64,000 nucleotides of DNA from Merdimmobilis hominis. GTDB lineage: Bacteria > Bacillota > Clostridia > Oscillospirales > Ruminococcaceae. The notes below the pieces were generated by a model, which worked only from the letters and a program-made list of their open reading frames with translations, did not search any database and was not told where the DNA came from. Each line of letters begins with the position of its first letter. The first letter of the stretch is position 1. Below are positions 1 through 64,000 of this stretch, one piece after another. The stretch is taken from positions 1,473,142-1,537,141 of the forward strand of contig NZ_LT629939.1 of the NCBI RefSeq assembly GCF_900104615.1, written 5' to 3'. Position numbers and translations under genes: made by a program.

Positions 1-660
1 CCGGGCAAATACATCGAAGGTTGGAAGGCCGCGGGGATCAAGGTCATCCCGGTGGTGCCCACGGTGGCCCTGGCCCGCCGGATGGAGCGGGCAGGCGCCG
101 ACGCCGTCATCGCCGAAGGGACCGAGGCGGGCGGCCACATTGGGGAACTGACCACTATGGCCCTGGTGCCCCAGGTGGCGGATGCGGTGAACATCCCTGT
201 CATTGCCGCCGGGGGGATTGCCGATGCCCGGGGGGTTTCGGCTGCCTTGATGCTGGGGGCAGAAGGGGTCCAGTTGGGGACTATCTTTATCTGTGCCCAG
301 GAATCCCCTGCCCATCCCGACTATAAGCAATTGGTTTTAGATGCAAAGGACACCGACACGGTGGTCACCGGCCGGGCCAACGGCCATCCGGTGCGCTCCT
401 TAAAAAATAAATTTACCCGCCGGATCCTGGAGATGGAGAAAGCGGATGCCGGGTTTGAAGCCATTGAGAACGCCACCGTCGGCTCCTACCGCAAAGCGGT
501 GCAGGATGGCAACATGGAGGAGGGGACCTTCATGTCCGGCCAGATCGCCGGGATGGTCAAAGAGATTCAGCCTGCGGCGAAAATTGTGGGGGATCTGATG
601 GCCTCCACCGAAGAATACCTGAAAACATTCACCGAGAAGAGGGGGATTACACTTGGCTAA
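1..660 (+). CDS. fabK: Enoyl-ACP reductase II, C-terminal part (5' truncated by window)
   Basis: This is the C-terminal 219 residues of the FMN-dependent enoyl-ACP reductase that completes each cycle of fatty-acid elongation by reducing trans-2-enoyl-ACP. The frame is open from base 1, so the start lies outside the window. Family flavin/phosphate-binding stretches are visible: EGTEAGGHIG at visible residues 39-48 and AAGGIADARG at 69-78. The stop overlaps the start of fabG by 8 nt, which suggests translational coupling. FabK replaces FabI in many Gram-positive anaerobes. Nitronate monooxygenases share the fold, but the setting in a fab/acc operon makes FabK the clear choice. Confidence 0.95.
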   Translation, partial: PGKYIEGWKAAGIKVIPVVPTVALARRMERAGADAVIAEGTEAGGHIGELTTMALVPQVADAVNIPVIAAGGIADARGVSAALMLGAEGVQLGTIFICAQESPAHPDYKQLVLDAKDTDTVVTGRANGHPVRSLKNKFTRRILEMEKADAGFEAIENATVGSYRKAVQDGNMEEGTFMSGQIAGMVKEIQPAAKIVGDLMASTEEYLKTFTEKRGITLG

Positions 661-1396
661 AACAGCAATCGTCACCGGCTCCGGCCAGGGGATCGGCGCG
701 GCCATCGCCCTGCGCCTTGCCAAAGAGGGATATAACGTCGCAGTCCACTGCCGCACACCGGAATCCTGCGCCCAGAAAGGGGAGCCTGTCGCAGAACAGT
801 GCCGTTCTTTTGGGGTGGAAGCCCAGTGCTTTGCTGCCGACGTCTCCGACTTTGCCGCCTGCGAAACCCTGGTGAAAGAGGTCAAGGAGCGGTTTGGCTC
901 CATCGACCTGCTGGTCAACAACGCGGGCATCACCCGGGATGGCCTCCTGGTGCGGATGAAGGAGGAGCAGTTCGACCAAGTCATCGCCTCCAACCTGAAA
1001 AGCGCCTTCAACATGATGCGCCACGCTGGATCGGTGATGATGCGCCAGAAAAGCGGTAAAATTGTCAACCTCTCCTCGGTGGTGGGCCTTTACGGCAACG
1101 CCGGGCAGGTCAACTACGCCGCCTCCAAGGCCGGCATTGTGGGGATGACCAAGTCCGCCGCCAAGGAGCTGGGGGCTCGGGGCATCACCGTCAACGCGGT
1201 GGCCCCCGGTTTTATTGACACCGCCATGACGAAGGATCTCCCCCAAGAGATGAAGGACACTGTCACCGCCACCACTGCCCTCAAGCGGTTTGGCTCGGCA
1301 GAGGAAGTGGCCGCCGCTGTGGCATTTCTCGCTTCGGAGGATGCCTCCTACATCACCGGCCAGGTGATTGAGGTGGACGGCGGCATGATGCTGTAA
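653..1396 (+). CDS. fabG: 3-oxoacyl-ACP reductase
   Basis: NADPH-dependent reductase of the 3-ketoacyl-ACP intermediate in type II fatty-acid synthesis, a short-chain dehydrogenase of 247 residues (usual length). The Rossmann motif TGxxxGIG is at residues 8-15, NNAG at 89-92, and the catalytic tetrad reads N114, S142, Y155, K159 (YAASK). The start is TTG at 653, preceded by a purine-rich GAAGAGGGGG and lying inside the fabK stop region. fabF follows after 18 nt. The fabD gene often found between fabK and fabG in Firmicutes is absent here. Confidence 0.96.
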   Translation: MAKTAIVTGSGQGIGAAIALRLAKEGYNVAVHCRTPESCAQKGEPVAEQCRSFGVEAQCFAADVSDFAACETLVKEVKERFGSIDLLVNNAGITRDGLLVRMKEEQFDQVIASNLKSAFNMMRHAGSVMMRQKSGKIVNLSSVVGLYGNAGQVNYAASKAGIVGMTKSAAKELGARGITVNAVAPGFIDTAMTKDLPQEMKDTVTATTALKRFGSAEEVAAAVAFLASEDASYITGQVIEVDGGMML

Positions 1397-1414
1397 GAGA
1401 GAGGTAGGAAGAGC

Positions 1415-2653
1415 ATGAGAAGAGTTGTCATCACAGGCATGGGCGCGGTGACACCCGCCGGCCTATCGGTGGACAGCCTGTGGGAGAGCGCCCGGCTGGG
1501 CCGCCCCCATTTCACGCCGCTGTCCAATTATTTCGACCCCAAGGACGTGGGGGTCAAGCTGGTCTCCGCCATTGAGGATTGGGACCCCGCCGCCTTCGGC
1601 ATCGGCAAAAAAGACGCCCGCCGGATGGACCGGTACTGTCAGTTTGCCCTGGCCGCCGCCAAACAGGCCATGGCCGACGCCGGCTCCCTTTCGGACTTGG
1701 ACCCCTACCGGGTGGGCGTAATCATCGGCAGCGGCATCGGCGGTTGTGACACCATCCAGGAGGAACACCGCAAAATGCTGGAAAAAGGGCCGGGGAAGGT
1801 ATCGGTCTTCTTTGTCCCCATGATGATCGCCAACATGGCCCCCGGCACCGTTGCCATGGAGTTCGGCTACAAGGGAGCCAACTTCGCTGCGGTGACCGCC
1901 TGCGCCTCGGGCACCACTGCCATCGGCGAGGCGTTTCACGCCATCAAAAACAATTACTTAGACGCGGCCCTGGCCGGGGGGGCGGAGGCGACCATCAGCC
2001 TGCTGCCCATCGCCGGGTTTGACAATATGAAAACCCTCTGCACGGGGGAGGACCCCAACCGCCTTTCTATCCCCTTTGACAAGGAGCGGGGCGGCTTTGT
2101 CATCGGCGAGGGCTCCGGCATCCTGGTGCTGGAGGAACTGGAACACGCCAAAGCCCGGGGGGCTAAAATTTACGCAGAAGTGGTGGGCTATGGCGCCACC
2201 GCCGACGCCTACCACATGACCAGCCCCGACCCCGAGGGAAAGGGAACCGCCAAAGCCATGGAGTTCGCCTTGTCGGAAGCGGGCGTCGCCCCGGAGGCGG
2301 TGGATTACATCAATGCCCACGGCACCAGCACCCACCTGAATGACCTGGTGGAGACTGCTGCCATCAAACGGGTGTTTGGGGAGCATGCCTACCGGCTGGC
2401 CGTCAGCTCCACCAAGTCGGTGACCGGCCACATGCTGGGAGCGGCCGGTGGGGTGGAGGCCATCCTCACCGCCAAGGCCCTCCAGGAGGGAATTTTGCCC
2501 CCCACCGCCAATTTAGAGGTGCCCGACGAGGAGTGCGATCTGGACTACATCCCCAAAATGGCCCGGGAGAAACAGGCGGTATATGCCCTCTCCAACTCCC
2601 TGGGCTTCGGCGGGCAGAACGCCGCCCTTCTCTTGAAACATTGGGAGGAATAG
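1415..2653 (+). CDS. fabF: 3-oxoacyl-ACP synthase II
   Basis: Condensing enzyme that extends acyl-ACP with malonyl-ACP in the fatty-acid elongation cycle. It has 412 residues, as usual for FabF. The thiolase-fold active site is complete: nucleophile C163 in TACASG, H302 in NAHGTST, K334 and H339 in the TKSVTGHMLGA segment. An AGGAAG ribosome binding site precedes the ATG. accB starts 3 nt after the stop, so the two are closely coupled. No sign of decay or transfer. Confidence 0.97.
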   Translation: MRRVVITGMGAVTPAGLSVDSLWESARLGRPHFTPLSNYFDPKDVGVKLVSAIEDWDPAAFGIGKKDARRMDRYCQFALAAAKQAMADAGSLSDLDPYRVGVIIGSGIGGCDTIQEEHRKMLEKGPGKVSVFFVPMMIANMAPGTVAMEFGYKGANFAAVTACASGTTAIGEAFHAIKNNYLDAALAGGAEATISLLPIAGFDNMKTLCTGEDPNRLSIPFDKERGGFVIGEGSGILVLEELEHAKARGAKIYAEVVGYGATADAYHMTSPDPEGKGTAKAMEFALSEAGVAPEAVDYINAHGTSTHLNDLVETAAIKRVFGEHAYRLAVSSTKSVTGHMLGAAGGVEAILTAKALQEGILPPTANLEVPDEECDLDYIPKMAREKQAVYALSNSLGFGGQNAALLLKHWEE

Positions 2654-2656
2654 ACC

Positions 2657-3097
2657 ATGAGCGAACTGAATTTCACCCCGGACTCCATCCGGGATTTGAT
2701 CGAGCTGGTGTCTGAGAAGCACCTGTCCTCCTTTAAAATCGAACAGGGGGACTTTAAGCTGGAAATCCAGGGGGAACAGCGCCAAGCAACCCCGGTTCCG
2801 GCGGCTGTTGGGGCTGTGCCCATTCCCCAGGAAATTCCCCAAGGGGCTCCTCAGAAGCCCGCGGGCCGGGAGGTAAAAAGCCCCATTGTAGGGACCTTCT
2901 ATTCCCGTCCTGCGCCGGAGAAGCCGGCCTTTGCGCCAGTGGGGTCCCAGGTGAAGAAGGGGGATACCCTCTATATTATAGAATCCATGAAGCTGATGAA
3001 CGAGGTCGCCAGCGAGTTCGACGGGGTGGTGGCCGAATACTATGTCCAGGACGGCGACCCGGTGGAATACGGCCAGCCCATCCTGCGGCTGGAATAG
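2657..3097 (+). CDS. accB: Biotin carboxyl carrier protein of acetyl-CoA carboxylase
   Basis: Carries the biotin that shuttles CO2 between biotin carboxylase (AccC) and carboxyltransferase (AccD/AccA), giving malonyl-CoA for chain elongation. It has 146 residues: an N-terminal helical part, a Pro/Ala-rich linker at about 43-72, then a biotinyl domain with the biotin-attachment lysine K112 in ESMKLMNE. Its partners AccC, AccD and AccA are encoded in the same operon with fabZ in between, an order common in Clostridia. Confidence 0.96.
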   Translation: MSELNFTPDSIRDLIELVSEKHLSSFKIEQGDFKLEIQGEQRQATPVPAAVGAVPIPQEIPQGAPQKPAGREVKSPIVGTFYSRPAPEKPAFAPVGSQVKKGDTLYIIESMKLMNEVASEFDGVVAEYYVQDGDPVEYGQPILRLE

Positions 3098-3107
3098 GAG
3101 GCGCCCC

Positions 3108-3542
3108 ATGCCGCTGTACAATCAGGAACAGATCAAGGAGATCATCCCCCACCGGGACCCCTTCCTCCTCATCGACACGGTGGAAGAATTGGAGCCCGGC
3201 ATCCGGGTGGTGGCCACCAAGCACATCCGGGAGGATGAGGACTGGTTCCGGGGCCATTTCCCCGGCCACCCGGTGACCCCTGGCGTGCTGGTCATTGAGA
3301 TGCTGGCCCAGGCCGGGGCGGTTTGCGCCCTCTCCCTGCCGGAGAACCAGGGCAAGCTGGCCCTCTTTGCCGGCATTGACAACGCCCGATTCCGCAAGCC
3401 GGTGGAGCCGGGGATGACCCTGCGCCTGGAGGTGGAGATGATCAAAAACCGGGGCTCCATCGGGGTGGGGAAAGCCACCGCCACCTGCGACGGCAAGCGG
3501 ATGGTCACGGCGGAGATCACCTTTGCCTTGGGCGACCGGTAG
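3108..3542 (+). CDS. fabZ: 3-hydroxyacyl-ACP dehydratase
   Basis: Hot-dog-fold dehydratase that converts 3-hydroxyacyl-ACP to trans-2-enoyl-ACP, the substrate of FabK. From the ATG at 3108 it has 144 residues. The frame is open further upstream, but this start follows a GGAGG at 3097-3101 and gives the usual FabZ N-terminus with PHRDPFLLID. The catalytic histidine H50 lies in GHFPGHPVTPG and the acidic partner is E64. The gene sits between accB and accC. Confidence 0.96.
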   Translation: MPLYNQEQIKEIIPHRDPFLLIDTVEELEPGIRVVATKHIREDEDWFRGHFPGHPVTPGVLVIEMLAQAGAVCALSLPENQGKLALFAGIDNARFRKPVEPGMTLRLEVEMIKNRGSIGVGKATATCDGKRMVTAEITFALGDR

Positions 3543-3557
3543 CGGGAGGAAAAAGCC

Positions 3558-4910
3558 ATGTTTTCCAAAGTGTTAATCGCCAACCGGGGGGAGATCGCGG
3601 TGCGGATCATCCGCACCTGCCGGGAGCTGGGCATCCCCACGGTGGCTGTCTGCTCCGAGGCGGACCGCACCGCCCTCCACGCCCAGATCGCCGATGAGAC
3701 GGTCTGTGTGGGGCCCGCTCCCTCTAAGGACAGCTATTTGAATATGCAGTCGATCTTAGCCGCCTGCGACCTCTCCGGGGCGGATGCAGTCCACCCGGGC
3801 TTCGGCTTTTTGTCGGAGAACGCGGCCTTTGCCCGGCTGTGTGCCCGGTGCGGGGTGACCTTCATCGGCCCCAGTCCCGAGGCCATGGATGCTATGGGGG
3901 ACAAGGCCCAGGCGAAAAAGACCATGAAGGCCGCCGGGGTTCCGGTGGTGCCCGGCTCCGACGGGGAGATTTCCTCGGTGGAGGAAGCCAAAAAGATCGC
4001 CGGGGAGATCGGTTACCCGGTGATGGTCAAAGCCAGCGCCGGGGGCGGCGGCCGGGGCATCCGGAAGGTCCTTTCCCCCGATGAGCTGGAAGGGGCTATC
4101 CTGGCCGCCAAACAGGAGGCGGGAAGTTTCTTCGGCAGCGACGGCATCTACCTGGAAAAGTTCATCGAAAACCCCCGTCACGTGGAAATCCAGATCCTCT
4201 GCGACCGGCAGGGGAACGCCGTCCACCTGGGGGAGCGGGACTGCTCCATGCAGCGCCGCAACCAAAAGGTACTGGAGGAATGCCCCAGCCCAGCGGTGGA
4301 CGAACCCCTCCGCCAAAGGATGGGGGAAGCCGCCGTCAAAGCCGCCCTTGCGGTGGGCTATGAAGGGGCAGGGACCATCGAATTCCTTCTGGACCGGAGC
4401 GGCCATTTCTATTTTATGGAGATGAATACCCGCATCCAGGTGGAACACCCCATAACGGAAGCAGTGACCGGGGTGGACCTGGTGAAGCAGCAGATCCTCA
4501 TCGCTGACGGCCACCCCCTCCCCTTTGCCCAGAAGGACATTGAGATGCGGGGCCACGCCATCGAGTGCCGGATCAACGCCGAGAACCCGGCCTTGGACTT
4601 CCGGCCCAGCCCCGGCAAGATCGAGGGGCTGTACCTGCCCGGCGGGCCTGGCATCCGCATCGACAGCGCGGTTTACGCGGGATATACCATCCCGCCCTAC
4701 TACGATTCGATGATCGGCAAGCTGATCGCCTTCGCCCCCACCCGCAAGGAGGCCATCGCCAAGATGAAATGGGCCCTGGCGGAGTTTTTGGTGGATGGGG
4801 TGGACACCAACATCGAGTTTCAGCTTCAATTGATCGGCACCCCGGAGTTCCAATCGGGGGAGTACGACAACGGATATTTGATGAGCGGCCGGTTCCAATA
4901 CCAGCCGTAA
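3558..4910 (+). CDS. accC: Biotin carboxylase subunit of acetyl-CoA carboxylase
   Basis: ATP-grasp enzyme that carboxylates biotin on AccB with bicarbonate and ATP. It has 450 residues, the normal length. The N-terminal biotin-carboxylase domain begins FSKVLIANRGEIAVR, the glycine-rich ATP-binding loop KASAGGGGRG is near residues 157-166, and the MEMNTRIQVEHP signature is near 289-300. An AGGAAAAA ribosome binding site lies just before the ATG. It forms the first half-reaction with AccB; the carboxyltransferase genes follow directly. Confidence 0.97.
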   Translation: MFSKVLIANRGEIAVRIIRTCRELGIPTVAVCSEADRTALHAQIADETVCVGPAPSKDSYLNMQSILAACDLSGADAVHPGFGFLSENAAFARLCARCGVTFIGPSPEAMDAMGDKAQAKKTMKAAGVPVVPGSDGEISSVEEAKKIAGEIGYPVMVKASAGGGGRGIRKVLSPDELEGAILAAKQEAGSFFGSDGIYLEKFIENPRHVEIQILCDRQGNAVHLGERDCSMQRRNQKVLEECPSPAVDEPLRQRMGEAAVKAALAVGYEGAGTIEFLLDRSGHFYFMEMNTRIQVEHPITEAVTGVDLVKQQILIADGHPLPFAQKDIEMRGHAIECRINAENPALDFRPSPGKIEGLYLPGGPGIRIDSAVYAGYTIPPYYDSMIGKLIAFAPTRKEAIAKMKWALAEFLVDGVDTNIEFQLQLIGTPEFQSGEYDNGYLMSGRFQYQP

Positions 4911-4929
4911 CTGGAAGGAGGGATCCTAG

Positions 4930-5793
4930 GTGCTGCAAGATTTGTTCGGCAAGGTAAAAAAGCGGGCCGCCGTGGAGGGGAAGAAAAAGACCTCCGACAT
5001 GGATGTGCCCCAGAACCTCTTGTTCCAATGCCCCAAGTGCCGGGCGGTGATGCTGATGGATGAGTTTGAGGAAAACGGCAAAGTCTGCCGCAAATGCGGC
5101 CACCACGCCCGCCTCACCGCTTGGGAGCGGGTCCGCCTCACCGCCGACCCCGGCTCCTTCCGGGAGCTGGATGGCAGCCTGATGGCCTGCGACCCTATCG
5201 GCTTTGAGGATTACCCCCGCAAACTGGAGAACACCCGCCGGGCCACCGGCCTGTTGGACGCCGTGGTCACCGGGATCTGTTCCATCCAGGGAAGCCCTTG
5301 CGTCATCGGGGTGATGGACAGCCGGTTTATGATGGCCTCCATGGGTTCGGCCGCCGGGGAGCGGATCACCCGCGCCTTTGAAACCGCCCTGGAAAAGGGA
5401 TTGCCCATCGTCTTCTTCACCGCCAGCGGCGGCGCACGGATGCAGGAGGGAATGCTCAGCTTGATGCAGATGGCCAAAACTGCCGGTGCGGCCAAGCGCC
5501 ACAGCGACGCCGGCCTTTTGTATGTGACGGTGCTCACCGACCCCACCACCGGCGGGGTCACCGCCAGCTTTGCCTCCCTGGGGGACATCATCCTGGCAGA
5601 GCCCGGGGCCCTCATCGGGTTTGCGGGGAGAAGGGTCATCGAAGGGACCATCAAGCAAAAGCTGCCGGAGGATTTCCAATCGGCGGAGTTTTTGAGAAGC
5701 CACGGGTTTGTGGATGAAATCGTGAGCCGGGGGGAGCTGCGCCATGCGCTGGGCCACCTGCTGGCCCTGCACCGGGGAGGTGAGAGAAGATGA
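4930..5793 (+). CDS. accD: Acetyl-CoA carboxylase carboxyltransferase subunit beta
   Basis: Beta half of the carboxyltransferase that moves CO2 from biotin to acetyl-CoA. It has 287 residues from a GTG start at 4930, preceded by GGAAGGAGG. The N-terminal zinc ribbon is intact (C34, C37, C53, C56), followed by the crotonase-like domain with ASGGARMQEG and PTTGGVTASFA. The last codons overlap the accA start by 4 nt (ATGA), the expected coupling of the two subunits of the heterotetramer. Confidence 0.96.
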   Translation: MLQDLFGKVKKRAAVEGKKKTSDMDVPQNLLFQCPKCRAVMLMDEFEENGKVCRKCGHHARLTAWERVRLTADPGSFRELDGSLMACDPIGFEDYPRKLENTRRATGLLDAVVTGICSIQGSPCVIGVMDSRFMMASMGSAAGERITRAFETALEKGLPIVFFTASGGARMQEGMLSLMQMAKTAGAAKRHSDAGLLYVTVLTDPTTGGVTASFASLGDIILAEPGALIGFAGRRVIEGTIKQKLPEDFQSAEFLRSHGFVDEIVSRGELRHALGHLLALHRGGERR

Positions 5794-6578
5794 CCACATG
5801 GGACCGGATTGAACTGATCCGAAGCAAAAACCGGCCCACCATCCGGGACTACATCCCCCTTTTGTTTGACGGCTTCGTGGAGCTCCACGGGGACCGGCTG
5901 TACGGGGACGATCCGGCCATCCTGGGGGGGATCGCCCGGTACCGGGGCACCCCGGTGACGGTGATCGGCCAGGTGAAGGGCCGCAACTTGGAGGAGAACA
6001 AGCGGGCCAACTTCGCCATGCCCCATCCCGAAGGGTACCGCAAAGCCCTGCGGCTGATGCGCCAGGCAGAGAAATTCCGCCGGCCGGTGATTTTGTTCAT
6101 CGACACCCCCGGCGCCTTCTGCGACATGGAGTCGGAGGAGCGAGGTCAGGGTGAAGCCATCGCCCGGTGCCTCTATGAGATGATGACTCTAAAAACCCCC
6201 ATCCTCTCCATCGTGCTGGGGGAGGGGGGCAGCGGCGGGGCTTTGGCCCTGGGGGTCTGCGACCAGCTGGCCATGATGGAAAACGCCGTCTATTCGGTGA
6301 TTTCCCCCCGGGGCTGCGCCAGCATCCTCTGGAAAGACCCCTCCCGGGAGAAGGAGGCCGCCGAAATGCTGCGGATCACCGCCCAGGACCTATTGGAACT
6401 GGGGATCGCGGAAACCATCATCCCAGAACCGGAGACCCATGCCGACCCTGCCGGGATGGCCAGGGCCATCGACGATTACCTTTCTCAAACAATTTCAAAT
6501 TATCTTAAAATTCCTATTGATAAATTGCTGCAAAACAGGTATGATAAGTTTCGTAAGATCGGCCAGTTCTTGGAATAG
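5790..6578 (+). CDS. accA: Acetyl-CoA carboxylase carboxyltransferase subunit alpha
   Basis: Alpha subunit of the carboxyltransferase, 262 residues, shorter than the ~320 of enterobacterial AccA, as is common in Clostridia where the N-terminal helix is reduced. The crotonase-fold core shows [22 protein letters not shown], written here in parts as FIDTPGA and EERGQGEAI, and [12 protein letters not shown]. The start overlaps the accD stop by 4 nt. The last ~30 codons (6480-6578) are notably AT-richer than the rest of the gene. Confidence 0.96.
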
Positions 6579-6718
6579 CCCGATCTAAGGCCAAAAAATG
6601 CTTTTCTGCAGCCATTTTTTCGCTGCACCCCCGGCGGCTCTGCCGCCATACAATTCCTAAGGTTTGCCGTGCGCCGGCAACTGGAATCACAGAAAATGTA
6701 TCGAGGAGGAACCTGTAT

Positions 6719-6952
6719 ATGGTATTCGAGAAAGTAAAGGACATTTTGGTTGACCAGCTGGATGTGGAAGAAGGCGTTGTCACCATGGAGGCTTCCATCG
6801 CCGACGACCTGGGCGCTGATTCCCTGGACGTTGTGGACCTGGTCATGAGCCTGGAGGACGAGTTTGACATCGAGATCCCCGACGAGGAGATTGAGAACAT
6901 CAAAACCGTCGGCGACGTCGTCAAGTACATCGAGGACAACATCGCCCAATAA
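6719..6952 (+). CDS. acpP: Acyl carrier protein
   Basis: Small acidic protein of 77 residues that carries the growing acyl chain on a 4'-phosphopantetheine attached to S35 in [17 protein letters not shown] at 6703-6710 is the ribosome binding site. It lies 140 nt beyond accA, a spacer holding GC-rich hairpins (GGCGGC-TCT-GCCGCC near 6635; TTGCCG-TGCGC-CGGCAA near 6662) but no promoter I can recognise, so it is probably the last gene of the operon, perhaps expressed at a different level by RNA processing. A strong terminator follows. Confidence 0.97.
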
Positions 6953-6969
6953 GGGGATGTCAAGCCGTG

Positions 6970-6995
6970 GGGCGCACGCTGGTGCGCCCTTTTTT
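6970..6995 (+). terminator. Intrinsic terminator after acpP
   Basis: Perfect 8-bp stem GGGCGCAC / GTGCGCCC with a 4-nt loop, followed by six T residues. It closes the fatty-acid operon. Confidence 0.93.
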
Positions 6996-7030
6996 GTTGG
7001 CAAAAGAGGGATCCAAACCGGCCTGTGGCC

Positions 7031-7059
7031 TTGAATTTTGCTGGGGAACCCGATATAAT
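7031..7059 (+). promoter_or_regulatory. Promoter of proS
   Basis: TTGAAT and TATAAT separated by 17 nt, a good match to the housekeeping sigma consensus. Transcription would start near 7066, leaving a 60-nt leader, too short for a T-box. Confidence 0.8.
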
Positions 7060-7125
7060 GAAAGATATTCTATAAAAACCCATCGCAATTTGCGAGCGAA
7101 CGATAAAAGAATCGGAGGAAACGCT

Positions 7126-8562
7126 ATGGCAGAGCAAAAGAAGATGGTGGAAGCCATCACCTCAATGGATGTGGACTTCGCCAAATGGTACACCGACGTG
7201 GTGCGCAAGGCCGACCTGGCCGACTATTCCAGCGTCAAGGGGTGCACCATCATCCGGCCTTACGGCTGTGCAATCTGGGAAAATATCCGGGATATTTTGG
7301 ATGGCATGTTTAAAGAAACCGGCCATGAAAACGTCATGATGCCCCTTCTCATCCCGGAAAGCCTGCTGCAGAAGGAGAAGGACCATGTGGAGGGCTTTGC
7401 CCCTGAAGTCGCCTGGGTTACCCAGGGCGGCCAAGAGAAGCTGACTGAGCGGCTGTGCGTCCGCCCCACCTCCGAGGTGCTGTTCTGCGAGCACTACTCC
7501 CACATCATCAACTCCTACCGGGATCTGCCCATGCTGTACAACCAGTGGTGTTCGGTGGTGCGGTGGGAGAAAACCACCCGCCCCTTCCTGCGGACCACCG
7601 AGTTCTGGTGGCAGGAGGGCCACACCATGCATGAAACCGCCGAGGAGGCCATGGCCGAGACCGAGCGGATGCTGAACATCTACGCCCGGATGTGCGAGGA
7701 ATACCTGGCCATCCCGGTGCTGAAAGGCCGTAAGACTGAGAAAGAGCAGTTCGCCGGCGCCCAGGCCACCTACACCATCGAGGCCATGATGCACGACGGC
7801 AAAGCCCTCCAGAGCGGCACCAGCCACTACTTCGGGGACGGCTTTGCCCGGGCCTTTGACATCACCTTCCAGGGCCGGGACAACAAACCCGCCTACCCCC
7901 ACCAGACCTCCTGGGGCATGTCCACCCGGATCATCGGCGCCATCATCATGACCCATGGCGACGACAACGGCTTGGCCCTGCCTCCCGCGGTGGCCCCCAT
8001 CCAGGTGGTCATCGTCCCCATCGCCCAGCACAAGGAGGGCGTTTTGGACAAAGCCGAAGAGCTCCGCAAGCGCCTCTCGGCCATCTGCCGGGTCAAGTGC
8101 GACGCCAGCGACAACAGCCCCGGCTGGAAGTTTGCCCAGTATGAGATGAAAGGTGTCCCCCTGCGGCTGGAGATCGGCCCCAAGGACATCGAAAACAACC
8201 AGTGTGTCCTGGTCCGCCGGGACAACCGGGAAAAAACCATCGTCCCCCTGGATCAGCTGGAGGAGAAAATCCCCGAGCTTTTGAAAGCCGTCCACGACGG
8301 CCTCTACCAGCGGGCCCTGGAGAACCGGGAGAACCGCACCTACACCGCCACCAGCATGGAGGAGATGATCCAGCTGGCCAACGAGAAATCCGGCTTTATC
8401 AAAGCCATGTGGTGCGGCGACTTGGAGTGTGAGATGAAGCTGAAAGAGCAGGCCGGCGTCACCAGCCGCTGCATGCCCTTTGAGCAGGAGCATCTCTCCG
8501 ACGTGTGCGTCTGCTGCGGCAAGCCCGCCAAATCCATGGTGGTTTGGGGCAAAGCCTATTAA
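7126..8562 (+). CDS. proS: Prolyl-tRNA synthetase (eukaryote/archaeon-like type)
   Basis: Class II aminoacyl-tRNA synthetase charging tRNA-Pro, 478 residues. The frame is open upstream, but the ATG at 7126 follows ATCGGAGGAA and lies downstream of the promoter. It is the short type without the inserted editing domain of the long bacterial ProRS. Motif 2 is seen in RPTSEV and [13 protein letters not shown], motif 3 in [11 protein letters not shown]-terminal Cys-rich part ([10 protein letters not shown] to [11 protein letters not shown]) resembles the zinc-binding end of the archaeal-type enzymes. It is a single-gene unit with its own promoter and terminator. Confidence 0.96.
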
Positions 8563-8570
8563 ATAAAACC

Positions 8571-8607
8571 AAAAGGGAGCCCATCCACCGGATGGGCTCC
8601 CTTTTTT
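8571..8607 (+). terminator. Intrinsic terminator after proS
   Basis: 12-bp perfect stem GGGAGCCCATCC / GGATGGGCTCCC with a 3-nt loop and six T. The A-rich 5' side suggests it may also stop leftward transcription of the small gene that follows. Confidence 0.93.
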
Positions 8608-8654
8608 GCTTATTTGCTCTTCGCGGCCAAACCTTGGCATGCCTGTTTGAGGAA

Positions 8655-8924
8655 TCAGCCCTTTTTCTCTGGGCTTTTTGCCTGGGGGAAAACCATTTTC
8701 TTCTCCCGGGCAGAGGGGGCTTTGTTGGCTTGGATGTACAGCTCGGCAGCCTCCTCCAGCTTGGGGAAGGCCCGCTGGGCTTGGCTCAATACGGAATTGA
8801 TCCGCAAAAGGGTCATGGAGTGGATCGCCGCGGAGATCAAGCTGAACACAGCGGCTAAAGCTGCACAAAATACCACAGTGCGGCGCAGCTTCTTGGGCAG
8901 GCGGGGAGAGGGAACTTTACTCAT
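8655..8924 (-). CDS. Small single-pass membrane protein, function unknown
   Basis: 89 residues with a basic N-terminus (RLPKKLRR), one hydrophobic segment at about residues 15-32 and an amphipathic C-terminal half rich in Ala, Glu and Lys that could form a coiled coil (LSQAQRAFPKLEEAAELYIQ). An AAAGGAGG ribosome binding site lies 9 nt upstream of the ATG, which supports it as a real gene. I do not recognise the family. Topology suggests a short cytoplasmic N-terminus and an outward-facing tail. Confidence 0.65.
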   Translation of the reverse strand: MSKVPSPRLPKKLRRTVVFCAALAAVFSLISAAIHSMTLLRINSVLSQAQRAFPKLEEAAELYIQANKAPSAREKKMVFPQAKSPEKKG

Positions 8925-9009
8925 CGGGAAAACCTCCTTTGGGGGTGGCTGCTTTGGTTGTTTCCCCTAGTATAGCACATGGCTGCGGCGAAATGAAGTC
9001 CCGGCGCCC

Positions 9010-9459
9010 TTATAGGAAGTTATCCATCAGGGTGATTTCACTGGTTTCATCGGGGCGGAGTTTGGTGTGGCGCTGAATCTCTCCATAGAGGTGCAGCTGG
9101 ATCCGCTCGCAGAGCTCCCCGGCTACCAGCCCGGCGTAGGGCAGCATGCCATAGGGATCGGTATCGTTGCGGCGAATAGGTCTCAGGAGCCGTTTTTCAA
9201 AGGCGTGCAGCGCTCCTAGAAGGACTTCCAGTTCCCCACGGGTAAAGGGGATGGCCACTGGCTCATCGTTTTCCGGGTGATCCAAATGGTAATTCTTCCA
9301 CTCCCGCAGACGGCGGCAGGCCCGCAGATAGACCCTCCGGGCGACATCGGGGGAAAGGCCCAGCTCCTCAGCTACCCCTTTATAGCTCTTTTTTTGCTCT
9401 ACCTTCCATTGGTAAACCTCTTTTTGCAATGGAGTGAGAATAGAAAGGTCTTGCTCCAT
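9010..9459 (-). CDS. Sigma-region-4-like helix-turn-helix protein
   Basis: 149 residues. Residues 8-52 (LTPLQKEVYQWKVEQKKSY and KGVAEELGLSPDVARRVYLR) form a sigma-70 region-4-like helix-turn-helix; the rest has no motif I recognise. It is too short to be a sigma factor and lacks region 2, so it is more likely a DNA-binding regulator or a phage-type activator. An AAAAAAGGAGG ribosome binding site precedes the ATG, and a promoter lies upstream at 9505-9533. It is divergent from an XRE regulator, with a palindrome in the shared upstream region. Confidence 0.75.
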   Translation of the reverse strand: MEQDLSILTPLQKEVYQWKVEQKKSYKGVAEELGLSPDVARRVYLRACRRLREWKNYHLDHPENDEPVAIPFTRGELEVLLGALHAFEKRLLRPIRRNDTDPYGMLPYAGLVAGELCERIQLHLYGEIQRHTKLRPDETSEITLMDNFL

Positions 9460-9504
9460 CTTGCCAAACCTCCTTTTTTATAGGTATCGTGTCAGTTTAC
9501 TTGT

Positions 9505-9533
9505 ATTATAATCGAAAAATGTCAGAGACACAA
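9505..9533 (-). promoter_or_regulatory. Promoter of the leftward helix-turn-helix gene
   Basis: Read on the minus strand: TTGTGT, 17 nt, TATAAT. It would start transcription near 9498, 40 nt before the gene at 9010-9459. Confidence 0.7.
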
Positions 9534-9540
9534 GCTTTAT

Positions 9541-9559
9541 AGTACTTAAAATAAGTACT
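9541..9559. promoter_or_regulatory. Palindromic operator candidate between divergent regulators
   Basis: Perfect inverted repeat AGTACTTA-AAA-TAAGTACT. It lies directly upstream of the -35 of the leftward gene and about 60 nt before the XRE start codon. A further AGTACATACT lies at 9584-9593. Both position and symmetry fit binding of the XRE dimer to its own control region; this is inference. Confidence 0.6.
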
Positions 9560-9620
9560 TTCAACCAGATTTTCAATCTTAACAGTACATACTATCATAT
9601 ACTTAAAGGTAGGTGATGGT

Positions 9621-9998
9621 ATGGCAAAGAAAGTTGGCGACCCGGAAATTATTTCTTCGTTGAGCAGCCGTGTTCGTTCTTTGAGAGAGGGAATGGGAAT
9701 TTCAAGAGCGGATTTGGCAAAAGCAGTCGGTGTTACCGACTTTACCATTATGGAAATTGAGAAGGGTAGAAGAGGAGTATCAGTAACTACCCTTCGAGAC
9801 CTAGCTAAGGCGTTGGGCACAACGACTGATTACCTGCTTTCTGAGAGGGATCCTCTTTCAGATGTTCGTGAAGTTACGGCATTACTCGCCGCGCTGGAGC
9901 CGGTTTATCAAAAGGATGTTCTTACATCGGTGAAGGCCCAAATCCATTCCATCCGCACTGCCGAAAAACGCGCCCCTCAAGATGAAACAGACCAATAA
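9621..9998 (+). CDS. XRE-family helix-turn-helix transcriptional regulator
   Basis: 125 residues with a Cro/CI-type helix-turn-helix at about residues 12-66 (SSRVRSLREGMGISRADLAK, then GVTDFTIMEIEKG) ending in LGTTTDYLLS. The C-terminal half is a short helical tail, perhaps for dimerisation. The ribosome binding site is weak (GGTAGGTGA). The gene is clearly AT-richer than its neighbours, which together with the adjoining repeat-rich spacer hints at acquisition by transfer. The palindrome at 9541-9559 is a likely autoregulatory site. Confidence 0.85.
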   Translation: MAKKVGDPEIISSLSSRVRSLREGMGISRADLAKAVGVTDFTIMEIEKGRRGVSVTTLRDLAKALGTTTDYLLSERDPLSDVREVTALLAALEPVYQKDVLTSVKAQIHSIRTAEKRAPQDETDQ

Positions 9999-10640
9999 GA
10001 CCCATGGCCACCCAAACCTGGCTGTGGGTTTTCTTTTTTCTTCAGGGAAGGCTTCCCTGTAACCTAGCTTCCTGGGGCTTCCAGCCCCCGCACCCCCGGC
10101 CAGGCGCCTTTTTGCACGAAAAAGGCCCTGGACCCAAAAGCGTGTTTAAGGGGGGCCGAACTACTCGCGGCACAGGCGAAGTCCGGCCCCCCTTAAAAAT
10201 CCCCCTCTGCCGGGGGTGGCTACCGAGAAAAATAGACTCTTTACAGCCCCGCGAGGGCATCCGCGTTAGCGGAAAAATCCTTCGCTCGAGGCGTGGAGAG
10301 CCTCTAAGAAGGATTTTCCGAGCGTACTAATTGCCGCGAAGGGGGGCCGGGGTCTCCCCGGCGAGCTTTGGTTCCTTTCTCTCGTCAGAAAGGAACCACG
10401 GGGGTTTGGGGGCGTGCAGCGCCCCATAAAACCAATTCCAAGATGGAATCTTGCCTAGGCTTGGGGTGCGGGGGCTGGAAGCCCCAGGAGACCAGGGTTC
10501 CAGGGTAACTACCCTAAGAAGTGGTACCCTTGGATAAAGTCTCCTTTTCCTTTGTATAAAGTATACAAATTGTTCCTAGAATCTTCTTCGGAACCAACGA
10601 AAATAGAAAATCGCCAAAATCGCGAAAAAATGCGAAAAAA
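9999..10640. other. Repeat-rich non-coding spacer
   Basis: About 640 nt between the XRE gene and the ribosomal promoter. It holds nested inverted repeats and GC-rich, low-complexity stretches. An open frame at 10004-10330 exists, but its translation is Pro/Arg/Gly-rich with no domain character and no ribosome binding site, so I read the region as non-coding. Details of the repeats are given separately. Confidence 0.7.
10071..10488. repeat. Long 26-bp inverted repeat enclosing further hairpins
   Basis: A 26-nt segment at 10071-10096 (beginning CCTGGGGCTTCC) is perfectly inverted at 10463-10488. Inside lie two further perfect pairs: 14 nt at 10145-10158 with 10184-10197 (TTTAAGGGGGGCCG), and 11 nt at 10370-10380 with 10387-10397 (GGTTCCTTTCT). 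A GAAAAATCCTTC / GAAGGATTTTCC pair near 10272-10318 is also visible. No transposase is present. The layout fits a non-autonomous dispersed element or degenerate repeat. Confidence 0.8.
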
Positions 10641-10643
10641 CCC

Positions 10644-10672
10644 TTGCAATCGGCCCCGGAATCATGTATTAT
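10644..10672 (+). promoter_or_regulatory. Promoter of the S10-spc-alpha superoperon
   Basis: TTGCAA, 17 nt, TATTAT (with an overlapping TATAAT 3 nt later). An A-rich stretch lies just upstream, as an UP-element would. Transcription would start near 10679, giving a leader of about 315 nt before rpsJ. Confidence 0.78.
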
Positions 10673-10679
10673 AATAAGG

Positions 10680-10993
10680 CGTGACTGCACAGGCACCCTG
10701 TAAAAGGGTACCAGATATGCGATGAAGCGAGAGGTGGCCGCTGTTTGCGGGGAATTTTCGCTGAGTATGTCCGATTTTAAACCGGGCGACTTTAAATACT
10801 GACATTATGTCACCGAAGGGTGTTTCCCTGCGGAATGGTATGGGTTTGCGTCAAAAACAAACCGAAAGTCCCGGCTAAACTGTGTCAAAAATGGCATAAG
10901 TTTATCCGGTTTTTTCTATGCCAGGCCGCGAAACACACGGCGGGGTGTTCAGTATAGAAAGCGTCGCTAACGAGTCAAATTATCAAGGAGGCG
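10680..10993 (+). ncRNA. Long structured leader of the S10 operon
   Basis: A ~315-nt untranslated region. Visible elements are GGTTTG / CAAACC near 10846-10862, a CCGAAGGGTGTTTCCCTGCGG hairpin (given as CCGAAGGG and CCCTGCGG) near 10813, and a terminator-like stem ending at 10915. Ribosomal-protein operons are commonly controlled through such leaders, often by L4 or another product. The regulator here cannot be told from sequence. Confidence 0.6.
10871..10915 (+). terminator. Terminator-like attenuator in the S10 leader
   Basis: CCGGCTAAACT (10871-10881) pairs with AGTTTATCCGG (10899-10909) with one mismatch, followed immediately by six T (10910-10915). It sits between the promoter and rpsJ, so full read-through would need antitermination or partial termination. 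Confidence 0.65.
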
Positions 10994-11311
10994 ATGAAAG
11001 TGGCAGTCAAAGAAAAAATCCGCATCCGACTGAAAGGTTACGATCATCAGTTGGTGGATGCCGCAGCAGAGAAGATCGTGGAGACCGCGAAGCGCACTGG
11101 CGCCCGGGTATCCGGCCCGATCCCGCTGCCCACCGAGAAAGAGATCGTCACCATCCTGCGCGCTGTGCACAAGTACAAAGACAGCCGTGAGCAGTTTGAG
11201 ATGAGAACCCACAAGAGACTCATTGACATCCTGAGACCTTCCAACAAAACCGTGGAAGCCCTCACTGGTCTTGAGCTCCCTGCCGGTGTCGAGATCGAGA
11301 TTAAGCTGTAA
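10994..11311 (+). CDS. rpsJ: Ribosomal protein S10 (uS10)
   Basis: First gene of the superoperon; 105 residues, the usual length. The core [12 protein letters not shown] and the PLPTEK loop are typical. S10 is a 30S head protein and also the NusB partner in antitermination. AAGGAGG lies just before the ATG. Expression should depend on read-through of the leader hairpin at 10871-10915. Confidence 0.98.
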
Positions 11312-11386
11312 TCTCAAAAACAGGTCTTGGCAGCGGGTCAAGTTGGCAGAAAGACGCCAACCAATAACCTTAGGAGGTAGGAAAAC

Positions 11387-12019
11387 ATGCAAAAATGCAT
11401 CGTAGGCAAAAAGATTGGCATGACCCAGCTTTTTGACGAAAAAGGCAAAGTAATCCCCGTCACTGTCATTGAGGCAGGCCCTTGCGTTGTCGTTCAGAAG
11501 AAGACAATCGAAAACGACGGTTATGAAGCCGTGCAGATCGGTTTCGGCGACAAGAGCGAGAAAAATGCAAACAAGCCCATGAAAGGCCACTTTGCAAAGG
11601 CTGACGTCGCCCTCAAGAGAGTGCTGCGGGAATTCCGGCTGGATGACTGCTCTTCCATCAATGTAGGCGACATCATCAAGGCTGACACCTTCGCCGTCGG
11701 CGACGCCGTGGATGTTTGCGGCACCAGCAAAGGTAAAGGTTTTGCCGGTTCCATCAAACGCCATGGGTATTCCAGATTGAAAGAGACACATGGTACAGGT
11801 CCTGTTCACAGACATGCGGGCTCCATGGGTGCTAACTCCACTCCGTCCAAAGTCTACAAGGGCAAAGGCCTCCCCGGCCACATGGGCGCTGAGCGGGTCA
11901 CCGTTCAGAACCTGGACGTGGTAAAGGTCGATGTCGAGAACAACCTGATCGCGCTTAGAGGCGCTATTCCCGGCCCCAAAGGCGGAGTAGTGTTCATCAC
12001 CGACAGCGTGAAGGCGTAA
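11387..12019 (+). CDS. rplC: Ribosomal protein L3 (uL3)
   Basis: 210-residue 50S protein near the peptidyl-transferase centre. The N-terminal [15 protein letters not shown] and the loop [20 protein letters not shown] (split here as HGTGPVHRH and [10 protein letters not shown]) are characteristic. TTAGGAGG precedes the start. The 75-nt gap after rpsJ has no terminator. Confidence 0.98.
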
Positions 12020-12036
12020 GGAAGGAGGAAAACACA

Positions 12037-12660
12037 ATGGCACAGGTTACAGTGTTTGATATGGCTGGCAAAAGCGTCGGCGAGATGACCCTTTCGGATG
12101 CCATCTTCGGGATTGAGCCCAACACCGCAGTTATGCACGCTGCAGTTGTGAATTACCTTGCAAACCAGCGCCAGGGCACCCAGTCCACCCTGACCCGGAC
12201 CGAAGTCAGAGGCGGCGGCCGCAAACCCTGGAGACAGAAGGGCACCGGACATGCAAGACAGGGTTCCATCCGCGCTCCCCAGTGGAGACACGGCGGCGTT
12301 GCCCTGGGCCCCAAGCCCCGCGATTACAGCTACACTCTGAACAAAAAAGTGAAGAGACTGGCTATCAAATCCGCTTTCTCCTCCAAAGTTTTGGAGAACA
12401 ACATGATCGTTGTGGACAACATCGCTGTAGACGGTTACAAAACCAAAGCGGTTGTCAACATGCTCAAAGCTTTGGGTGCAGATAAAAAAGCGTTGATCGT
12501 TATGCCCTGCGTGGATGAAAAACTCATCGCCAGCGCAAACAACATTCCCGGCGTCAAGACCGCTCTGGTCAACACCCTGAATGTGTACGACATCCTCAAC
12601 TACGACAAATTCATCGTGGCCAAAGATGCCGTAGCTAAGATTGAGGAGGTGTACGCATAA
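12037..12660 (+). CDS. rplD: Ribosomal protein L4 (uL4)
   Basis: 207 residues with the long internal loop ([19 protein letters not shown]) that enters the peptide exit tunnel, then the globular domain. In several bacteria L4 represses its own S10 operon through the leader RNA, so it is a candidate regulator of the leader at 10680-10993. The stop overlaps the rplW start by 1 nt. Confidence 0.98.
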
Positions 12661-12956
12661 TGAAAGCTGCACAGGACATTATCCTGAAGCCCGTCATCAC
12701 CGAGGCTAGCATGTCTGGCATCGCCGACCGGAAGTACACCTTCAAGGTCGCCAAAGATGCCAACAAAATTGAGATTGCCGCGGCAGTCGAAGCTCTCTTT
12801 GCCGGCACCAAAGTTGCCAAAGTCAACACCATGAACTGCAAAGGCAAAGCGAAGAGAATGGGCGCCCACCAGGGCTACCGCCCCGATTGGAAAAAGGCCA
12901 TCGTCACCCTGACCGCTGATTCCAAGGGCATTGAATTCTTTGAGAGCATGATGTAA
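12660..12956 (+). CDS. rplW: Ribosomal protein L23 (uL23)
   Basis: 98-residue 50S protein at the tunnel exit, the docking site for trigger factor and [15 protein letters not shown] at the N-terminus and [12 protein letters not shown] near the C-terminus are family hallmarks. The start is coupled to rplD (TAATG). A 70-nt gap with a short TGCGC-type hairpin separates it from rplB. Confidence 0.98.
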
Positions 12957-13026
12957 TGCGCGCTTGCGCAGTGTATGGGATAACTCATAAATCCCGCAAA
13001 ACCGTTATGAGGAGAGTGAAACTGTA

Positions 13027-13860
13027 ATGGCTATTAAGAGCTTTAAGCCGACAACGCCTGGCCGCCGTCAGATGACCGTGACCGATTACACAGGCCTGTC
13101 GAAGGTTGCTCCTGAAAGAAGTCTTCTTGAAGAGATCAAGAAGAACTCCGGCCGCAACAACTTGGGTAGAATTACCGTTCGGCACCGTGGTGGCGCCAAC
13201 CGGAAAAAATACCGCGTAATCGATTTCAAGAGAGATAAAGTGGACATGAGCGCCACCGTTCTGACTCTGGAATATGACCCCAACCGCTCCGCTCACATCG
13301 CCCTGGTTCAGTACGAGGATGGCGAGAAACGCTATATCGTTGCTCCCAACGGCCTGAAGGTCGGCGACAAAGTGGTTTCCGGTGCTAGCGCCGACATCGT
13401 GGCCGGCAACGCCCTGCCCCTTGTCAACATCCCCGTTGGTACCTTCATCCACAACGTGGAGCTGTACCCTGGCAAAGGCGCCCAGCTGGCTAGAGCCGCT
13501 GGCATCCAGGCCCAGCTGATGGCAAAAGAAGGCGCTTACGCGCTGATCCGCCTGCCTTCCGGCGAGCTGAGAAACGTACCTGTCGAGTGTATGGCCACCA
13601 TCGGCCAGGTCGGCAACATCGACCATGAGAACGTCCACATCGGCAAAGCCGGCCGGAAACGTCACATGGGCTGGAGACCGACCGTCCGCGGTTCTGTCAT
13701 GAACCCCTGCGACCACCCCCACGGCGGTGGTGAGGGCAAGAGCCCTGTGGGCCGTCCCGGTCCTGTTACCCCCTGGGGTAAACCCGCACTGGGCTACAAG
13801 ACCAGAGCGAAACATCACCGCTCCGACAAGTACATTGTCAAACGCCGCAACGACAAGTAA
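13027..13860 (+). CDS. rplB: Ribosomal protein L2 (uL2)
   Basis: 277 residues. L2 is needed for subunit joining and peptidyl transfer. The highly conserved C-terminal part is intact, including [13 protein letters not shown] with the functional histidine and [22 protein letters not shown] lies about 10 nt upstream of the ATG. Confidence 0.98.
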
Positions 13861-13887
13861 GGCGTGCTGAAAGGAGGCAGATGAACA

Positions 13888-14169
13888 ATGGGCAGAAGTG
13901 TTAAAAAAGGACCATTCGTCCAGCCGAAACTGCTGGTTCGAGTAAAAGAAATGAACACTGCCGGCGAGAAGAAAGTTCTCAAAACCTGGAGCAGATCGTC
14001 CACCATTTTCCCTGATTTTGTTGGGCACACATTTGCTGTTCACGACGGCCGCAAACACGTTCCGGTCTATGTCACCGAAGATATGGTTGGACATAAGCTG
14101 GGCGAGTTCGCCCCCACCAGAACCTACAGAGGTCATGCCGGCTCTAAGAAATCCAATACAGGGAAGTAA
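13888..14169 (+). CDS. rpsS: Ribosomal protein S19 (uS19)
   Basis: 93-residue protein of the 30S head that contacts S13 and the A-site finger. It begins [10 protein letters not shown], and contains [16 protein letters not shown] (read here as [16 protein letters not shown]) and the [10 protein letters not shown] motif. An AAAGGAGG precedes the start. Confidence 0.98.
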
Positions 14170-14193
14170 CCGGGCCGAAAGGAGGATTAACAC

Positions 14194-14529
14194 ATGGAAG
14201 CAAGGGCTTATTTAAATTATGCCCGCATTGCACCCCGCAAGGTGCAGATCGTGCTTGATCTGATTCGGAACAAGCCGGTCGACGTGGCAATGGCTACACT
14301 GAAACTGACCCCCAAGGCTGCTTGTGAGCCACTGGAAAAGCTCCTGAAATCGGCCATGGCAAACGCGGAGAACAACCACAACATGGATAAGAACAAACTC
14401 TATGTTGCCGAGTGCTTTGTTTGCCCCGGACCCATTCTCAAGAGAATCAGACCCAGAGCGCAGGGTAGAGCGTTTAAAGTTCTCAAGAGAACTTCGCACA
14501 TCACCATCGTTCTGAAAGAGAAAGAATAA
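14194..14529 (+). CDS. rplV: Ribosomal protein L22 (uL22)
   Basis: 111 residues. The extended beta hairpin of L22 lines the exit tunnel; the [11 protein letters not shown] sequence at its tip is present. The N-terminus reads [25 protein letters not shown] is the ribosome binding site. Confidence 0.98.
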
Positions 14530-14549
14530 GCTGGAAGAGGAGGTAAATC

Positions 14550-15233
14550 ATGGGCCAAAAAGTAAATCCACACGGCTTGCGCGTGGGTGTCATCAAAGAT
14601 TGGGATTCCCGCTGGTTTGCTAAGGACAACGCTTTCGGCGATACCTTGGTCGAGGATTACAACATCCGTAAATTCCTCAAGAAGACCTTGTTCGAGGCGG
14701 GTGTTCCGCGCATCGAGATCGAGCGTGACGCCACAAAGATCCGCATTCATATCCACTGCTCCAGACCCGGCATTGTCATCGGTAAGGGCGGTGCTGAGAT
14801 TGAGAAGCTCAAAGCCCAGGTTGAGAAGATGGTCAACAAGGGCAAGACCGAGAAGCTCAACGTTTTCATCAACGTTGTCGAGGTCAAACAACCCGATAAA
14901 AATGCCCAGCTGGTCGCTGAAAACATCGCCGCACAGCTGGTCAACCGTGTCTCCTTCCGCCGCGCTATGAAGCAGGCCATCGGTCGTGCCATGAAGCTGG
15001 GCGCAAGAGGCATTAAGGTTCAGGTTTCCGGCCGCGTTGGCGGTGCTGAAATCGCCCGGACCGAGCATTATCACGAAGGAACTATCCCGCTGCAGACCCT
15101 GCGTGCCGATATCGACTACGGGTTTGCTGAGGCGGACACCACCTACGGCAAGATCGGCGTCAAAGTCTGGATCTATGCAGGTGAGGTTCTGCAGGAAGTC
15201 AAGAAACCTCGTAAGGAAGGAGGCAACAAATAA
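14550..15233 (+). CDS. rpsC: Ribosomal protein S3 (uS3)
   Basis: 227 residues. It begins [12 protein letters not shown]; the KH domain carries [14 protein letters not shown], the RNA-binding GxxG loop. S3 sits at the mRNA entry of the 30S subunit. The stop overlaps the rplP start by 1 nt (TAATG). Confidence 0.98.
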
Positions 15234-15658
15234 TGCTTCTGCCCAAAAGAGTTAAATACCGCAGAGTTCACAGAGGCCGCCTGAAAGGCAAGGCCATGAG
15301 AGGCAACACTGTCACCTACGGTGAGTTCGGTCTGCAGGCTCTGGAGCCCGCATGGATCACCTCCAACCAGATTGAGGCGGCTCGTATCGCCATGACCCGT
15401 TACATCAAACGTGGCGGTCAGGTTTGGATTAAGATCTTCCCCGACAAGCCCATCACCGAGAAACCCGCTGAGACCCGCATGGGCTCCGGTAAAGGCAGCC
15501 CCGAGTACTGGGTCGCCGTTGTAAAACCCGGCCGCGTTATGTTTGAGATCGGCGGCGTCAGCGAGGAGCTGGCAAGAGAGGCTATGCGTCTCGCCGCTCA
15601 CAAGCTGCCCATCAAGTGCAAATTCGTTGTCAAGGAAGAAAAGGGGAGTGAAGAGTAA
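15233..15658 (+). CDS. rplP: Ribosomal protein L16 (uL16)
   Basis: 141 residues, normal length; helps place the acceptor ends of tRNAs in the 50S A and P sites. [13 protein letters not shown] at the N-terminus and the [20 protein letters not shown] segment (given in parts: [17 protein letters not shown]) are diagnostic. The stop overlaps the start of rpmC by 1 nt. Confidence 0.98.
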
Positions 15659-15858
15659 TGAAGGCTGCTGAGATTAGGGAACTTTCGGTTGCAGAGCTGA
15701 ACGAAAAGCTGTCCGACCTCAAAGCCGAGCTTTTCAACCTGCGCTTCCAGCACGCGATCAATCAGCTGGATAACCCTTCCCGCTTGGCTGTTGTCAAAAA
15801 GGACATCGCCAAAGTGAAAACTGTTATCCGGGAGAAAGAATTTAAAAACGTGCAGTAA
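15658..15858 (+). CDS. rpmC: Ribosomal protein L29 (uL29)
   Basis: 66-residue two-helix protein at the tunnel exit of the 50S subunit. It reads [20 protein letters not shown] and then [17 protein letters not shown], as typical for L29. Coupled to rplP by TAATG. Confidence 0.97.
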
Positions 15859-15879
15859 TTCGGGAGGGAGGACAAAGCT

Positions 15880-16137
15880 GTGAGCGAGAGAAACCTCAGA
15901 AAAACTAGGGTTGGCAAAGTCGTCAGCGACAAGATGGACAAAACCGTCGTCATCGCCATCGAAGACAATGTGAGACACCCTCTTTACAAAAAGATCATCA
16001 AACGCACCATCAAGCTGAAAGCCCATGACGAGCAAAACGCCTGCGGCATCGGCGACAAGGTGGAGATTATGGAAACCCGCCCCCTGTCCAAAGACAAGAG
16101 ATGGAGAGTTTCCCAGATCATCGAAAAAGCGAAATAG
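15880..16137 (+). CDS. rpsQ: Ribosomal protein S17 (uS17)
   Basis: 85-residue OB-fold protein of the 30S body. Start is GTG at 15880 after GGGAGGGAGG. Motifs [17 protein letters not shown] and the MMETRPLSK-like [10 protein letters not shown] region (here [15 protein letters not shown]) are visible. Confidence 0.97.
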
Positions 16138-16258
16138 GAACCTTAACAAGGTTGTTATGTTGCTAATTTAAGCGCCCGCATAAAACGGTTGCGGGTAGTT
16201 GCCGCCGCAATAGGGCGGCGGTACTGGTAAGTTAGTGAACCGAAAGGAGGAACGCATC
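16138..16258 (+). other. Intra-operon spacer with two hairpins
   Basis: This gap between rpsQ and rplN holds CCCGCA/TGCGGG (16175-16180 with 16190-16195) and GCCGCC/GGCGGC (16201-16206 with 16214-16219). No T tract follows, so they are more likely processing or translational-control structures than terminators. Confidence 0.5.
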
Positions 16259-16627
16259 GTGATTCAGATGCAGACCTATCTCAAGGTTGCCGATAACACT
16301 GGCGCTAAGGAGCTTATGTGCATTAGAGTGTTGGGCGGTTCCCGTAGGAGATATGCCAATATTGGCGACGTAGTCGTCGCTTCCGTTAAAAAAGCTGCAC
16401 CTGGCGGCGTTGTCAAAAAAGGCGATGTTGTCAAAGCAGTAATCGTTCGTTCCGCAAAAGGCGTAAGAAGAGATGACGGCACTTACATCCGTTTTGACGA
16501 AAACGCCGCGGTTATCATCCGTGATGATAAAAACCCCAGAGGCACACGTATCTTTGGGCCAGTGGCCAGAGAGCTGCGCGATAAGGATTACACCAAAATC
16601 CTGAGCCTCGCACCTGAAGTGCTGTAA
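16259..16627 (+). CDS. rplN: Ribosomal protein L14 (uL14)
   Basis: 122 residues from GTG at 16259; an upstream in-frame GTG (16235) would put the AAAGGAGG inside the gene and add residues unknown in the family. Motifs [20 protein letters not shown] (as [12 protein letters not shown]) and [17 protein letters not shown] fit L14, which forms the bridge to 16S rRNA helix 14. Confidence 0.97.
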
Positions 16628-16641
16628 TGGAGGTGTCGACA

Positions 16642-16959
16642 GTGAACAAACTTCATGTAAAAAAGGGCGACACAGTCGTCATTCTGTCCGGCAAAGACAA
16701 CGGCAAGCAGGGTAAGGTTCTTGAGGTCAGCCCCAAAGAGCAGAAGGTTATCGTCGAAGGCTGCAACATGGTCACCAAACATGTGAAGCCCCGCAGAGCT
16801 GGCGAAAACGGCGGTATCGTGAAAGCGGAGGGCGCGCTGTACGCAAGCAAGGTTATGCTTGTTTGCCCCAAGTGCGGCAAACCTACAAGACTTGCCCATA
16901 AAATCCTTGCCGACGGAACGAAAGAGCGTCTTTGCAAAAAATGCGGCGAGACATTCTAA
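16642..16959 (+). CDS. rplX: Ribosomal protein L24 (uL24)
   Basis: 105 residues from GTG at 16642, chosen because GGAGG at 16629-16633 is correctly spaced and the N-terminus becomes the usual [12 protein letters not shown]; an ATG at 16627 is too close to the rplN stop. A KOW motif covers residues 5-35. The C-terminal part carries two CxxC pairs (CPKC and CKKC), a zinc-ribbon form common in Firmicutes. L24 starts 50S assembly. Confidence 0.96.
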
Positions 16960-16976
16960 GTGAAGGAGGAGAGAAC

Positions 16977-17516
16977 ATGGCAAGATTAGAAAAATTCTAC
17001 ACTGATGAAGTAGCCCCCGCTTTGATGAAAAAGTTCGGCTACAAGAGTGTCATGCAGATTCCCAAGCTTGAGAAGATCGTCGTCAACGTAGGCTGCGGTG
17101 AGGCTAGAGACAATCAGAAGATTGTGGAAGCCATCATGGGCGACCTGGCCAAAATCACCGGCCAGAAAGCCGTTCCCTGCAAAGCGAAAAAATCCGTTGC
17201 GAACTTCAAGCTCCGTGAGGGCATGACCATTGGCGCAAAAGTGACCCTGAGAGGCGACAGAATGTACGAATTCTTGGATCGGCTCTTCAATGTCGCTCTT
17301 CCCCGCGTTCGTGACTTCAGAGGGATCAACCCCAACGGCTTTGACGGCAGAGGCAACTACGCTTTCGGCCTGAAAGAGCAGTTGATCTTCCCTGAGATCG
17401 ATTACGATAAAGTTGACAAGGTTCGCGGTATGGACATTGTGTTCGTAACCACCGGCAGAACCGATGAAGAAGCCCGGGAGCTCTTAACTCTCATGGGCGC
17501 ACCATTTGCGAAGTAG
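16977..17516 (+). CDS. rplE: Ribosomal protein L5 (uL5)
   Basis: 179 residues; binds 5S rRNA and contacts the P-site tRNA. The ATG at 16977 follows GAAGGAGGAG. Characteristic stretches are [29 protein letters not shown] and the [12 protein letters not shown] loop. Confidence 0.97.
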
Positions 17517-17529
17517 GAGGAAAAATTTC

Positions 17530-17715
17530 ATGGCTAAAACGTCTATGATCGTAAAACAGCAAAAAGCACCGAAATTTTCCACTCGCGCATACAACCGGTG
17601 CAAAATCTGCGGCAGACCCCATGCCTATCTTCGGAAATTTGGCATCTGCCGTATCTGCTTCAGAGAACTGGCTTACAAAGGCCAGATCCCGGGCGTGAAA
17701 AAGGCTAGCTGGTAA
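17530..17715 (+). CDS. rpsN: Ribosomal protein S14, zinc-binding type (uS14 type Z)
   Basis: 61 residues from the ATG at 17530 (GGAGG 8 nt upstream). Two CxxC pairs (CKIC and CRIC, residues 24-27 and 40-43) bind zinc; this short form is the usual one in Firmicutes, in contrast to the longer zinc-free form. It sits in the normal place between L5 and S8. Confidence 0.97.
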
Positions 17716-17739
17716 GCACGAGCAAAGGAGGTTGACGGC

Positions 17740-18138
17740 ATGCATATCACCGATACAGTCGCTGACATGCTTACTCGTATCAGAAATGCAAATTCTGCAA
17801 AACATGATACAGTAGACATCCCTGCTTCCAACATGAAGAAGGCCATTGCCCGCATTCTGTTGGAGGAAGGATATATTAAAAGCTACACCGTCGTTGAGGA
17901 CGGCAAGCAGGGCGTGATCCGTATTGTTCTCAAATACGGCCCCAACAAGACTCAGGTTATCTCTGGTCTGCGCAGAGTTTCCAAACCCGGCCTGCGCATT
18001 TACACCAGCTGCGAGGACATGCCCCGCGTTATGAAGGGCCTGGGCATTGCGATCCTGTCCACTTCTAAGGGCATCATGACCGACAAAGAGGCTCGTAAAG
18101 AGAAGGTCGGCGGTGAAGTGCTCGCATTCATTTGGTAA
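17740..18138 (+). CDS. rpsH: Ribosomal protein S8 (uS8)
   Basis: 132 residues. Begins [17 protein letters not shown]; the C-terminal [14 protein letters not shown]-like segment ([16 protein letters not shown]) and GGEVLAFIW end are family hallmarks. S8 organises the central domain of 16S rRNA and in some bacteria represses the spc operon. Confidence 0.98.
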
Positions 18139-18152
18139 GGAGGTGCAAATAG

Positions 18153-18698
18153 ATGTCTCGTATTGGTAGAAAACACATTGCGATTCCCGCTGGTGTGGAA
18201 GTAAAGGTCAATGGCCATGAGGTCACTGTCAAAGGCCCCAAAGCTACCCTGACCCAGGAGTTCCACCACGATATGGCGATCGCTGTGGAGGATGGCGCGG
18301 TTGTTGTAACCCGTCCTTCCGATGAAAAAGAGCACAGAAGTCTGCACGGACTGACCAGAACTTTGATTGCAAACATGGTTCAAGGCGTTTCCGAAGGCTT
18401 CAGCAAAGAGCTGGAGATCAACGGCGTCGGCTACCGCGCAGCAAAACAGGGCAAAAACCTGGTGATGACCCTTGGGTTCTCCCATCAGGTGATCATGCCT
18501 GAAATTGATGGTATTACAATTGACGTGCCTGCACCAAACAAAATTATTGTCCATGGCGCCGACAAGCAGAAGGTTGGACAATTTGCAGCTGAGATTCGCG
18601 AGAAACGTCCTCCCGAGCCTTATAAGGGCAAAGGTATTAAGTACGTTGGCGAAACTATCATCCGCAAGGAAGGTAAAGCTGGTAAAGGCAAGAAGTAA
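18153..18698 (+). CDS. rplF: Ribosomal protein L6 (uL6)
   Basis: 181 residues with the usual two-fold internal repeat. It begins [14 protein letters not shown] and ends with the [14 protein letters not shown] motif near the sarcin-ricin loop. AAGGAGGTG precedes the ATG. Confidence 0.98.
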
Positions 18699-18716
18699 TT
18701 AAAGGAGTGAATCGAC

Positions 18717-19076
18717 ATGGTGAAAAAGCCTGATAGCAATAAAGCAAGGCTGAAACGGCATGCAAGAGTTCGTGCCAAGATCAGCGGCACTCCAGAGTGC
18801 CCCCGTCTGAATGTCTTCCGCTCCGCTAAACACCTCTATGCCCAGCTGATTGACGATGTAAACGGCGTCACCCTGGCGTCTGCATCCTCAATGGACAAAG
18901 GTTTTGAAGGTAACGGCGGTAACAAGGAAGCAGCTCACAAGATCGGCGTGACTCTGGCGCAGAGAGCTATCGAGAAGGGTATTTCCGAGGTCGTGTTTGA
19001 CCGCAGCGGCTATATCTATCACGGCCGTATCAAAGAGTTGGCAGAGGGTGCCCGCGAGGGCGGCCTCAAATTCTAA
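18717..19076 (+). CDS. rplR: Ribosomal protein L18 (uL18)
   Basis: 119 residues; binds 5S rRNA with L5. The N-terminal basic tail is followed by [18 protein letters not shown] and the C-terminal [27 protein letters not shown] is the ribosome binding site. Confidence 0.98.
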
Positions 19077-19091
19077 GGAGGAGGGAATACT

Positions 19092-19592
19092 TTGGCTCGT
19101 ATAGACGCTTCCACACTGGATCTCCAAGAGAGAGTCGTCGCCATCAACCGCGTATCGAAAACGGTTAAGGGCGGTCGTATCTTCAAGTTCGCAGCTCTGG
19201 TGGTTGTCGGCGACGGCAACGGCACCGTGGGCTTCGGCCTTGGCAAAGCCTCTGAGGTTCCTGACGCAATCCGCAAGGGAATTGAAGACGCAAAGAAGAA
19301 CCTTCACAAAGTAGCGCTGAAGGGTACCACCATCCCCCACGAAATCGTCGGCGAGTTCGGCGCTGGCCGGGTTCTCATGATGCCCGCCCCCGAAGGTACC
19401 GGTGTTATCGCCGGCGGCCCCGTCCGTGCGGTTCTGGAGGTTGCCGGTATCCGCGACATCCGCACCAAGTGCCTGAGATCCAACAACCCCTGCAACGTGG
19501 TTTCCGCCACCATCCAGGGCCTGGCTTCTCTGAGAAACGTAGATGAAGTTGCTGCCATCCGCGGCAAATCCGTCAAAGAAATCTTAGGTTAA
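19092..19592 (+). CDS. rpsE: Ribosomal protein S5 (uS5)
   Basis: 166 residues from a TTG start at 19092, preceded by AAGGAGGAGGG. The double-stranded RNA-binding N-terminal domain ([17 protein letters not shown]) and the [15 protein letters not shown] region are intact. S5 influences decoding accuracy. A weak start codon in a highly expressed operon is offset by the strong ribosome binding site. Confidence 0.97.
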
Positions 19593-19605
19593 GGGGGACG
19601 CTCAA

Positions 19606-19782
19606 ATGGCTTTTAAGATCAAACTTGTAAAAAGTCTTGTGGGCAGAAAAGACGACCAGATCGCCACTGCCAAGTCCCTCGGCCTGCGCAAGATCGGCCA
19701 GGAGACCATCCAGCCCGACAACGAGGCCACCAAGGGCAAGATTAAGAAAATTTCCCACCTCATCGAGGTAACTGAAGCGTAA
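19606..19782 (+). CDS. rpmD: Ribosomal protein L30 (uL30)
   Basis: A 58-residue protein starting ATG at 19606 (AAGGGGG upstream) and ending at the TAA 19780-19782. It reads [16 protein letters not shown], then a [15 protein letters not shown] segment: the normal L30 pattern. It fills the usual slot between S5 and L15. Confidence 0.96.
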
Positions 19783-19802
19783 GGCAAGGAGGTGCAGGTA
19801 AC

Positions 19803-20243
19803 ATGAAATTGCATGAGCTTTCTCCCGTCCCGGGTTCCACCAAAGCTGCTTTCCGCAAAGGCAGAGGTGCTGGTTCCGGCAACGGTAAAACAGCCGGCAA
19901 AGGCCACAAGGGCCAGAAAGCCCGCTCCGGCGGCAGCATTCGGCCCGGTTTTGAAGGCGGTCAGATGCCTTTACAGAGACGTATCCCCAAGAGAGGCTTT
20001 GTAAACATCTTCGCCACCCACTATGTCACCATCAACGTCAGCGACCTGAACCGTTTTGAGGACGGCGCTGTTGTGGATGCACAGGCATTGATCGATGCCG
20101 GCCTTCTCAAAAAGACCCTTGACGGCGTCAAGGTCCTGGGAAGAGGCGAGATCACCAAAAAGCTGACAGTGAATGTCGCTGCTTTTTCCGCGTCTGCTAA
20201 GCAGAAAATCGAGGCAGCCGGTGGTAAAGCAGAGGTGATGTAA
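19803..20243 (+). CDS. rplO: Ribosomal protein L15 (uL15)
   Basis: 146 residues. The glycine/lysine-rich N-terminal extension ([19 protein letters not shown]) threads into 23S rRNA; the C-terminal globular part ends in the [12 protein letters not shown] motif. Only 2 nt separate it from secY. Confidence 0.98.
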
Positions 20244-20245
20244 GG

Positions 20246-21538
20246 ATGTTTCAGACCCTAAGAAATGCGTGGAAAATTGCTGACTTAAGGAAAAAACTTC
20301 TTTACACACTGATGATCATTGCCATCTTCCGGATCGGCGCGGCTATTCCCGTGCCCTTCCTGAACCCCGAGGCAATCTCGGCGATGATCCACACCAGCGG
20401 CAACCTGCTGGGCTACCTGGACATCCTGAGCGGCGGTTCGTTCGCCCAGTGCACCTTGTTTGCGCTGAGCATTTCGCCCCACATTACATCTTCCATTGTG
20501 ATCCAGCTGCTCACCGTGGCCATCCCCGCTCTGGAGCGGCTGGCCAAGGAGGGCGAGGAGGGAAGAAAGCGCCTGGAGAAGATCACCCGGTACACCATGG
20601 TGGCCTTGGCCCTTCTGCAGGCAACTGCTTACTACCTGATGCTGAAGAACTTCAATGCGGTTCAGTTTGTGGACGGCGGCGTGGGGATGTTTACTGCGGC
20701 GGTTATCATCCTGACCTTTACCGGCGGCTCATGCCTGCTGGTTTGGCTGGGTGAACAGATCGACAAAAAGGGCATCGGCAACGGCATCTCGATGATCCTG
20801 TTTGCCGGTATCGTTTCCAGAGGTCCCGCCTTGGTCGGCGAAGTGTGGAAATACATGCGGCTGGCCATGGCTGGTGAATCTAAGTACTTTATCAGCGTCC
20901 CCCTGATCCTGGTTCTCTTCATCGCAGTCATCGCTTTCATCGTGCTGATGACCAACGCCGAGCGGAGAATCCCGGTTCAGTACGCAAAACGGGTTGTCGG
21001 CCGGAAAATGTACGGCGGTCAATCCACCCATATCCCGATCAAGGTCAATATGACAGGCGTTTTGCCGGTTATCTTCGCCAGCAGCCTGCTGGGCATCCCC
21101 GGTATGATCAGAGGATTTATGCCTAACGCAACTGGTTGGTTTGCCACCTTCCTGAGCTGGTTCAACTACGATACCGCCTCCTATGCCATTTTGTACTTCA
21201 TCTTGATCATGGGCTTTAACTTCTTCTATGTGGCGATTCAGTACAATCCTATTGAAATCGCCAACAACCTGAAGAAGAACAGCGGAGCCATCCCTGGAAT
21301 TCGTCCCGGCAAGCCCACCGCGGACTTTATTGCCCGGATTGTTTCCAAGATCACCGTGATCGGCGGTTTGTTCCTTGGTATTATCGCCACCCTGCCCATC
21401 GCAGTCGGCGCCATCACCAAGATGAACATCGCCCTGGGCGGTACCACAGTTATCATCGTCGTTGGTGTTGCTCTGGATACTGTGAGACAGCTGGAGTCTC
21501 AGATGATGATGCGTCACTATAAAGGTTTCCTGGAATAA
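20246..21538 (+). CDS. secY: Preprotein translocase channel subunit SecY
   Basis: 430-residue integral membrane protein forming the SecYEG channel for export and membrane insertion of proteins. Ten hydrophobic segments can be traced. Recognisable stretches are FLDILSGG-like YLDILSGGSF, GNGISMILFAGIV, NAERRIPVQYAKR (ribosome/SecA-binding loop) and GQSTHIPIKVNMTGVLP. Its position at the end of the spc genes is conserved in bacteria. Confidence 0.98.
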   Translation: MFQTLRNAWKIADLRKKLLYTLMIIAIFRIGAAIPVPFLNPEAISAMIHTSGNLLGYLDILSGGSFAQCTLFALSISPHITSSIVIQLLTVAIPALERLAKEGEEGRKRLEKITRYTMVALALLQATAYYLMLKNFNAVQFVDGGVGMFTAAVIILTFTGGSCLLVWLGEQIDKKGIGNGISMILFAGIVSRGPALVGEVWKYMRLAMAGESKYFISVPLILVLFIAVIAFIVLMTNAERRIPVQYAKRVVGRKMYGGQSTHIPIKVNMTGVLPVIFASSLLGIPGMIRGFMPNATGWFATFLSWFNYDTASYAILYFILIMGFNFFYVAIQYNPIEIANNLKKNSGAIPGIRPGKPTADFIARIVSKITVIGGLFLGIIATLPIAVGAITKMNIALGGTTVIIVVGVALDTVRQLESQMMMRHYKGFLE

Positions 21539-21558
21539 ACCGTTAGGAAGGAACGTGC

Positions 21559-22197
21559 ATGAATATGAAGCTGATTCTTCTTGGCGCCCCCGGTGCCGGT
21601 AAAGGCACCCAGGCAGAGATTTTAAGTGAACGACTGAACATCCCCACCATCAGCACCGGCAACATCATCCGCGAGGCGCTGAAAAACGGTACTGAAATGG
21701 GCCTTAAGGCCAAGTCCTTTATGGACGCCGGCCAGCTGGTACCCGACGATGTGGTCATCGGGATCATCGAAGAGCGCCTGGCGAAGGATGACTGCAAAAA
21801 CGGCTTCATTCTGGATGGCTTCCCCCGGACGGTTCCTCAGGCTGAGGCCCTGGACCAGATGGGGATCATCATCGACAAGGCCATCGACATCGACGTGGCT
21901 GATGAAGTGATTGAAAAACGGCTTTCCGGCCGCCGGGTTTGTGAAAAGTGCGGCGCAAGCTACCACATCGACAACAAACCTTCCGCCAAAGGCGACCTCT
22001 GCGAAAAATGCGGCGGCGCCCTGGTCATCCGCAAGGACGACCGGCCGGAGACCATCAAACAGCGCTTGAGCGTATACCATGAGCAAACCGAACCCCTGGA
22101 GGGGTACTACAAAAAAGCCGGCAAGCTTTATGTGGTGAAAGGCGAAGGCTCGGTAGCCGAGATTACCGCAAAGGTGATTGAAGCTGTGGAGGCTTAA
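21559..22197 (+). CDS. adk: Adenylate kinase
   Basis: Interconverts ATP+AMP and 2 ADP. 212 residues with the P-loop GAPGAGKGT (about residues 8-16), GFPRT for AMP binding and the long LID with a zinc site formed by CEKC and CEKC (about residues 130-153), as in Gram-positive long-form enzymes. AAGGAAC precedes the ATG at 21559; ATG 21565 is a possible alternative start. map follows after 3 nt. Confidence 0.97.
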   Translation: MNMKLILLGAPGAGKGTQAEILSERLNIPTISTGNIIREALKNGTEMGLKAKSFMDAGQLVPDDVVIGIIEERLAKDDCKNGFILDGFPRTVPQAEALDQMGIIIDKAIDIDVADEVIEKRLSGRRVCEKCGASYHIDNKPSAKGDLCEKCGGALVIRKDDRPETIKQRLSVYHEQTEPLEGYYKKAGKLYVVKGEGSVAEITAKVIEAVEA

Positions 22198-22200
22198 GCC

Positions 22201-22947
22201 ATGGTAGTGCTTAAGACCAAAAAAGAATTGACGCCTATGCTTGAGGCGTGCAGAATCTCAGCGCAAGCTTTACAGCGTGCGGGCGAGGTCATCCGGCCCG
22301 GTATTACCACCGCCCAGATTGACCACGCCATCCACGATTTCATCCGTTCGCGGGGCGCTGTGCCATCGTTTTTAGGATATGGAGGCTTCCCCGCCAGCGC
22401 ATGCATCTCGGTCAACGATGAACTCATCCACGGAATTCCCGGTCCCCGTGTCATCCAGGAAGGCGACATCGTCAGCGTAGACGTGGGCGCCTATTACAAG
22501 GGATATCACGGCGACAACGCGTACACCTTTGCAGTTGGCAGCATCTCCAGCGAAGCACAACAGCTCCTGGATGTCACCAAGGAGAGCCTCAACCGGGCGA
22601 TCCAAGCAGCGGTTCCGGGCGCACGCCTGGGCGACGTGGGATACGCAGTGCAGTCCTACGTGGAATCTTTCGGGTATGCCGTCGTCAAAGAGTATGTAGG
22701 CCATGGCGTGGGAACAAAACTCCATGAAGACCCAGAGGTGCCCAATTACGGGACCCCTGGCAGAGGGATCCGGCTGATGCCGGGTATGACCATTGCCATC
22801 GAGCCCATGGTCAACCTGGTTGGTGAGAAGATCAAAGTCCTCTCCAACCAGTGGACTGTGGTCACGGCAAGTCACAGCCTTTCGGCTCATTTTGAGCACA
22901 CCATCGCCATCACCGAGTCAGGCCCTGTTATCCTGACCCGGCCATAA
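22201..22947 (+). CDS. map: Methionine aminopeptidase, type I
   Basis: Removes the initiator methionine from new proteins. 248 residues. Metal ligands typical of the pita-bread fold are recognisable: VSVDVGAYYKGYHGDNA (both Asp), GHGVGTKLHEDP (His) and TIAIEPMV (Glu). It lies in the conserved secY-adk-map order. No clear ribosome binding site precedes the ATG apart from GAGG in the adk end, so translation may depend on coupling. Confidence 0.97.
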   Translation: MVVLKTKKELTPMLEACRISAQALQRAGEVIRPGITTAQIDHAIHDFIRSRGAVPSFLGYGGFPASACISVNDELIHGIPGPRVIQEGDIVSVDVGAYYKGYHGDNAYTFAVGSISSEAQQLLDVTKESLNRAIQAAVPGARLGDVGYAVQSYVESFGYAVVKEYVGHGVGTKLHEDPEVPNYGTPGRGIRLMPGMTIAIEPMVNLVGEKIKVLSNQWTVVTASHSLSAHFEHTIAITESGPVILTRP

Positions 22948-22962
22948 GAGAAGGGGCGCTTC

Positions 22963-23232
22963 ATGATGACCATTGAAAAAGGCAGCGTTGTCCGGTCTAT
23001 CGCCGGGCACGACGCAGACCGGTTCTACGTGGTGCTGGAGATGGAAGGGGATTTCGCCTTCATCGCCGACGGCAAGGAGCGAAAGCTGGAAAAGCCTAAG
23101 CGGAAGCGGAAAAAACACCTGCGCGGGACCAATACCCGACTGGATGTGGACACCCTTACCACCGACAAAAAACTGCGGGAAGCCCTGCATCCATTTAACT
23201 ATGGCAAACTGCCAAGCGAAGGAGGAATATAG
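22963..23232 (+). CDS. KOW-domain RNA-binding protein (L14e/L6e/L27e-like)
   Basis: 89 residues. The N-terminal half ([20 protein letters not shown]) is a KOW-type SH3 barrel like that of archaeal/eukaryotic L14e; the middle is highly basic ([14 protein letters not shown]). Proteins of this kind are conserved between map and infA in many Clostridia and Bacilli, which suggests ribosome binding or assembly. Start is ATG at 22963 with AAGGGGCG upstream. The exact role is not known to me. Confidence 0.85.
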
Positions 23233-23233
23233 C

Positions 23234-23452
23234 TTGTCCAAAGAAGACGTGATCGAGATCGAAGGCGTCGTTGTTGAGGCCCTGCCCAACGCCCAGTTCC
23301 TGGTGGAGCTGACCAACGGCCACAGGCTGCTTGCCCACATTTCCGGCAAGCTGCGGATGAACTTTATCCGAATCCTGCCTGGAGACAAAGTCACCGTTGA
23401 GATTTCCCCATATGATTTAACCAAGGGACGCATTACCTGGCGTTCCAAATAG
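23234..23452 (+). CDS. infA: Translation initiation factor IF-1
   Basis: 72 residues from TTG at 23234; the frame is open upstream, but GAAGGAGG at 23218-23225 fixes this start and gives [12 protein letters not shown], the normal IF-1 N-terminus. OB-fold with the LPGDKVTVE and [11 protein letters not shown] motifs. IF-1 occupies the A site during initiation. The preceding KOW gene ends 1 nt upstream. Confidence 0.97.
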
Positions 23453-23488
23453 AACCCGTTTTAGGCTATATAAGGAGGTAGTTTCAAA

Positions 23489-23602
23489 ATGAAAGTAAGA
23501 CCTTCCGTTAAGCCCATCTGCGAAAAATGCAAAGTGATTAAGCGCAAAGGCCGCATTATGGTTATTTGCCAGAACCCGAAGCATAAACAGCGCCAGGGCT
23601 AA
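23489..23602 (+). CDS. rpmJ: Ribosomal protein L36 (bL36)
   Basis: 37 residues: [20 protein letters not shown] (in part) then [15 protein letters not shown]. The Cys/Cys/Cys/His zinc site is intact (C11, C14, C27, H32). AAGGAGG precedes the ATG. It is placed between infA and rpsM as in most Firmicutes. Confidence 0.96.
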
Positions 23603-23676
23603 AAGAATTTACGCCCGAAGCGCCCACAGCGCAATGGGATTGTGCAAAACCGATACAATGGAGGTGCAACAGGAAT

Positions 23677-24045
23677 ATGGCTCGTATAGCTGGTGTTGAC
23701 TTGCCAAGAGAGAAGCGAGTTGAAATTGGTCTGACCTATATCTTCGGTATTGGTCGCAAGACAGCAAACGACATCTTAAAATCCACAGGCGTGAACCCCG
23801 ATACCCGTGTGAAAGATCTGACCGAGGACGAGGTTTCTCTGCTGCGTGAATACATCGACAAACATCTCGTTGTTGAGGGCGACCTGAGAAGAGACACCGC
23901 CCTGAACATCAAGAGACTGGTCGAGGTTGGCTGCTACCGCGGCGTCCGCCACAGAAGAGGCCTCCCCGTAAGAGGGCAGAGAACCAAAACCAATGCCCGT
24001 ACCAGAAAAGGTCCGAAGAAAACAATCGCCAACAAGAAGAAGTAA
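23677..24045 (+). CDS. rpsM: Ribosomal protein S13 (uS13)
   Basis: 122 residues. Begins [20 protein letters not shown] and ends in the basic [17 protein letters not shown] tail that contacts P-site tRNA. GGAGG lies 8-9 nt before the ATG. First gene of the alpha-operon part. Confidence 0.98.
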
Positions 24046-24064
24046 TTAGGGAGGGATACGAGAG

Positions 24065-24466
24065 ATGGCAAAGGCTAACGTTAAGAAGGCCACTACTCGC
24101 AAGCGTCGCGAGCGTAAAAATATTGAGCGCGGCGCCGCTCATATCCAATCTACCTTTAACAACACCATCGTCACCATTACCGACACTCAGGGCAACGCTC
24201 TGTCCTGGGCCAGCGCGGGCGGCTTGGGCTTCAGAGGCTCCAAGAAATCCACCCCCTTCGCAGCGCAGACCGCGGCCGAAACCGCTGCCAAAGCTGCTAT
24301 GGAGCATGGCCTGAAATCGGTTGAGGTTTATGTTAAAGGTCCAGGTGCTGGACGTGAGGCCGCTATCCGTGCGCTGCAGGCCGCCGGTCTGGAAGTCAAC
24401 ATGATCAAAGATGTTACTCCCATTCCCCACAACGGCTGCCGCCCACCCAAAAGACGGCGCGTATAA
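24065..24466 (+). CDS. rpsK: Ribosomal protein S11 (uS11)
   Basis: 133 residues of the 30S platform. Motifs [16 protein letters not shown] and [19 protein letters not shown] (the conserved end) are present. A GGGAGGGA ribosome binding site lies upstream. Confidence 0.98.
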
Positions 24467-24492
24467 CAGTTTTTATCAGGAGGTGCAATTCA

Positions 24493-25119
24493 ATGGCAAG
24501 ATATACCGGTTCGGTATGCAGACTCTGCCGCCGCGAGGGCAAAAAGCTGTTCCTCAAGGGCGAGAGATGCTATTCCGATAAGTGCGCGGTCACCCGCAGA
24601 GCTTCTGTCCCTGGCCAGCACGGCAAAGCCCGGAAAAAAGTTTCCGAGTACGGCACCCAGCTGCGCGCAAAACAGACTGCCAAACGCTACTACGGCGTTC
24701 TGGAAAGCCAGTTTGCCGAGTACTTCAATATGGCTGAGCGCAGAGCCGGCGTGGCTGGTGAAAACCTGCTCCGCATTTTGGAGAGCCGCCTTGACAACAT
24801 CGTTTACAGAGCTGGTTACGCTTCTTCCAGAAAAGAGGCCCGTCAGCTGGTTGGCCACGGCCACTTCACTGTAAACGGCAAGAGAGTGGACATCGCTTCT
24901 TATCTGTGCAAAGCCGGCGACGTAATCGCTGTCTGCGATAAGAGCAAATCCAGTGAGAAGATCAAGGCAATCGTGGAATCCTGCGGCGCCCGCCCCGTGC
25001 CCCAGTGGCTGGATGCGGACAAAGAAAAACTGCAGGTCAAGGTTGTCAACCTTCCGAACAGAGAGGACATCGACCTCGACGTCGAAGAGCATCTGATCGT
25101 CGAGCTGTACAGTAAGTAA
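24493..25119 (+). CDS. rpsD: Ribosomal protein S4 (uS4)
   Basis: 208 residues; primary 16S rRNA binder and, in many bacteria, autoregulator of the alpha operon. The N-terminal zinc-site cysteines are present (CRLC, then C and C in RCYSDKCAV). The S4 domain follows with [20 protein letters not shown] (in part) and [20 protein letters not shown] precedes the ATG. Confidence 0.98.
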
Positions 25120-25157
25120 TGCCTCTAATTGAATCAGCATGGGAATGCGAATTGTAC

Positions 25158-25176
25158 AGCAGAAGCCTCTTCTGCT
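25158..25176 (+). promoter_or_regulatory. Hairpin upstream of rpoA
   Basis: Perfect stem AGCAGAAG-CCT-CTTCTGCT ending 4 nt before the AAAGGAGGG ribosome binding site of rpoA. There is no T tract, so it is not a terminator; it may stabilise a processed mRNA end or tune rpoA translation relative to rpsD. Confidence 0.5.
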
Positions 25177-25197
25177 TCTAAAGGAGGGTATCAGAAC

Positions 25198-26154
25198 ATG
25201 GTAAAAATTATTGAACCAAAAATCGAGACCGCTGAGCTCAAATCTGACGGCACCTACGGCAGATTTGTGGCAGAGCCCCTCGACAGAGGTTTCGGCACAA
25301 CCTTGGGCAATAGCCTGCGGCGGGTGCTGCTCTCCTCGCTTCCTGGTGTTGCCGTTATTTCTGTGAAGATTGACGGCATCCAACACGAGTTCTCGACCAT
25401 CCCCGGCGTGAAGGAGGATGTCACCGAAATCATCCTGAACATCAAGGGGCTGACCGCCAAGCTTTACACCGATGGCCCTAAGACCGTCGTCATCGACGCC
25501 GAGGGCGAGTGCGAAGTGACCGCTGGTTCCATCGAGACCGATGCTGAGGTCGAGATTTTAGACCCAAGCATGCATATTGCTACTTTGGGCGAAGGCGCCA
25601 AACTCCACATGGAAATCACCCTGAAAAAGGGCCAGGGCTATGTCTCCGCTGAGCGGAACAAAACCCTGGAGTTGGAGAAAGCGCCCCTTGGCACCCTGGC
25701 TGTGGACAGCATCTACACCCCGGTGCTCAAGGTCAACTACACCGTTGAAAACACCCGAGTGGAACAGATTACCGATTACGACAAACTCACAATCGAAGTC
25801 TGGACCGACGGAACCATCTCCGCGAAGGAAGCCGTCAGTCTGGCTGCCAAGATCCTCAATAGGCAACTCAACCACTTCGTCGACCTTTCCGACGAGGTGA
25901 GCTCTACCGAGATCATGGAAAAGAAAGAGGACACTGGGAAAGAAAAAGTTCTTGAGATGACCATTGAAGAGCTTGACTTGTCTGTTCGTGCATTTAACTG
26001 CTTGAAACGCGCTGGCGTGAATACCGTCAACGATCTGATCAACAAATCTCCCGAAGAGATGATGAAGGTTCGGAATCTCGGAAAGAAATCCCTTGAAGAG
26101 GTAATCAGCAAGCTAGAGTCCTTGGGTTTTAACCTTAGCAAGGAAGAAGAATAA
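25198..26154 (+). CDS. rpoA: RNA polymerase alpha subunit
   Basis: 318 residues from the ATG at 25198 (AAAGGAGGG upstream; the longer frame from 25129 contains the hairpin and is rejected). The N-terminal assembly domain has [21 protein letters not shown] (in parts), the C-terminal domain has [15 protein letters not shown] and [16 protein letters not shown], which contact UP elements and activators. Joined to ribosomal genes as in nearly all bacteria. Confidence 0.98.
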
Positions 26155-26192
26155 CATAGTTCCTACGAAGCACAGGTAAAGGAGTGAATTCG

Positions 26193-26534
26193 ATGCCAGG
26201 TACCAGAAAACTGGGCAGAAGCACAGATCATAGAATGGCTATGCTGAGAGCTATGGTCACTTATCTGCTGGAAAACGGTAAGATTGAGACTACAGTTACC
26301 AGAGCCAAAGAGGTTCGTGCTATGGCCGAGAAAATGATTACTACGGCTAAGAACGATGATCTCCACTCCAAGCGTCAGGTGTACTCTTTTGTCACAAAAG
26401 AGACCGTTGCGAAAAAAGTTTTTGATGAGATTGCTCCCAAATACAAGGAGACCAACGGCGGCTACACCCGCATCATCAAAATCGGTCCTCGCCGCGGCGA
26501 CGCAGCTGAGATGGCTATCATCGAGCTTATCTAG
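26193..26534 (+). CDS. rplQ: Ribosomal protein L17 (bL17)
   Basis: 113 residues. The ATG at 26193 is 8 nt after AAAGGAG and gives the family N-terminus [13 protein letters not shown]; an in-frame GTG at 26184 overlaps the ribosome binding site. The C-terminal [20 protein letters not shown] is typical. Last gene of the superoperon. Confidence 0.98.
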
Positions 26535-26551
26535 TTCGATCTTTTAAGCAT

Positions 26552-26587
26552 AAAAAAGCCCACCGTTTTAAAACGGTGGGCTTTTTT
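26552..26587 (+). terminator. Terminator of the ribosomal superoperon
   Basis: AAAAAAGCCCACCG-TTTT-AAAA-CGGTGGGCTTTTTT: a symmetrical 16+ bp stem flanked by A and T runs, so it can work in both directions, serving also the leftward acetyltransferase gene. Confidence 0.95.
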
Positions 26588-26601
26588 GCGTGTTTTTGCC
26601 G

Positions 26602-27492
26602 TCATGCGTGGGAAAGGGCGGGAAACCGGAAAGGCTGTTTTCGGAGGAGTTCCTCTGCGGGGCCCTGGACAAACAACATATCATCGCCGCCCGGAAGGGG
26701 GGAGAGGGCATAGCCCCCCAGCCCATTTGGGGGAAATCCCAATATGGCCCGGGAAATACCCGGCTGGGAGAAGGCGGCAAGCACCTGGCCGATGGACAGC
26801 TTCTGCGGAGAGAAAACTTCCCACAGAAGGAGGGAGCCCCCTTGGTATTCCGCCACCGCCAAAACGTCCAGGTTTGGCAGGAGGTAGAGGCAGTCCCGGT
26901 ATGGGCCCAACAGGTGGAAGAGGCTTAGTTCCCGATTCCCCACCATGGGGAAAGCCCCCTGGGGTTTGCCTCGCTGGACCATCTCCAGGAGCAGGGAAAA
27001 GTCGGCATCGGCATCCAGCCTGCGAGGGACTTCCCCGCTGGGGGCGGGCATTTCCCGGGAAAAGAGTGTCTCTTCCACAGGGGAAAACCCGAATTTTGGG
27101 TAAAATTCCAACACTGTGTGGTTGGCAAAAAGATAGATGAGGTCAACGGTTCCCCCATATACCTGGAGGATGCGTTCCATCAGGTACCGGGAGAGCCCCC
27201 TGCCCCGGAAATCCGGGCGGGTCATGACCGTCCCCAGCTGGATCATGGAAAGGGGGTGCCCCTCCCAGCAAAAGGTCATTCGATTGACTGAGATGTTGGC
27301 CACAACCTGACCATCTGCTATAAGGCAGTGGGGCTGGTACCCGTCGGTCCACAGGCCGGCTCTGTGCCAGGCGGAAAAGTCAAACCCAAAGGTGAGCTGG
27401 GTCAGCTGGTTAAAGCTGTCCCGCAGAAGCTTATCCTGCCGGATGGAGCTGGAAAACTGATAGGGGGTGCCATAGATGGAAAGAGACTCCAT
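26602..27492 (-). CDS. GNAT-family N-acetyltransferase
   Basis: 296 residues. The acetyl-CoA-binding motif A (RPDFRGRGLSRYLMERIL) lies at about residues 90-107, followed by a FANHTVLEFYPKFGF segment typical of GNAT proteins. The C-terminal half resembles the second domain of two-domain (Eis-like) acetyltransferases, so the substrate cannot be predicted. The ATG at 27492 is preceded by GGAGG; an upstream in-frame start at 27516 lies within a hairpin. It follows the substrate-binding protein gene on the same strand. Confidence 0.82.
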   Translation of the reverse strand: MESLSIYGTPYQFSSSIRQDKLLRDSFNQLTQLTFGFDFSAWHRAGLWTDGYQPHCLIADGQVVANISVNRMTFCWEGHPLSMIQLGTVMTRPDFRGRGLSRYLMERILQVYGGTVDLIYLFANHTVLEFYPKFGFSPVEETLFSREMPAPSGEVPRRLDADADFSLLLEMVQRGKPQGAFPMVGNRELSLFHLLGPYRDCLYLLPNLDVLAVAEYQGGSLLLWEVFSPQKLSIGQVLAAFSQPGISRAILGFPPNGLGGYALSPLPGGDDMLFVQGPAEELLRKQPFRFPALSHA

Positions 27493-27514
27493 AAAAGATC
27501 CTCCAATGGAAAGC

Positions 27515-27535
27515 AAGGGGCCATAGCGGCCCCTT
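27515..27535 (-). terminator. Hairpin after the substrate-binding protein gene
   Basis: AAGGGGCC-GCTAT-GGCCCCTT on the minus strand, followed by only a short GCTTTCC. It is a weak terminator, so some read-through into the acetyltransferase gene is likely. Confidence 0.6.
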
Positions 27536-27539
27536 GTTT

Positions 27540-29093
27540 CTATTTGCGGTGTGCCAGTTTGAAGAAGGGGGTGCCATCCGGCAGGAAGGTGATCCCCTCC
27601 AAATCCTGGTTGGTGGCTTCATAGGAGGAAGAGGCCCCTACCGGCAAAGCGTAGCAATGCTCCAGTAGCCATTCCTCCGCTCGGTGGTATCCGGCAGCCA
27701 TGGCCTTGGCGGAGGTAGCCCGCTGGGCCTCCTCCAGAAGGGAAAGGTACTCTTCCTCTTGCCAGCCAAACAGCTGGGACAGCTGGGCCAAAAACTCCCT
27801 GTGCCCATCCCCTCGGTTGGAGATGGGCACAAGAGCCAGATCGAACTCACCGGATTGGATGGCGGTATTCAGCTCCTCTTTGGGGAGGGGGGTTAGGTTG
27901 GCGTAGAGGGACAGACTCTCTCCCCAGGCTTTTTGCAGCAGGGCGGCGGCATCTTCTACTCCAGCATCCGCCGGATAGGAGAGGGCGGTCCGAGGCAGTT
28001 TTTCTAGCCCTAGGTCCCCGAGGGCGGCGATCAGCAGGTCCCGGGGCTCCTGGGAGGAGAGGAACACGGCGTTGCCGGCCAACTCCCGGTAGGGCTGCCC
28101 AGCCAGCCGGACTGCGGCGGGGATCAACCCGTCGGGAGAGTCGATATCCTCCGGCAGGGCATCCGAAAGGGCTTCCCGGTCGATGGGGGAGAGGATGGCC
28201 CGGCGCAGCGTCTCATTTTGGAAGGGGGCATGGCGGGTATTGAACACCAGGAGCCAAACCGTATCCTCCCGTGGGGAGGCAGAATTCCAACCGCCCAAAG
28301 AGAGGTATTCCTCCCGGCTCAGGCAGATGGCGTCGCTCTTGCCGGAGGTGAACTGTTCCAGGGGGTTTTCCCGCCCGATGAAAAAATTGACCCCATCGAT
28401 GGTGGACTCCTCTTGGGAGGAATACTGGTCGTTGGGCCGCAGGGTGATAGAGGCGCTGTTGTCCCAGCTTTTCACCACGAAGGGTCCATTAGAGAGGAGC
28501 GTCTGGGTGGAGAGGCCGTACCGGCCTTTGCTTTCGTTGTAAAAATCCTCCTTACAGGGGAAGGCGGCCGGGTCGGCCAGCCGCTGCAAAAAGAGGGGGT
28601 CCGCTTCGGTCAAGCGGATCACCAAGGTGTAGTCTCCGGAGGCGGAAACCCCCAGGGGCTGGGCAGTGCCTTCCATGCGGGCGGAAGCCCCCTCGATGGA
28701 GGCGAACTTTCCGGCGTGAGGGGAGAGGGAGTCGGTGCGGAACATCCGCTGGAAGGCAAAGACATAATCCTTGGCGGTGACCGGGGAGCCATCCGACCAC
28801 CTGGCGTCCTGGCGAAGGGTGAAGGTATACGTTTTCCCGTCGGCAGAGAGGGTGTGCCCGCTGGCTCCAGCGGGGATAAGGTCCCCGGCCTCGGACAGGC
28901 GGTACAGCCCCTCCATGGCGTTGTAGAGGACGGTGCGGGCGTCGGCACTGGTGGTGAATTGGGGGTCGAGGCTGGACACCTGCCCGGAAAGGTCGTACCG
29001 CAATATCAGGCTGTCGTCCTTACCGCTGCGGCAGGCGGCGAGGGAGAAGACAAAGAAAAGCGCCAAAAACAGCGCTAAAAATCGTTTTTTCAT
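27540..29093 (-). CDS. Peptide/oligopeptide-type ABC transporter substrate-binding lipoprotein
   Basis: 517 residues, family 5 solute-binding protein (OppA/DppA type). The signal peptide MKKRFLALFLALFFVFSLAAC ends in a lipobox with C21 as lipidation site (residues given: LFLALFFVFSLAAC). The family pattern follows: SLDPQFTTSADARTVLYNAM (in part), TLRQDARWSDGSPVTAKDYVFAFQR (in part). It sits outside the membrane and would pass ligand to permeases, but no permease or ATPase genes lie nearby, so it is an orphan that must share a transporter encoded elsewhere. Ligand unknown. Confidence 0.88.
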   Translation of the reverse strand: MKKRFLALFLALFFVFSLAACRSGKDDSLILRYDLSGQVSSLDPQFTTSADARTVLYNAMEGLYRLSEAGDLIPAGASGHTLSADGKTYTFTLRQDARWSDGSPVTAKDYVFAFQRMFRTDSLSPHAGKFASIEGASARMEGTAQPLGVSASGDYTLVIRLTEADPLFLQRLADPAAFPCKEDFYNESKGRYGLSTQTLLSNGPFVVKSWDNSASITLRPNDQYSSQEESTIDGVNFFIGRENPLEQFTSGKSDAICLSREEYLSLGGWNSASPREDTVWLLVFNTRHAPFQNETLRRAILSPIDREALSDALPEDIDSPDGLIPAAVRLAGQPYRELAGNAVFLSSQEPRDLLIAALGDLGLEKLPRTALSYPADAGVEDAAALLQKAWGESLSLYANLTPLPKEELNTAIQSGEFDLALVPISNRGDGHREFLAQLSQLFGWQEEEYLSLLEEAQRATSAKAMAAGYHRAEEWLLEHCYALPVGASSSYEATNQDLEGITFLPDGTPFFKLAHRK

Positions 29094-29263
29094 GGCAATT
29101 CCTTTATGACAACACGGCTATAAGGCAGCCGCCGGGGAAAAAATCTGTATTCGGGCTTTCCCGCTGCGAGGGCAGCGTTGGGTATTTTAGGGGATCGGGG
29201 GCGCATTTCGTCTCCTGAAGGCAATTTATAGCCCTCGGGCGAAACGGTATAACCCCTTAAAAT

Positions 29264-29293
29264 ATTGTAGCATTTTCCCGCAAAAGGATGCAA
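29264..29293 (-). promoter_or_regulatory. Promoter of the substrate-binding protein gene
   Basis: Minus strand: TTGCAT, 18 nt, TACAAT, with an extended -10 (TGCTACAAT). Confidence 0.7.
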
Positions 29294-29411
29294 CCGTTGG
29301 GGCCTGGATTCATAAAAAATTAAGGTTTCCCCATCTTTTGAGGCCAATGTTTTGTAAAACAGGGGGGAAAACTAACACAGGTTTTCCCTTTTTGCTTTGG
29401 CACAGGAAAAG

Positions 29412-29434
29412 GGCCCTCCCAAACTAGGAGGGCC
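29412..29434 (-). terminator. Terminator after the nitrilase-like pair
   Basis: Minus strand GGCCCTCC-TAGTTTG-GGAGGGCC followed by CTTTTCC, just past the stop of the downstream nitrilase-like gene. Confidence 0.7.
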
Positions 29435-29440
29435 GGGCGG

Positions 29441-30493
29441 TTATAGCCGTTTGGTCAGTTTTTGATAGGCACTCATCAGCTGGGTCTTGATGAATTCCGG
29501 GTTGGAGTCGCCGGTGTAAGCGTCGAACCCGGCATAGAGCTGTTCTAGGTTGAGGCGGGAGACGATGAGGCCGCCTGCGTCATCGCAGATCACCTGGTTT
29601 ACAATGCCGTCCCGCTCTTTGGTGATGTTCAAGGGGCCGTAGCAGGCCGCTCTCCCACAGAAGCGGACCCCCATAGTGCCGGAGAGCACCGGCGCCGCTA
29701 TGTAGACAGCCAAGGCGTCAGCTGCCGCCTTGTAGCCCCAATCGGCCAAGGATTCCTGCCGGGGGGTGAGGCTCCCTGACGGGGAGAGGATGATCTCCGC
29801 CCCCATACCCCGGGCGATGCGCAGTGGTTCCAAGGTGCGGCCGTCCTGTCCGATGAGGATAGCCACCCTGCCCGCTTTGGTGTCAAACACCCGGATCTCC
29901 TCCCCTGGCACAACGCCCAAGGCTTTTTCCAAGGGGCTGCGGTGCAGGAGGTCTTGGGTGCCCAGCACCAAGCCGTTTTCATCCAGGAGGTAGGAGCGGC
30001 AGTAAAGCTTGTCCCCCTCCAGCACATAGGTGCTCCCCGCCATGATATATACCCCATAGGCTTTGGCCAGGGCGGAGAAGGTGGTGAGGAAAATCTCCTG
30101 GAGGCTGGAGGAAAATTCATCCAGCAGCTGTAGGAGAAGGGCGGTCAATTCTTCAGAATTGTCCTTTACCCGCTGTAGCTCCTCCAGCAGGGTGTCGAAG
30201 TAGGGAGTGATGCCGATGGGCAGAAGGCCGCAGCCGTGGGGGAAGGCGACAATCTGCGCCCCTGCGTGGACCGCTTTGGCCACATACCGGTCCATATCCT
30301 CCACGTATTCGGCCAAGGTGCGGTACCGGCGGACCTCCACCTGGGCGGCCCCTACCCGCACCCCATCCCGGGAGCAGGCGGCGAGATTTTGGGACCGTTC
30401 GCTGTTCTTTTTGGCGACGATGTGTTCCACCCGCCGGGGGGAAAACTTCAAGGAGATAGCAAAGGACGACAATTTCAGTTTGACAGGCAGCAC
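29441..30493 (-). CDS. Nitrilase-superfamily protein lacking recognisable catalytic residues
   Basis: 350 residues from GTG at 30493, 8 nt after GGGGAGG; an in-frame GTG at 30502 overlaps the preceding stop. After a ~44-residue N-terminal extension the carbon-nitrogen hydrolase fold is clear: GVRVGAAQVEVRRY, AGAQIVAFPHG, AKAYGVYIMAGS, GRVAILIGQDGR, GAEIILSPSGS. The Glu-Lys-Cys triad is missing: FPE is FPHG (H86), the Lys region reads TQDLLHR (about 179-185), and the nucleophile position of ICYDxR is G215 in LIGQDGR. It is probably a binding or regulatory pseudoenzyme. Second gene of a two-gene unit with a related protein. Confidence 0.85.
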   Translation of the reverse strand: MLPVKLKLSSFAISLKFSPRRVEHIVAKKNSERSQNLAACSRDGVRVGAAQVEVRRYRTLAEYVEDMDRYVAKAVHAGAQIVAFPHGCGLLPIGITPYFDTLLEELQRVKDNSEELTALLLQLLDEFSSSLQEIFLTTFSALAKAYGVYIMAGSTYVLEGDKLYCRSYLLDENGLVLGTQDLLHRSPLEKALGVVPGEEIRVFDTKAGRVAILIGQDGRTLEPLRIARGMGAEIILSPSGSLTPRQESLADWGYKAAADALAVYIAAPVLSGTMGVRFCGRAACYGPLNITKERDGIVNQVICDDAGGLIVSRLNLEQLYAGFDAYTGDSNPEFIKTQLMSAYQKLTKRL

Positions 30494-30498
30494 AACGA

Positions 30499-31218
30499 TC
30501 ACCTCCCCAAATAGGATGCGTATTTTTCATACAGCGCTGGCCGCAGCCTGGCAAGGGGAGAGGCGGGGTCGCTGCTTTTTTTATACAGACCGGTGTCCAG
30601 TGAATAGAAAAGGGGGACCGAATCGTCCTCCCGCACCAAAAAACCGCCAGGGCAGGAGGCGGTCTCCACCGGGGCGATCACCGAGGTGCTGGCATTACTG
30701 ACATTGACGATATACACCCCATTGTCCGCCGCCTGGAAGGCCAGCTGGCCCAGTTTTTGGCTTTGGTAGTCATAGAGGGGGATGAACTGGCTGGAGAGGA
30801 TGATCTCCGCCCCGGATAGGGCTGCTGCCCGCAGAATTTCCGGCCGGTAGATGTCCACATCCACCGCCAAGAACAGGTTGCCGAACTTCGTGCGGACGAT
30901 ATTCAGGTCGGTGGAGCGGCTAAGCGTCCCCCGGTAGGAGAGGTTGAGAGATACCGCCCGCTGCCCGCCGATGATCTTCCCCTTGTCGTCAAACAAAAAG
31001 AGGCAAAGGTAGCCGTCGGCCACCACCCGGCTAGTGAGCAGGTAAACCCCATAACTTTGGGCATACTTTTTACAGGAAGCCAAAAAATTCTGGTTGTCCC
31101 ACTGGGCGACATAGTTTTTGATATCGGAAAAAATCACCAGGTCGGTGCCCTCCACCGGAGGGGTCAGCGGCCGGGTGACACACAGGTGAATCAGCGACAT
31201 AGAAACATTACCCGCCAT
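30499..31218 (-). CDS. Second nitrilase-fold pseudoenzyme
   Basis: About 239 residues if translation starts at ATG 31218 (ATG 31200 is also possible). The frame is open to 31491, but the likely promoter at 31426-31454 makes starts upstream of ~31420 impossible, and residues before 31218 look non-coding. The fold is shared with the downstream gene: KYAQSYGVYLLTS, KFGNLFLAVDVDIYRPE, GAEIILSSQ, NGVYIVNVSNAS. The nucleophile position holds Asp (about D120) and the Glu motif reads FSD. The stop is within 6 nt of the next start, so the pair is one transcript, perhaps a heteromer. Confidence 0.72.
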   Translation of the reverse strand: MAGNVSMSLIHLCVTRPLTPPVEGTDLVIFSDIKNYVAQWDNQNFLASCKKYAQSYGVYLLTSRVVADGYLCLFLFDDKGKIIGGQRAVSLNLSYRGTLSRSTDLNIVRTKFGNLFLAVDVDIYRPEILRAAALSGAEIILSSQFIPLYDYQSQKLGQLAFQAADNGVYIVNVSNASTSVIAPVETASCPGGFLVREDDSVPLFYSLDTGLYKKSSDPASPLARLRPALYEKYASYLGR

Positions 31219-31425
31219 TTCTCCGGCGCTGGGGATGGCAACGCCCACCCCGCCGGAAGGCGGGCGCTCCGACGGGCCAAGCCGCCTAAAAAATTTTTGT
31301 GGTTTGCCGCAAACCCATCTTTCCAAAACAGCCATGGGGCGGCGTTTGTGCCGTGGCATCCACAAATCAACGGTGTGCCAGGCAAGGGAACCAATGGGTA
31401 TAAAAGCTGTTTGAAACACTACTTT

Positions 31426-31454
31426 ATTATAGCAAAACCCCAGGGAAATTGCGA
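31426..31454 (-). promoter_or_regulatory. Promoter of the nitrilase-like pair
   Basis: Minus strand: TCGCAA, 17 nt, TATAAT with extended -10 TGCTATAAT. Start near 31420. Confidence 0.6.
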
Positions 31455-31575
31455 TAGGATTTTTGCGGATTTCCCCTCTGAGGAGCGCCATCGGATGAAA
31501 AACAGCGAAATTTGCCGAATCTCCGTTTCGGTAAATACAGCCACCCTCACTCCACCCTGCGGCGGCGGGGATTCT

Positions 31576-31605
31576 TACATAGTTTTTGAAAAGTAGGATA
31601 CACTA
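31576..31605 (+). promoter_or_regulatory. Forespore sigma-G-like promoter of spoVAC
   Basis: TACATA, 17 nt, TACACTA. Compared with the sigma-G pattern (TGCATA / CATACTA as known from Bacillus) this matches 5 of 6 and 5 of 7. It is 45 nt before the spoVAC start. Forespore expression of spoVA is known; the assignment of this site is inference. Confidence 0.5.
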
Positions 31606-31650
31606 ACGGCGAACGCATCCCGTTTAAAAGAACAATGAGGTGAAAAAACC

Positions 31651-32088
31651 ATGACCAACAAGGACTATGAACAGCTCAACAAGAAGGCATCGCCCCCTTC
31701 CAAGAGCTATATCAACATCCCCTACGCTTTTCTCATCGGCGGAATCATCTGCACCTTGGGCGAGTTTTTGAGCAATACCTACCAGGGGATGGGAATGGAG
31801 CAGGATACCGCAGGGGCGGTGGTCAGCGTGACCTTGGTCTTTCTCTCCGCCCTGCTGACCGGGCTAAAAATCTATGATAAAATCGCCAAACACGGCGGCG
31901 CAGGAACCCTGGTCCCCATCACCGGCTTTGCCAACGCTGTGGTCTCCCCGGCGCTGGAGTTCAAAAGCGAGGGGATGATCTTGGGCTTGGGGGCCAAGAT
32001 GTTCGTCATCGCCGGGCCGGTTATTGTGTACGGCATTAGTGCCAGCATCGTATACGGCATCATTATATTCCTGTTTAAACTGTATTAA
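31651..32088 (+). CDS. spoVAC: Stage V sporulation protein AC
   Basis: 145-residue membrane protein of the SpoVA channel that moves dipicolinic acid into the forespore and out again at germination. Hydrophobic segments at about 25-42, 56-75, 86-105 and 114-140; PYAFLIGGIICTLGE and GGAGTLVPITGFANAVV are typical for SpoVAC. The product is in the spore inner membrane. First of three linked spoVA genes; GAGGTGAAA precedes the ATG. Confidence 0.96.
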   Translation: MTNKDYEQLNKKASPPSKSYINIPYAFLIGGIICTLGEFLSNTYQGMGMEQDTAGAVVSVTLVFLSALLTGLKIYDKIAKHGGAGTLVPITGFANAVVSPALEFKSEGMILGLGAKMFVIAGPVIVYGISASIVYGIIIFLFKLY

Positions 32089-32102
32089 AGGAGGGAAACG
32101 CG

Positions 32103-33152
32103 ATGTCGTCTAAACTTGGAAAATACACCTACCGGATGGACAACCCGCCATCGGTGCTGGCCTACGCCGCCATCGGCTCCAAAAAGGAATCGGAGGGGCC
32201 TCTCGCCAGTTATTTTGACATTATCAACGAAGATACTACCTTTGGGGAAAAGTCCTGGGAAAAGGCGGAGAGCCGCCTCCAGAAGGATGCGGTCAATAAG
32301 GCCCTGTCCAAAATCCAGCTGAGCACCGGGGATATCGACTGTGTGTTTGCCGGCGACCTGCTCAACCAGTGCATCGGCGCCACCTTTGGCCTGCGGGAGA
32401 TGGGCATCCCCTTTGTGGGGATTTACGGAGCCTGCTCCAACATGGCGGAAGGGCTGGCCCTCTCCGCCCTCATGGTGGACGGCGGGGCGATGAAAAAAAC
32501 CATCGCCGTCACATCCTCCCACTTTTGTACCGCAGAGCGGCAGTACCGCTTCCCCTTGGAATACGGCGGCCAGCGCCCCCTGACGGCCCAGTGGACAGTC
32601 ACCGGCTCCGGCGCGGCCATCGTGGGGGAGAGGGTGTCCCCCCCTTATATTAAGGCGGTGACCCTGGGCTGTATTGAGGACTTGGGCATCAAAGACGCCA
32701 ACAACATGGGCGCGGCTATGGCCCCTGCGGCGGCGGCGACCATCAAGCGCTTCTTTGAGGACACTTGCACCGTCCCGGATAACTACGACCTGATTTTGAC
32801 CGGCGACCTGGGCCAGGTGGGTTCCGATCTGCTCCACCAGCTTTTGGAGCGGGAGGGCTATCACCTGGGCAAAAAACAGGCCGACTGCGGCCTGCTCATC
32901 TACGACCGGGAGACCCAGGACGTCCACGCCGGTGGCTCGGGCTGCGGGTGCAGCGCCTCGGTGCTCTGTTCTTATATCCTTCCCGCAGTCAAGGACGGGC
33001 GGATCAAAAACATGCTATTCGTGGCAACCGGTGCCCTTTTAAGCCCCACCAGTGTGCAGCAGGGGGAATCCATCCCCGGCATTGCCCATTTGATCCACCT
33101 TTCGGCGGACGACGACACCAAAACCCGCCCATCCACCGCAGGAGGTATGTAA
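32103..33152 (+). CDS. spoVAD: Stage V sporulation protein AD
   Basis: 349 residues, soluble member of the SpoVA complex with a thiolase-like fold that binds dipicolinic acid. Family signatures: GDLLNQCIGATFGLR, GIYGACSNMAEGLAL and SSHFCTAERQYRFPLEYG (in part). The GAC SN position keeps a Cys. AAAGGAGGGA lies upstream. Located 14 nt after spoVAC and 1 nt before spoVAE. Confidence 0.96.
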   Translation: MSSKLGKYTYRMDNPPSVLAYAAIGSKKESEGPLASYFDIINEDTTFGEKSWEKAESRLQKDAVNKALSKIQLSTGDIDCVFAGDLLNQCIGATFGLREMGIPFVGIYGACSNMAEGLALSALMVDGGAMKKTIAVTSSHFCTAERQYRFPLEYGGQRPLTAQWTVTGSGAAIVGERVSPPYIKAVTLGCIEDLGIKDANNMGAAMAPAAAATIKRFFEDTCTVPDNYDLILTGDLGQVGSDLLHQLLEREGYHLGKKQADCGLLIYDRETQDVHAGGSGCGCSASVLCSYILPAVKDGRIKNMLFVATGALLSPTSVQQGESIPGIAHLIHLSADDDTKTRPSTAGGM

Positions 33153-33153
33153 T

Positions 33154-33522
33154 ATGGAACTGTTTTTGGAATATCTGAAGGCCTTTGTGGTGGGCGGCGC
33201 CATCTGTGCCATCGGCCAAGTGCTCATCGACTACACCAAGCTGACCCCTGCCCGAATTTTGGTCTCCTTTGTGGTGGCCGGCGTGATTTTGGGCGGCCTG
33301 GGTGTGTATCAGCCCCTCATCGAATTTGCCGGGGCGGGGGCCACCGTCCCCTTGACTGGATTCGGCTCCCTTTTGGCCAAAGGGGTGAAGACCGCCGTCC
33401 AGGAGAAAGGGCTCCTGGGGGCGTTGACCGGGGGCTTCACCGCTTCTTCCGCCGGCATCGGCGCCGCGGTGTTCTTCGGCCTGTTGGTCGCCCTGATCTT
33501 CAAGCCCGGCGATAAGGCGTAA
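33154..33522 (+). CDS. spoVAE: Stage V sporulation protein AE (SpoVAEb type)
   Basis: 122-residue membrane protein with about four hydrophobic segments, LKAFVVGGAICAIGQVLIDY at the N-terminus and AGATVPLTGFGSLLAKG in the middle. Partner of SpoVAC and SpoVAD in the dipicolinate channel. AGGAGGT lies at the end of spoVAD. The three-gene form C-D-E is the minimal spoVA set of many Clostridia. Confidence 0.95.
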   Translation: MELFLEYLKAFVVGGAICAIGQVLIDYTKLTPARILVSFVVAGVILGGLGVYQPLIEFAGAGATVPLTGFGSLLAKGVKTAVQEKGLLGALTGGFTASSAGIGAAVFFGLLVALIFKPGDKA

Positions 33523-33527
33523 ACAAA

Positions 33528-33569
33528 AAAGCGGACGGCATGACACAGGTGGTCACAGCGGTCCGCTTT
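33528..33569 (+). terminator. Terminator after spoVAE
   Basis: AAAGCGGAC (33528-33536) pairs with GTCCGCTTT (33561-33569), with a 24-nt loop that can fold further, followed by GTATTTT. Confidence 0.75.
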
Positions 33570-33616
33570 GTATTTTCTCGCCCTAGGGGATTTTGTTGGC
33601 GTCAAAGGACGCAAAA

Positions 33617-33648
33617 AAGCAGTCCCGCACACGGCTGCGAGGCTGCTT
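33617..33648 (-). terminator. Terminator after rpsT
   Basis: Minus strand AAGCAG / CTGCTT with an inner GCAGCC-type stem, followed by TTTTTTGCG. Confidence 0.7.
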
Positions 33649-33679
33649 GATTTTGCCTTGATGCAGGATCTAAAGTCCA

Positions 33680-33940
33680 TTAGCCAATTGCATTCAGCTT
33701 GCTGGCCAGTTTGGACTTCTTTCTAGCTGCGCAGTTTTTGTGGAGCAGGCCTTTGGCGGCAGCTTGATCAATTTTCTTTATTGCAAGCTTAACAGCTTCC
33801 TCTTTATCCTCGGCTCCGGTGGAGAGAGCGACATCCGCTTTCTTCAGAACGGTTTTCAGGTAGGATCTGGTAGCTTTGTTCTGCTGGGTTTTGGTGGCAA
33901 TCACCTTGACTCTTTTCTTAGCAGATTTGATGTTCGGCAT
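33680..33940 (-). CDS. rpsT: Ribosomal protein S20 (bS20)
   Basis: 86 residues, mostly alpha-helical: PNIKSAKKRVKVIATKTQQN (in part), ATRSYLKTVLKKAD, KGLLHKNCAARKKSKL. AAGGAGGTG precedes the ATG. Divergent from gpr and convergent with spoVA, as in Bacillus and Clostridium where rpsT and gpr are neighbours. It has its own promoter and terminator. Confidence 0.97.
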   Translation of the reverse strand: MPNIKSAKKRVKVIATKTQQNKATRSYLKTVLKKADVALSTGAEDKEEAVKLAIKKIDQAAAKGLLHKNCAARKKSKLASKLNAIG

Positions 33941-33976
33941 CGTTACACCTCCTTACTCTACATGACAGTACAAGTT

Positions 33977-34005
33977 ATAATACCATTTTTTTAATGGAAT
34001 TGCAA
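33977..34005 (-). promoter_or_regulatory. Promoter of rpsT
   Basis: Minus strand TTGCAA, 17 nt, TATTAT (overlapping TATAAC). Start about 33970. Confidence 0.75.
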
Positions 34006-34071
34006 CTGGATCTGAAAGATTTTTCAATTTTTCAGACAAAAATATTTTACCATAAAGGAGCGGTCAGTTCA

Positions 34072-34971
34072 ATGGGAATTCGCACAGATTTGGCCATCGA
34101 AAGCACAAAAATAGAGGGGGGAATCCCCCAAAAAGGGGTGGAAATTGACCAATACCGGGGGGGAGAGCTCTCTTTTACCGCAGTGGAGGTAAAAACCCGG
34201 GAGGCAGCCCAGGCCATCGGCAAGCCGGTGGGCCGGTATATCACAGCAGAGCTTTCCTCCCCCAGCGACCTGGCTGAAGCCCGGACTGGGGAAGCAGCCG
34301 CCATCGCCGGGGAGCTGCGCCGCCTACTGCCCCAGGAGGGGACAGTTTTGGTGGTGGGCTTGGGCAACCGGGAAATCACCCCCGACGCCCTGGGCCCCTT
34401 GGTGATCTCCGACGTGCTGGCCACCCGCCATTTTGAAGGGCGCCTTATGGAGGAGAGCGGCCTTTCCTCCCTGCGGCCGGTGGCGTCCCTGGCCCCCGGG
34501 GTGCTGGGCCAAACAGGCATGGAGACCGGCGAGATCATCCGGTCGGTGGTAGGGGAGATAGAGCCGGCGGCGGTCATCGCCATCGACGCCTTGGCGGCCC
34601 GGTCCCTCTCCCGGCTGGGGTGTACCATCCAATTGGCGGACTGCGGCATCGCCCCCGGTTCCGGCGTGGCCAACCGCCGCAAAGAGTTGAGTCAGGAGAC
34701 TTTGGGGGTACCGGTGATCTCTATGGGCATCCCCACGGTGGTAGATGGGGAGACCCTGGCCTTTGACCTGTTATACCGGCCGGAGGGAACCAGCGAAGAG
34801 AGTATGGAGCAGCTGCGTCAGATGTTCCAGCCCCAGGGCCGGTCGATGATGGTCACCCCCCGGGAGGTGGACCAGATGGTGGAGCGGGGGGCAAAACTCA
34901 TCTCCATGGCCATCAATCTGGCCCTCCAGCCGGACCTTTCTGCCGAGGAGATCACCTACCTGCTGGCCTAA
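34072..34971 (+). CDS. gpr: Spore germination protease
   Basis: 299 residues from ATG 34072 (AAAGGAG upstream). GPR degrades small acid-soluble proteins at germination. The N-terminus GIRTDLAIES is the region of self-processing in the known zymogen; the propeptide is therefore very short unless the upstream in-frame ATG at 33994 is used. VVGLGNREITPDALGP and GIPTVVD are family signatures. It works inside the germinating spore core. spoIIP follows on the same strand. Confidence 0.95.
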   Translation: MGIRTDLAIESTKIEGGIPQKGVEIDQYRGGELSFTAVEVKTREAAQAIGKPVGRYITAELSSPSDLAEARTGEAAAIAGELRRLLPQEGTVLVVGLGNREITPDALGPLVISDVLATRHFEGRLMEESGLSSLRPVASLAPGVLGQTGMETGEIIRSVVGEIEPAAVIAIDALAARSLSRLGCTIQLADCGIAPGSGVANRRKELSQETLGVPVISMGIPTVVDGETLAFDLLYRPEGTSEESMEQLRQMFQPQGRSMMVTPREVDQMVERGAKLISMAINLALQPDLSAEEITYLLA

Positions 34972-35108
34972 CTGGCTGGCCTGCGCCCACCCCGCTAGGG
35001 GAGAAAATCCCCAGGTAAGGGCTTGTCATATCCGCCGGGTGAACTGAATATCCATGAGGGTAGACAGGTCGCTTCAGACCGAGTGCAGCGGACGTGGAGG
35101 GTGGACAG

Positions 35109-36251
35109 TTGAGAAGGAAAAGACAGACAAATCCCAAGGGAATCCTATCAGTTCTAGCCCTCTTGGCAGCGGGCCTTATGATGTTGCCCCTGGCCAAGGG
35201 GATCTCCTCCACTGCGGCAATGCCTGCCCTGGAGGAATTGACCCGCCAGGCGGCATTCCTCTCGGTGGCGTTATCCATGCCTGAAGGGGGGATCGCCCTG
35301 TTGGAGGAGCGGTTCAATTCCGAATTGTTCACCAAGGATGAAGTCCCCGATCCCCTGCTGGAAACGCCGGTGCCCTCCCCCAAGCCCAGTGAAAATTCCA
35401 GCAGTGCCCAGCCGGAAAAGAAAAAAGATCCGCCCCCTGAAATTGAGGAGAGATACCGGGGCAACATATCGGAAGAGGACCTTTCCGGGGCCGGAGGCGC
35501 GGCGCTGATCGCGGCAGGCAACGGGAGAATCCGCAACTATACCAAACTCACAGGGGAGCGAATCGCCGCCGAACTGGAGAAGCCCATCGATCTGGGGCTT
35601 GTGCCAGGCGGACCTCAGGTGCTGATCATCCACACCCATGCCACCGAGAGCTATGAGGAGTATGACACCGGCTATTACGATACCCGCAACGGCTGGCGCA
35701 GCACCGACGACAGTGAGAATATGGTAGCAGTGGGCAATGCCTTGGCCAAGAAGTTAGAGGAAAATGGCATTGGGGTCATTCACGACGCCACGCAGCACGA
35801 TTACCCGTCCTACAACGGCTCCTACCAACGCAGTGCTGAAACCATCAAAAAGCACCTGGCCCAAAACCCCAGCATTCGCATCGTGCTGGACGTCCACCGG
35901 GACGGTATCCAGCGCACCGACACCTTAATTGTCAAACCCACCACAGTGATCAATGGGCGAAAGGCGGCCCAGCTGATGATCATTGCCGGGTGTGACGACG
36001 GCACCATGAATATGCCGGGTTGGAGTGAAAACCTCCGGTTTGCCGGCCGGCTGGTGGACGCGGTGGAGACCGATTCCCCCACCCTGATGCGCCCGGTGAT
36101 GTTCTGCTACCGCAAGTACAACCAGGATCTGGCCCCAGGCTCCCTGCTGCTGGAATTCGGCAGCCAGGCCAACACCTTAGAGGAAGCCATTTATACGGCG
36201 GAACTGGTGGGTCAATCCCTGGCCGACCTCCTCCACGAGCTGGGGGTGTAG
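35109..36251 (+). CDS. spoIIP: Stage II sporulation protein P (engulfment peptidoglycan hydrolase)
   Basis: 380 residues from a TTG at 35109 placed correctly behind GGAGGGTGG; the in-frame GTG 35094 would include this ribosome binding site. One N-terminal membrane anchor (about residues 11-30), a Pro/Ser-rich linker, then the amidase/endopeptidase domain with LIIHTHATESYE, LDVHRDGI and LLEFGSQANT, including the zinc-binding His and Glu. It cuts septal peptidoglycan for engulfment with SpoIID and SpoIIM, encoded elsewhere. Confidence 0.95.
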   Translation: MRRKRQTNPKGILSVLALLAAGLMMLPLAKGISSTAAMPALEELTRQAAFLSVALSMPEGGIALLEERFNSELFTKDEVPDPLLETPVPSPKPSENSSSAQPEKKKDPPPEIEERYRGNISEEDLSGAGGAALIAAGNGRIRNYTKLTGERIAAELEKPIDLGLVPGGPQVLIIHTHATESYEEYDTGYYDTRNGWRSTDDSENMVAVGNALAKKLEENGIGVIHDATQHDYPSYNGSYQRSAETIKKHLAQNPSIRIVLDVHRDGIQRTDTLIVKPTTVINGRKAAQLMIIAGCDDGTMNMPGWSENLRFAGRLVDAVETDSPTLMRPVMFCYRKYNQDLAPGSLLLEFGSQANTLEEAIYTAELVGQSLADLLHELGV

Positions 36252-36341
36252 GGGGCGTAGCGCCTTGCATAGTCAGGCCGGGGATGCCTCCGGCCCTCTT
36301 GTAAACTGTGTTTTAAGAAAGCAAAAGGATGTGAAAGACCA

Positions 36342-36647
36342 ATGAGACAAAAACTGCGGGGCTTTGCCGCCGCCTTTTTTCTGACCCTCCTTTTTGTGGG
36401 TGGGATAGCGGGGATGACCGCCGTGGGATACCAAGCCAGTCAGGCCCTCCCCGCCGACGGTTGGGTGGAATTGGCCCGGGAAGGGGAGACGCTGCGGCTC
36501 TCCCTTTCCGGCAAGGAGTTCTCCTTCCGCATCACCCCCCTGGAACAGCTGCGCCATCTGGTGGAGCAATACCCCACCGTCTTTATCCCCCGGTCGGTGC
36601 GGTTCACCGTGGGGGTGCTGGCTTTGGCGAAGCCCCGAATCCCGTAA
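36342..36647 (+). CDS. Small membrane protein in the yqxA position, function unknown
   Basis: 101 residues with a basic start, one hydrophobic segment (about residues 8-29) and a soluble C-terminal part. It lies between spoIIP and lepA, the slot held by yqxA (DUF3679) in Bacillus subtilis; similar size and topology support equivalence, but I cannot confirm homology by eye. An AGGATG lies about 10 nt before the ATG. Confidence 0.7.
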   Translation: MRQKLRGFAAAFFLTLLFVGGIAGMTAVGYQASQALPADGWVELAREGETLRLSLSGKEFSFRITPLEQLRHLVEQYPTVFIPRSVRFTVGVLALAKPRIP

Positions 36648-36685
36648 AAGTAGGGGAAATGCAGGGAGAATTTACAAAGCGGCAA

Positions 36686-36715
36686 TTGCGCTGGGGCGGG
36701 AATATGTGCTACAAT
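36686..36715 (+). promoter_or_regulatory. Promoter of lepA
   Basis: TTGCGC, 18 nt, TACAAT with extended -10 TGCTACAAT. Start near 36722, leaving about 110 nt of leader. Confidence 0.65.
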
Positions 36716-36831
36716 GATTGCATTGCAGGCGTCGGGGAAACATCCTGGCCGCAGGCAGATGATGGGGATACCGGAAGGGGTTCCCCGGATCTACATAACA
36801 TTCAAGCAGAATAGAAAGTGGAGTAACAACA

Positions 36832-38637
36832 ATGTCCAACAGACGTGAAAATATCCGTAACTTTTGTATCATTGCCCACATCGACCACGGCAAAAGCACT
36901 TTGGCCGACCGGCTTTTGGAGTGCACCTCCACCGTGGCCCAGCGGGACATGGAGGAACAGCTCCTGGACAATATGGACATCGAGCGGGAGCGGGGCATCA
37001 CCATCAAGGCCCGTGCGGTCAAGATGCTCTACACCGCTAAGGATGGCAAGGAGTATGACCTGAACCTGATCGACACCCCCGGCCATGTGGACTTCAACTA
37101 TGAGGTCTCCCGGTCGCTGGCCGCCTGCGAGGGGGCGGTCCTGGTGGTGGACGCCTCCCAGGGAATTGAGGCTCAGACGCTGGCCAACACCTACCTGGCC
37201 GTGGAGCATGATTTGGAGATCGTCCCGGTCATCAACAAAATCGACCTGCCCTCTGCCGACCCGGAGCGGGTGGCCCAGGAAATTGAGGATGTCATCGGCA
37301 TCCCCGCCTTGGATGCGCCCCGGATCTCCGCTAAAAATGGCATCAACATCGAAGAGGTGCTGGAGCGGGTGGTCGCCGACATCCCCGCCCCCAAAGGGGA
37401 GGAGGACGCCCCCCTCAAAGCCCTCATCTTCGACTCGTATTATGACAGTTACAAAGGGGTCATCGTCTATGTCCGGGTGATGGATGGGGTCATCCGCCCC
37501 GGCATGCGCATCCGCATGATGTCCACCGGCGCAGAGTTCACCGTGGTGGAGACCGGGTACCTGACCCCAACCAGCCTGCGCCCCGCCAAGGAGGTTTACG
37601 CCGGCCAGGTAGGCTATATCGCCGCCAGCATCAAAACGGTGCAGGATACCGCCGTGGGCGACACTGTCACCGATGCGGACAACCCTGCCCTAGAGGCCCT
37701 GCCGGGTTACCGCAAGGTCAACCCCATGGTGTTTTCCGGCATCTACCCGGTGGATGGCGCCAAATACCCCGATTTAAAGGACGCCCTGGAAAAATTGCAG
37801 CTCAACGATGCCTCCCTCAGCTATGAACCGGAGACTTCGGTTGCCCTGGGCTTTGGTTTCCGCTGCGGCTTTTTGGGCTTGCTTCACATGGAGATCATCC
37901 AGGAACGGCTGGAGCGGGAATACAACTTGGACTTGATCACCACCGCCCCAAGCGTGGTGTATAAGATCCATCTGACCAACGGGGAGACGGTGGAGATCGA
38001 CAACCCCACCAACTACCCCGACCCAGCCCTCATCGCCTCGGCGGAGGAGCCGATGGTCAAGGCCAGCATCTTTACCCCCAGCCAGTATATCGGCAACATT
38101 ATGGAATTGTGCCAGGAGCGGCGGGGCGTCTACTTCGACACCAAATACCTGGACACCGACCGGGTAGAGCTCCACTATGAGCTGCCCCTCAATGAGATTG
38201 TCTACGATTTCTTCGACGCACTCAAATCCCGGACCAAGGGTTACGCCTCCTTCGACTACGAATTGGCGGGCTACCAGCCCTCCAAGCTGGTCAAGCTGGA
38301 CATCCTCCTCAACGGGGAGGTGGTGGACGCCCTCTCCTTCATCGTCCACGCGGACAAAGCTTACAGCCGGGCCCGCAAAATGGCGGAAAAGCTCAAGGAA
38401 CACATCCCACGCCAGCTGTTTGAGGTGCCCATCCAGGCGTCCATCGGCGGCAAGGTCATCGCCCGGGAGACGGTCAAGGCCATGCGCAAGGACGTCCTTG
38501 CCAAATGCTATGGCGGCGACATCACCCGGAAAAAGAAACTGTTGGAAAAACAAAAGGAAGGCAAAAAACGGATGCGCCAGCTGGGCTCGGTGGAAGTGCC
38601 CCAGGAGGCGTTTATGGCGGTCCTCAAGCTGGACTAA
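36832..38637 (+). CDS. lepA: Elongation factor 4 (LepA)
   Basis: 601 residues, the usual length. Ribosome-dependent GTPase that acts on stalled or mis-translocated ribosomes and in subunit assembly. G1 AHIDHGKST (15-23), G3 DTPGHVDF, G4 NKID, and the LepA-specific C-terminal domain with [17 protein letters not shown] (from [11 protein letters not shown]). The gene order rpsT-gpr-spoIIP-x-lepA is conserved in spore formers. Confidence 0.98.
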
Positions 38638-38732
38638 GCCCCGGTTTGCCCTCGTTCATCCCGGGGGATTGGCCAAAGCCCTTCCCCCGGTGCCCGTATA
38701 GGGGAGAATTTTGACGGCCTTGGAGGCGCAGT

Positions 38733-39260
38733 ATGGACAATCAGCAAAAGTTCCGAAAAATTATGAAGGAATGGGTCATCCCGGTGGTGCTGGAGATCAT
38801 CGTTGTCCTGTTCTTTGTCAAAAATGTGGCGTTCCTCATCCGGGTGCCCACCGGCTCGATGATCCCCACCATCGACGAAAAAAGCTGGCTGGTGGCAACC
38901 CGCATCCACAACCCAGAAAAACGGGTGGAGCGGGGGGACATCATCGCCTTTTACTCTGACGAGCTGGACAAGATGCTGATTAAGCGCTGCATCGGCCTGC
39001 CGGGGGAGACGGTGGACATCGACGACGACGGCCAGGTCTACATCGACGGCGAGCTGCTCAACGAAGAGTATGTGGTCTATCACTCAGGGGTCAGCGGCCA
39101 CTTTGAAGTGCCTGAGGGGAGCTATTTCTTCCTGGGGGACAACCGGAGCGGCTCGTTGGATGCCCGGTTCTGGGAAGACCCCTATATCCCGGCAGAGAAG
39201 GTCTACGGCCAGGCCCACTTTACCCTTTGGCCCCTTGACAATTTTGGGCCGCTGAAATAA
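38733..39260 (+). CDS. lepB: Signal peptidase I
   Basis: 175 residues. One N-terminal membrane anchor (about 15-35), then the catalytic Ser S42 in PTGSMIPT and Lys K84 in MLIKRCIGLPG; the GDNRSGSLDARFW signature near the C-terminus is complete. It cleaves signal peptides on the outer membrane face. The TTGGAGGCGCAGT before the ATG gives a GGAGG ribosome binding site. A DUF1653 gene follows. Confidence 0.96.
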   Translation: MDNQQKFRKIMKEWVIPVVLEIIVVLFFVKNVAFLIRVPTGSMIPTIDEKSWLVATRIHNPEKRVERGDIIAFYSDELDKMLIKRCIGLPGETVDIDDDGQVYIDGELLNEEYVVYHSGVSGHFEVPEGSYFFLGDNRSGSLDARFWEDPYIPAEKVYGQAHFTLWPLDNFGPLK

Positions 39261-39286
39261 CCGGATAGGAAAAGGAGGAACCCCCG

Positions 39287-39505
39287 TTGGAAGAGACCAT
39301 ACGCCCCGGCCGGTACCGGCACTTTAAAGGCAAGGAATACCGGGTGCTGTACACCGCTACCCACAGTGAGACCCTGGAACCCTATGTAGTCTACCAAGCT
39401 CTGTACGGGGAGGGCGGCATATGGGTTCGCCCCGCCTCCATGTGGAACGAACTGGTGGAGCGGGACGGCAAAGCCATCCAGCGGTTTACCTTTATAGAAG
39501 AATAA
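39287..39505 (+). CDS. DUF1653 protein
   Basis: 72 residues from TTG at 39287 (AAAGGAGGAA upstream). It reads PGRYRHFKGKEYRVLYTA, then YVVYQALYGEGGIWVRPASM (in part), the pattern of DUF1653, a small domain of unknown function found alone or next to hydrolases. Probably cotranscribed with lepB, ending at a strong terminator. Confidence 0.85.
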   Translation: MEETIRPGRYRHFKGKEYRVLYTATHSETLEPYVVYQALYGEGGIWVRPASMWNELVERDGKAIQRFTFIEE

Positions 39506-39520
39506 CGCCTTTCATGGCAA

Positions 39521-39557
39521 AAACCGGGCTGGGATTTCATCCCCAGCCCGGTTTTTT
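39521..39557 (+). terminator. Terminator after the lepB unit
   Basis: AAACCGGGCTGGG / CCCAGCCCGGTTT, 13-bp stem, 8-nt loop, six T. Works also for the convergent leftward gene. Confidence 0.95.
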
Positions 39558-39567
39558 CATGGATAGA

Positions 39568-40233
39568 TCATGCCCCTTTTCGGATCAAAGCCCCTGCCCA
39601 AAGGAACAGCCTCTCCGACAGCGGTTCCAGCTCCCCTTCGGCCAAATCCCTCTTTTTGAGGGCGAGGGAGATTTCCAGGATGCCCCGGTCCTCCGGCGAA
39701 AGGAGGGGGAGAAGGTCCCCCTGCCGGCGCAGGTATTGGCCGGTCACCCCAAAGTGCTTGGCCTGGAGGACAAAGGCCGCTGATTTGTACAGCCCCTTCA
39801 GGATGGAAGGATCCTGTTCATGGAGCATGTTGTGGACGCACATGTGGTAGATGTTGCAGGCGCCGATGCACACAGCCCGGTCCACATCTTCGGGGCCGAT
39901 GCGGGGGAGAAGTTCATCTAGGCTCCCCCAGACCGGGGTGGTGTCGTGGTAGAACTGGAAGAGGTCGGAGGGTTCCCAGCCCAGCAGCTCCCCTTTGCCG
40001 GAGAGAAACCCGCAGACCTCTGCCCGGTGGGGGAGGGCGGCTAAAAGGGACTGGTAGTCCTTGATGTCCCGGGGGCTGAGTTGATCCAGGATGACCACCA
40101 CGTCGATGTCGCTGTCCGGGCCAGCCTCGCCCCGGCCGTAGCTCCCCTGCAATCCGATACAGTAGACCCGCTCGCCAAATGCGGCGCGGACAGCTGCAGT
40201 GAACTCCTCCATCCAGGGTGTGATGGAAACCAT
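39568..40233 (-). CDS. Nucleotidyltransferase-domain protein
   Basis: 221 residues. Residues 24-44 hold the polymerase-beta-type nucleotidyltransferase motif GLQGSYGRGEAGPDSDIDVV (GSxGRG and SDIDV with two metal-binding Asp). The C-terminal helical half resembles HEPN-type partner domains in general shape only. Such fused proteins transfer nucleotides to antibiotics, proteins or tRNA; the substrate here is unknown. It follows hemW at 16 nt spacing with its own AAGGAGG. Confidence 0.82.
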   Translation of the reverse strand: MVSITPWMEEFTAAVRAAFGERVYCIGLQGSYGRGEAGPDSDIDVVVILDQLSPRDIKDYQSLLAALPHRAEVCGFLSGKGELLGWEPSDLFQFYHDTTPVWGSLDELLPRIGPEDVDRAVCIGACNIYHMCVHNMLHEQDPSILKGLYKSAAFVLQAKHFGVTGQYLRRQGDLLPLLSPEDRGILEISLALKKRDLAEGELEPLSERLFLWAGALIRKGA

Positions 40234-40249
40234 AGAAAACGCCTCCTTT

Positions 40250-41380
40250 TTAATTGCAGTTGGTGGATTCGGATAGAATCAGCCGGGCGATGACTTCGTT
40301 GGAGACGAGAAACCCTTGGGGGGTCAAGGCAAAGCCCTCTTCGGTGGCCCACAGGAAGCCCCCGGCCTCCAGCGGCCTTGCCCGGCGGATAAACCCGGCG
40401 GGGTCAAACTGGGGGTAGCGGATTTGTGCCTCCCGGAGGGAAACCCCTTGGGTGAGCCGCAGCCGGAGCATCAGGTACTCCTCCAAGGAGCCGCCGGGCC
40501 CGTCGTCTACCGCCAGGGAAAAGGGGGATGGAGCAGCCGAAAAGGATTCCACATCCCGGGGGAAATAGAACCGCCGGCCGTCCAGGCAGGAATGGGCCGA
40601 AGGCCCGACGCCCAAATAAGGCTCTAGGAGCCAATACTTCAGGTTGTGGCGGCTTTCGAACCCGGGGCGGGCGAAGTTGGAGATCTCATACTGCCGGTAG
40701 CCCAGGGACTCCAACCGGTCCACCGCCCGCAGGTAGATGTCCGCCTGAAGATCGGGGTCAAAGTCTTCCTCCCGGTAGCGGGCGGCGAAGGGGGTGCCCG
40801 GCTCGATCTTCAAAAGGTAGGCCGAGATGTGCTGTACCCCGGTATCGGCGCAGAACTGGATGGAAGTTTCCACATCTTCCGCCGTCTGCTGTGGAATACC
40901 CAGCATCAAATCCAGGGAGACATTTTGGAACCCGGCGCGGAAGGCGTCCTCCACCGCGGTCCTGGCATCTTCCGCCGTGTGGCGGCGGCCCAGGATTTTC
41001 AGCTGGGAGGGGATGGCCGATTGGAGGCCGAAGGAAACCCGGTTGAACCCCGCTGCCTTCAGCTCCCGCAGGGTGCCCTGCAGGGTGGAGTAGGGGTTGG
41101 CTTCCAGGGTGATCTCGCTCCCGGAGCTGAGGCCGTATTGGGATGAGGCCGCCTCCAGGATGGCCCCCAGCCGCCGGGCCCCCAATAAAATGGGGGTACC
41201 GCCGCCAAAGTAGAGGGTGTCGGCGTTCCGGGGGCCGAAGGGGTTGTCCTTCAGGGCGCGGATCACCGCCTGGGTATACCGGTCCATCCCCTCTTCCCCC
41301 GCCGGCAAGGAGTAAAAGTCGCAGTATGGGCACTTAGACACGCAGTAGGGCACATGGACATAAAGACCGATGGTTTCCAC
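40250..41380 (-). CDS. hemW: Radical SAM protein HemW-like (heme chaperone / coproporphyrinogen oxidase family)
   Basis: 376 residues from GTG 41380, preceded by AAAGGAGGGG; a longer open frame to 41623 has no support. The radical SAM cluster motif is CVSKCPYC (C13, C17, C20), followed by FGGGTP at about 57-62 and a C-terminal HemN-type domain. HemW normally follows lepA in Firmicutes; here it lies 1.6 kb away on the opposite strand. The missing extra Cys of true HemN suggests the heme-chaperone role. Confidence 0.92.
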   Translation of the reverse strand: METIGLYVHVPYCVSKCPYCDFYSLPAGEEGMDRYTQAVIRALKDNPFGPRNADTLYFGGGTPILLGARRLGAILEAASSQYGLSSGSEITLEANPYSTLQGTLRELKAAGFNRVSFGLQSAIPSQLKILGRRHTAEDARTAVEDAFRAGFQNVSLDLMLGIPQQTAEDVETSIQFCADTGVQHISAYLLKIEPGTPFAARYREEDFDPDLQADIYLRAVDRLESLGYRQYEISNFARPGFESRHNLKYWLLEPYLGVGPSAHSCLDGRRFYFPRDVESFSAAPSPFSLAVDDGPGGSLEEYLMLRLRLTQGVSLREAQIRYPQFDPAGFIRRARPLEAGGFLWATEEGFALTPQGFLVSNEVIARLILSESTNCN

Positions 41381-41383
41381 CGA

Positions 41384-42010
41384 ATCCCCTCCTTTTGTGG
41401 AAAATTCCGGCGCGGCTGGAACCGGGGAATTGCCCCCACAGCTGCACCGGGGAAAAGCCATTGGAATAAAATGCCTAAAATAACAAGAGAGCCGCTGCGG
41501 GTGGAAAAAACAGCCCCCGGGAGAGCAGGATTCCCCCAAGGGGAAAAACCAGCCGAATCCACCGGTTTTCCCCGTGGAGTTGGGGTGAAACCCATTTGAC
41601 AACCGGTGGTTTGGAGCATACAATTCAAGGGGAACCGGTGCTATTTCCCGCAGAAATCCTCAAGCGGGTTCCCCGACCCTTAAGTTCTAGGCGGCTCTTC
41701 AGGGGGTGCTGGGGTTCGTTCCTATTTTGTGAAAGGGCCTGGCTGTGCAGAAGCATGTGCTGGCCAACAGCGGTTCTGCGTTATGCGCTTCCCCGAGGGA
41801 AGGGTATGGTTTTACAGGCCGGATGGTCAAAAAATCCCGGAAAGGCTGTTTCCTTATTATACGATGGAATAAACCGCCGGTCAATTGCCCACCTTTTGTA
41901 AGAAAACAGAAAGAAAAACCACATTTGAATGTTCACAAATCTGTGGTTTACTGGTAATAGAGAAAATCCCATCTGCCTATCCATGGCGCCGGGAGAAAGG
42001 AGGCGCTCCA
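41384..42010. other. Intergenic region between hemW and the sulfatase gene
   Basis: About 630 nt. It contains several GGGGAAAA / TGTGGAAAA-type stretches near 41390-41580 and a TATTATAC at 41856-41863 that may be a -10 of the rightward gene. No reading frame with coding character and no RNA gene was recognised. Confidence 0.45.
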
Positions 42011-43885
42011 ATGAAACTTTCACTGCCGCAGAAACAAAATGTCCACGAAAAAAATGCCCTCTTATTTTTTGGTTTTCCACTCTTGTTAAATATTGCTCTG
42101 TATTGTAACGTCATTTTTTCCAGTGGCCAGGTGGACTGGAGCTTCAGCCCCCGTGTCCTGGTTCAGTTCGCATTGTCCACTGGATTGCTGACCATTCTTT
42201 ACGCCCTTGTGACCACCCTCTTCCCCAAGCCCTGGATCACTGCTTCGGCGGTGGGGGGAGTGTTCTACGTGGTTTCCCTGGCGGACTGCTTTAAGAAAAA
42301 CAGCTTGGGGGTCCGCATCTCCATGGACGATCTGAAGATGGTCTTTAACATCGCCGACCTGTGGAGCCCCCGGGGCGGACAAGGGGCGGGGATGGCCATT
42401 CAGCCGGTGTTCTGGCTGACATTTGCCGCGCTGACCGGCTATGTGGCCCTCCTGTGGAAGGAAAAAGTCCACCTGCCCATCGGCGAAGGCACCCGCCGGG
42501 CAGTCTGTGCTGCCATGGCTACTGTTTTCTGCCTCCCTTTTCTGGTGCCCCAGTTGGCGTACGCCGTCTTTCAGCCCCAGATCAGCGGTTACGGCGAAGC
42601 GGCTACCCACCAGGAGAATTCCTCCCCCCTTGGGGTGGTGGACTGCCTGATCGGGTCCCTGTATTACGATACCACCCCGCCCCAAAGCGACCTGGATTAC
42701 AATTACAACACGGTGAAGGCCATTCTGGACGGCTATGAGCCCACCGGGTCGGTACCTGCCAGCCGGGAACTGCCCGACGTCATCGTGGTGATGAGCGAAT
42801 CCTATTTTGACCTGAACCGGGTGCCCGGTCTCACCCTTAATGAGGATATCTACAAAAACCTGAAACGGATGCAGCAGAAGGGCACCGGCGGCAGCATTGT
42901 GGTTCCCGCTTACGGCGGCGGTACCTCGGCGACCGAGTTTGAAGTGCTCAGCGGCACCAGCAATAGGGCCCAGAACAACACCAAGGCCCCTTACAACTAC
43001 GTAGGGGATGGCAAAAACCTGTGGACTTTCCAGGATTATTTCTCCAGTTTGGGGTACCACACCAATTTTGTCCACCCATATAAAAGCTATTTTTACAACC
43101 GGGAGAAAGCCTTTACTGCTATGGGTTTTGACCGGCTGATGTTTGAGGGGGATTTGACCATCACTCCCGAACCCTATCCCCGGGACATCCACATGAGCGA
43201 TTACAACCTGTTCCGCCAGGTGCGGGAGCTGCTGGAGGAGAACACCACCACACCGGAATTTATCTACACCACTTCGGTGCAGAACCATTCCCCTTATGTG
43301 ATGCTTTCCGACAGCGACCGGAAGATCGTCACCAGTGACCAGCTGTCCGACGAGGAGCTGGAGAATATCAATGCCTACGCCAACGGCATCGCCGACACCG
43401 ACAAGGCATTAGGGGAGTTGCTGGATTATATTGATCAGCGGGAAAAACCCACTGCCCTTCTCTTTTTTGGAGACCATCAGCCCCTTCTGGACGGATGCAA
43501 ACGCCTAGCTACCAAGGAAGGGGAAGACGTCTACAGCAACCTGGACAATCTCACCACCGAGTTCGCCATGTACACCAATTTTGCTGACACCCTCCCCAGC
43601 CAAAAATGCGACGCGGATGGGGAGCGGATCTCCGCCTTCTACCTGATGACCGTCTTCACCCGGTACCTAGACCTTCCCCAGACCGCTTACATGAATTTCC
43701 TGACCGACTGCCGGGAAAGCCTGCCGGTGCTTTCCGCCCGGTTGGAGGTGACCAAAGGGGACGCGGCCACCGCCCAGGAGATGCGGGACAAGCTGGTCAT
43801 CCTCTCCTACGACCGTCTGATGGGCCGGCGGTATTCCTCCACAGAGCGGGACGGAGAAGATCGGGCATCCAGGCTGTATTTTTAG
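42011..43885 (+). CDS. LTA synthase family membrane sulfatase
   Basis: 624 residues from ATG 42011 (AAAGGAGGCG upstream). Five hydrophobic segments in the first ~185 residues, then an extracellular sulfatase-type domain with metal-binding E263 (MSESYFD) and nucleophile T305 in GGGTSATEFEVL, later FFGDHQP with Asp/His ligands. These enzymes move glycerol-phosphate from phosphatidylglycerol to build lipoteichoic-acid-like polymers. The protein could equally be another phosphoglycerol transferase. Confidence 0.9.
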   Translation: MKLSLPQKQNVHEKNALLFFGFPLLLNIALYCNVIFSSGQVDWSFSPRVLVQFALSTGLLTILYALVTTLFPKPWITASAVGGVFYVVSLADCFKKNSLGVRISMDDLKMVFNIADLWSPRGGQGAGMAIQPVFWLTFAALTGYVALLWKEKVHLPIGEGTRRAVCAAMATVFCLPFLVPQLAYAVFQPQISGYGEAATHQENSSPLGVVDCLIGSLYYDTTPPQSDLDYNYNTVKAILDGYEPTGSVPASRELPDVIVVMSESYFDLNRVPGLTLNEDIYKNLKRMQQKGTGGSIVVPAYGGGTSATEFEVLSGTSNRAQNNTKAPYNYVGDGKNLWTFQDYFSSLGYHTNFVHPYKSYFYNREKAFTAMGFDRLMFEGDLTITPEPYPRDIHMSDYNLFRQVRELLEENTTTPEFIYTTSVQNHSPYVMLSDSDRKIVTSDQLSDEELENINAYANGIADTDKALGELLDYIDQREKPTALLFFGDHQPLLDGCKRLATKEGEDVYSNLDNLTTEFAMYTNFADTLPSQKCDADGERISAFYLMTVFTRYLDLPQTAYMNFLTDCRESLPVLSARLEVTKGDAATAQEMRDKLVILSYDRLMGRRYSSTERDGEDRASRLYF

Positions 43886-43944
43886 GGGAATTTCTGGTAT
43901 ACTGGATACCAAAGGGCTCGGCCCGAGGAAAAAGGAGATATTCC

Positions 43945-44163
43945 ATGGAAGACAAAAAGATCCAGCGTATCAACGAACTGGCCCGCCAGAGCCGGGAACG
44001 GGAATTGACCCCCGAGGAAAAGGCGGAACAGAAAGCCCTGCGGGAGGAGTATATTGCCGCGTTTCGCAGCAATCTAAAGGCCCAGCTGGACGCCACGGTA
44101 GTGGTCCGGCCGGATGGGAGCCGCACCCCTCTCAAACAGCGCAAAACCGAACTCCCCAGCTAA
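43945..44163 (+). CDS. DUF896 (YnzC-like) small protein
   Basis: 72 residues from ATG 43945 (AAAGGAG upstream). KIQRINELARQSRERELTPE and EEKAEQKALREEYIAAFRSN are the helical hairpin typical of DUF896. B. subtilis YnzC is linked to the SOS response; role otherwise unknown. Follows the sulfatase gene by 59 nt and ends at a terminator. Confidence 0.9.
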   Translation: MEDKKIQRINELARQSRERELTPEEKAEQKALREEYIAAFRSNLKAQLDATVVVRPDGSRTPLKQRKTELPS

Positions 44164-44165
44164 CA

Positions 44166-44202
44166 AAAAGGCAGAATGGCCAAAATCCATTCTGCCTTTT
44201 TT
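44166..44202 (+). terminator. Terminator after the DUF896 gene
   Basis: 14-bp stem AAAAGGCAGAATGG / CCATTCTGCCTTTT, 7-nt loop, T run. Confidence 0.95.
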
Positions 44203-44241
44203 CGTTCTGTCACAAGAATTATTGGGGTGCAGGCAAAAAGG

Positions 44242-44270
44242 TTGCACTGCCCTGCAAAGTGTGATAGAAT
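44242..44270 (+). promoter_or_regulatory. Promoter of the M20 peptidase gene
   Basis: TTGCAC, 17 nt, TAGAAT. Start near 44277, giving a leader of ~168 nt. Confidence 0.75.
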
Positions 44271-44444
44271 AAAAACATGGTCAGAAACAATAGTATTTTT
44301 TTCAATTCACTACAACGATTTAGCTATTTTTCTTTTCTATTCCGCTGACCGGTATATTGCGCAAATACGGTACAAAGGACGGTTGTGTTTTTTAGGCGCA
44401 GCCGCCATTTATATTTATTTTCACCAATAAAGGAGAGAGCTATC

Positions 44445-45785
44445 ATGAAATTGGATAATGATCTGTACGTCAAACACTTGCAAGGCATGATCAAGTATCC
44501 CACCGTTTCCAGTGTTGACCCGGAAAAGATCGACACTGAGGCGTTTTTAGCGTTCCATAAATACCTGGAGGAGACCTACCCTCTGGTACATAAAACCATG
44601 ACCAAAGAGGTCTTCGGCAAAGTGGGTCTGCTGTATCACTGGAAAGGCACCGGCAAATCTGATAAGCTGCCTTTGATGCTGACCGCCCATCAGGACGTCG
44701 TCCCCGAGGGCGACCACTCCATGTGGAAATACCCTCCCTATGAAGGGGTTATCGCAGAAGGTTGCCTGTGGGGCCGTGGTTCTACCGACTCCAAGTGCAA
44801 CATCCAGGCGTATATGGATGCTCTGGAAGCGCTGATCGCCGACGGTTTTGTGCCGGATTATGACATTTACCTGGGATTCGGCTACAACGAAGAGATCATG
44901 GGCGGCCCTGGTGCTGCCGGCGCCATCCTGTCCGAACTGCTCAAGAGCCGCGGCATCCAGCTGGGTCTTGAGATCGACGAGTGCGGTGGCATTATGCAGG
45001 AGGGCGACAAGCTGGTTGCCCAGATTTTCCCCTCTGAGAAAGGCTACGCCGACTTTGAGTTCTCGATGAAAGACCCCGGCGGCCATTCTTCTCAGCCCGG
45101 CGAGCACAGCTCTTTGGGCATCATCGGCAAGACTGCCTGCATCCTGGAGGAGAACGTTCTTCCCCAGCGTCTGGAGGCCCCTGCTATTGAGCAGATGAAG
45201 GCAAGAGCTCCCTTCCTGACCGGCGAGCTGGCTGAACTATTCAAAGACCCTGAGGCCAACTGGGAAACCTTGAAGCCCATCGTGGCCAAGGACCGTTCCC
45301 TCAACGCCATGACCCGCACCACCACTGCTGTCACCATGGCGAAGGGCAGTGACCAAGCCAACATCCTGCCAGAGCGCTCCTGGCTGGTGATCAACAACCG
45401 TCTGCTGGCTGGCGACACCATCGAGAGCCTACAGGCATTCTATGAGAGCATCGTCCCCGAAGGGGTCGAGGTCAAGCTGCTCAAAGGCCACAACATGCCC
45501 ACCGTCTCCTCCACCGATACGGTTGGCTACCGCCTGATCCAGTCCATCGTGGAGAAGAAATACCCCGGCATCACCATGATGCCCTCTATGCTGCTGGGCG
45601 GCACCGACGCCAGATACTACTGCGATATCTGCCCCACCCACAGCGTGTACCGTTTCACCGGCCTGCGCTACAACAGCAAATGGGGCGGCGCCCACCAGGT
45701 CAACGAGCGGATTGACACCGACATCCTGGCCGACAACGTGGAGTTCTATGTGGAACTGATCAAGGGCTACGGCTCCGCGAAGTAA
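44445..45785 (+). CDS. M20-family metallopeptidase (ArgE/DapE/carboxypeptidase type)
   Basis: 446 residues from ATG 44445 (AAGGAGAG upstream). Zinc-site residues: H82 and D84 (TAHQD), D115 (GRGSTDSK), E149/E150 (NEEIMGG), followed by a dimerisation domain with HSSQPGEHS. The codon use is like that of highly expressed genes (many AAG/CTG/GGC), which suggests strong expression, perhaps in peptide or amino-acid use. Substrate cannot be told by sequence. Single-gene unit. Confidence 0.93.
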   Translation: MKLDNDLYVKHLQGMIKYPTVSSVDPEKIDTEAFLAFHKYLEETYPLVHKTMTKEVFGKVGLLYHWKGTGKSDKLPLMLTAHQDVVPEGDHSMWKYPPYEGVIAEGCLWGRGSTDSKCNIQAYMDALEALIADGFVPDYDIYLGFGYNEEIMGGPGAAGAILSELLKSRGIQLGLEIDECGGIMQEGDKLVAQIFPSEKGYADFEFSMKDPGGHSSQPGEHSSLGIIGKTACILEENVLPQRLEAPAIEQMKARAPFLTGELAELFKDPEANWETLKPIVAKDRSLNAMTRTTTAVTMAKGSDQANILPERSWLVINNRLLAGDTIESLQAFYESIVPEGVEVKLLKGHNMPTVSSTDTVGYRLIQSIVEKKYPGITMMPSMLLGGTDARYYCDICPTHSVYRFTGLRYNSKWGGAHQVNERIDTDILADNVEFYVELIKGYGSAK

Positions 45786-45801
45786 TCTCAACAAACAACT
45801 G

Positions 45802-45832
45802 CAGGCAGGGCATAAAGCCCTGCCTGTTTTTT
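45802..45832 (+). terminator. Terminator after the M20 peptidase gene
   Basis: CAGGCAGGGC-ATAAA-GCCCTGCCTG followed by six T. Confidence 0.95.
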
Positions 45833-45853
45833 GTTGTTTTGGGGAAGGCTCGG

Positions 45854-45882
45854 TTGACAGGGCTGTTCCTATCCCCCATAAT
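45854..45882 (+). promoter_or_regulatory. Promoter of the exonuclease III gene
   Basis: TTGACA, 17 nt, CATAAT; start about 45889. Confidence 0.75.
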
Positions 45883-45926
45883 AGAGGGAGAAATGAGCGC
45901 CAGCAGGGGATATGGAGGTATTTGGG

Positions 45927-46682
45927 ATGAAGTTGGTTTCTTGGAACGTGAATGGCCTGCGCGCCTGTCTGGGCAAGGGCTTTCTTGAATTTTTTGACAG
46001 GGCGGACGCCGATGCCTTCTGCTTGCAGGAGACTAAGATGCAGGAGGGTCAGGCGGATCTGGAACTGCCCGGCTATACCCAGTACTGGAACAGCGCCGAA
46101 AAGAAGGGCTATTCCGGCACGGCGGTGTTTACTAGGCTGCCGGTGGTATCGGCGGCATACGGCATAGGTATCCCGGAGCACGACAGCGAAGGCCGGGTGA
46201 TCACTCTGGAATTTGAAAAATTTTACCTGGTCAATGTCTACACCCCCAATTCCCAGCGGGATTTGGTGCGAATTGATTACCGCATGGCCTGGGAGGACGC
46301 CTTTCGGGGGTATCTTGCAGGGCTCAAAGAGAAAAAGCCGGTAGTGGTATGTGGGGATATGAATGTGGCCCGGTGGGAGATCGACCTGAAAAACCCAAAA
46401 TCCAACCGGGGAAATGCCGGGTTCTCTGACCAGGAGCGGGCCAAGATGGAAGAACTTCTGGCATCCGGCTTTGTGGACAGCTTCCGCTATTTCTACCCGG
46501 AGATGACCGGGGCTTACACCTGGTGGTCCTATAAATACAATTCCCGGGCCAATAACACCGGGTGGCGGATTGACTATTTCCTGGCTTCCCGGGAATTGGA
46601 ATCCCGCTTAGAGGACAGCTTTATCTACCCGGAGGTCAGCGGCAGCGACCATTGCCCTATCTGCCTGCTGCTGGACCTGTAG
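45927..46682 (+). CDS. xth: Exodeoxyribonuclease III / AP endonuclease
   Basis: 251 residues from ATG 45927 behind ATGGAGG (the ATG at 45912 is part of this ribosome binding site). Base-excision repair enzyme cutting at abasic sites. Motifs: SWNVNGLRA, FCLQETKMQ (catalytic Glu), SGTAVFTR, CGDMNVAR (Asp/Asn), RIDYFLAS and GSDHCPI (His). Complete and of normal length. Confidence 0.96.
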   Translation: MKLVSWNVNGLRACLGKGFLEFFDRADADAFCLQETKMQEGQADLELPGYTQYWNSAEKKGYSGTAVFTRLPVVSAAYGIGIPEHDSEGRVITLEFEKFYLVNVYTPNSQRDLVRIDYRMAWEDAFRGYLAGLKEKKPVVVCGDMNVARWEIDLKNPKSNRGNAGFSDQERAKMEELLASGFVDSFRYFYPEMTGAYTWWSYKYNSRANNTGWRIDYFLASRELESRLEDSFIYPEVSGSDHCPICLLLDL

Positions 46683-46763
46683 CATGGCCATTCCCGCTAC
46701 ACGGCGAAGAAAATCCGCCGGACTGCGGGGGCCTGCCAGGCGGACCAAAGAGGAGGCATCCCT

Positions 46764-47090
46764 ATGAATGTATATCAATGTCCGGCCGGCCCTCTTTCGG
46801 AGGAACAGGAGGAAATATTGGCCCAAGGGGAATCCCTTCGGGTGGAGCGGATCGTGTCCACCGGGCAGGTGTCCCCGCCCAGCTTCTGGTACGATCAAGA
46901 GGAAGACGAATGGCTGGTGCTCCTAAGGGGGGAGGGGCGTGTAGCCTACCCTGATGGAAAGGAGGACCGCCTTCTGCCTGGGGATACCCTGTTTCTCCCC
47001 GCCCACCGGAAACACCGGGTCTCCTACACCTCAGCGCAGCCGCCGGCGGTGTGGCTCTGCGTCTTTGGAAGGATGGAGGGGAAGAAATGA
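46764..47090 (+). CDS. Cupin-domain protein
   Basis: 108 residues. Cupin core: DEWLVLLRGEGRVAYPDG, then LLPGDTLFLPAHRKHRV with the two beta-strand motifs and metal-binding Glu/His candidates. Small single cupins of this kind often bind a metal and a small ligand; function unknown. GAGGAGGC before the ATG. Overlaps the next gene by 4 nt (ATGA). Confidence 0.85.
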   Translation: MNVYQCPAGPLSEEQEEILAQGESLRVERIVSTGQVSPPSFWYDQEEDEWLVLLRGEGRVAYPDGKEDRLLPGDTLFLPAHRKHRVSYTSAQPPAVWLCVFGRMEGKK

Positions 47091-48145
47091 AATGGATTGC
47101 CTGGGCCTTTGCTTTTCTGTTTGTTGTGTTGGGGGGACAGGGGGAAGCCCCCCTTGCTCTCTCGCCGTTGGGGGAGCTGACGGTGGCGGATGCCTCCCTC
47201 TTTTACCACTGGGAGGGGGATCAATACCAGGTGGATATGGCTCGGGTTCAGGAGCTGTTTCCCCGGTACCGGCGGGAGGATTACAGCATCCGGGTGGGAG
47301 AGCCGTTCCCCGATCCTTATTATGAGCGATACCGGGACGTGCTGGTGGAGGAATGCTGGTATGACCCGGAGATGGGGGAAGTCCACCACTGGTCGGGGAC
47401 CTATGGGGAGCAGTGGAAAGCACGGCGGGAGAAGCCCCTTTCGCCGGAAGAACAGGCAATATGGGCAGAGAGAGGACTGAACACCACCGGCTGGACGGTG
47501 GGGGACTGGGAGGATTGGAACCGCCTTCAGCCCTCGGGTAAGCTCCTTTTCAGCGCTGACGGCACGGTTATTCAAGAGGCACACCTGTCCTCCTACTCTG
47601 GGAGGGAGGGGGAATTTGTCCCCATCCCCATGGGCCTACTGAATATCGTGGACCAGAGCCGGGATTTCTCGCCCCCGGAATCCTACCGGTACACCCAGGC
47701 GGAGATCGAGACCATCCGCAGGTGGAGGATCACCAAGGAAGATTTCCACAGCTTGAGCAACCGGGGCTACCATCCTCCGGAACAGGTCCTCTCCTTTTCC
47801 GATGAAGAGCTGCTGGAACTGTTCTGCGGCTTTCAAGATGGCATTGGGTTTGATGAATGGTACGACGGACTGCCTCCCCAAGACCAAGCCTGGGTGGATT
47901 CCCTCATTGACCGGGAAGCGGGGGAAGGGTATCTTCTCTACAGCCTATTTGACAACATGGAGGACTGGAGGCGCATCCCGCCAGGGGAGGTTCCTTCTAT
48001 CCTGGGCTGGGAAAACTGGCTGCGCTACGTGGAAAGCCATGGCTATACAAGGCAGGAGATAGAGCAGCTTCTGCGGTATGAGGGCAAATCCCATGGGGAA
48101 ATCCTCCTGGAGATCTGGGGGGGCAATCAATGCCACACAGTATAA
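47087..48145 (+). CDS. Secreted Trp/Tyr-rich protein, function unknown
   Basis: 352 residues from ATG 47087, overlapping the cupin stop by 4 nt. Residues 1-24 look like a signal peptide (WIAWAFAFLFVVLGGQGEA), so the protein is probably exported. The rest is rich in Trp, Tyr, Glu and Asp, without recognised domain; the C-terminal third contains repeated short helices such as YTQAEIETIRRW, SFSDEELLELF and YTRQEIEQLL, which look like a degenerate three-fold repeat. No cysteine lipobox. Confidence 0.72.
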   Translation: MKWIAWAFAFLFVVLGGQGEAPLALSPLGELTVADASLFYHWEGDQYQVDMARVQELFPRYRREDYSIRVGEPFPDPYYERYRDVLVEECWYDPEMGEVHHWSGTYGEQWKARREKPLSPEEQAIWAERGLNTTGWTVGDWEDWNRLQPSGKLLFSADGTVIQEAHLSSYSGREGEFVPIPMGLLNIVDQSRDFSPPESYRYTQAEIETIRRWRITKEDFHSLSNRGYHPPEQVLSFSDEELLELFCGFQDGIGFDEWYDGLPPQDQAWVDSLIDREAGEGYLLYSLFDNMEDWRRIPPGEVPSILGWENWLRYVESHGYTRQEIEQLLRYEGKSHGEILLEIWGGNQCHTV

Positions 48146-48171
48146 GTCAGCTTCTATCTGTACAGAAGAAT

Positions 48172-48207
48172 GAAGAAAGAACGGGGCAAAAGTCCCGTTC
48201 TTTCTTC
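48172..48207. terminator. Bidirectional terminator
   Basis: 14-bp perfect stem GAAGAAAGAACGGG / CCCGTTCTTTCTTC between convergent genes. It contains the stop codon of the leftward pseudogene. Confidence 0.85.
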
Positions 48208-48865
48208 ATTCAAAAAAACTGCTTTCAAAGGCTTCCAGACAAAATCCGGTCTCTGTTTTTTTCAGGGTGATAGTGAACTCCCCTGTTTGTCCATAGCCGG
48301 AATCGTAGATACCGTTAAAGGTATAACGATCATCTTTACAGATGCGGTCAGTAATTTTTAAGGTAGAAGTATCTTTTGAACCACCCCACATGGAAACCTC
48401 ATATGCATTTAGGTTGGCGTTGTAAAATGAGATTTCACGCATATCTTCAGCAGAGATGGAAAGATAGGCCTTGGCAAAGTCCTCTACAATATTGGCAAAA
48501 TAGTATTGATCATAACCAAGCGGCTGCTCTCCTTCTACGAGCCAGCTCTCCCAACGATCATAAAATTTATTTCCTTTCATACGCTCTGCAAGTGCATAGC
48601 TTTGGAAACACCCATAGGCATCATCTGGGGTAAGAGGATTTTCGGTATTGATCTGGCTTGGAAAACATATAAGCATTGGCTTATAGAATTACATCAAGAC
48701 GGCTTCAGCTTCTGCAAGCGAGGCAGTTTCGGAATGCTGTGATGACTGCTCAGAGCAAGAAGATGATACTTCAGAGGGCTGGGTGTCTCCCAAGGGTGCG
48801 CGGGCGGCGCAGGAGGAAAAGAGCAGGCAGACAAAGAAAGCCAAGGATAGAAGCTGTTTTCGCAT
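48206..48865 (-). pseudogene. Lipoprotein gene interrupted by one in-frame stop codon
   Basis: ATG at 48865 with GGAGGAG upstream starts a lipoprotein: signal peptide RKQLLSLAFFVCLLFSSC with lipobox Cys C19, then a Ser/Glu-rich linker ending AEAEAVLM. Codon 59 is TAA (48691-48689). Without any frame change the open frame resumes at once (FYKPMLICFPSQ) and runs 160 codons to 48206, with a folded-looking domain (TPDDAYGCFQSYALAERM, YFANIVEDFAKAYLSIS). A single CAA-to-TAA change would explain this. Either a recent pseudogene or a sequencing error. Confidence 0.75.
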
Positions 48866-48880
48866 AGAACTCCTCCATTT

Positions 48881-49747
48881 TTATTCCAGCGCCAGGGTAT
48901 CGCCGGTTTGCAGGTAGTGGAGAACCTCCCCCATCCGCTCTTTTAAGGTGCTGTAGGCGAGGCGGCCGGTGCAGTGGCAGGTGTAGATGGCCTCACAGCC
49001 CAGGGCCAGCAGCTGGCTGGCGGTTTCTTCCACAAATTCCGGCGGACAGACCAGCCGGGAGGACCCTCCCAGGTGGAACCCCCCCACAATGTACCGGATG
49101 GGCTTTCCGGGGAACTGGGCCATGGCCGACCGGGCGATGTTCACAATGCCGTTGTGGCTGCAGCTGCTGACGATGGCGAGGCCTTTGTCCCCCGCCTCCA
49201 CCAGGAACATCTCGTGGGAAAAGTCGTCGGGGACCATCACCCCATCCGCCAAAGTGCAGAGGGTGCTGTCTTTACAGGAAAAATGGGGGTCAATTCCGGC
49301 AGCGGAGCAGAGGTACAGCCGGTTGGAGAGCTGGAAGGATTCCTCCACCCAGGTGATCCGGTCCCCCATGCGGGAAAAAAAGCCCTCCGGCTCACCGATG
49401 TACCGCTCCCGGAGGCCCACCTGCTCCCCAGGATAGATGCGAGGCTCTTCGCTCACCTGATAAGGGCGGTTGTGGGCGGCGTTCTTGAAGAAAAACCGCA
49501 CTTGGGGGTCGTGTTCCGCCATCTGGCGGATGCCGCCGGTGTGGTCGTTGTGGTTGTGGGAAAGGATTACCCCATCCAGCCCCCGAAGGTCAAACCCCAG
49601 GGTCCGGGCGTTGGGGAGGAAAGCGTCGCTGGCGCCAGTATCCATGAGGTAGCGCCGCCCATCCGCTTCGATGAGGAGGGAGAGGCCGTGTTCGGCAAAA
49701 AGATCCTCCCGTGGGGATTCGTTTTCGATGAGAGCGGTCAGTTTCAT
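48881..49747 (-). CDS. MBL-fold metallo-hydrolase
   Basis: 288 residues from ATG 49747 (AAAGGAG 10 nt upstream). HxHxDH motif at 64-69 (SHNHNDHTGG), with further metal ligands in SSCSHNGIVN and GGFHLGG. Closest in pattern to the 7,8-dihydropterin-6-methyl-4-aminobenzene-phosphate synthase-like subgroup, often found in anaerobes. Two cysteines in YTCHCTGRL near the C-terminus are typical of that group. Function not assigned. Confidence 0.87.
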   Translation of the reverse strand: MKLTALIENESPREDLFAEHGLSLLIEADGRRYLMDTGASDAFLPNARTLGFDLRGLDGVILSHNHNDHTGGIRQMAEHDPQVRFFFKNAAHNRPYQVSEEPRIYPGEQVGLRERYIGEPEGFFSRMGDRITWVEESFQLSNRLYLCSAAGIDPHFSCKDSTLCTLADGVMVPDDFSHEMFLVEAGDKGLAIVSSCSHNGIVNIARSAMAQFPGKPIRYIVGGFHLGGSSRLVCPPEFVEETASQLLALGCEAIYTCHCTGRLAYSTLKERMGEVLHYLQTGDTLALE

Positions 49748-49769
49748 AGGGGGAAGACTCCTTTCAGGA

Positions 49770-50309
49770 TTATTTCTTTTCCAGGGCGCGGCGCAGCTGG
49801 GTGGAGAAATCGGTGGCAGCGCCCCGGAACGCCTCGATGATTTGGGAAAAACCATACTCGATGTCCTTGGAAAGCTCGGCGGCGAAATAGTCCCGGGACT
49901 TGACCTTGCGGTATTGGCGCATCATCTTTTTGACCTCATCTGCATACCGTTCCATGGAGGAGAGGGTAACCTGCTTTTTCAGGGCGGCCAAGACGTTGCG
50001 GCAGTCCTCCAGCAGCTCCTGATATTCCGCCTCCGACTGCCGGCGGAACCGGTCGATCATGGCGGATTCGTCCTTCTGCTCCACAAAGCGCAGCTCCACC
50101 AAGGTGGAATCGCCTCCCATCTCTCGGATTTTGGCCGCCAGTGCCTGGAATTGGGAACGGCTGTCCTTGGTGTTGGGGAGGATGGCCACGCCAGGACGGA
50201 AATACTCCGCGCCAAACTCTTTGAGCTTGCGCCAAACATATACCCGGTTTCGGGAAGGTTCGATGGGGACGTTGTACCCCAGCGCGATCCAGCGGCAGGA
50301 ATCCAGCAT
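49770..50309 (-). CDS. ChrB N-terminal-domain-like protein
   Basis: 179 residues from ATG 50309 (AAGGAGG upstream). IALGYNVPIEPSRNRVYVWR and KLKEFGAEYFRPGVAILPNT (each in part) match the N-terminal domain of chromate-resistance regulator ChrB. The long ChrB C-terminal domain is absent, and no chrA transporter is near, so a role in chromate resistance is doubtful. The C-terminal half is helical with possible coiled coil. The following MBL-hydrolase gene is 22 nt downstream and may be cotranscribed. Confidence 0.75.
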   Translation of the reverse strand: MLDSCRWIALGYNVPIEPSRNRVYVWRKLKEFGAEYFRPGVAILPNTKDSRSQFQALAAKIREMGGDSTLVELRFVEQKDESAMIDRFRRQSEAEYQELLEDCRNVLAALKKQVTLSSMERYADEVKKMMRQYRKVKSRDYFAAELSKDIEYGFSQIIEAFRGAATDFSTQLRRALEKK

Positions 50310-50537
50310 GGCAATGCCTCCTTTTTCATCCAATTTTATAGGTGGGAACTCTTTGCACCCATTGTAACAACTGTTAGCCTTTCGGTCAAGGAAGTTTTGG
50401 GATGAAAGGCCTGTTTCCCCAGGGGGAAAACAGGAAATCTCCGATAAGTTTTTGCAGGAATAGAAAAAAATCCTGCAAAAAATCTGTGGCAAATGATGAA
50501 ATACACCGAAAAAGAGGAAAAAATGTCCTGTAGGGGG

Positions 50538-50566
50538 TTGCGTATCTGCAAGAATCGTGATACTAT
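50538..50566 (+). promoter_or_regulatory. Promoter of asnA
   Basis: TTGCGT, 17 nt, TACTAT; start near 50573, leader ~46 nt. Confidence 0.65.
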
Positions 50567-50618
50567 TAGAGCATTGTTTTTACAAACACAAACCAACACT
50601 GTAAGGAGGGTATTGCCG

Positions 50619-51632
50619 ATGTCACTGGAGAGATTGCAACTTCCAGAAGGGTACCAGCCCAAGCTGGACATTATGGAAACCGAAATCGCCATCAAACTGC
50701 TGAAGGATACTTTTGAGAGGGAGCTTGCCAATCAGCTCAATTTGACCCGTGTGTCGGCCCCCTTGTTTGTACTGCCGGGCAGCGGCCTCAACGACGACCT
50801 GAACGGGGTGGAGCGCCCGGTTCAGTTTGATGTCAAAGACATGGGGGAGGATGTGCAGATCGTCCACTCCCTGGCTAAATGGAAACGCCAAGCCTTGAAG
50901 CGCTACCACTTCCCCCTGGACAGCGGCCTGTACTGCGATATGAACGCCATCCGCCGGGATGAGGAGCTGGACAACATCCACTCCATCTATGTGGACCAGT
51001 GGGATTGGGAGCGGGTCATCAACCGGGAGGAGCGCAACGTGGAGTTCCTGAAGGAGACGGTCCGCAAGATTGTGGCCGCCCTGCGCCTCACCGAGGAGAA
51101 ACTGATCGCCGCCTACCCGGCCTACACCCCCAAGGTGGCAGAGGACGTCACCTTTATCACCTCCCAGGAGCTGGAGGACCGGTACCCCGGCTTCACCCCC
51201 AAACAGCGGGAGGACGCCATCTGTAAGGAATGCGGTACCGTGTTCCTGATGCAGATCGGTGGCAAGCTCAAAGGCGGCAAGCCCCACGACGGCCGTGCCC
51301 CGGACTACGACGACTGGAAACTCAACGGCGACCTGCTGGTGTGGTACCCCATCCTGGGCCACGCCTTCGAGTTGTCCAGCATGGGCATCCGGGTGGACGA
51401 AAAGGCTATGGAGGAACAGCTGCGGCTGGCAGGATGTGAATCCCGCCGGGAACTTCCCTTCCACAAACAGCTTTTAGCGGGGGAACTGCCCCTGACCATG
51501 GGCGGAGGCATCGGCCAATCCCGCCTGTGCATGTATCTCTTGGAAAAAGCGCACATCGGCGAGGTTCAGGCGGCTGTCTGGCCGGAGAATATGATCCGCC
51601 GCTGTGATGAAAACGGCATCCACCTTCTGTAA
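50619..51632 (+). CDS. asnA: Aspartate-ammonia ligase (asparagine synthetase A)
   Basis: 337 residues from ATG 50619 (AAGGAGGG upstream). Class II synthetase-like enzyme making asparagine from aspartate, ammonia and ATP. Motifs: VSAPLFVLPGSGLNDDLNG, VHSLAKWKRQAL, RRDEELDNIHSIYVDQWDWE (in part), GGGIGQSRLCMYLL. Normal length and complete. Single gene with a terminator. Confidence 0.97.
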   Translation: MSLERLQLPEGYQPKLDIMETEIAIKLLKDTFERELANQLNLTRVSAPLFVLPGSGLNDDLNGVERPVQFDVKDMGEDVQIVHSLAKWKRQALKRYHFPLDSGLYCDMNAIRRDEELDNIHSIYVDQWDWERVINREERNVEFLKETVRKIVAALRLTEEKLIAAYPAYTPKVAEDVTFITSQELEDRYPGFTPKQREDAICKECGTVFLMQIGGKLKGGKPHDGRAPDYDDWKLNGDLLVWYPILGHAFELSSMGIRVDEKAMEEQLRLAGCESRRELPFHKQLLAGELPLTMGGGIGQSRLCMYLLEKAHIGEVQAAVWPENMIRRCDENGIHLL

Positions 51633-51645
51633 TCTGCTGAGAAAA

Positions 51646-51687
51646 AGGCGCCGAAAAAGCTGGAGACAGCCTAAGGCGCCTCTTTTG
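51646..51687 (+). terminator. Terminator after asnA
   Basis: AGGCGCC (51646-51652) pairs with GGCGCCT (51675-51681), followed by CTTTT. The 22-nt loop folds further. Moderate strength. Confidence 0.65.
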
Positions 51688-51796
51688 CAGGTCGAAAATG
51701 GAGTTATTTTGTATATTTTAAACAGTTAGGCGCCGTCTCTTTCTATCCGATAAAAAAACGGAAAAATAATGGCCCTTGAACTAGTACCATTGACGA

Positions 51797-51825
51797 TTGA
51801 CTTTACCCGCCAGATGCTATATCAT
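51797..51825 (+). promoter_or_regulatory. Promoter of the nrdD operon
   Basis: TTGACT, 17 nt, TATCAT; start near 51832. Confidence 0.75.
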
Positions 51826-51847
51826 AGTATTTGTGTCACAGGAGCAT

Positions 51848-51891
51848 ACAAGATATTGTGCTCATATTTTGTCGACTATACAATATCAATG
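51848..51891 (+). promoter_or_regulatory. NrdR-box-like operator pair
   Basis: ACAAGATATTGT (51848-51859) fits the centre of the known NrdR consensus (ACACAATATATTGTGT). A second, weaker site ACAATATCAATG (51880-51891) lies 32 nt further, about three helical turns, the spacing usual for NrdR pairs. Both lie just downstream of the predicted start, where binding would repress. nrdR itself is not in the window. Confidence 0.6.
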
Positions 51892-51933
51892 ATATATGGC
51901 CTTTTATACAAATAGGAAATCGGAGGAAGAGAT

Positions 51934-54252
51934 ATGATCAGGCAGATTGTGAAGCGCGATGGGAGAACCGTTCCCTTCGACGAAAAGAAGATTGCAGATG
52001 CCATCTTCAAGGCGGCGAAAGTGCTGGGGGGCGACAACTACGAGATGGCCCAGGACTTGGCCCATCAGGTTGTCCTCTACCTGGAACAGCAGTACGGTGA
52101 GGTAGAGCCCACCGTGGAACAGGTTCAAGACGCCGTAGAACACACCCTGATCGAAAATGGCCACAGCCGCACCGCCAAGGAGTACATCCTGTACCGCGCC
52201 CAGCGCACCCGGGTGCGGGAGATGAACACGAAGTTGATGAAGATCTATGAAGATCTGACCTTCCAGGACGCGGAGGACAACGACGTCAAACGGGAGAATG
52301 CCAACATCGACGGGGACACCCCCATGGGAACCATGCTGAAGTATGGGTCCGAGGGCGCCAAGCAGTTCTGTGAGATGTACATCCTCGACCCTGCGTATTC
52401 CAAAGCCCACATAGATGGGGATATCCACATCCACGACATGGACTTCTACACTTTGACCACCACCTGTTGCCAGATTGACATTGAAAAGCTGTTCCGCGGC
52501 GGTTTTTCCACCGGCCACGGTTTCCTGCGGGAGCCCAATGACATCCAAAGCTATGCCGCCCTGGGGTGCATTGCCATCCAGTCCAACCAGAACGACCAGC
52601 ATGGCGGCCAGAGCATCCCTAACTTCGACTATGGGATGGCCCACGGGGTGGTAAAGACCTTCCGTAAGCTGTACCGTAAAAACCTGGCAAAAGCCTGTGA
52701 ATTGCTGTGCGGCATGGAAAACGCCGAGGAGACCATCAAAGGGATGATGAACGCCATCCAGGAGGAAACCGGCTTGTACCCCATCCTGGCTGATGACAAT
52801 GGCTATCGGGAAGAGGAAGCCAAACGCTTGGGCGAGATGATGGACCCAGCTTTGGCGGAACACTGCCAGCAGTTCGCCCACAAGAGTGCGGCACAGGAGA
52901 CCGACCGCTCCACCTTCCAAGCCATGGAGGCGCTGGTTCACAACCTGAATACCATGCATTCCCGCGCTGGCGCCCAGGTGCCCTTCAGCTCCATCAACTA
53001 CGGGACCGACACCTCCCCCGAGGGGCGGATGGTCATTAAGAACATCCTGTTGGCCACCGAGGCTGGCCTTGGCAACGGCGAGACCGCCATTTTCCCCATC
53101 CACATCTTCAAGGTGAAAGAGGGGATCAATTACAACGAAGGCGAACCCAACTATGACCTGTTTAAGCTGGCCTGCCGGGTGTCTGCCAAGCGGCTGTTCC
53201 CCAACTTCTCTTTCCTGGATGCACCCTTCAACCTCCAGTACTACAAGCCCGGCGACCCCAATACCGAAGTCGCCTATATGGGCTGCCGCACCCGGGTTAT
53301 GGCTAACGTCCACGACCCCAGCCGGGAGACCACCTTTGGCCGGGGCAACCTGAGCTTTACCTCGGTGAACCTGCCTCGTCTGGCCATCAAAGCCAACCAC
53401 GATGTGGATTTGTTCTTTGAGATGCTGGATCATGAGATCGACCTGGTCATCGACCAGCTGATGGCCCGTTTCCGCCTGCAAGCCTCTAAAAAGGTGCGCA
53501 ACTACCCCTTCCTCATGGGGCAGGGGGTCTGGCTGGACTCCGATAAGCTCTCCCCCGACGACGAGGTGGGCGAAGTGCTCAAACACGGCACCTTGACCAT
53601 GGGCTTCATCGGTTTGGCTGAGTGCCTCAAGGCGCTGACCGGCTACCACCACGGAGAGTCGGCGGAGTCCCAGAAGTTGGGCTTGGAGATCATCGGCTAC
53701 ATGCGCAAACGGATGGATGAGGAATCCCAGAAAACCGGCTTCAACTATTCGTTGATCGCCACCCCTGCCGAGGGCCTCTCCGGCCGGTTCGTGCGGATCG
53801 ACAAAAAGCGGTATGGCATCATCCCCGGGGTTACCGACCGGGAATACTACACCAACTCCTTCCACATTCCGGTGTACTATGAGATCAACGCCTTTGATAA
53901 AATCCGCTTGGAAGCCCCTTACCATGCCCTGACCAACGGCGGGCACATCACCTATGTGGAACTGGACGGCGACCCCAGCAAAAACCTGGAAGCCTTCGAA
54001 GCGGTTGTCCGTTGTATGAAGGAAGCCGGAGTGGGGTACGGCTCGGTGAACCATCCGGTGGACCGGGACCCGGTCTGCGGTTACACTGGCATCATCGACG
54101 ATGTTTGCCCCCGCTGTGGCCGCCGGGAAGGGGAAGGGGTCAGTGTGGCCCACCTGAAACGGATTGGCGCCTATAAAAACTACAATGCCGACACCATCGG
54201 TTACCATGGAGACCCCCATGAGGAGGCCGACCGAATCCCCAACAAAGTGTAA
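51934..54252 (+). CDS. nrdD: Anaerobic ribonucleoside-triphosphate reductase, large catalytic polypeptide without glycyl-radical segment
   Basis: 772 residues reducing ribonucleotides to deoxyribonucleotides under anoxia. Residues 1-95 form the ATP-cone activity switch. The ten-stranded barrel follows with cysteines C178/C179 (TTTCCQ) and C451 (YMGCRTRV) at the active-site positions, SRAGAQVPFSS, and a zinc-site region with C715, C725, C728 (first usual Cys replaced by D712). The normal C-terminal radical segment (RxTGY, then FN, KRAE, VKH) is absent. The chain ends with GEGVSVAHLKRIGAYKN and TIGYHGD. The missing segment is encoded by the next gene. AAATCGGAGGAAG precedes the ATG. Confidence 0.93.
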   Translation: MIRQIVKRDGRTVPFDEKKIADAIFKAAKVLGGDNYEMAQDLAHQVVLYLEQQYGEVEPTVEQVQDAVEHTLIENGHSRTAKEYILYRAQRTRVREMNTKLMKIYEDLTFQDAEDNDVKRENANIDGDTPMGTMLKYGSEGAKQFCEMYILDPAYSKAHIDGDIHIHDMDFYTLTTTCCQIDIEKLFRGGFSTGHGFLREPNDIQSYAALGCIAIQSNQNDQHGGQSIPNFDYGMAHGVVKTFRKLYRKNLAKACELLCGMENAEETIKGMMNAIQEETGLYPILADDNGYREEEAKRLGEMMDPALAEHCQQFAHKSAAQETDRSTFQAMEALVHNLNTMHSRAGAQVPFSSINYGTDTSPEGRMVIKNILLATEAGLGNGETAIFPIHIFKVKEGINYNEGEPNYDLFKLACRVSAKRLFPNFSFLDAPFNLQYYKPGDPNTEVAYMGCRTRVMANVHDPSRETTFGRGNLSFTSVNLPRLAIKANHDVDLFFEMLDHEIDLVIDQLMARFRLQASKKVRNYPFLMGQGVWLDSDKLSPDDEVGEVLKHGTLTMGFIGLAECLKALTGYHHGESAESQKLGLEIIGYMRKRMDEESQKTGFNYSLIATPAEGLSGRFVRIDKKRYGIIPGVTDREYYTNSFHIPVYYEINAFDKIRLEAPYHALTNGGHITYVELDGDPSKNLEAFEAVVRCMKEAGVGYGSVNHPVDRDPVCGYTGIIDDVCPRCGRREGEGVSVAHLKRIGAYKNYNADTIGYHGDPHEEADRIPNKV

Positions 54253-54313
54253 TAATTATTGTTTATTCAACAAATAGTATCTATATTCATCCATTTTGAA
54301 GGAGGAACCTGTT

Positions 54314-54493
54314 ATGCAAACCACACAATACAATGAAGAAGAAATCATGATTGGTGAAGGCGTCGGCTTTGAGCGGATCCGCCGGATCACCGGTTACCTG
54401 GTGGGCACCTTGGATCGGTTCAACAACGCCAAACGGGCGGAAGAGCGGGATCGGGTGAAGCATTCGGTCACCTCCCCCATGGAGCGCATTTAA
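54314..54493 (+). CDS. Stand-alone glycyl-radical domain of anaerobic ribonucleotide reductase
   Basis: 59 residues from ATG 54314, 61 nt after the nrdD stop, with its own strong GAAGGAGG. Residues 13-50 reproduce the conserved C-terminus of NrdD: GEGVGFERIRRITGYLVG, then DRFNNAKRAEERDRVKH. G27 in RITGY is the expected radical glycine. The N-terminal 12 residues (TTQYNEEEI) are acidic and not part of the usual domain. Its stop overlaps the nrdG start by 1 nt, so it is translated together with the activase. It should dock into NrdD like the detached radical domain GrcA/YfiD does with pyruvate formate-lyase; this is inference. TTG 54296 is an alternative start. Confidence 0.85.
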   Translation: MQTTQYNEEEIMIGEGVGFERIRRITGYLVGTLDRFNNAKRAEERDRVKHSVTSPMERI

Positions 54494-54993
54494 TGCTGCG
54501 GATCGCTGGAATTGTCCGGGAATCCATTGTGGATGGCCCAGGCCTGCGGTTTGTGGTGTTTACCCAAGGGTGCCCCCACCACTGCCCTCACTGCCACAAC
54601 CCGGAGAGCCATGACCCTACAGGTGGGTACCTGATTGAGGAGGGGAAGATTCTGGAGGAATACCGGAAGAACCCACTCCTCTCCGGGATCACCTTCTCCG
54701 GCGGGGAGCCCACCCTCCAGGCCAAAGAGCTGGTCCCCATCGCCCGGGCCGTGGTGGAGGATGGCAAGTACAATGTGATCTTCAGTGGGTACACCTTTGA
54801 GGAGCTGATGAAGCGCTGCGAAACGGAACCCGAGCTGTGGGAGCTGCTGGGCCTTTGCCGATACCTGATCGATGGGCGGTATGTCCACGAACAGCGGGAT
54901 TTGACCCTTCATTTCCGGGGGAGCCGCAACCAGCGGATCATCGACCTGCCGGCCTCCCTGCCCTCCAAAACCCCGGTGGTGGTGGAGCTGTAA
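54493..54993 (+). CDS. nrdG: Anaerobic ribonucleotide reductase activating protein (radical SAM)
   Basis: 166 residues. The 4Fe-4S cluster motif is CPHHCPHC (C27, C31, C34), followed by SGGEPTLQ for SAM binding. It makes the glycyl radical on NrdD, here presumably on G27 of the 59-residue peptide encoded just before it. The start overlaps that gene by 1 nt (TAATG), which supports paired production of activase and substrate peptide. Confidence 0.96.
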   Translation: MLRIAGIVRESIVDGPGLRFVVFTQGCPHHCPHCHNPESHDPTGGYLIEEGKILEEYRKNPLLSGITFSGGEPTLQAKELVPIARAVVEDGKYNVIFSGYTFEELMKRCETEPELWELLGLCRYLIDGRYVHEQRDLTLHFRGSRNQRIIDLPASLPSKTPVVVEL

Positions 54994-55003
54994 TCAAAAG
55001 AGA

Positions 55004-55037
55004 AAAACGGACGGATCCATAGATCCGTCCGTTTTTT
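55004..55037 (+). terminator. Terminator of the nrd operon
   Basis: 14-bp perfect stem AAAACGGACGGATC / GATCCGTCCGTTTT, 4-nt loop, six T. Confidence 0.95.
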
Positions 55038-55216
55038 GCCGTTCTCAGCCACCTGTGCAGGAGAGAAACTTTTCTTGGCCTACTTGCGCCGCCAGTTCTC
55101 CTTTGGTATTCTGGTAGCAAAGGGGAGAAGTGCGGGAACAGCACAGCTGGTCTGTAAAGAGGAACCGCTCCACCTCCCCAGCAGAGAAGAGTACAACGCT
55201 GCAAGGAGGATGTTTT

Positions 55217-55735
55217 ATGGACTTTTTAGAGCTTGCCAAAACAAGATATTCGGTGCGCAGCTTCGCGCCTCAGCCTGTGGAGCAGGAGAAGGTAGATCTG
55301 CTGCTCCAAGCGGCCCAAGCGGCCCCCACGGCAGTAAATTTTCAACCTTACCGCATCTTGGTTCTTCAGGAGCAGGAGGCTCTTTCCAAGCTGAAAGACT
55401 GTACCCGGTATCATTTTGACGCGCCGCTGGCCTTGGTGGTATTGGCGGATCACGCCACATCCTGGAAGAGGAAATACGATGGCAAGGACGCCGCCGAGGT
55501 GGATGCCGCCATCGTCGGGACCCATATCATGCTTCAAGCGGTGGCTCTGGGTCTGGGGAGCACCTGGGTGGGTTACTTTGACCCATCAGCCTTGCGGGAG
55601 GCCTACCATGTGCCGGAGAATTTGGAGCCGGTAGCGGTTTTCCCGGTAGGGTATCCTGCCAAGGGATGCAAGCCCAGTGCCCAGCACACCCAGCGCAAAC
55701 CACTGGAGGAGATTGTAATATACAATCAGTTCTAA
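55217..55735 (+). CDS. Nitroreductase-family FMN protein
   Basis: 172 residues from ATG 55217 (AAGGAGG upstream; the longer frame to 55130 is unsupported). FLELAKTRYSVRSFAPQPVE at the N-terminus, AAPTAVNFQPYRILV for FMN binding and GLGSTWVGYFD near the middle are typical. These dimeric flavoproteins reduce nitro groups, quinones or other acceptors with NAD(P)H. The substrate is not predictable. Separated from nrdG by a terminator. Confidence 0.92.
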   Translation: MDFLELAKTRYSVRSFAPQPVEQEKVDLLLQAAQAAPTAVNFQPYRILVLQEQEALSKLKDCTRYHFDAPLALVVLADHATSWKRKYDGKDAAEVDAAIVGTHIMLQAVALGLGSTWVGYFDPSALREAYHVPENLEPVAVFPVGYPAKGCKPSAQHTQRKPLEEIVIYNQF

Positions 55736-55833
55736 TTATCAAAAAATTTGCAAATAGTATTTCAAAAAAGATTTATATCGGATAAACACGCCTTAGGAGA
55801 TCTTGAAACCTGCCGATTTTACTGTCACAGCGG

Positions 55834-55875
55834 CCCCTTGGCTCTCTCTAAATAAAAGGGAGCCAAGGGGTTTTT
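55834..55875 (+). terminator. Terminator-like stem after the nitroreductase gene
   Basis: CCCCTTGGCTC (55834-55844) / GAGCCAAGGGG (55860-55870) followed by five T. Confidence 0.85.
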
Positions 55876-55932
55876 GTTGGAGAAAGGGGAGGGGCAAAAC
55901 AAGGTTTTCCACATTTTCCACCGAATTTTCAG

Positions 55933-55964
55933 CCAAGTTTTCCCGCATGCTGGGGAAAACTTGG
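55933..55964. repeat. 12-bp perfect hairpin
   Basis: CCAAGTTTTCCC / GGGAAAACTTGG around an 8-nt loop. No T tract follows; role unknown. Confidence 0.7.
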
Positions 55965-56571
55965 AGGAGAACAAGGGTTTTCACAGCAGAAAAAAATGGG
56001 TATTTGATGCGGTGTTTCGGGTGAGAAAGTGCAACTGATTTTACAAATCGTATATTAAATTTGTTTGATTACAAATGCTCCAGTATTTTTCCACAATTGG
56101 CGGTGTAAAGGCGTATACCCTTTGTAAAATTGGAGTAGAATATGATCTTTTAAACAGTTTCAACGGAGTTTTCCACAACATGACCGAAATTTTTTGCGGA
56201 CAACCCGTGCAAAGCTGTGAAAAAATTCCCAGAATCCGGTGGAAAGAGGACATTTTTGCAGGGAAACCGCCATTTCCCGGAGAATGGAAGTCCATAAAAT
56301 CTGACAAAAACAAATGTGGGAAGAATGCCAGCAAAAGTGGCAGGATAGCAAATCCCCCCAGAATTCAGCACCTGCATGGAAAGCCTGATGTTTTTGCCGC
56401 AATGATTTCCTAGGGGAAAAAGGGCAAAAAAATAGACGAGCAACCGGGCCCGTCTCAAAATAAGGAAAACTGGAAATAAAATAAAGGAGGGGGATTGACC
56501 GGAAACAAATTCGTTTCCGCAATCATTATATCCTTTTTACCTGGCTAAATGGTGAACAAATTGTGAACAGC

Positions 56572-57045
56572 CTACCGCTGGGAAGCTTTTCTTTTTTCCC
56601 GTAGGTATTGGAAAAACTGCTGAAGCAAGGCCTGGCATTCCTCTTCCAACACCCCGCGGACCACTTGGGGTTTGTGGTTGAAGGGGTATGCACAGAAGTC
56701 CGCGACCGAGCCCATGCATCCGGCTTTGTCGTCTGCTGCGCCATAAACTACCCGCTGAATCCGAGAGTTGATGATCGCCCCAGAACACATCGGGCAGGGC
56801 TCCAAAGTGACATAAAGCTCGCATTGATGCAGCCGCCAGCCCCCCAGAGCTTGGCATGCCCGGTTGATGGCGATGATCTCCGCATGGGCAAGGGCATTTT
56901 TGCCGGTCTCCCGCAGGTTGTGGCCCATAGAGACCACCTCATCCCCGCGGACAATGACAGCACCCACCGGCACTTCCCCCAAAGCCATGGCCTGTTCCGC
57001 CTCCTGGAGGGCGAGGCGCATAAACCGTTCTTCTCGTTCCATCAC
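56572..57045 (-). CDS. tadA: tRNA-specific adenosine deaminase
   Basis: 157 residues; converts A34 of tRNA-Arg to inosine. Zinc site: H54 and catalytic E56 (HAEI), C84 and C87 (PCPMC). The SRIQRVVYGAADDKAGCMGS stretch (in part) is typical of TadA rather than other deaminases. The start overlaps the stop of the CPBP protease gene upstream by 4 nt, and a second ATG follows at once (57042). Confidence 0.95.
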   Translation of the reverse strand: MMEREERFMRLALQEAEQAMALGEVPVGAVIVRGDEVVSMGHNLRETGKNALAHAEIIAINRACQALGGWRLHQCELYVTLEPCPMCSGAIINSRIQRVVYGAADDKAGCMGSVADFCAYPFNHKPQVVRGVLEEECQALLQQFFQYLREKRKASQR

Positions 57046-58109
57046 AGCACCTCAAAATACTGGGAGGATAAAAACCCGATAAACAACAAACAGGCAATCA
57101 TCCCCGCGGAACCAAAGAAAAACAGGTATTTGTGCTGGTTAAGCTGCGGGCACTTTTCCTCCCGCACCTGAAACATCTCGCTGTCCTGCCGCACCAGATA
57201 GAGGGAGGCCACCACCGCCGCCAGAATGTATGCGGCGTAGAGGGTGAACATTATGAGGATGTACATCCGGTCACTGAGATAGGGGTCCAAGAAGGTGAAT
57301 AGGATGGAAATTCCGTTGTTAAACAGGTGGATGAAGATACCTGTCCACAGGGAGCCGGTGCGCAGGACAAAATAACCGATGACCAGCCCCATCAAAAAGG
57401 CATAGGGAGCCTGGACAAAATTGCCGTGGATCACCGCAAATAAAATGGAGGAGGTCAGGAGGGCAAACCCGTCGCCGAAGCGGCGGAGAGACTGCAAAAT
57501 CGCCCCCCGGAAGACGATTTCCTCGATGAAGGCGGGGAGGATCATCCCATTGATGGCGTATAGGAGCATGGCCAACCCATCGGTGGTATCCGGACTGGAT
57601 TGAGGGGCGACAGGGATGATCCCAAAGGTGGAAAAGAGGATGGAAATAAGGTTGGAAGCCACAATCCCCACCACCGAGACCCCCATGGCCACAGCGATGC
57701 CGGGCAGGGCAATGGATAGGTTGGGGCGGCGCATGGGAGCAGCGCTGTGCAATGGGATCTTGACAAATGCGATGTAGATGAAAAAGGGGATCAACATAGA
57801 CAGGGAATAGGTCAAGCCATCGATCAGCTCGAAGATGGCAGGCGGGGCCACATATTGGAACCGCAGAATCCGCACCGAGGGCAAGAACATGGAAAGCATG
57901 TTAAACAATATTTGAGGCAGAATCGAGCTGAGAAACAGCATAAGCAGCGTCGCCAGGCCAATGGCATTGGCGTAGGAGCGGATCAAATGCTGTTCACTGA
58001 CCCGCGGCGGCGGCGGGGTAAACCCATAGCCGTGGATATAGGTAAATTCCTTGGAGGTATTGTAAGGATCCCGCTGGTAAGGGGAAAAGTTTTGGGTATT
58101 GTAGAGCAT
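57042..58109 (-). CDS. CPBP (CAAX-like) intramembrane metalloprotease
   Basis: 355 residues, about eight hydrophobic segments after a ~45-residue Tyr/Pro-rich N-terminus (PPPPRVSEQH). The Abi/CPBP motifs are present: FIEEIVFRG (catalytic Glu pair and Arg) and SSILFAVIHGN, then FIHLFNN. Such proteins cleave membrane peptides or modify bacteriocin immunity; function unknown. Cotranscribed with tadA, 4-nt overlap. AGGAAGG lies about 10 nt before the ATG. Confidence 0.88.
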   Translation of the reverse strand: MLYNTQNFSPYQRDPYNTSKEFTYIHGYGFTPPPPRVSEQHLIRSYANAIGLATLLMLFLSSILPQILFNMLSMFLPSVRILRFQYVAPPAIFELIDGLTYSLSMLIPFFIYIAFVKIPLHSAAPMRRPNLSIALPGIAVAMGVSVVGIVASNLISILFSTFGIIPVAPQSSPDTTDGLAMLLYAINGMILPAFIEEIVFRGAILQSLRRFGDGFALLTSSILFAVIHGNFVQAPYAFLMGLVIGYFVLRTGSLWTGIFIHLFNNGISILFTFLDPYLSDRMYILIMFTLYAAYILAAVVASLYLVRQDSEMFQVREEKCPQLNQHKYLFFFGSAGMIACLLFIGFLSSQYFEVL

Positions 58110-58208
58110 AGAAATTGTAACCTTCCTTCCAAAGAAGGATCGAACGATGGGAAATCGATTCTTCTTGGCGATTGCAGTGGATTGTCACCGGAACACAGAG
58201 TTTCCGTT

Positions 58209-58236
58209 ATTATATGTTACGAAAATGAGCGGTAAA
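58209..58236 (-). promoter_or_regulatory. Promoter of the CPBP protease-tadA unit
   Basis: Minus strand TTTACC, 16 nt, TATAAT. Start near 58202, leader ~93 nt. A second candidate is the TGATACAAT in the repeat at 58520-58528. Confidence 0.55.
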
Positions 58237-58385
58237 GCCGGAGGCCGGTATAGGATTGCCCCGGCCCTTGGGAACGAGCCCTGTAGAGCGGCAGGAGGGC
58301 AGCCCCTCAAAATTGCATTGCCGCTGTACGGCAAAAAGCAATTTTGCGCATGTTACAAGCGGTGCTTGTAACAATGGAGAGAGGA

Positions 58386-58531
58386 TTTCTTCCCCAATGA
58401 TCGCTCTGCGATCACGGTGCCCAAAAGTCTCTGCAAGCCGGAAAAATCCCGATGCCGCTATGCGGCGGGAGGGCGTTCCGCCCGAAAGGGATTTCTTCCC
58501 CAATGATCGCTCTGCGATCATTGTATCACAA
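58386..58531. repeat. Two copies of a hairpin repeat unit
   Basis: The 32-nt sequence starting GGATTTCTTCCCCAATG is identical at 58383-58414 and 58489-58520. Its core AATGATCGC-TCT-GCGATCATT is a perfect hairpin in the second copy; the first copy is truncated after GATCA. The second copy continues into TGTATCACAA. A diverged third copy lies at 62575-62613. Confidence 0.85.
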
Positions 58532-58589
58532 ATCCCCACCTGAAAAAGCAAGGATTTGTAAACAAATCGCGGCATAAGGGCAAAGAGAA

Positions 58590-58614
58590 AGCCGGACGAT
58601 TTTTTCGTCCGGCT
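58590..58614 (-). terminator. Terminator-like stem after the leftward unknown gene
   Basis: AGCCGGACGA / TCGTCCGGCT with a 5-nt loop; only a short TTTCTC follows on the minus strand. Confidence 0.6.
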
Positions 58615-58629
58615 GTTTGTTTTGTAGCC

Positions 58630-59568
58630 TTATTGGGCAGCGTTGCGAAGCTCAATTATATGGGATACCCCCCGGGGGAGAAGAAAATAGTTACTATCGC
58701 TGTCTATCCCAGCGTAGGGGGCCCGTTTGTCCCGCATATGCTGGAAGACAACGGAATATTTTGGGGGAGCCGGACGCCCAGACGCTTCCCAAATTTCGCA
58801 CAGCCGTGCAGCAGAGCGATTGCTTTCCCCCAAAACCTTCTCCAGATAATACAGGATCGCAAGCGCATAATTGACATTGGCCGACAAGTTATACCCTTTT
58901 GCAAATGCAGGGAAAGAGGGGATACTTCTAGACGGCTCCGAAGAGGGGGTAGATAGGGAGTCCAGCAGCTGGCGGGCAGCGAAAGACCCTTTGGGAAGAA
59001 GGGTGATGAAGGTGTTTTCCAGGGAGATCCACCCCCGCCTCTGAAAGGAGAAAAGATAAGAGGAAAGCCCCTTCTGCCATTTGGAGGTAAACTGGCCATA
59101 CTCCCGGTAAATATTGGTGAGGGAGATCCGGCTGACCGGTTTTTCCCCATCCTGTGTCGCGAACAGCAGATGGACAATCAGCCATTCCGCAGGGGAAAAA
59201 GGCGGATCTTTTTCTATGATCGAAGCCAGAGTCCAGGCCGTCTCATCGGATAGGGGGGAGGATTCCCCCTCCGTGGAGCTGTCCTGCGGCAGCGCCGAAA
59301 GAGGGACTTCCGTATCAGAATCTGTGCCATTTTCTTTTTGGGCGGATAGAGGTTCTTTTCCTTCCTCTTTGATAAGGGAGGCTTCTCCTGATGAAAGCAC
59401 GGGAGAATTGATCGCCTCAATGGTCTCGCAGCTGCCAAAAGAAGACGGGGTTAAGAGACCACTGCTGTACAATTTGTCATAAAAAGATAGAACATCGTTC
59501 GCCTCCCCATCAATATGGATGGTGGCGCCTTGGCCGTTCACATGAATTTCAAGTTTGACTGTAGACAA
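58630..59568 (-). CDS. Protein of unknown function, divergent from a sigma-like gene
   Basis: 312 residues from TTG at 59568, preceded by GAGGGGGG. An N-terminal beta-rich stretch (VKLEIHVNGQGATIHIDGE), a Ser/Glu-rich linker at about 60-110, then a helical region (SPAEWLIVHLLFAT, LTNIYREYGQFTSKWQKGLS in part) that could be a winged-helix fold, and a C-terminal helical part. No catalytic motif seen. It faces the sigma-like gene 59749-60588 across a 180-nt region, so the two may be functionally linked. Confidence 0.68.
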   Translation of the reverse strand: MSTVKLEIHVNGQGATIHIDGEANDVLSFYDKLYSSGLLTPSSFGSCETIEAINSPVLSSGEASLIKEEGKEPLSAQKENGTDSDTEVPLSALPQDSSTEGESSPLSDETAWTLASIIEKDPPFSPAEWLIVHLLFATQDGEKPVSRISLTNIYREYGQFTSKWQKGLSSYLFSFQRRGWISLENTFITLLPKGSFAARQLLDSLSTPSSEPSRSIPSFPAFAKGYNLSANVNYALAILYYLEKVLGESNRSAARLCEIWEASGRPAPPKYSVVFQHMRDKRAPYAGIDSDSNYFLLPRGVSHIIELRNAAQ

Positions 59569-59632
59569 TAGAATCCCCCCTCTTTTTACACATATCTTAT
59601 CAAAAAAAAGCTAAAAAAGCAACGGGGCTATC

Positions 59633-59660
59633 TTGCGTTCCGAAAAATTTACGCTATAAT
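59633..59660 (+). promoter_or_regulatory. Promoter of the sigma-like gene
   Basis: TTGCGT, 16 nt, TATAAT; start near 59667. Confidence 0.65.
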
Positions 59661-59748
59661 AAGTTATAAAGCAGAAGAACGGATAAACCAGTAGTATTTT
59701 GTCGAAATTTAGAAAATTCGCACCAGTTACATGGAGAAGGAGCGGCCG

Positions 59749-60588
59749 ATGATGAAGACAATATGGACAGAGACACCCAAAGGCGAGGAGGCACAACAGG
59801 AATGGATCGGAAGTCAATCTAGGCACAGGTTGCCCATGGTGCAAATCACCAAAAACGGTTGTCTAAAAATCAACAAACCACTCCAGGAACTGCTGCCTCC
59901 CTACTTCCAGCTGTCCTATTCCCCGCAGAATCAGGAGCTTCTCCTGCGGGAATCCACCCTGGAAGACGGGGGGATCCGCATGGGAAAAACTTTTGTCAAG
60001 CTTCTGCCCCTCTCGCGGAAACTGCACCGGTGCGGCGTGGAACTTCCAGCGTATTTTGAGGTGGGCCATGTGCCAGTGGGGAAGATCTGGCGCGGGAAAC
60101 TGCGGCAGATCCCCGATGAAAAACTGCTTGCCTCCATCTACAAAGACCAGAAAAAATCCTCTCGGGAAGAGGCTAAATTAGGGCTGATTGAAGCGGTTTT
60201 CCGCTATGAACCGGCTCTGTGTACTTTTGAAGAACACGCCAGGGAGTTTGTCCGGGATTGGCTGCTGTCGGCCAACAAAAGGTATACGCCGGCCGCCGCC
60301 AATGAGCGATTCAGCGCCGATAGGATCCGTAAGGCAGAGGATGAGGAGGTATCCCTATACGACCTCCTGGCCGGAAGCGACGACGGAGGTATGGGGCGTT
60401 GGGAAAACCAGCAGGAAACCGCAAGTTTTCAGGCGAGCCTTACCAAGGCGGAACAAGAAATGTTTCAAATGGTGCTGGGGAACGCTTCGGTTTCAGAAAT
60501 TGCGGATCGGTTTTCCATCACAGAGGGCCATGTCCGCAGCAAATTGATGGACTTGGTGGTACAATGGAGGCAGTTTTCCCGGGAATGA
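59749..60588 (+). CDS. Sigma-factor-like DNA-binding protein with novel N-terminal domain
   Basis: 279 residues from ATG 59749 (AGAAGGAG upstream). The C-terminal ~50 residues are a sigma-70 region-4-type helix-turn-helix (LTKAEQEMFQMVLGNASVSE, then IADRFSITEGHVRSKL). Residues ~125-185 resemble region 2: PDEKLLASIYKD, EEAKLGLIEAVFRYEPALCTFEE (in parts), REFVRDWLL. The first ~115 residues (ITKNGCLKINKPLQELLPPY and beyond) match nothing I recognise. It is therefore either an unusual sigma factor or an anti-terminator-type regulator. Confidence in sigma relationship is moderate. Confidence 0.65.
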   Translation: MMKTIWTETPKGEEAQQEWIGSQSRHRLPMVQITKNGCLKINKPLQELLPPYFQLSYSPQNQELLLRESTLEDGGIRMGKTFVKLLPLSRKLHRCGVELPAYFEVGHVPVGKIWRGKLRQIPDEKLLASIYKDQKKSSREEAKLGLIEAVFRYEPALCTFEEHAREFVRDWLLSANKRYTPAAANERFSADRIRKAEDEEVSLYDLLAGSDDGGMGRWENQQETASFQASLTKAEQEMFQMVLGNASVSEIADRFSITEGHVRSKLMDLVVQWRQFSRE

Positions 60589-60770
60589 GGGCTTTTGCCG
60601 CGCCGGGCACCCTCTCTCATACCGCGTAACAGGTTTGTATTTCAGATTTTAGTGCAGCTTCGTATCAAAAAACCGAAAATGATTTGGAAAAACGGATAAT
60701 TCCACGAGTATAAAATAAAATAGACCTAGAAACGATTCGTTTCCCCCGCATCTTTTGAATCAATTTCGCA

Positions 60771-60795
60771 GCCAGGGCGTGTCCCTGGCTTTTTT
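60771..60795 (+). terminator. Intrinsic terminator
   Basis: GCCAGGG-CGTGT-CCCTGGC followed by six T; about 180 nt beyond the sigma-like gene. Confidence 0.9.
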
Positions 60796-60849
60796 GCGCC
60801 CTCGGGGTGAGGGAGATATCGCTGGTTATTTTGTGATTTAGAGGGGGGC

Positions 60850-61116
60850 CAAAGCAGCCGGAATTCTGTTGGAGGGCGTCCCCTGGCCGTGGAGGGCGGC
60901 AAACCGTTCCAGGGCCGGTTTGGGTACCTGCCCACTGTACGCTGGGACGCCCAAGGATCACAAAGTCCTCCGGCAGGAAGGTGGGGATTGGAGGGATCCC
61001 CAAGGTGAGTCGTATTCCTCCACCGGCATGGGAAGCGCCTCCGCTATAGCCCGGACCATCTGCCGGGTAGTCCCTGTTGGGCTGAAATAGACAAGGGAGA
61101 TTTTGTTGACAGTCAT
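60850..61116 (-). pseudogene. Decayed flavodoxin-domain gene
   Basis: ATG 61116 with AGGAGG upstream begins TVNKISLVYFSPTGTTRQM, the FMN phosphate loop of flavodoxin-like proteins, and runs to VEEYD. The homologous protein then continues in a second frame (LTLGIPPIPTFLPEDFVILG) and in a third (GVPAYSGQVPKPALERFAAL), ending abruptly after GQGTPS. Two frameshifts and a truncation make it non-functional. The start still overlaps the histidine kinase stop by 4 nt. Confidence 0.82.
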
Positions 61117-62528
61117 GATGGTTCCTCCTGATTGCGGCAGCGGGCGGGGTTTTCCCCCACCGGCAGCCGCACTTGGATGACCGTGCCTTCATCAGGGCGG
61201 CTGGTCAGGGTGATCTGCCCGCCGTATTTGGCGGCCACGTGCTTGACGATGGAAAGGCCCAAACCGGTGCCGCCCTCCCGCTTGCTACGGCCTTTGTCCA
61301 CCCGGTAAAACCGCTCGAAGATGCGGGGCTGATGCTCCATGGGGATGCCGATGCCGGTGTCCGACACGGTGACGCTGCAAGTTTCATCCCCCTGGTCGCA
61401 GACCACCGAGACCGAACCGCCGTCGGTGTTGTATTTTACCGCGTTTTCGATGATGTTCTTCAAAAGCTGCCGCATGTCGTCGGGAACTGCCCAGCAGCAG
61501 CCCTCCCCCTCCGCCTGGGCTGTAATATTTCGTTTGCTGATCTGAGGGGTGAGGCTGTAGAGGATGTCCTCCGCCATCTCCCGCAAATCCACCAGCTCCG
61601 GTCGCTGCTCCTGGCTCTGGCCGCTCTCCAGGCTGGATAGGCGCAGGATGTCCTCAATCAAATTGGTCATCCGCTCCGATTCCTCCCGGATGCGCCGAAG
61701 GTAGCTCTCCACCAAGGCATGGTCTTGCACCACGCCGGAATCCAGCAGCTCGGCAAAGCCTTTGATGGAGGTGATGGGGGTTTTCAGCTCGTGGGAGACG
61801 TTGGCTACAAATTCGCTGCGCATCCGCTCCATCTGGCGCATCTGGGTGACATCGGTAAAGATGAGGATGGCTGAGGCACTGCGGCCGCTGTCCGTCCAGG
61901 CTCCTTGGGTGGGGATGGCGCGCACCGACACCACAGTGCCGGATTTGTCCATCAGGTTGACGTCGAACACCGAGGAGATTTGGTTCTCTACCGCCTTATC
62001 CACCGACCTCAGGATATCCGGGTTGTCGGTGAGGGAGGTGATGGCTTGGCCCACAATTTCATCTCCGATGTCAAAATATTTGTGGATGGCGCTGTTGTGC
62101 TGCAAAATCCGCCGCCCTGCGTCCACCAGCACCAGCCCGCCGTCCATGTTGTTGAGGATGTATTCCGCCTTTTCTTTTTCGTAGGTCAGATCCTCCAGGG
62201 TGTGGGAGATGTTTTGGGTGAGCTGGTTGATCGCCCCGATAATGGGGGAGAGTTCATCGTCATAGGGGTAATCGATGTGGAGGTTGTAGTTCCCCCGCTG
62301 GATCATCTCCAGATGGTTGGTGATCCGCTGGATGGGGTCAGCCACGGTGCCGGCGATCTTCCGGGAGAAAAGGACGGCCAGGGGCAGGCAGGCCAGAAAG
62401 GTGGCCGCCAGGGGAAGCAGGATGTCAAAGGGGGGAGCCATTCCTTGAAGAACAGACACAGCTGCGGCATAGATGCAGAGGGCGCACAGCAGGAAGGCAA
62501 GCAGGCGCCAAAAGATGGTTCGTTTCAT
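61113..62528 (-). CDS. Sensor histidine kinase (PhoR/WalK-like)
   Basis: 471 residues from ATG 62528 (GGAGG upstream). Two hydrophobic segments (about 8-28 and 37-55) with almost no loop between, HAMP (57-108), PAS (about 118-225), HisKA with H246 in NVSHELKTPIT, and HATPase with NIIENAVKYN, DTGIGIP and GGTGLGLSIVKH. All catalytic boxes are intact. The signal is probably sensed in the membrane or by the PAS domain. No response regulator gene lies beside it in the window. Confidence 0.93.
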   Translation of the reverse strand: MKRTIFWRLLAFLLCALCIYAAAVSVLQGMAPPFDILLPLAATFLACLPLAVLFSRKIAGTVADPIQRITNHLEMIQRGNYNLHIDYPYDDELSPIIGAINQLTQNISHTLEDLTYEKEKAEYILNNMDGGLVLVDAGRRILQHNSAIHKYFDIGDEIVGQAITSLTDNPDILRSVDKAVENQISSVFDVNLMDKSGTVVSVRAIPTQGAWTDSGRSASAILIFTDVTQMRQMERMRSEFVANVSHELKTPITSIKGFAELLDSGVVQDHALVESYLRRIREESERMTNLIEDILRLSSLESGQSQEQRPELVDLREMAEDILYSLTPQISKRNITAQAEGEGCCWAVPDDMRQLLKNIIENAVKYNTDGGSVSVVCDQGDETCSVTVSDTGIGIPMEHQPRIFERFYRVDKGRSKREGGTGLGLSIVKHVAAKYGGQITLTSRPDEGTVIQVRLPVGENPARCRNQEEPS

Positions 62529-62574
62529 GAGGGGGCCTCCAATCAATTGGGATATGTATGAAACAGGGAAGCGG

Positions 62575-62613
62575 TTTCTTCCCCAATGGCCGCTTGCGAC
62601 CATTGTAGCACAA
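62575..62613. repeat. Diverged copy of the hairpin repeat, before the histidine kinase gene
   Basis: TTTCTTCCCCAATGGCCGC and then TTGCGACCATTGTAGCACAA, the same layout as 58492-58531, with AATGG-CCGC-TT-GCG-ACCATT as core. On the minus strand its end forms an extended -10, TGCTACAAT (62610-62602), which may be the promoter of the kinase gene. Confidence 0.75.
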
Positions 62614-62673
62614 TTTTGGGCAGCAAGGAGGATTTTCTCTCATTTTAACGGAGACTTTTTTGTTTCAAGGCGC

Positions 62674-62714
62674 AAAAAGCGGCCCTTTTCCCTATAGGAA
62701 AAGGGCCGCTTTTT
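62674..62714. terminator. Bidirectional-type terminator after lpdA
   Basis: 18-bp perfect stem AAAAAGCGGCCCTTTTCC / GGAAAAGGGCCGCTTTTT with a 5-nt loop and A/T runs on both sides; it serves the leftward lpdA. Confidence 0.93.
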
Positions 62715-62723
62715 GATGCAGCT

Positions 62724-64000
62724 TTATTTTTTGGCCGGAGCCAGATGGATGGCCATGCCGTGAGCGCTCTCCACCGCCTCGGTCACCGCTTCGGTAAAGG
62801 TGGGATGGGGGCGGATCACCGAACTGAGCTCCTTAGAGGTCAGCTTGTTGACGATGGCCGTGGACAGTTCGCTGATCAGGTCGGTGGCACGGCAGCACAT
62901 CAGGTGGGCGCCCAGCAGGACATCGGTCTTTTCATCAAACAACAGCTTGATAAAGCCCCGGTCCGCCTGTTCGATGATACTTTTGCCGTTTCCGGACATG
63001 ATGTATTTGCCCTTGTGCACGGCGATGCCCTTCTCCTTGCACTCCTCTTCGGTCAGGCCGACGGTGGCGATCTCCGGGTCGGTGTAGACGCAGCCGGGGA
63101 CGGCAGTGAGGCAGATGGAAGGCTCCTTGCCGGCGATGAGTTCAACGGCGGTGAGGCCCTGGGCGGATGCCATATGGGCCAGCTGGATCTTAGCGGTGAC
63201 GTCACCGATGGCCCGGATGGAGGGCACGTTGGTCCTAAACGCCTCGTCGGTGACGATGCGGCCCCGTTCCATCTCCACCGAGAAACCCTCGGCAAAGAGA
63301 CCGTCGGTGTTGGGGCGGCGGCCAATGGCCACCAATACGCCGTCGGCGGTGACCACCTGTTCCTTGCCCTTCTGGGTGAAGTGGCAGGCGATGCCTTCGG
63401 GGGTCTCCTCCAGCCGCTCCACCATGGCGCCGGTGTGGATGGCGACCCCCCGTTTTTTCAGGATCATGGCAAGGTTCTGGGAGATCTCCCGGTCCATGGG
63501 GGGCAGGATGCGGTCCATGGCCTCCACAATGGTCACCTTGCATCCAAAGCTCTGGTACACCGAGGCGAACTCCACCCCGATGACCCCGCCGCCGATGATG
63601 ATCAGGTTCTCGTACAGCTTATCCTCCAAAAAGAGGAACTCATCGCTGGTGCCCACATGGGGCAGGTCCAGGCCGGGGATGGGGGGCCGGGAGGGCTTGG
63701 AGCCGGTGGCCACCAAGATATTTTCGCCGGCCAGTTCCACCGGGCCCTCCCCGGTGGCCACAGTGACGCTGTGGGGGCCGGTCAGGGTGCCGGTGCCCTG
63801 GTACAGGTCGATCTTATTGGCTTTGATCAGCTGTTCAATGCCGGAGCGAAGCTGTTCAATCACCTGGTTTTTGCGGTGGTGGACTTTTTGGATGTCAAAG
63901 GATACCCCTTGGGCACAAAGGCCCACCGATTCAAATTCTTGGACACCCCGATACAGGGCGGCAGCGTGGAGCAGGGCTTTGGTGGGGATGCACCCCCGGT
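62724..64000 (-). CDS. lpdA: Dihydrolipoyl dehydrogenase (5' truncated by window)
   Basis: About 425 C-terminal residues of an FAD-dependent disulfide oxidoreductase. The visible part begins RGCIPTKALL, so the second Cys of the redox pair is at the window edge and the start lies outside. VGVEFASVYQSFG with GGGVIG is the NAD-binding region, AIGDVTAKIQLAHMA the FAD-binding motif, and the C-terminal HPTFTEAVTEA holds the catalytic His-Glu pair. It may serve a 2-oxoacid dehydrogenase or the glycine cleavage system; partner genes would be beyond 64000. Confidence 0.95.
   Translation of the reverse strand, partial: RGCIPTKALLHAAALYRGVQEFESVGLCAQGVSFDIQKVHHRKNQVIEQLRSGIEQLIKANKIDLYQGTGTLTGPHSVTVATGEGPVELAGENILVATGSKPSRPPIPGLDLPHVGTSDEFLFLEDKLYENLIIIGGGVIGVEFASVYQSFGCKVTIVEAMDRILPPMDREISQNLAMILKKRGVAIHTGAMVERLEETPEGIACHFTQKGKEQVVTADGVLVAIGRRPNTDGLFAEGFSVEMERGRIVTDEAFRTNVPSIRAIGDVTAKIQLAHMASAQGLTAVELIAGKEPSICLTAVPGCVYTDPEIATVGLTEEECKEKGIAVHKGKYIMSGNGKSIIEQADRGFIKLLFDEKTDVLLGAHLMCCRATDLISELSTAIVNKLTSKELSSVIRPHPTFTEAVTEAVESAHGMAIHLAPAKK

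Follow-up and report, generated by a model that had tools for sequence, protein, structure and literature searches.

In strict anaerobes, class III ribonucleotide reductases are among the main suppliers of new DNA precursors. The enzymes described in the passages of the literature cited here have the radical glycine within their own polypeptide. In the window analyzed here, a 64,000-nt stretch of the Merdimmobilis hominis genome, the class III chain NrdD ends without such a glycine, and the question is where the radical of this reductase would be formed. We consider it very probable that the class III reductase encoded at this locus is made of two obligatory parts, with a 59-residue protein, acting in trans, as the missing glycyl-radical domain of NrdD.

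Organization of the nrdD locus

The features of the locus, in window coordinates, are as follows.

51934..54252, + strand: nrdD, class III ribonucleotide reductase catalytic chain (open reading frame of 772 aa with a TAA stop, without a glycyl-radical loop)
51943..52209, + strand: ATP-cone domain, NrdD residues 4-92 (PF03477, 85 bits)
52465..52470, + strand: active-site cysteines C178/C179 (C178 invariant in a 48-row alignment of split NrdDs)
53284..53286, + strand: finger-loop radical cysteine C451, MGCR (invariant in the same alignment)
54076..54117, + strand: Zn-ribbon with three cysteines, C715, C725 and C728 (invariant in the same alignment)
54124..54249, + strand: NrdD C-terminus (residues 731-772), a tail that stands where the glycyl-radical loop would be expected (alignments, PSSM, tails of 68 relatives)
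54298..54305, + strand: Shine-Dalgarno sequence GAAGGAGG of the 59-aa gene (read from the sequence)
54314..54493, + strand: detached glycyl-radical domain gene, 59 aa (PF13597 positions 533-562; PDB 8p23 residues 707-738; conservation)
54392..54394, + strand: codon of the radical glycine G27, RRITGYLVG (motif reading)
54493..54993, + strand: nrdG, radical SAM activase, 166 aa (CxxxCxxC motif; TIGR02491)
55007..55037, + strand: hairpin and T-run 3' of nrdG, found by eye, where transcription of the three-gene operon (nrdD, the small gene and nrdG) probably terminates

The sequence-only reading had placed a 59-residue protein with a radical loop and its own Shine-Dalgarno sequence between nrdD and nrdG, and this layout was borne out in full, coordinates included: the ATG lies 61 nt past the nrdD stop, and the stop of the small gene overlaps the nrdG start by 1 nt (TAATG). 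With respect to nrdD, the small gene is read in the +1 frame, the gap from the nrdD stop to its ATG contains stops in all three frames, and the radical-loop regular expression gave a single match across the six frames of the window. The nrdG product scores 128.7 bits against TIGR02491 (cut-off 126.1), as a dedicated activase would.

NrdD lacks its own radical loop

The Pfam NRDD profile (PF13597) matches NrdD over positions 1-542 of 562 with 649.8 bits, and the finger-loop cysteine lies in the context YMGCRTR. Open reading frame, Pfam and motif reading thus agree with the initial description of a NrdD of about 87 kDa (estimate) with an ATP-cone, C178/C179 and C451 but no radical loop. The barrel with its finger-loop and active-site cysteines (PF13597, C451, C178) is that of a class III enzyme, whereas the glycyl-radical loop that such an enzyme bears at its own C-terminus is absent. 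Since the profile match stops at 542 of 562 and the loop is on a separate gene, the pair, not NrdD alone, constitutes the class III enzyme.

The zinc-site cysteines noted earlier are present, but there are three of them rather than the four of a CxxC...CxxC ribbon, with RDPVC where Prevotella copri NrdD has RCLDC. The same RDPVC occurs in four of the five fused relatives of the alignment and RDPCC in the fifth, so the missing first cysteine does not set split enzymes apart from fused ones. The tail at residues 731-772 may represent a degenerated duplicate of the first part of the radical loop. With a PSSM built from the small genes, 34 of 74 NrdD tails score above 99% of shuffles, against 7 of 74 with a PSSM built from fused genes; the evidence for such an origin is moderate and mixed.

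The small gene encodes an NrdD-type radical domain

The 59-aa protein matches the Pfam NRDD profile with 31.2 bits (cut-off 26.2), the NCBIfam NrdD models at their C-terminal end only, and the P. copri NrdD structure over a segment that includes the radical loop. No dedicated family model was found for it in NCBIfam, Pfam or PHROGs other than the C-terminal portion of NrdD models, and the description as a detached glycyl-radical domain gene is our own. Weak matches to unrelated families (E 0.03-0.2) in the family libraries were disregarded. As a stand-alone glycyl-radical domain, the protein resembles GrcA/YfiD, and it might be a spare for pyruvate formate-lyase or another glycyl-radical enzyme that lies in an nrdD–nrdG setting only incidentally. 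GrcA carries PF01228 (Gly_radical), for which the 59-aa protein gave no match at E up to 1, in contrast to its significant matches to NrdD models. Given also the position of the gene between a truncated nrdD and nrdG, and the near-constant presence of such a domain in genomes with a truncated NrdD, we regard this explanation as extremely unlikely.

The radical glycine is kept in all 68 adjacent-split loci, in 80/80 loci retrieved as the top matches of a detached query (the share of split genes among them is not a frequency) and in 82 of 83 viral loci, counted with the T-G-Y-L loop core left out of the matching. The odd viral locus (L293) reads ITGYLS with the register shifted. The pooled pN/pS of the small gene is 0.19, which indicates that it is under strong purifying selection.

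A fused protein could in principle still be produced if ribosomes read through the nrdD stop or shifted frame, or if nrdD and the small gene were joined by splicing, and in 17 of the 68 adjacent-split loci the two are in register with one intervening stop. Across these loci, however, the frame of the small gene relative to nrdD is spread over +1 (28), 0 (23) and +2 (17), and in the window the gap is closed in every frame. Shine-Dalgarno motifs before the chosen ATG are also far commoner than in shuffled sequences, with a 5-nt motif in 60 of 65 small genes (17.7 expected) and a 4-nt motif in 63 of 65 (31.2 expected). In addition, the radical domain does not adjoin nrdD in six genomes of the family. 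Production of a fused chain is accordingly very improbable, and the two-part reading is retained.

The split enzyme as the only reductase found in the genome

The genome (2.58 Mb, estimated 100% complete with an estimated contamination of 4.82%) contains two NRDD matches, namely the truncated nrdD and the 59-aa gene. A second, intact nrdD, which would have spoken against the proposal, was looked for in the genome and not found. Likewise, no class I or class II reductase catalytic domain was detected in the genome by a search that was positive in 11 of 14 control genomes. On these results, the split class III enzyme should be the sole ribonucleotide reductase of this genome.

Distribution of split and fused NrdD

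Relatives were searched, as initially proposed, for the same three-gene order and for fused versus detached C-termini, and the split recurs. Among the 76 genomes of the family, 25 encode a truncated NrdD and 24 of these also encode a detached radical domain, compared with 8 of the 43 genomes with fused NrdD only (p = 1.4e-10); two genomes with fragmentary matches (G069, G071) and six with no match were left out. The one truncated-NrdD genome lacking the domain (G015) is a 55% complete assembly. In a draw across the phylum, the detached domain was found in 5/5 truncated-NrdD genomes versus 3/63 fused-only ones, leaving out four interrupted or weak matches (G228, G232, G249, G257) and 13 genomes without a match. 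Here G000 was tallied in the family only, G200 and G243 represent one genus, and the truncation in G223 was assigned from profile coordinates alone; the regular expression found neither its NrdD (L298) nor the 49-aa frame of G272 (L296).

Phylogenetic trees require many switches between the fused and split forms, and one fused NrdD (L132) carries two tandem radical domains. NrdDs with a distant domain terminate no more than a few residues from where the glycine would be (FERIKRIR and FERIHRITE directly before the stop). Judged from these gene contents, the two-part arrangement is recurrent in many bacteria and some phages.

The recurrence also bears on the possibility of an assembly or sequencing error, or of a decaying nrdD pseudogene. 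The same architecture is present in many independent assemblies, including those of the isolates Massiliimalia timonensis (L042) and Scatolibacter rhodanostii (L053), so that an erroneous nrdD stop is not supported. Together with the purifying selection on the small gene and the lack of another detectable reductase in the genome, this makes an artifact or pseudogene vanishingly unlikely.

Stand-alone domains beside fused NrdDs and in viruses

In some genomes, the distant radical domain resides on a protein of about 95 aa with an extra N-terminal domain. Proteins of this type also occur beside fused NrdDs, where they are candidate spare parts, and in viral contigs; 17 of the 20 viral records with such a protein contain no nrdD, although these records may be fragments. 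The model of the ~95-aa protein shows an N-terminal beta-alpha-beta-beta arrangement with a block pLDDT of 77-84, but with a pTM of 0.43. No PDB match to this fold was better than E 0.26, and the list was rich in ribosome proteins and hibernation factors, none of them significant. A spare part presupposes a partner with its own radical domain; the window genome encodes no such partner, while the 8/43 fused-only genomes of the family would.

These stand-alone copies are relevant to whether the split confers an advantage. The two halves could have arisen neutrally, by duplication and loss, and been kept by mutual dependence with no benefit in repair or dosage; this concerns the advantage of the split, not the two-part mechanism. 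The many fused/split switches and the fused relatives in the family suggest that neither form is strongly favoured, and the tandem domains of L132 are a plausible duplication step. On the other hand, stand-alone domains in fused-only genomes, and in viral records showing no nrdD, are hard to explain if the domain is useless alone. We regard a neutral split as quite possible, while leaning against it.

Replacement of an oxygen-cut piece, or control of activity by dose, had been suggested as possible benefits of the two-part enzyme, an idea made more plausible by the ~95-aa domains beside fused NrdDs and in viral contigs. More broadly, detached domains may be exchangeable cartridges: the ~95-aa form would be a spare for oxygen-cut fused NrdD, phage copies would re-arm the host reductase, and the loop-less NrdDs of several lineages, that of the window included, would depend on a cartridge at every turnover. 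We put this forward tentatively, as falling just short of an even call.

Fold model and proposed mechanism

An AF2 model was made of a relative's NrdD read through its single stop into the small gene, that is, with an artificial tether and not with the window sequence. The fold was built on alignment A2, in which truncated rows were cut after the Zn ribbon, rather than on A1, because A1, with fused rows included, broke the fused radical loop in two, with one half aligned to the NrdD tail and the other to the small gene. Model residues 91-852 superimpose on residues 85-735 of P. copri NrdD (8p2s_B) with a Z score of 45.8 and an rmsd of 3.0. If the ends are taken as ungapped, G828 of the model corresponds to Gly711 in P. 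copri and to Gly621 in T. maritima; for the T4 structures, the end offsets disagree among themselves. Residues 821-840 have mean pLDDT values of 50 and 38, with the glycine within a stretch under 50. In a tethered chain, the predictor may merely recall the fused fold. The structural check proposed earlier, namely that the glycine should lie next to the active-site cysteines, was thus weakly favourable in that the relative's domain is set where fused enzymes have it, but the local confidence is low and the chain is tethered.

We propose that NrdD would comprise the usual ATP-cone and ten-stranded barrel and, past the Zn ribbon, a short tail that lacks the radical glycine, and that the 59-residue protein would be translated from a separate start within the operon. 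It would then dock into the NrdD barrel so that G27 reaches the finger-loop C451, and NrdG would abstract a hydrogen from G27, giving the radical that starts each reduction. Docking and radical chemistry in trans are inferred from homology and from the relative's fold model. Of the original interpretation, the core proposal of a radical on a small trans-acting peptide that completes the NrdD site is well supported by comparison, through co-occurrence, purifying selection, the lack of another reductase among those found and, at low local confidence, this model.

Relation to known systems and significance

No earlier description of a detached NrdD radical domain was found among the open-access papers searched. 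The split reductase of Pseudomonas aeruginosa belongs to a different class (II) and has no glycyl radical. It likewise consists of two polypeptides (work cited in PMC9669993). Phage class III genes in pieces, as in Aeromonas phiAS4 and the Jug phages, are attributed in the portions cited to fragmentation or to interruption by introns or endonucleases (PMC3653736, PMC12363816); nrdD is in several pieces there, as here, but those portions do not describe a separated radical domain. One figure legend on the Jug phages refers to a 91-aa fragment that lacks evidence of splicing (PMC12363816), and this fragment may be the same kind of detached domain.

The best solved relative, P. copri NrdD (PDB 8p23), has the ATP-cone, barrel, MGCR finger loop and Zn ribbon in common with the window NrdD. 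Its radical domain, described in the cited part of the source as residues 676-739 with Gly711 (PMC11226230), is on the same chain, whereas the window encodes it as a protein of its own. Stand-alone glycyl-radical domains that act in trans as spare parts of pyruvate formate-lyase are described for E. coli (GrcA/YfiD) and for phage T4 (Y06I) (PMC8683613, passages cited), and the likeness extends to the occurrence of such a domain in both host and phage. GrcA, however, takes over from a damaged segment in an enzyme that as a rule has such a domain itself, whereas the window protein belongs to NrdD, is operonic and occurs in a genome without a loop-bearing NrdD. Spare parts for glycyl-radical enzymes other than pyruvate formate-lyase were speculation in the cited portion of that 2021 paper (PMC8683613), and the split NrdD bears on this at the sequence level.

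As the searched family libraries cover the small protein only through the C-terminal end of NrdD models, genomes that carry it may be taken to have an incomplete reductase. The timing of NrdG action, half-of-sites activation and the revival of an oxygen-cut reductase are long-standing questions that would become testable by mixing proteins. In the two-part form, the radical piece can be produced, activated, exchanged and quantified independently of the catalytic chain.

The split reductase locus

The sequence-only reading had placed nrdD, a small gene and nrdG one after another, and rereading the window sequence returned all three at the same coordinates, the two parts of the reductase being:

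51934-54252: nrdD, 772 residues, with ATP-cone, C178/C179, finger-loop C451 and Zn ribbon
54314-54493: glycyl-radical small gene, 59 codons, with the loop carrying G27

Against the Pfam NRDD profile (562 positions), the window's NrdD matches positions 1-542, and the 59-aa protein matches positions 533-562, i.e., the glycyl-radical loop including G27. GAAGGAGG lies eight bases ahead of the small gene's ATG, and nrdG overlaps the stop of that gene by one base. The zinc site proposed for NrdD is present as a ribbon, but with three cysteines rather than four; of the five fused relatives in the alignment, four share this motif and the other has an extra cysteine. A gene upstream of the operon (50493-51632) appears to be asparagine synthetase A (aspartate-ammonia ligase). 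Among solved structures, the 59-aa protein aligns with residues 707-738 of P. copri NrdD, whose radical glycine is Gly711 (PMC11226230).

Co-occurrence of truncated NrdD and the detached domain

The 59-aa query found a match in 134 of 197 family genomes, fused and detached forms counted together. A PF13597 census sorted the NrdD forms of the 70 of 76 family genomes with matches.

NrdD forms in the 70 matched genomes of the PF13597 census
Fused only: 34
Fused, with distant detached domain: 8
Fused, with two tandem domains: 1
Truncated NrdD: 25
Unclassifiable fragments: 2

The small gene adjoins nrdD in 15 of the 25 truncated-NrdD genomes and is both adjacent and elsewhere in two; five (G014, G029, G034, G048, G070) have only a distant detached domain, two (G019, G064) carry a fused NrdD and a detached domain alongside the truncated one, and in the census no detached domain was found in one, the 55%-complete assembly G015. 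The detached domain thus accompanies 24/25 truncated versus 8/43 fused-only family genomes (Fisher p = 1.4e-10), and among 86 genomes drawn from across the phylum, 73 with a match, it occurs in 5/5 truncated versus 3/63 fused genomes with the window's genome set aside (p = 5e-6); both p-values overstate independence, since the genomes are related and two of the five truncated phylum genomes belong to one genus. The split arrangement is conserved in related genomes.

The best 80 loci taken from GTDB species genomes include Massiliimalia timonensis (placed by NCBI in Oscillospiraceae), Scatolibacter rhodanostii, Butyricicoccus, Desulfovibrio, Fibrobacter, Mogibacterium, Erysipelotrichaceae and Anaerobiospirillum; because the majority were assembled from metagenomes, individual names may be wrong. 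In 64 of these 80 the small gene comes after a truncated NrdD frame of 600 codons or more, and five carry a fused NrdD, the remaining 11 being cut by contig ends or unparsed (one of them, L107, reads fused).

The small gene under selection

A fusion in disguise was considered and rejected, as the small gene occurs in all three frames relative to nrdD among 68 adjacent pairs (+1 in 28, 0 in 23, +2 in 17). With chosen starts, its length in adjacent pairs is 48-78 codons. In 60 of 65 cases a 5-nt Shine-Dalgarno motif lies ahead of the first suitable ATG, where shuffling the upstream bases predicts 17.7. An NrdG-type frame lies downstream within the flank in 23 of the 27 detached loci caught by regex. 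The radical glycine is kept in 68/68 adjacent-split loci and in 80/80 of the best 80, a count made with the T-G-Y-L core excluded from matching. When sequences are anchored on the loop, all 59 keep the Asn, Lys, Glu, Arg, Lys and His that come later, and their pooled pN/pS is 0.19; comparing the window with the relative closest to it gives a dN of 0.044, synonymous sites being saturated.

Distant splits and stand-alone domains

Six family genomes (loci L162-L167) encode a truncated NrdD with no adjacent domain, and G015 (L176) is a seventh, with no domain at all. Most such proteins stop a few residues from the glycine's place (L162 ...VGFERIKRIR, L165 ...ERIKRIQCQC, L167 ...KIPRIKV and, outside the family, L297 ...FERIHRITE), and no loop remnant was seen in the translated 600 bases downstream of the six stops. 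The radical domain of distant-split genomes resides on a ~95-aa protein elsewhere in the genome, with a conserved N-terminal stretch, V-x-V-x-G-G-x-L...I-x-x-D-G-D-Y-V-D-L, for which we found no significant fold relative. These genes seem to reproduce in the genome the aftermath of oxygen damage, an enzyme cut at its radical site together with a replacement piece.

Stand-alone ~95-aa radical-domain genes away from nrdD were read at L113-L120, L122-L128, L168-L174 and L177, several of them in genomes with a fused NrdD. Among the 8/43 fused-only family genomes with a stand-alone domain, most of those read have this form. Such proteins are candidate spare parts for the class III reductase.

Two further kinds of locus were observed. 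At L295 (G200), an NrdD of a different type with a KVCGYLGII...CPNCGS Zn ribbon (560-2641) is followed by a frame of ~100 codons (2671-2976), a detached domain with its own N-terminal stretch lying before an nrdG-like frame; this is perhaps an independent split. L301 (G267), L302 (G227) and L303 and L304 (both G242) come from genomes outside the window's family that have a fused NrdD; they carry stand-alone NrdD-type domains with other, dissimilar N-terminal stretches of ~50 residues.

Origin of the split

On a FastTree phylogeny of 132 NrdD cores, with the tail left off, the adjacent-split label needs 14 changes, of which well-supported branches force at least nine; for the distant-split label the figures are four and at least three. 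A second tree of 69 rows (mixture model, short search), including 34 of the 68 adjacent-split rows, gives 18 changes between split and fused, with at least eight forced by starred branches for the fused label; neither tree can distinguish a gain from a loss.

Among the 68 adjacent-split NrdDs the tails start alike, frequently as EGEGVxxEKL: the fifth residue from the ribbon is Glu in 62/68, and residues seven (Val/Ile/Leu) and twelve (Leu/Val/Ile) hold in 68/68 each. The alignment places this tail start below the opening half of the radical loop of fused NrdDs. A split by duplication, followed by loss of the first copy's loop, fits. A PSSM test of the tails was mixed, with 34/74 beyond 99% of shuffles using one profile and 7/74 using the other. 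The YPxMP tail type, found by regex in 27/68, spans Bacillota, Thermodesulfobacteriota and Fibrobacterota, and because it is common to three phyla, this motif makes an old split, with re-fusions or transfer, more plausible than many recent splits. The 853-codon NrdD frame of L132 (G056 contig 417) is fused and carries two complete tandem glycyl-radical domains, a possible duplication step towards the split.

Structure model

A single chain was modeled for the relative L048, in which nrdD and the small gene share a frame interrupted by one stop, here read as Gln. Mean pLDDT was 83 but fell to 50 and 38 across residues 821-840, with glycine 828 inside a segment below 50. In VIA-align, residues 91-852 correspond to 85-735 of P. 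copri NrdD (8p2s_B; Z 45.8, rmsd 3.0) and 98-854 to 33-647 of T. maritima NrdD (4u3e_B; Z 31.4, rmsd 3.1); for other entries the whole-chain rmsd rose as high as 15, and the end offsets to the T4 entries disagreed with one another. The detached domain is thus modeled roughly in place of the fused one, and the NrdD tail start (731-740, pLDDT 87) as a short strand and helix. The model is consistent with, though not proof of, docking of the detached domain into NrdD.

Radical domains on viral contigs

The ~95-aa alignment search matched 418 stretches, with 396 relatives, among which fused genes may be counted because the matched patterns fall within the loop; of these, the best 80 were retained. 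On IMG/VR viral contigs (L212-L294), ~95-aa proteins combine a small N-terminal domain with the NrdD radical loop, and each of the 83 loci reads as a frame of <250 codons. Searching the full length of 20 viral records (up to 251 kb) gave a stand-alone domain with no other NRDD match in 17 and a truncated nrdD close by in three; such records can be incomplete, and IMG/VR contigs may carry host DNA. Truncated nrdD, small gene and nrdG occur together in 5/83 loci (L212, L213, L251, L268, L281), two of them near copies. Ten of 32 neighboring frames in four loci were tested; seven match phage families, mostly of unknown function, and the matched families include clamp loaders, an HNH endonuclease and a transposase.

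The viral domains parallel T4 Y06I, a phage-borne part for pyruvate formate-lyase (PMC8683613). A figure legend on Jug phages (PMC12363816) describes a four-fragment nrdD with no splicing between the 230-aa and 91-aa fragments; the 91-aa fragment is perhaps not an intron product but a detached radical domain.

A probable trans-acting radical and the only reductase found in the genome

The observation of a split NrdD made from the sequence alone was right, and the family and phylum surveys extend it further than the window could tell. The best reading, which we hold with high confidence, is a radical made in trans: NrdG would place it on the trans-acting domain, and NrdD would use it. The split may serve oxygen repair or dosage, or may bring no benefit. 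A search of the open-access literature found no description of a detached NrdD radical domain.

The source genome (2.58 Mb, 3 contigs; estimated completeness 100%, contamination 4.82%) gave no NRDD family match beyond the window's genes in a whole-genome profile search, and the class I/II catalytic domain PF02867 was absent from it, the identical search being positive in 11/14 control genomes. With no other NRDD match and no PF02867, the split enzyme should, barring a missed reductase, supply the DNA precursors of the organism.
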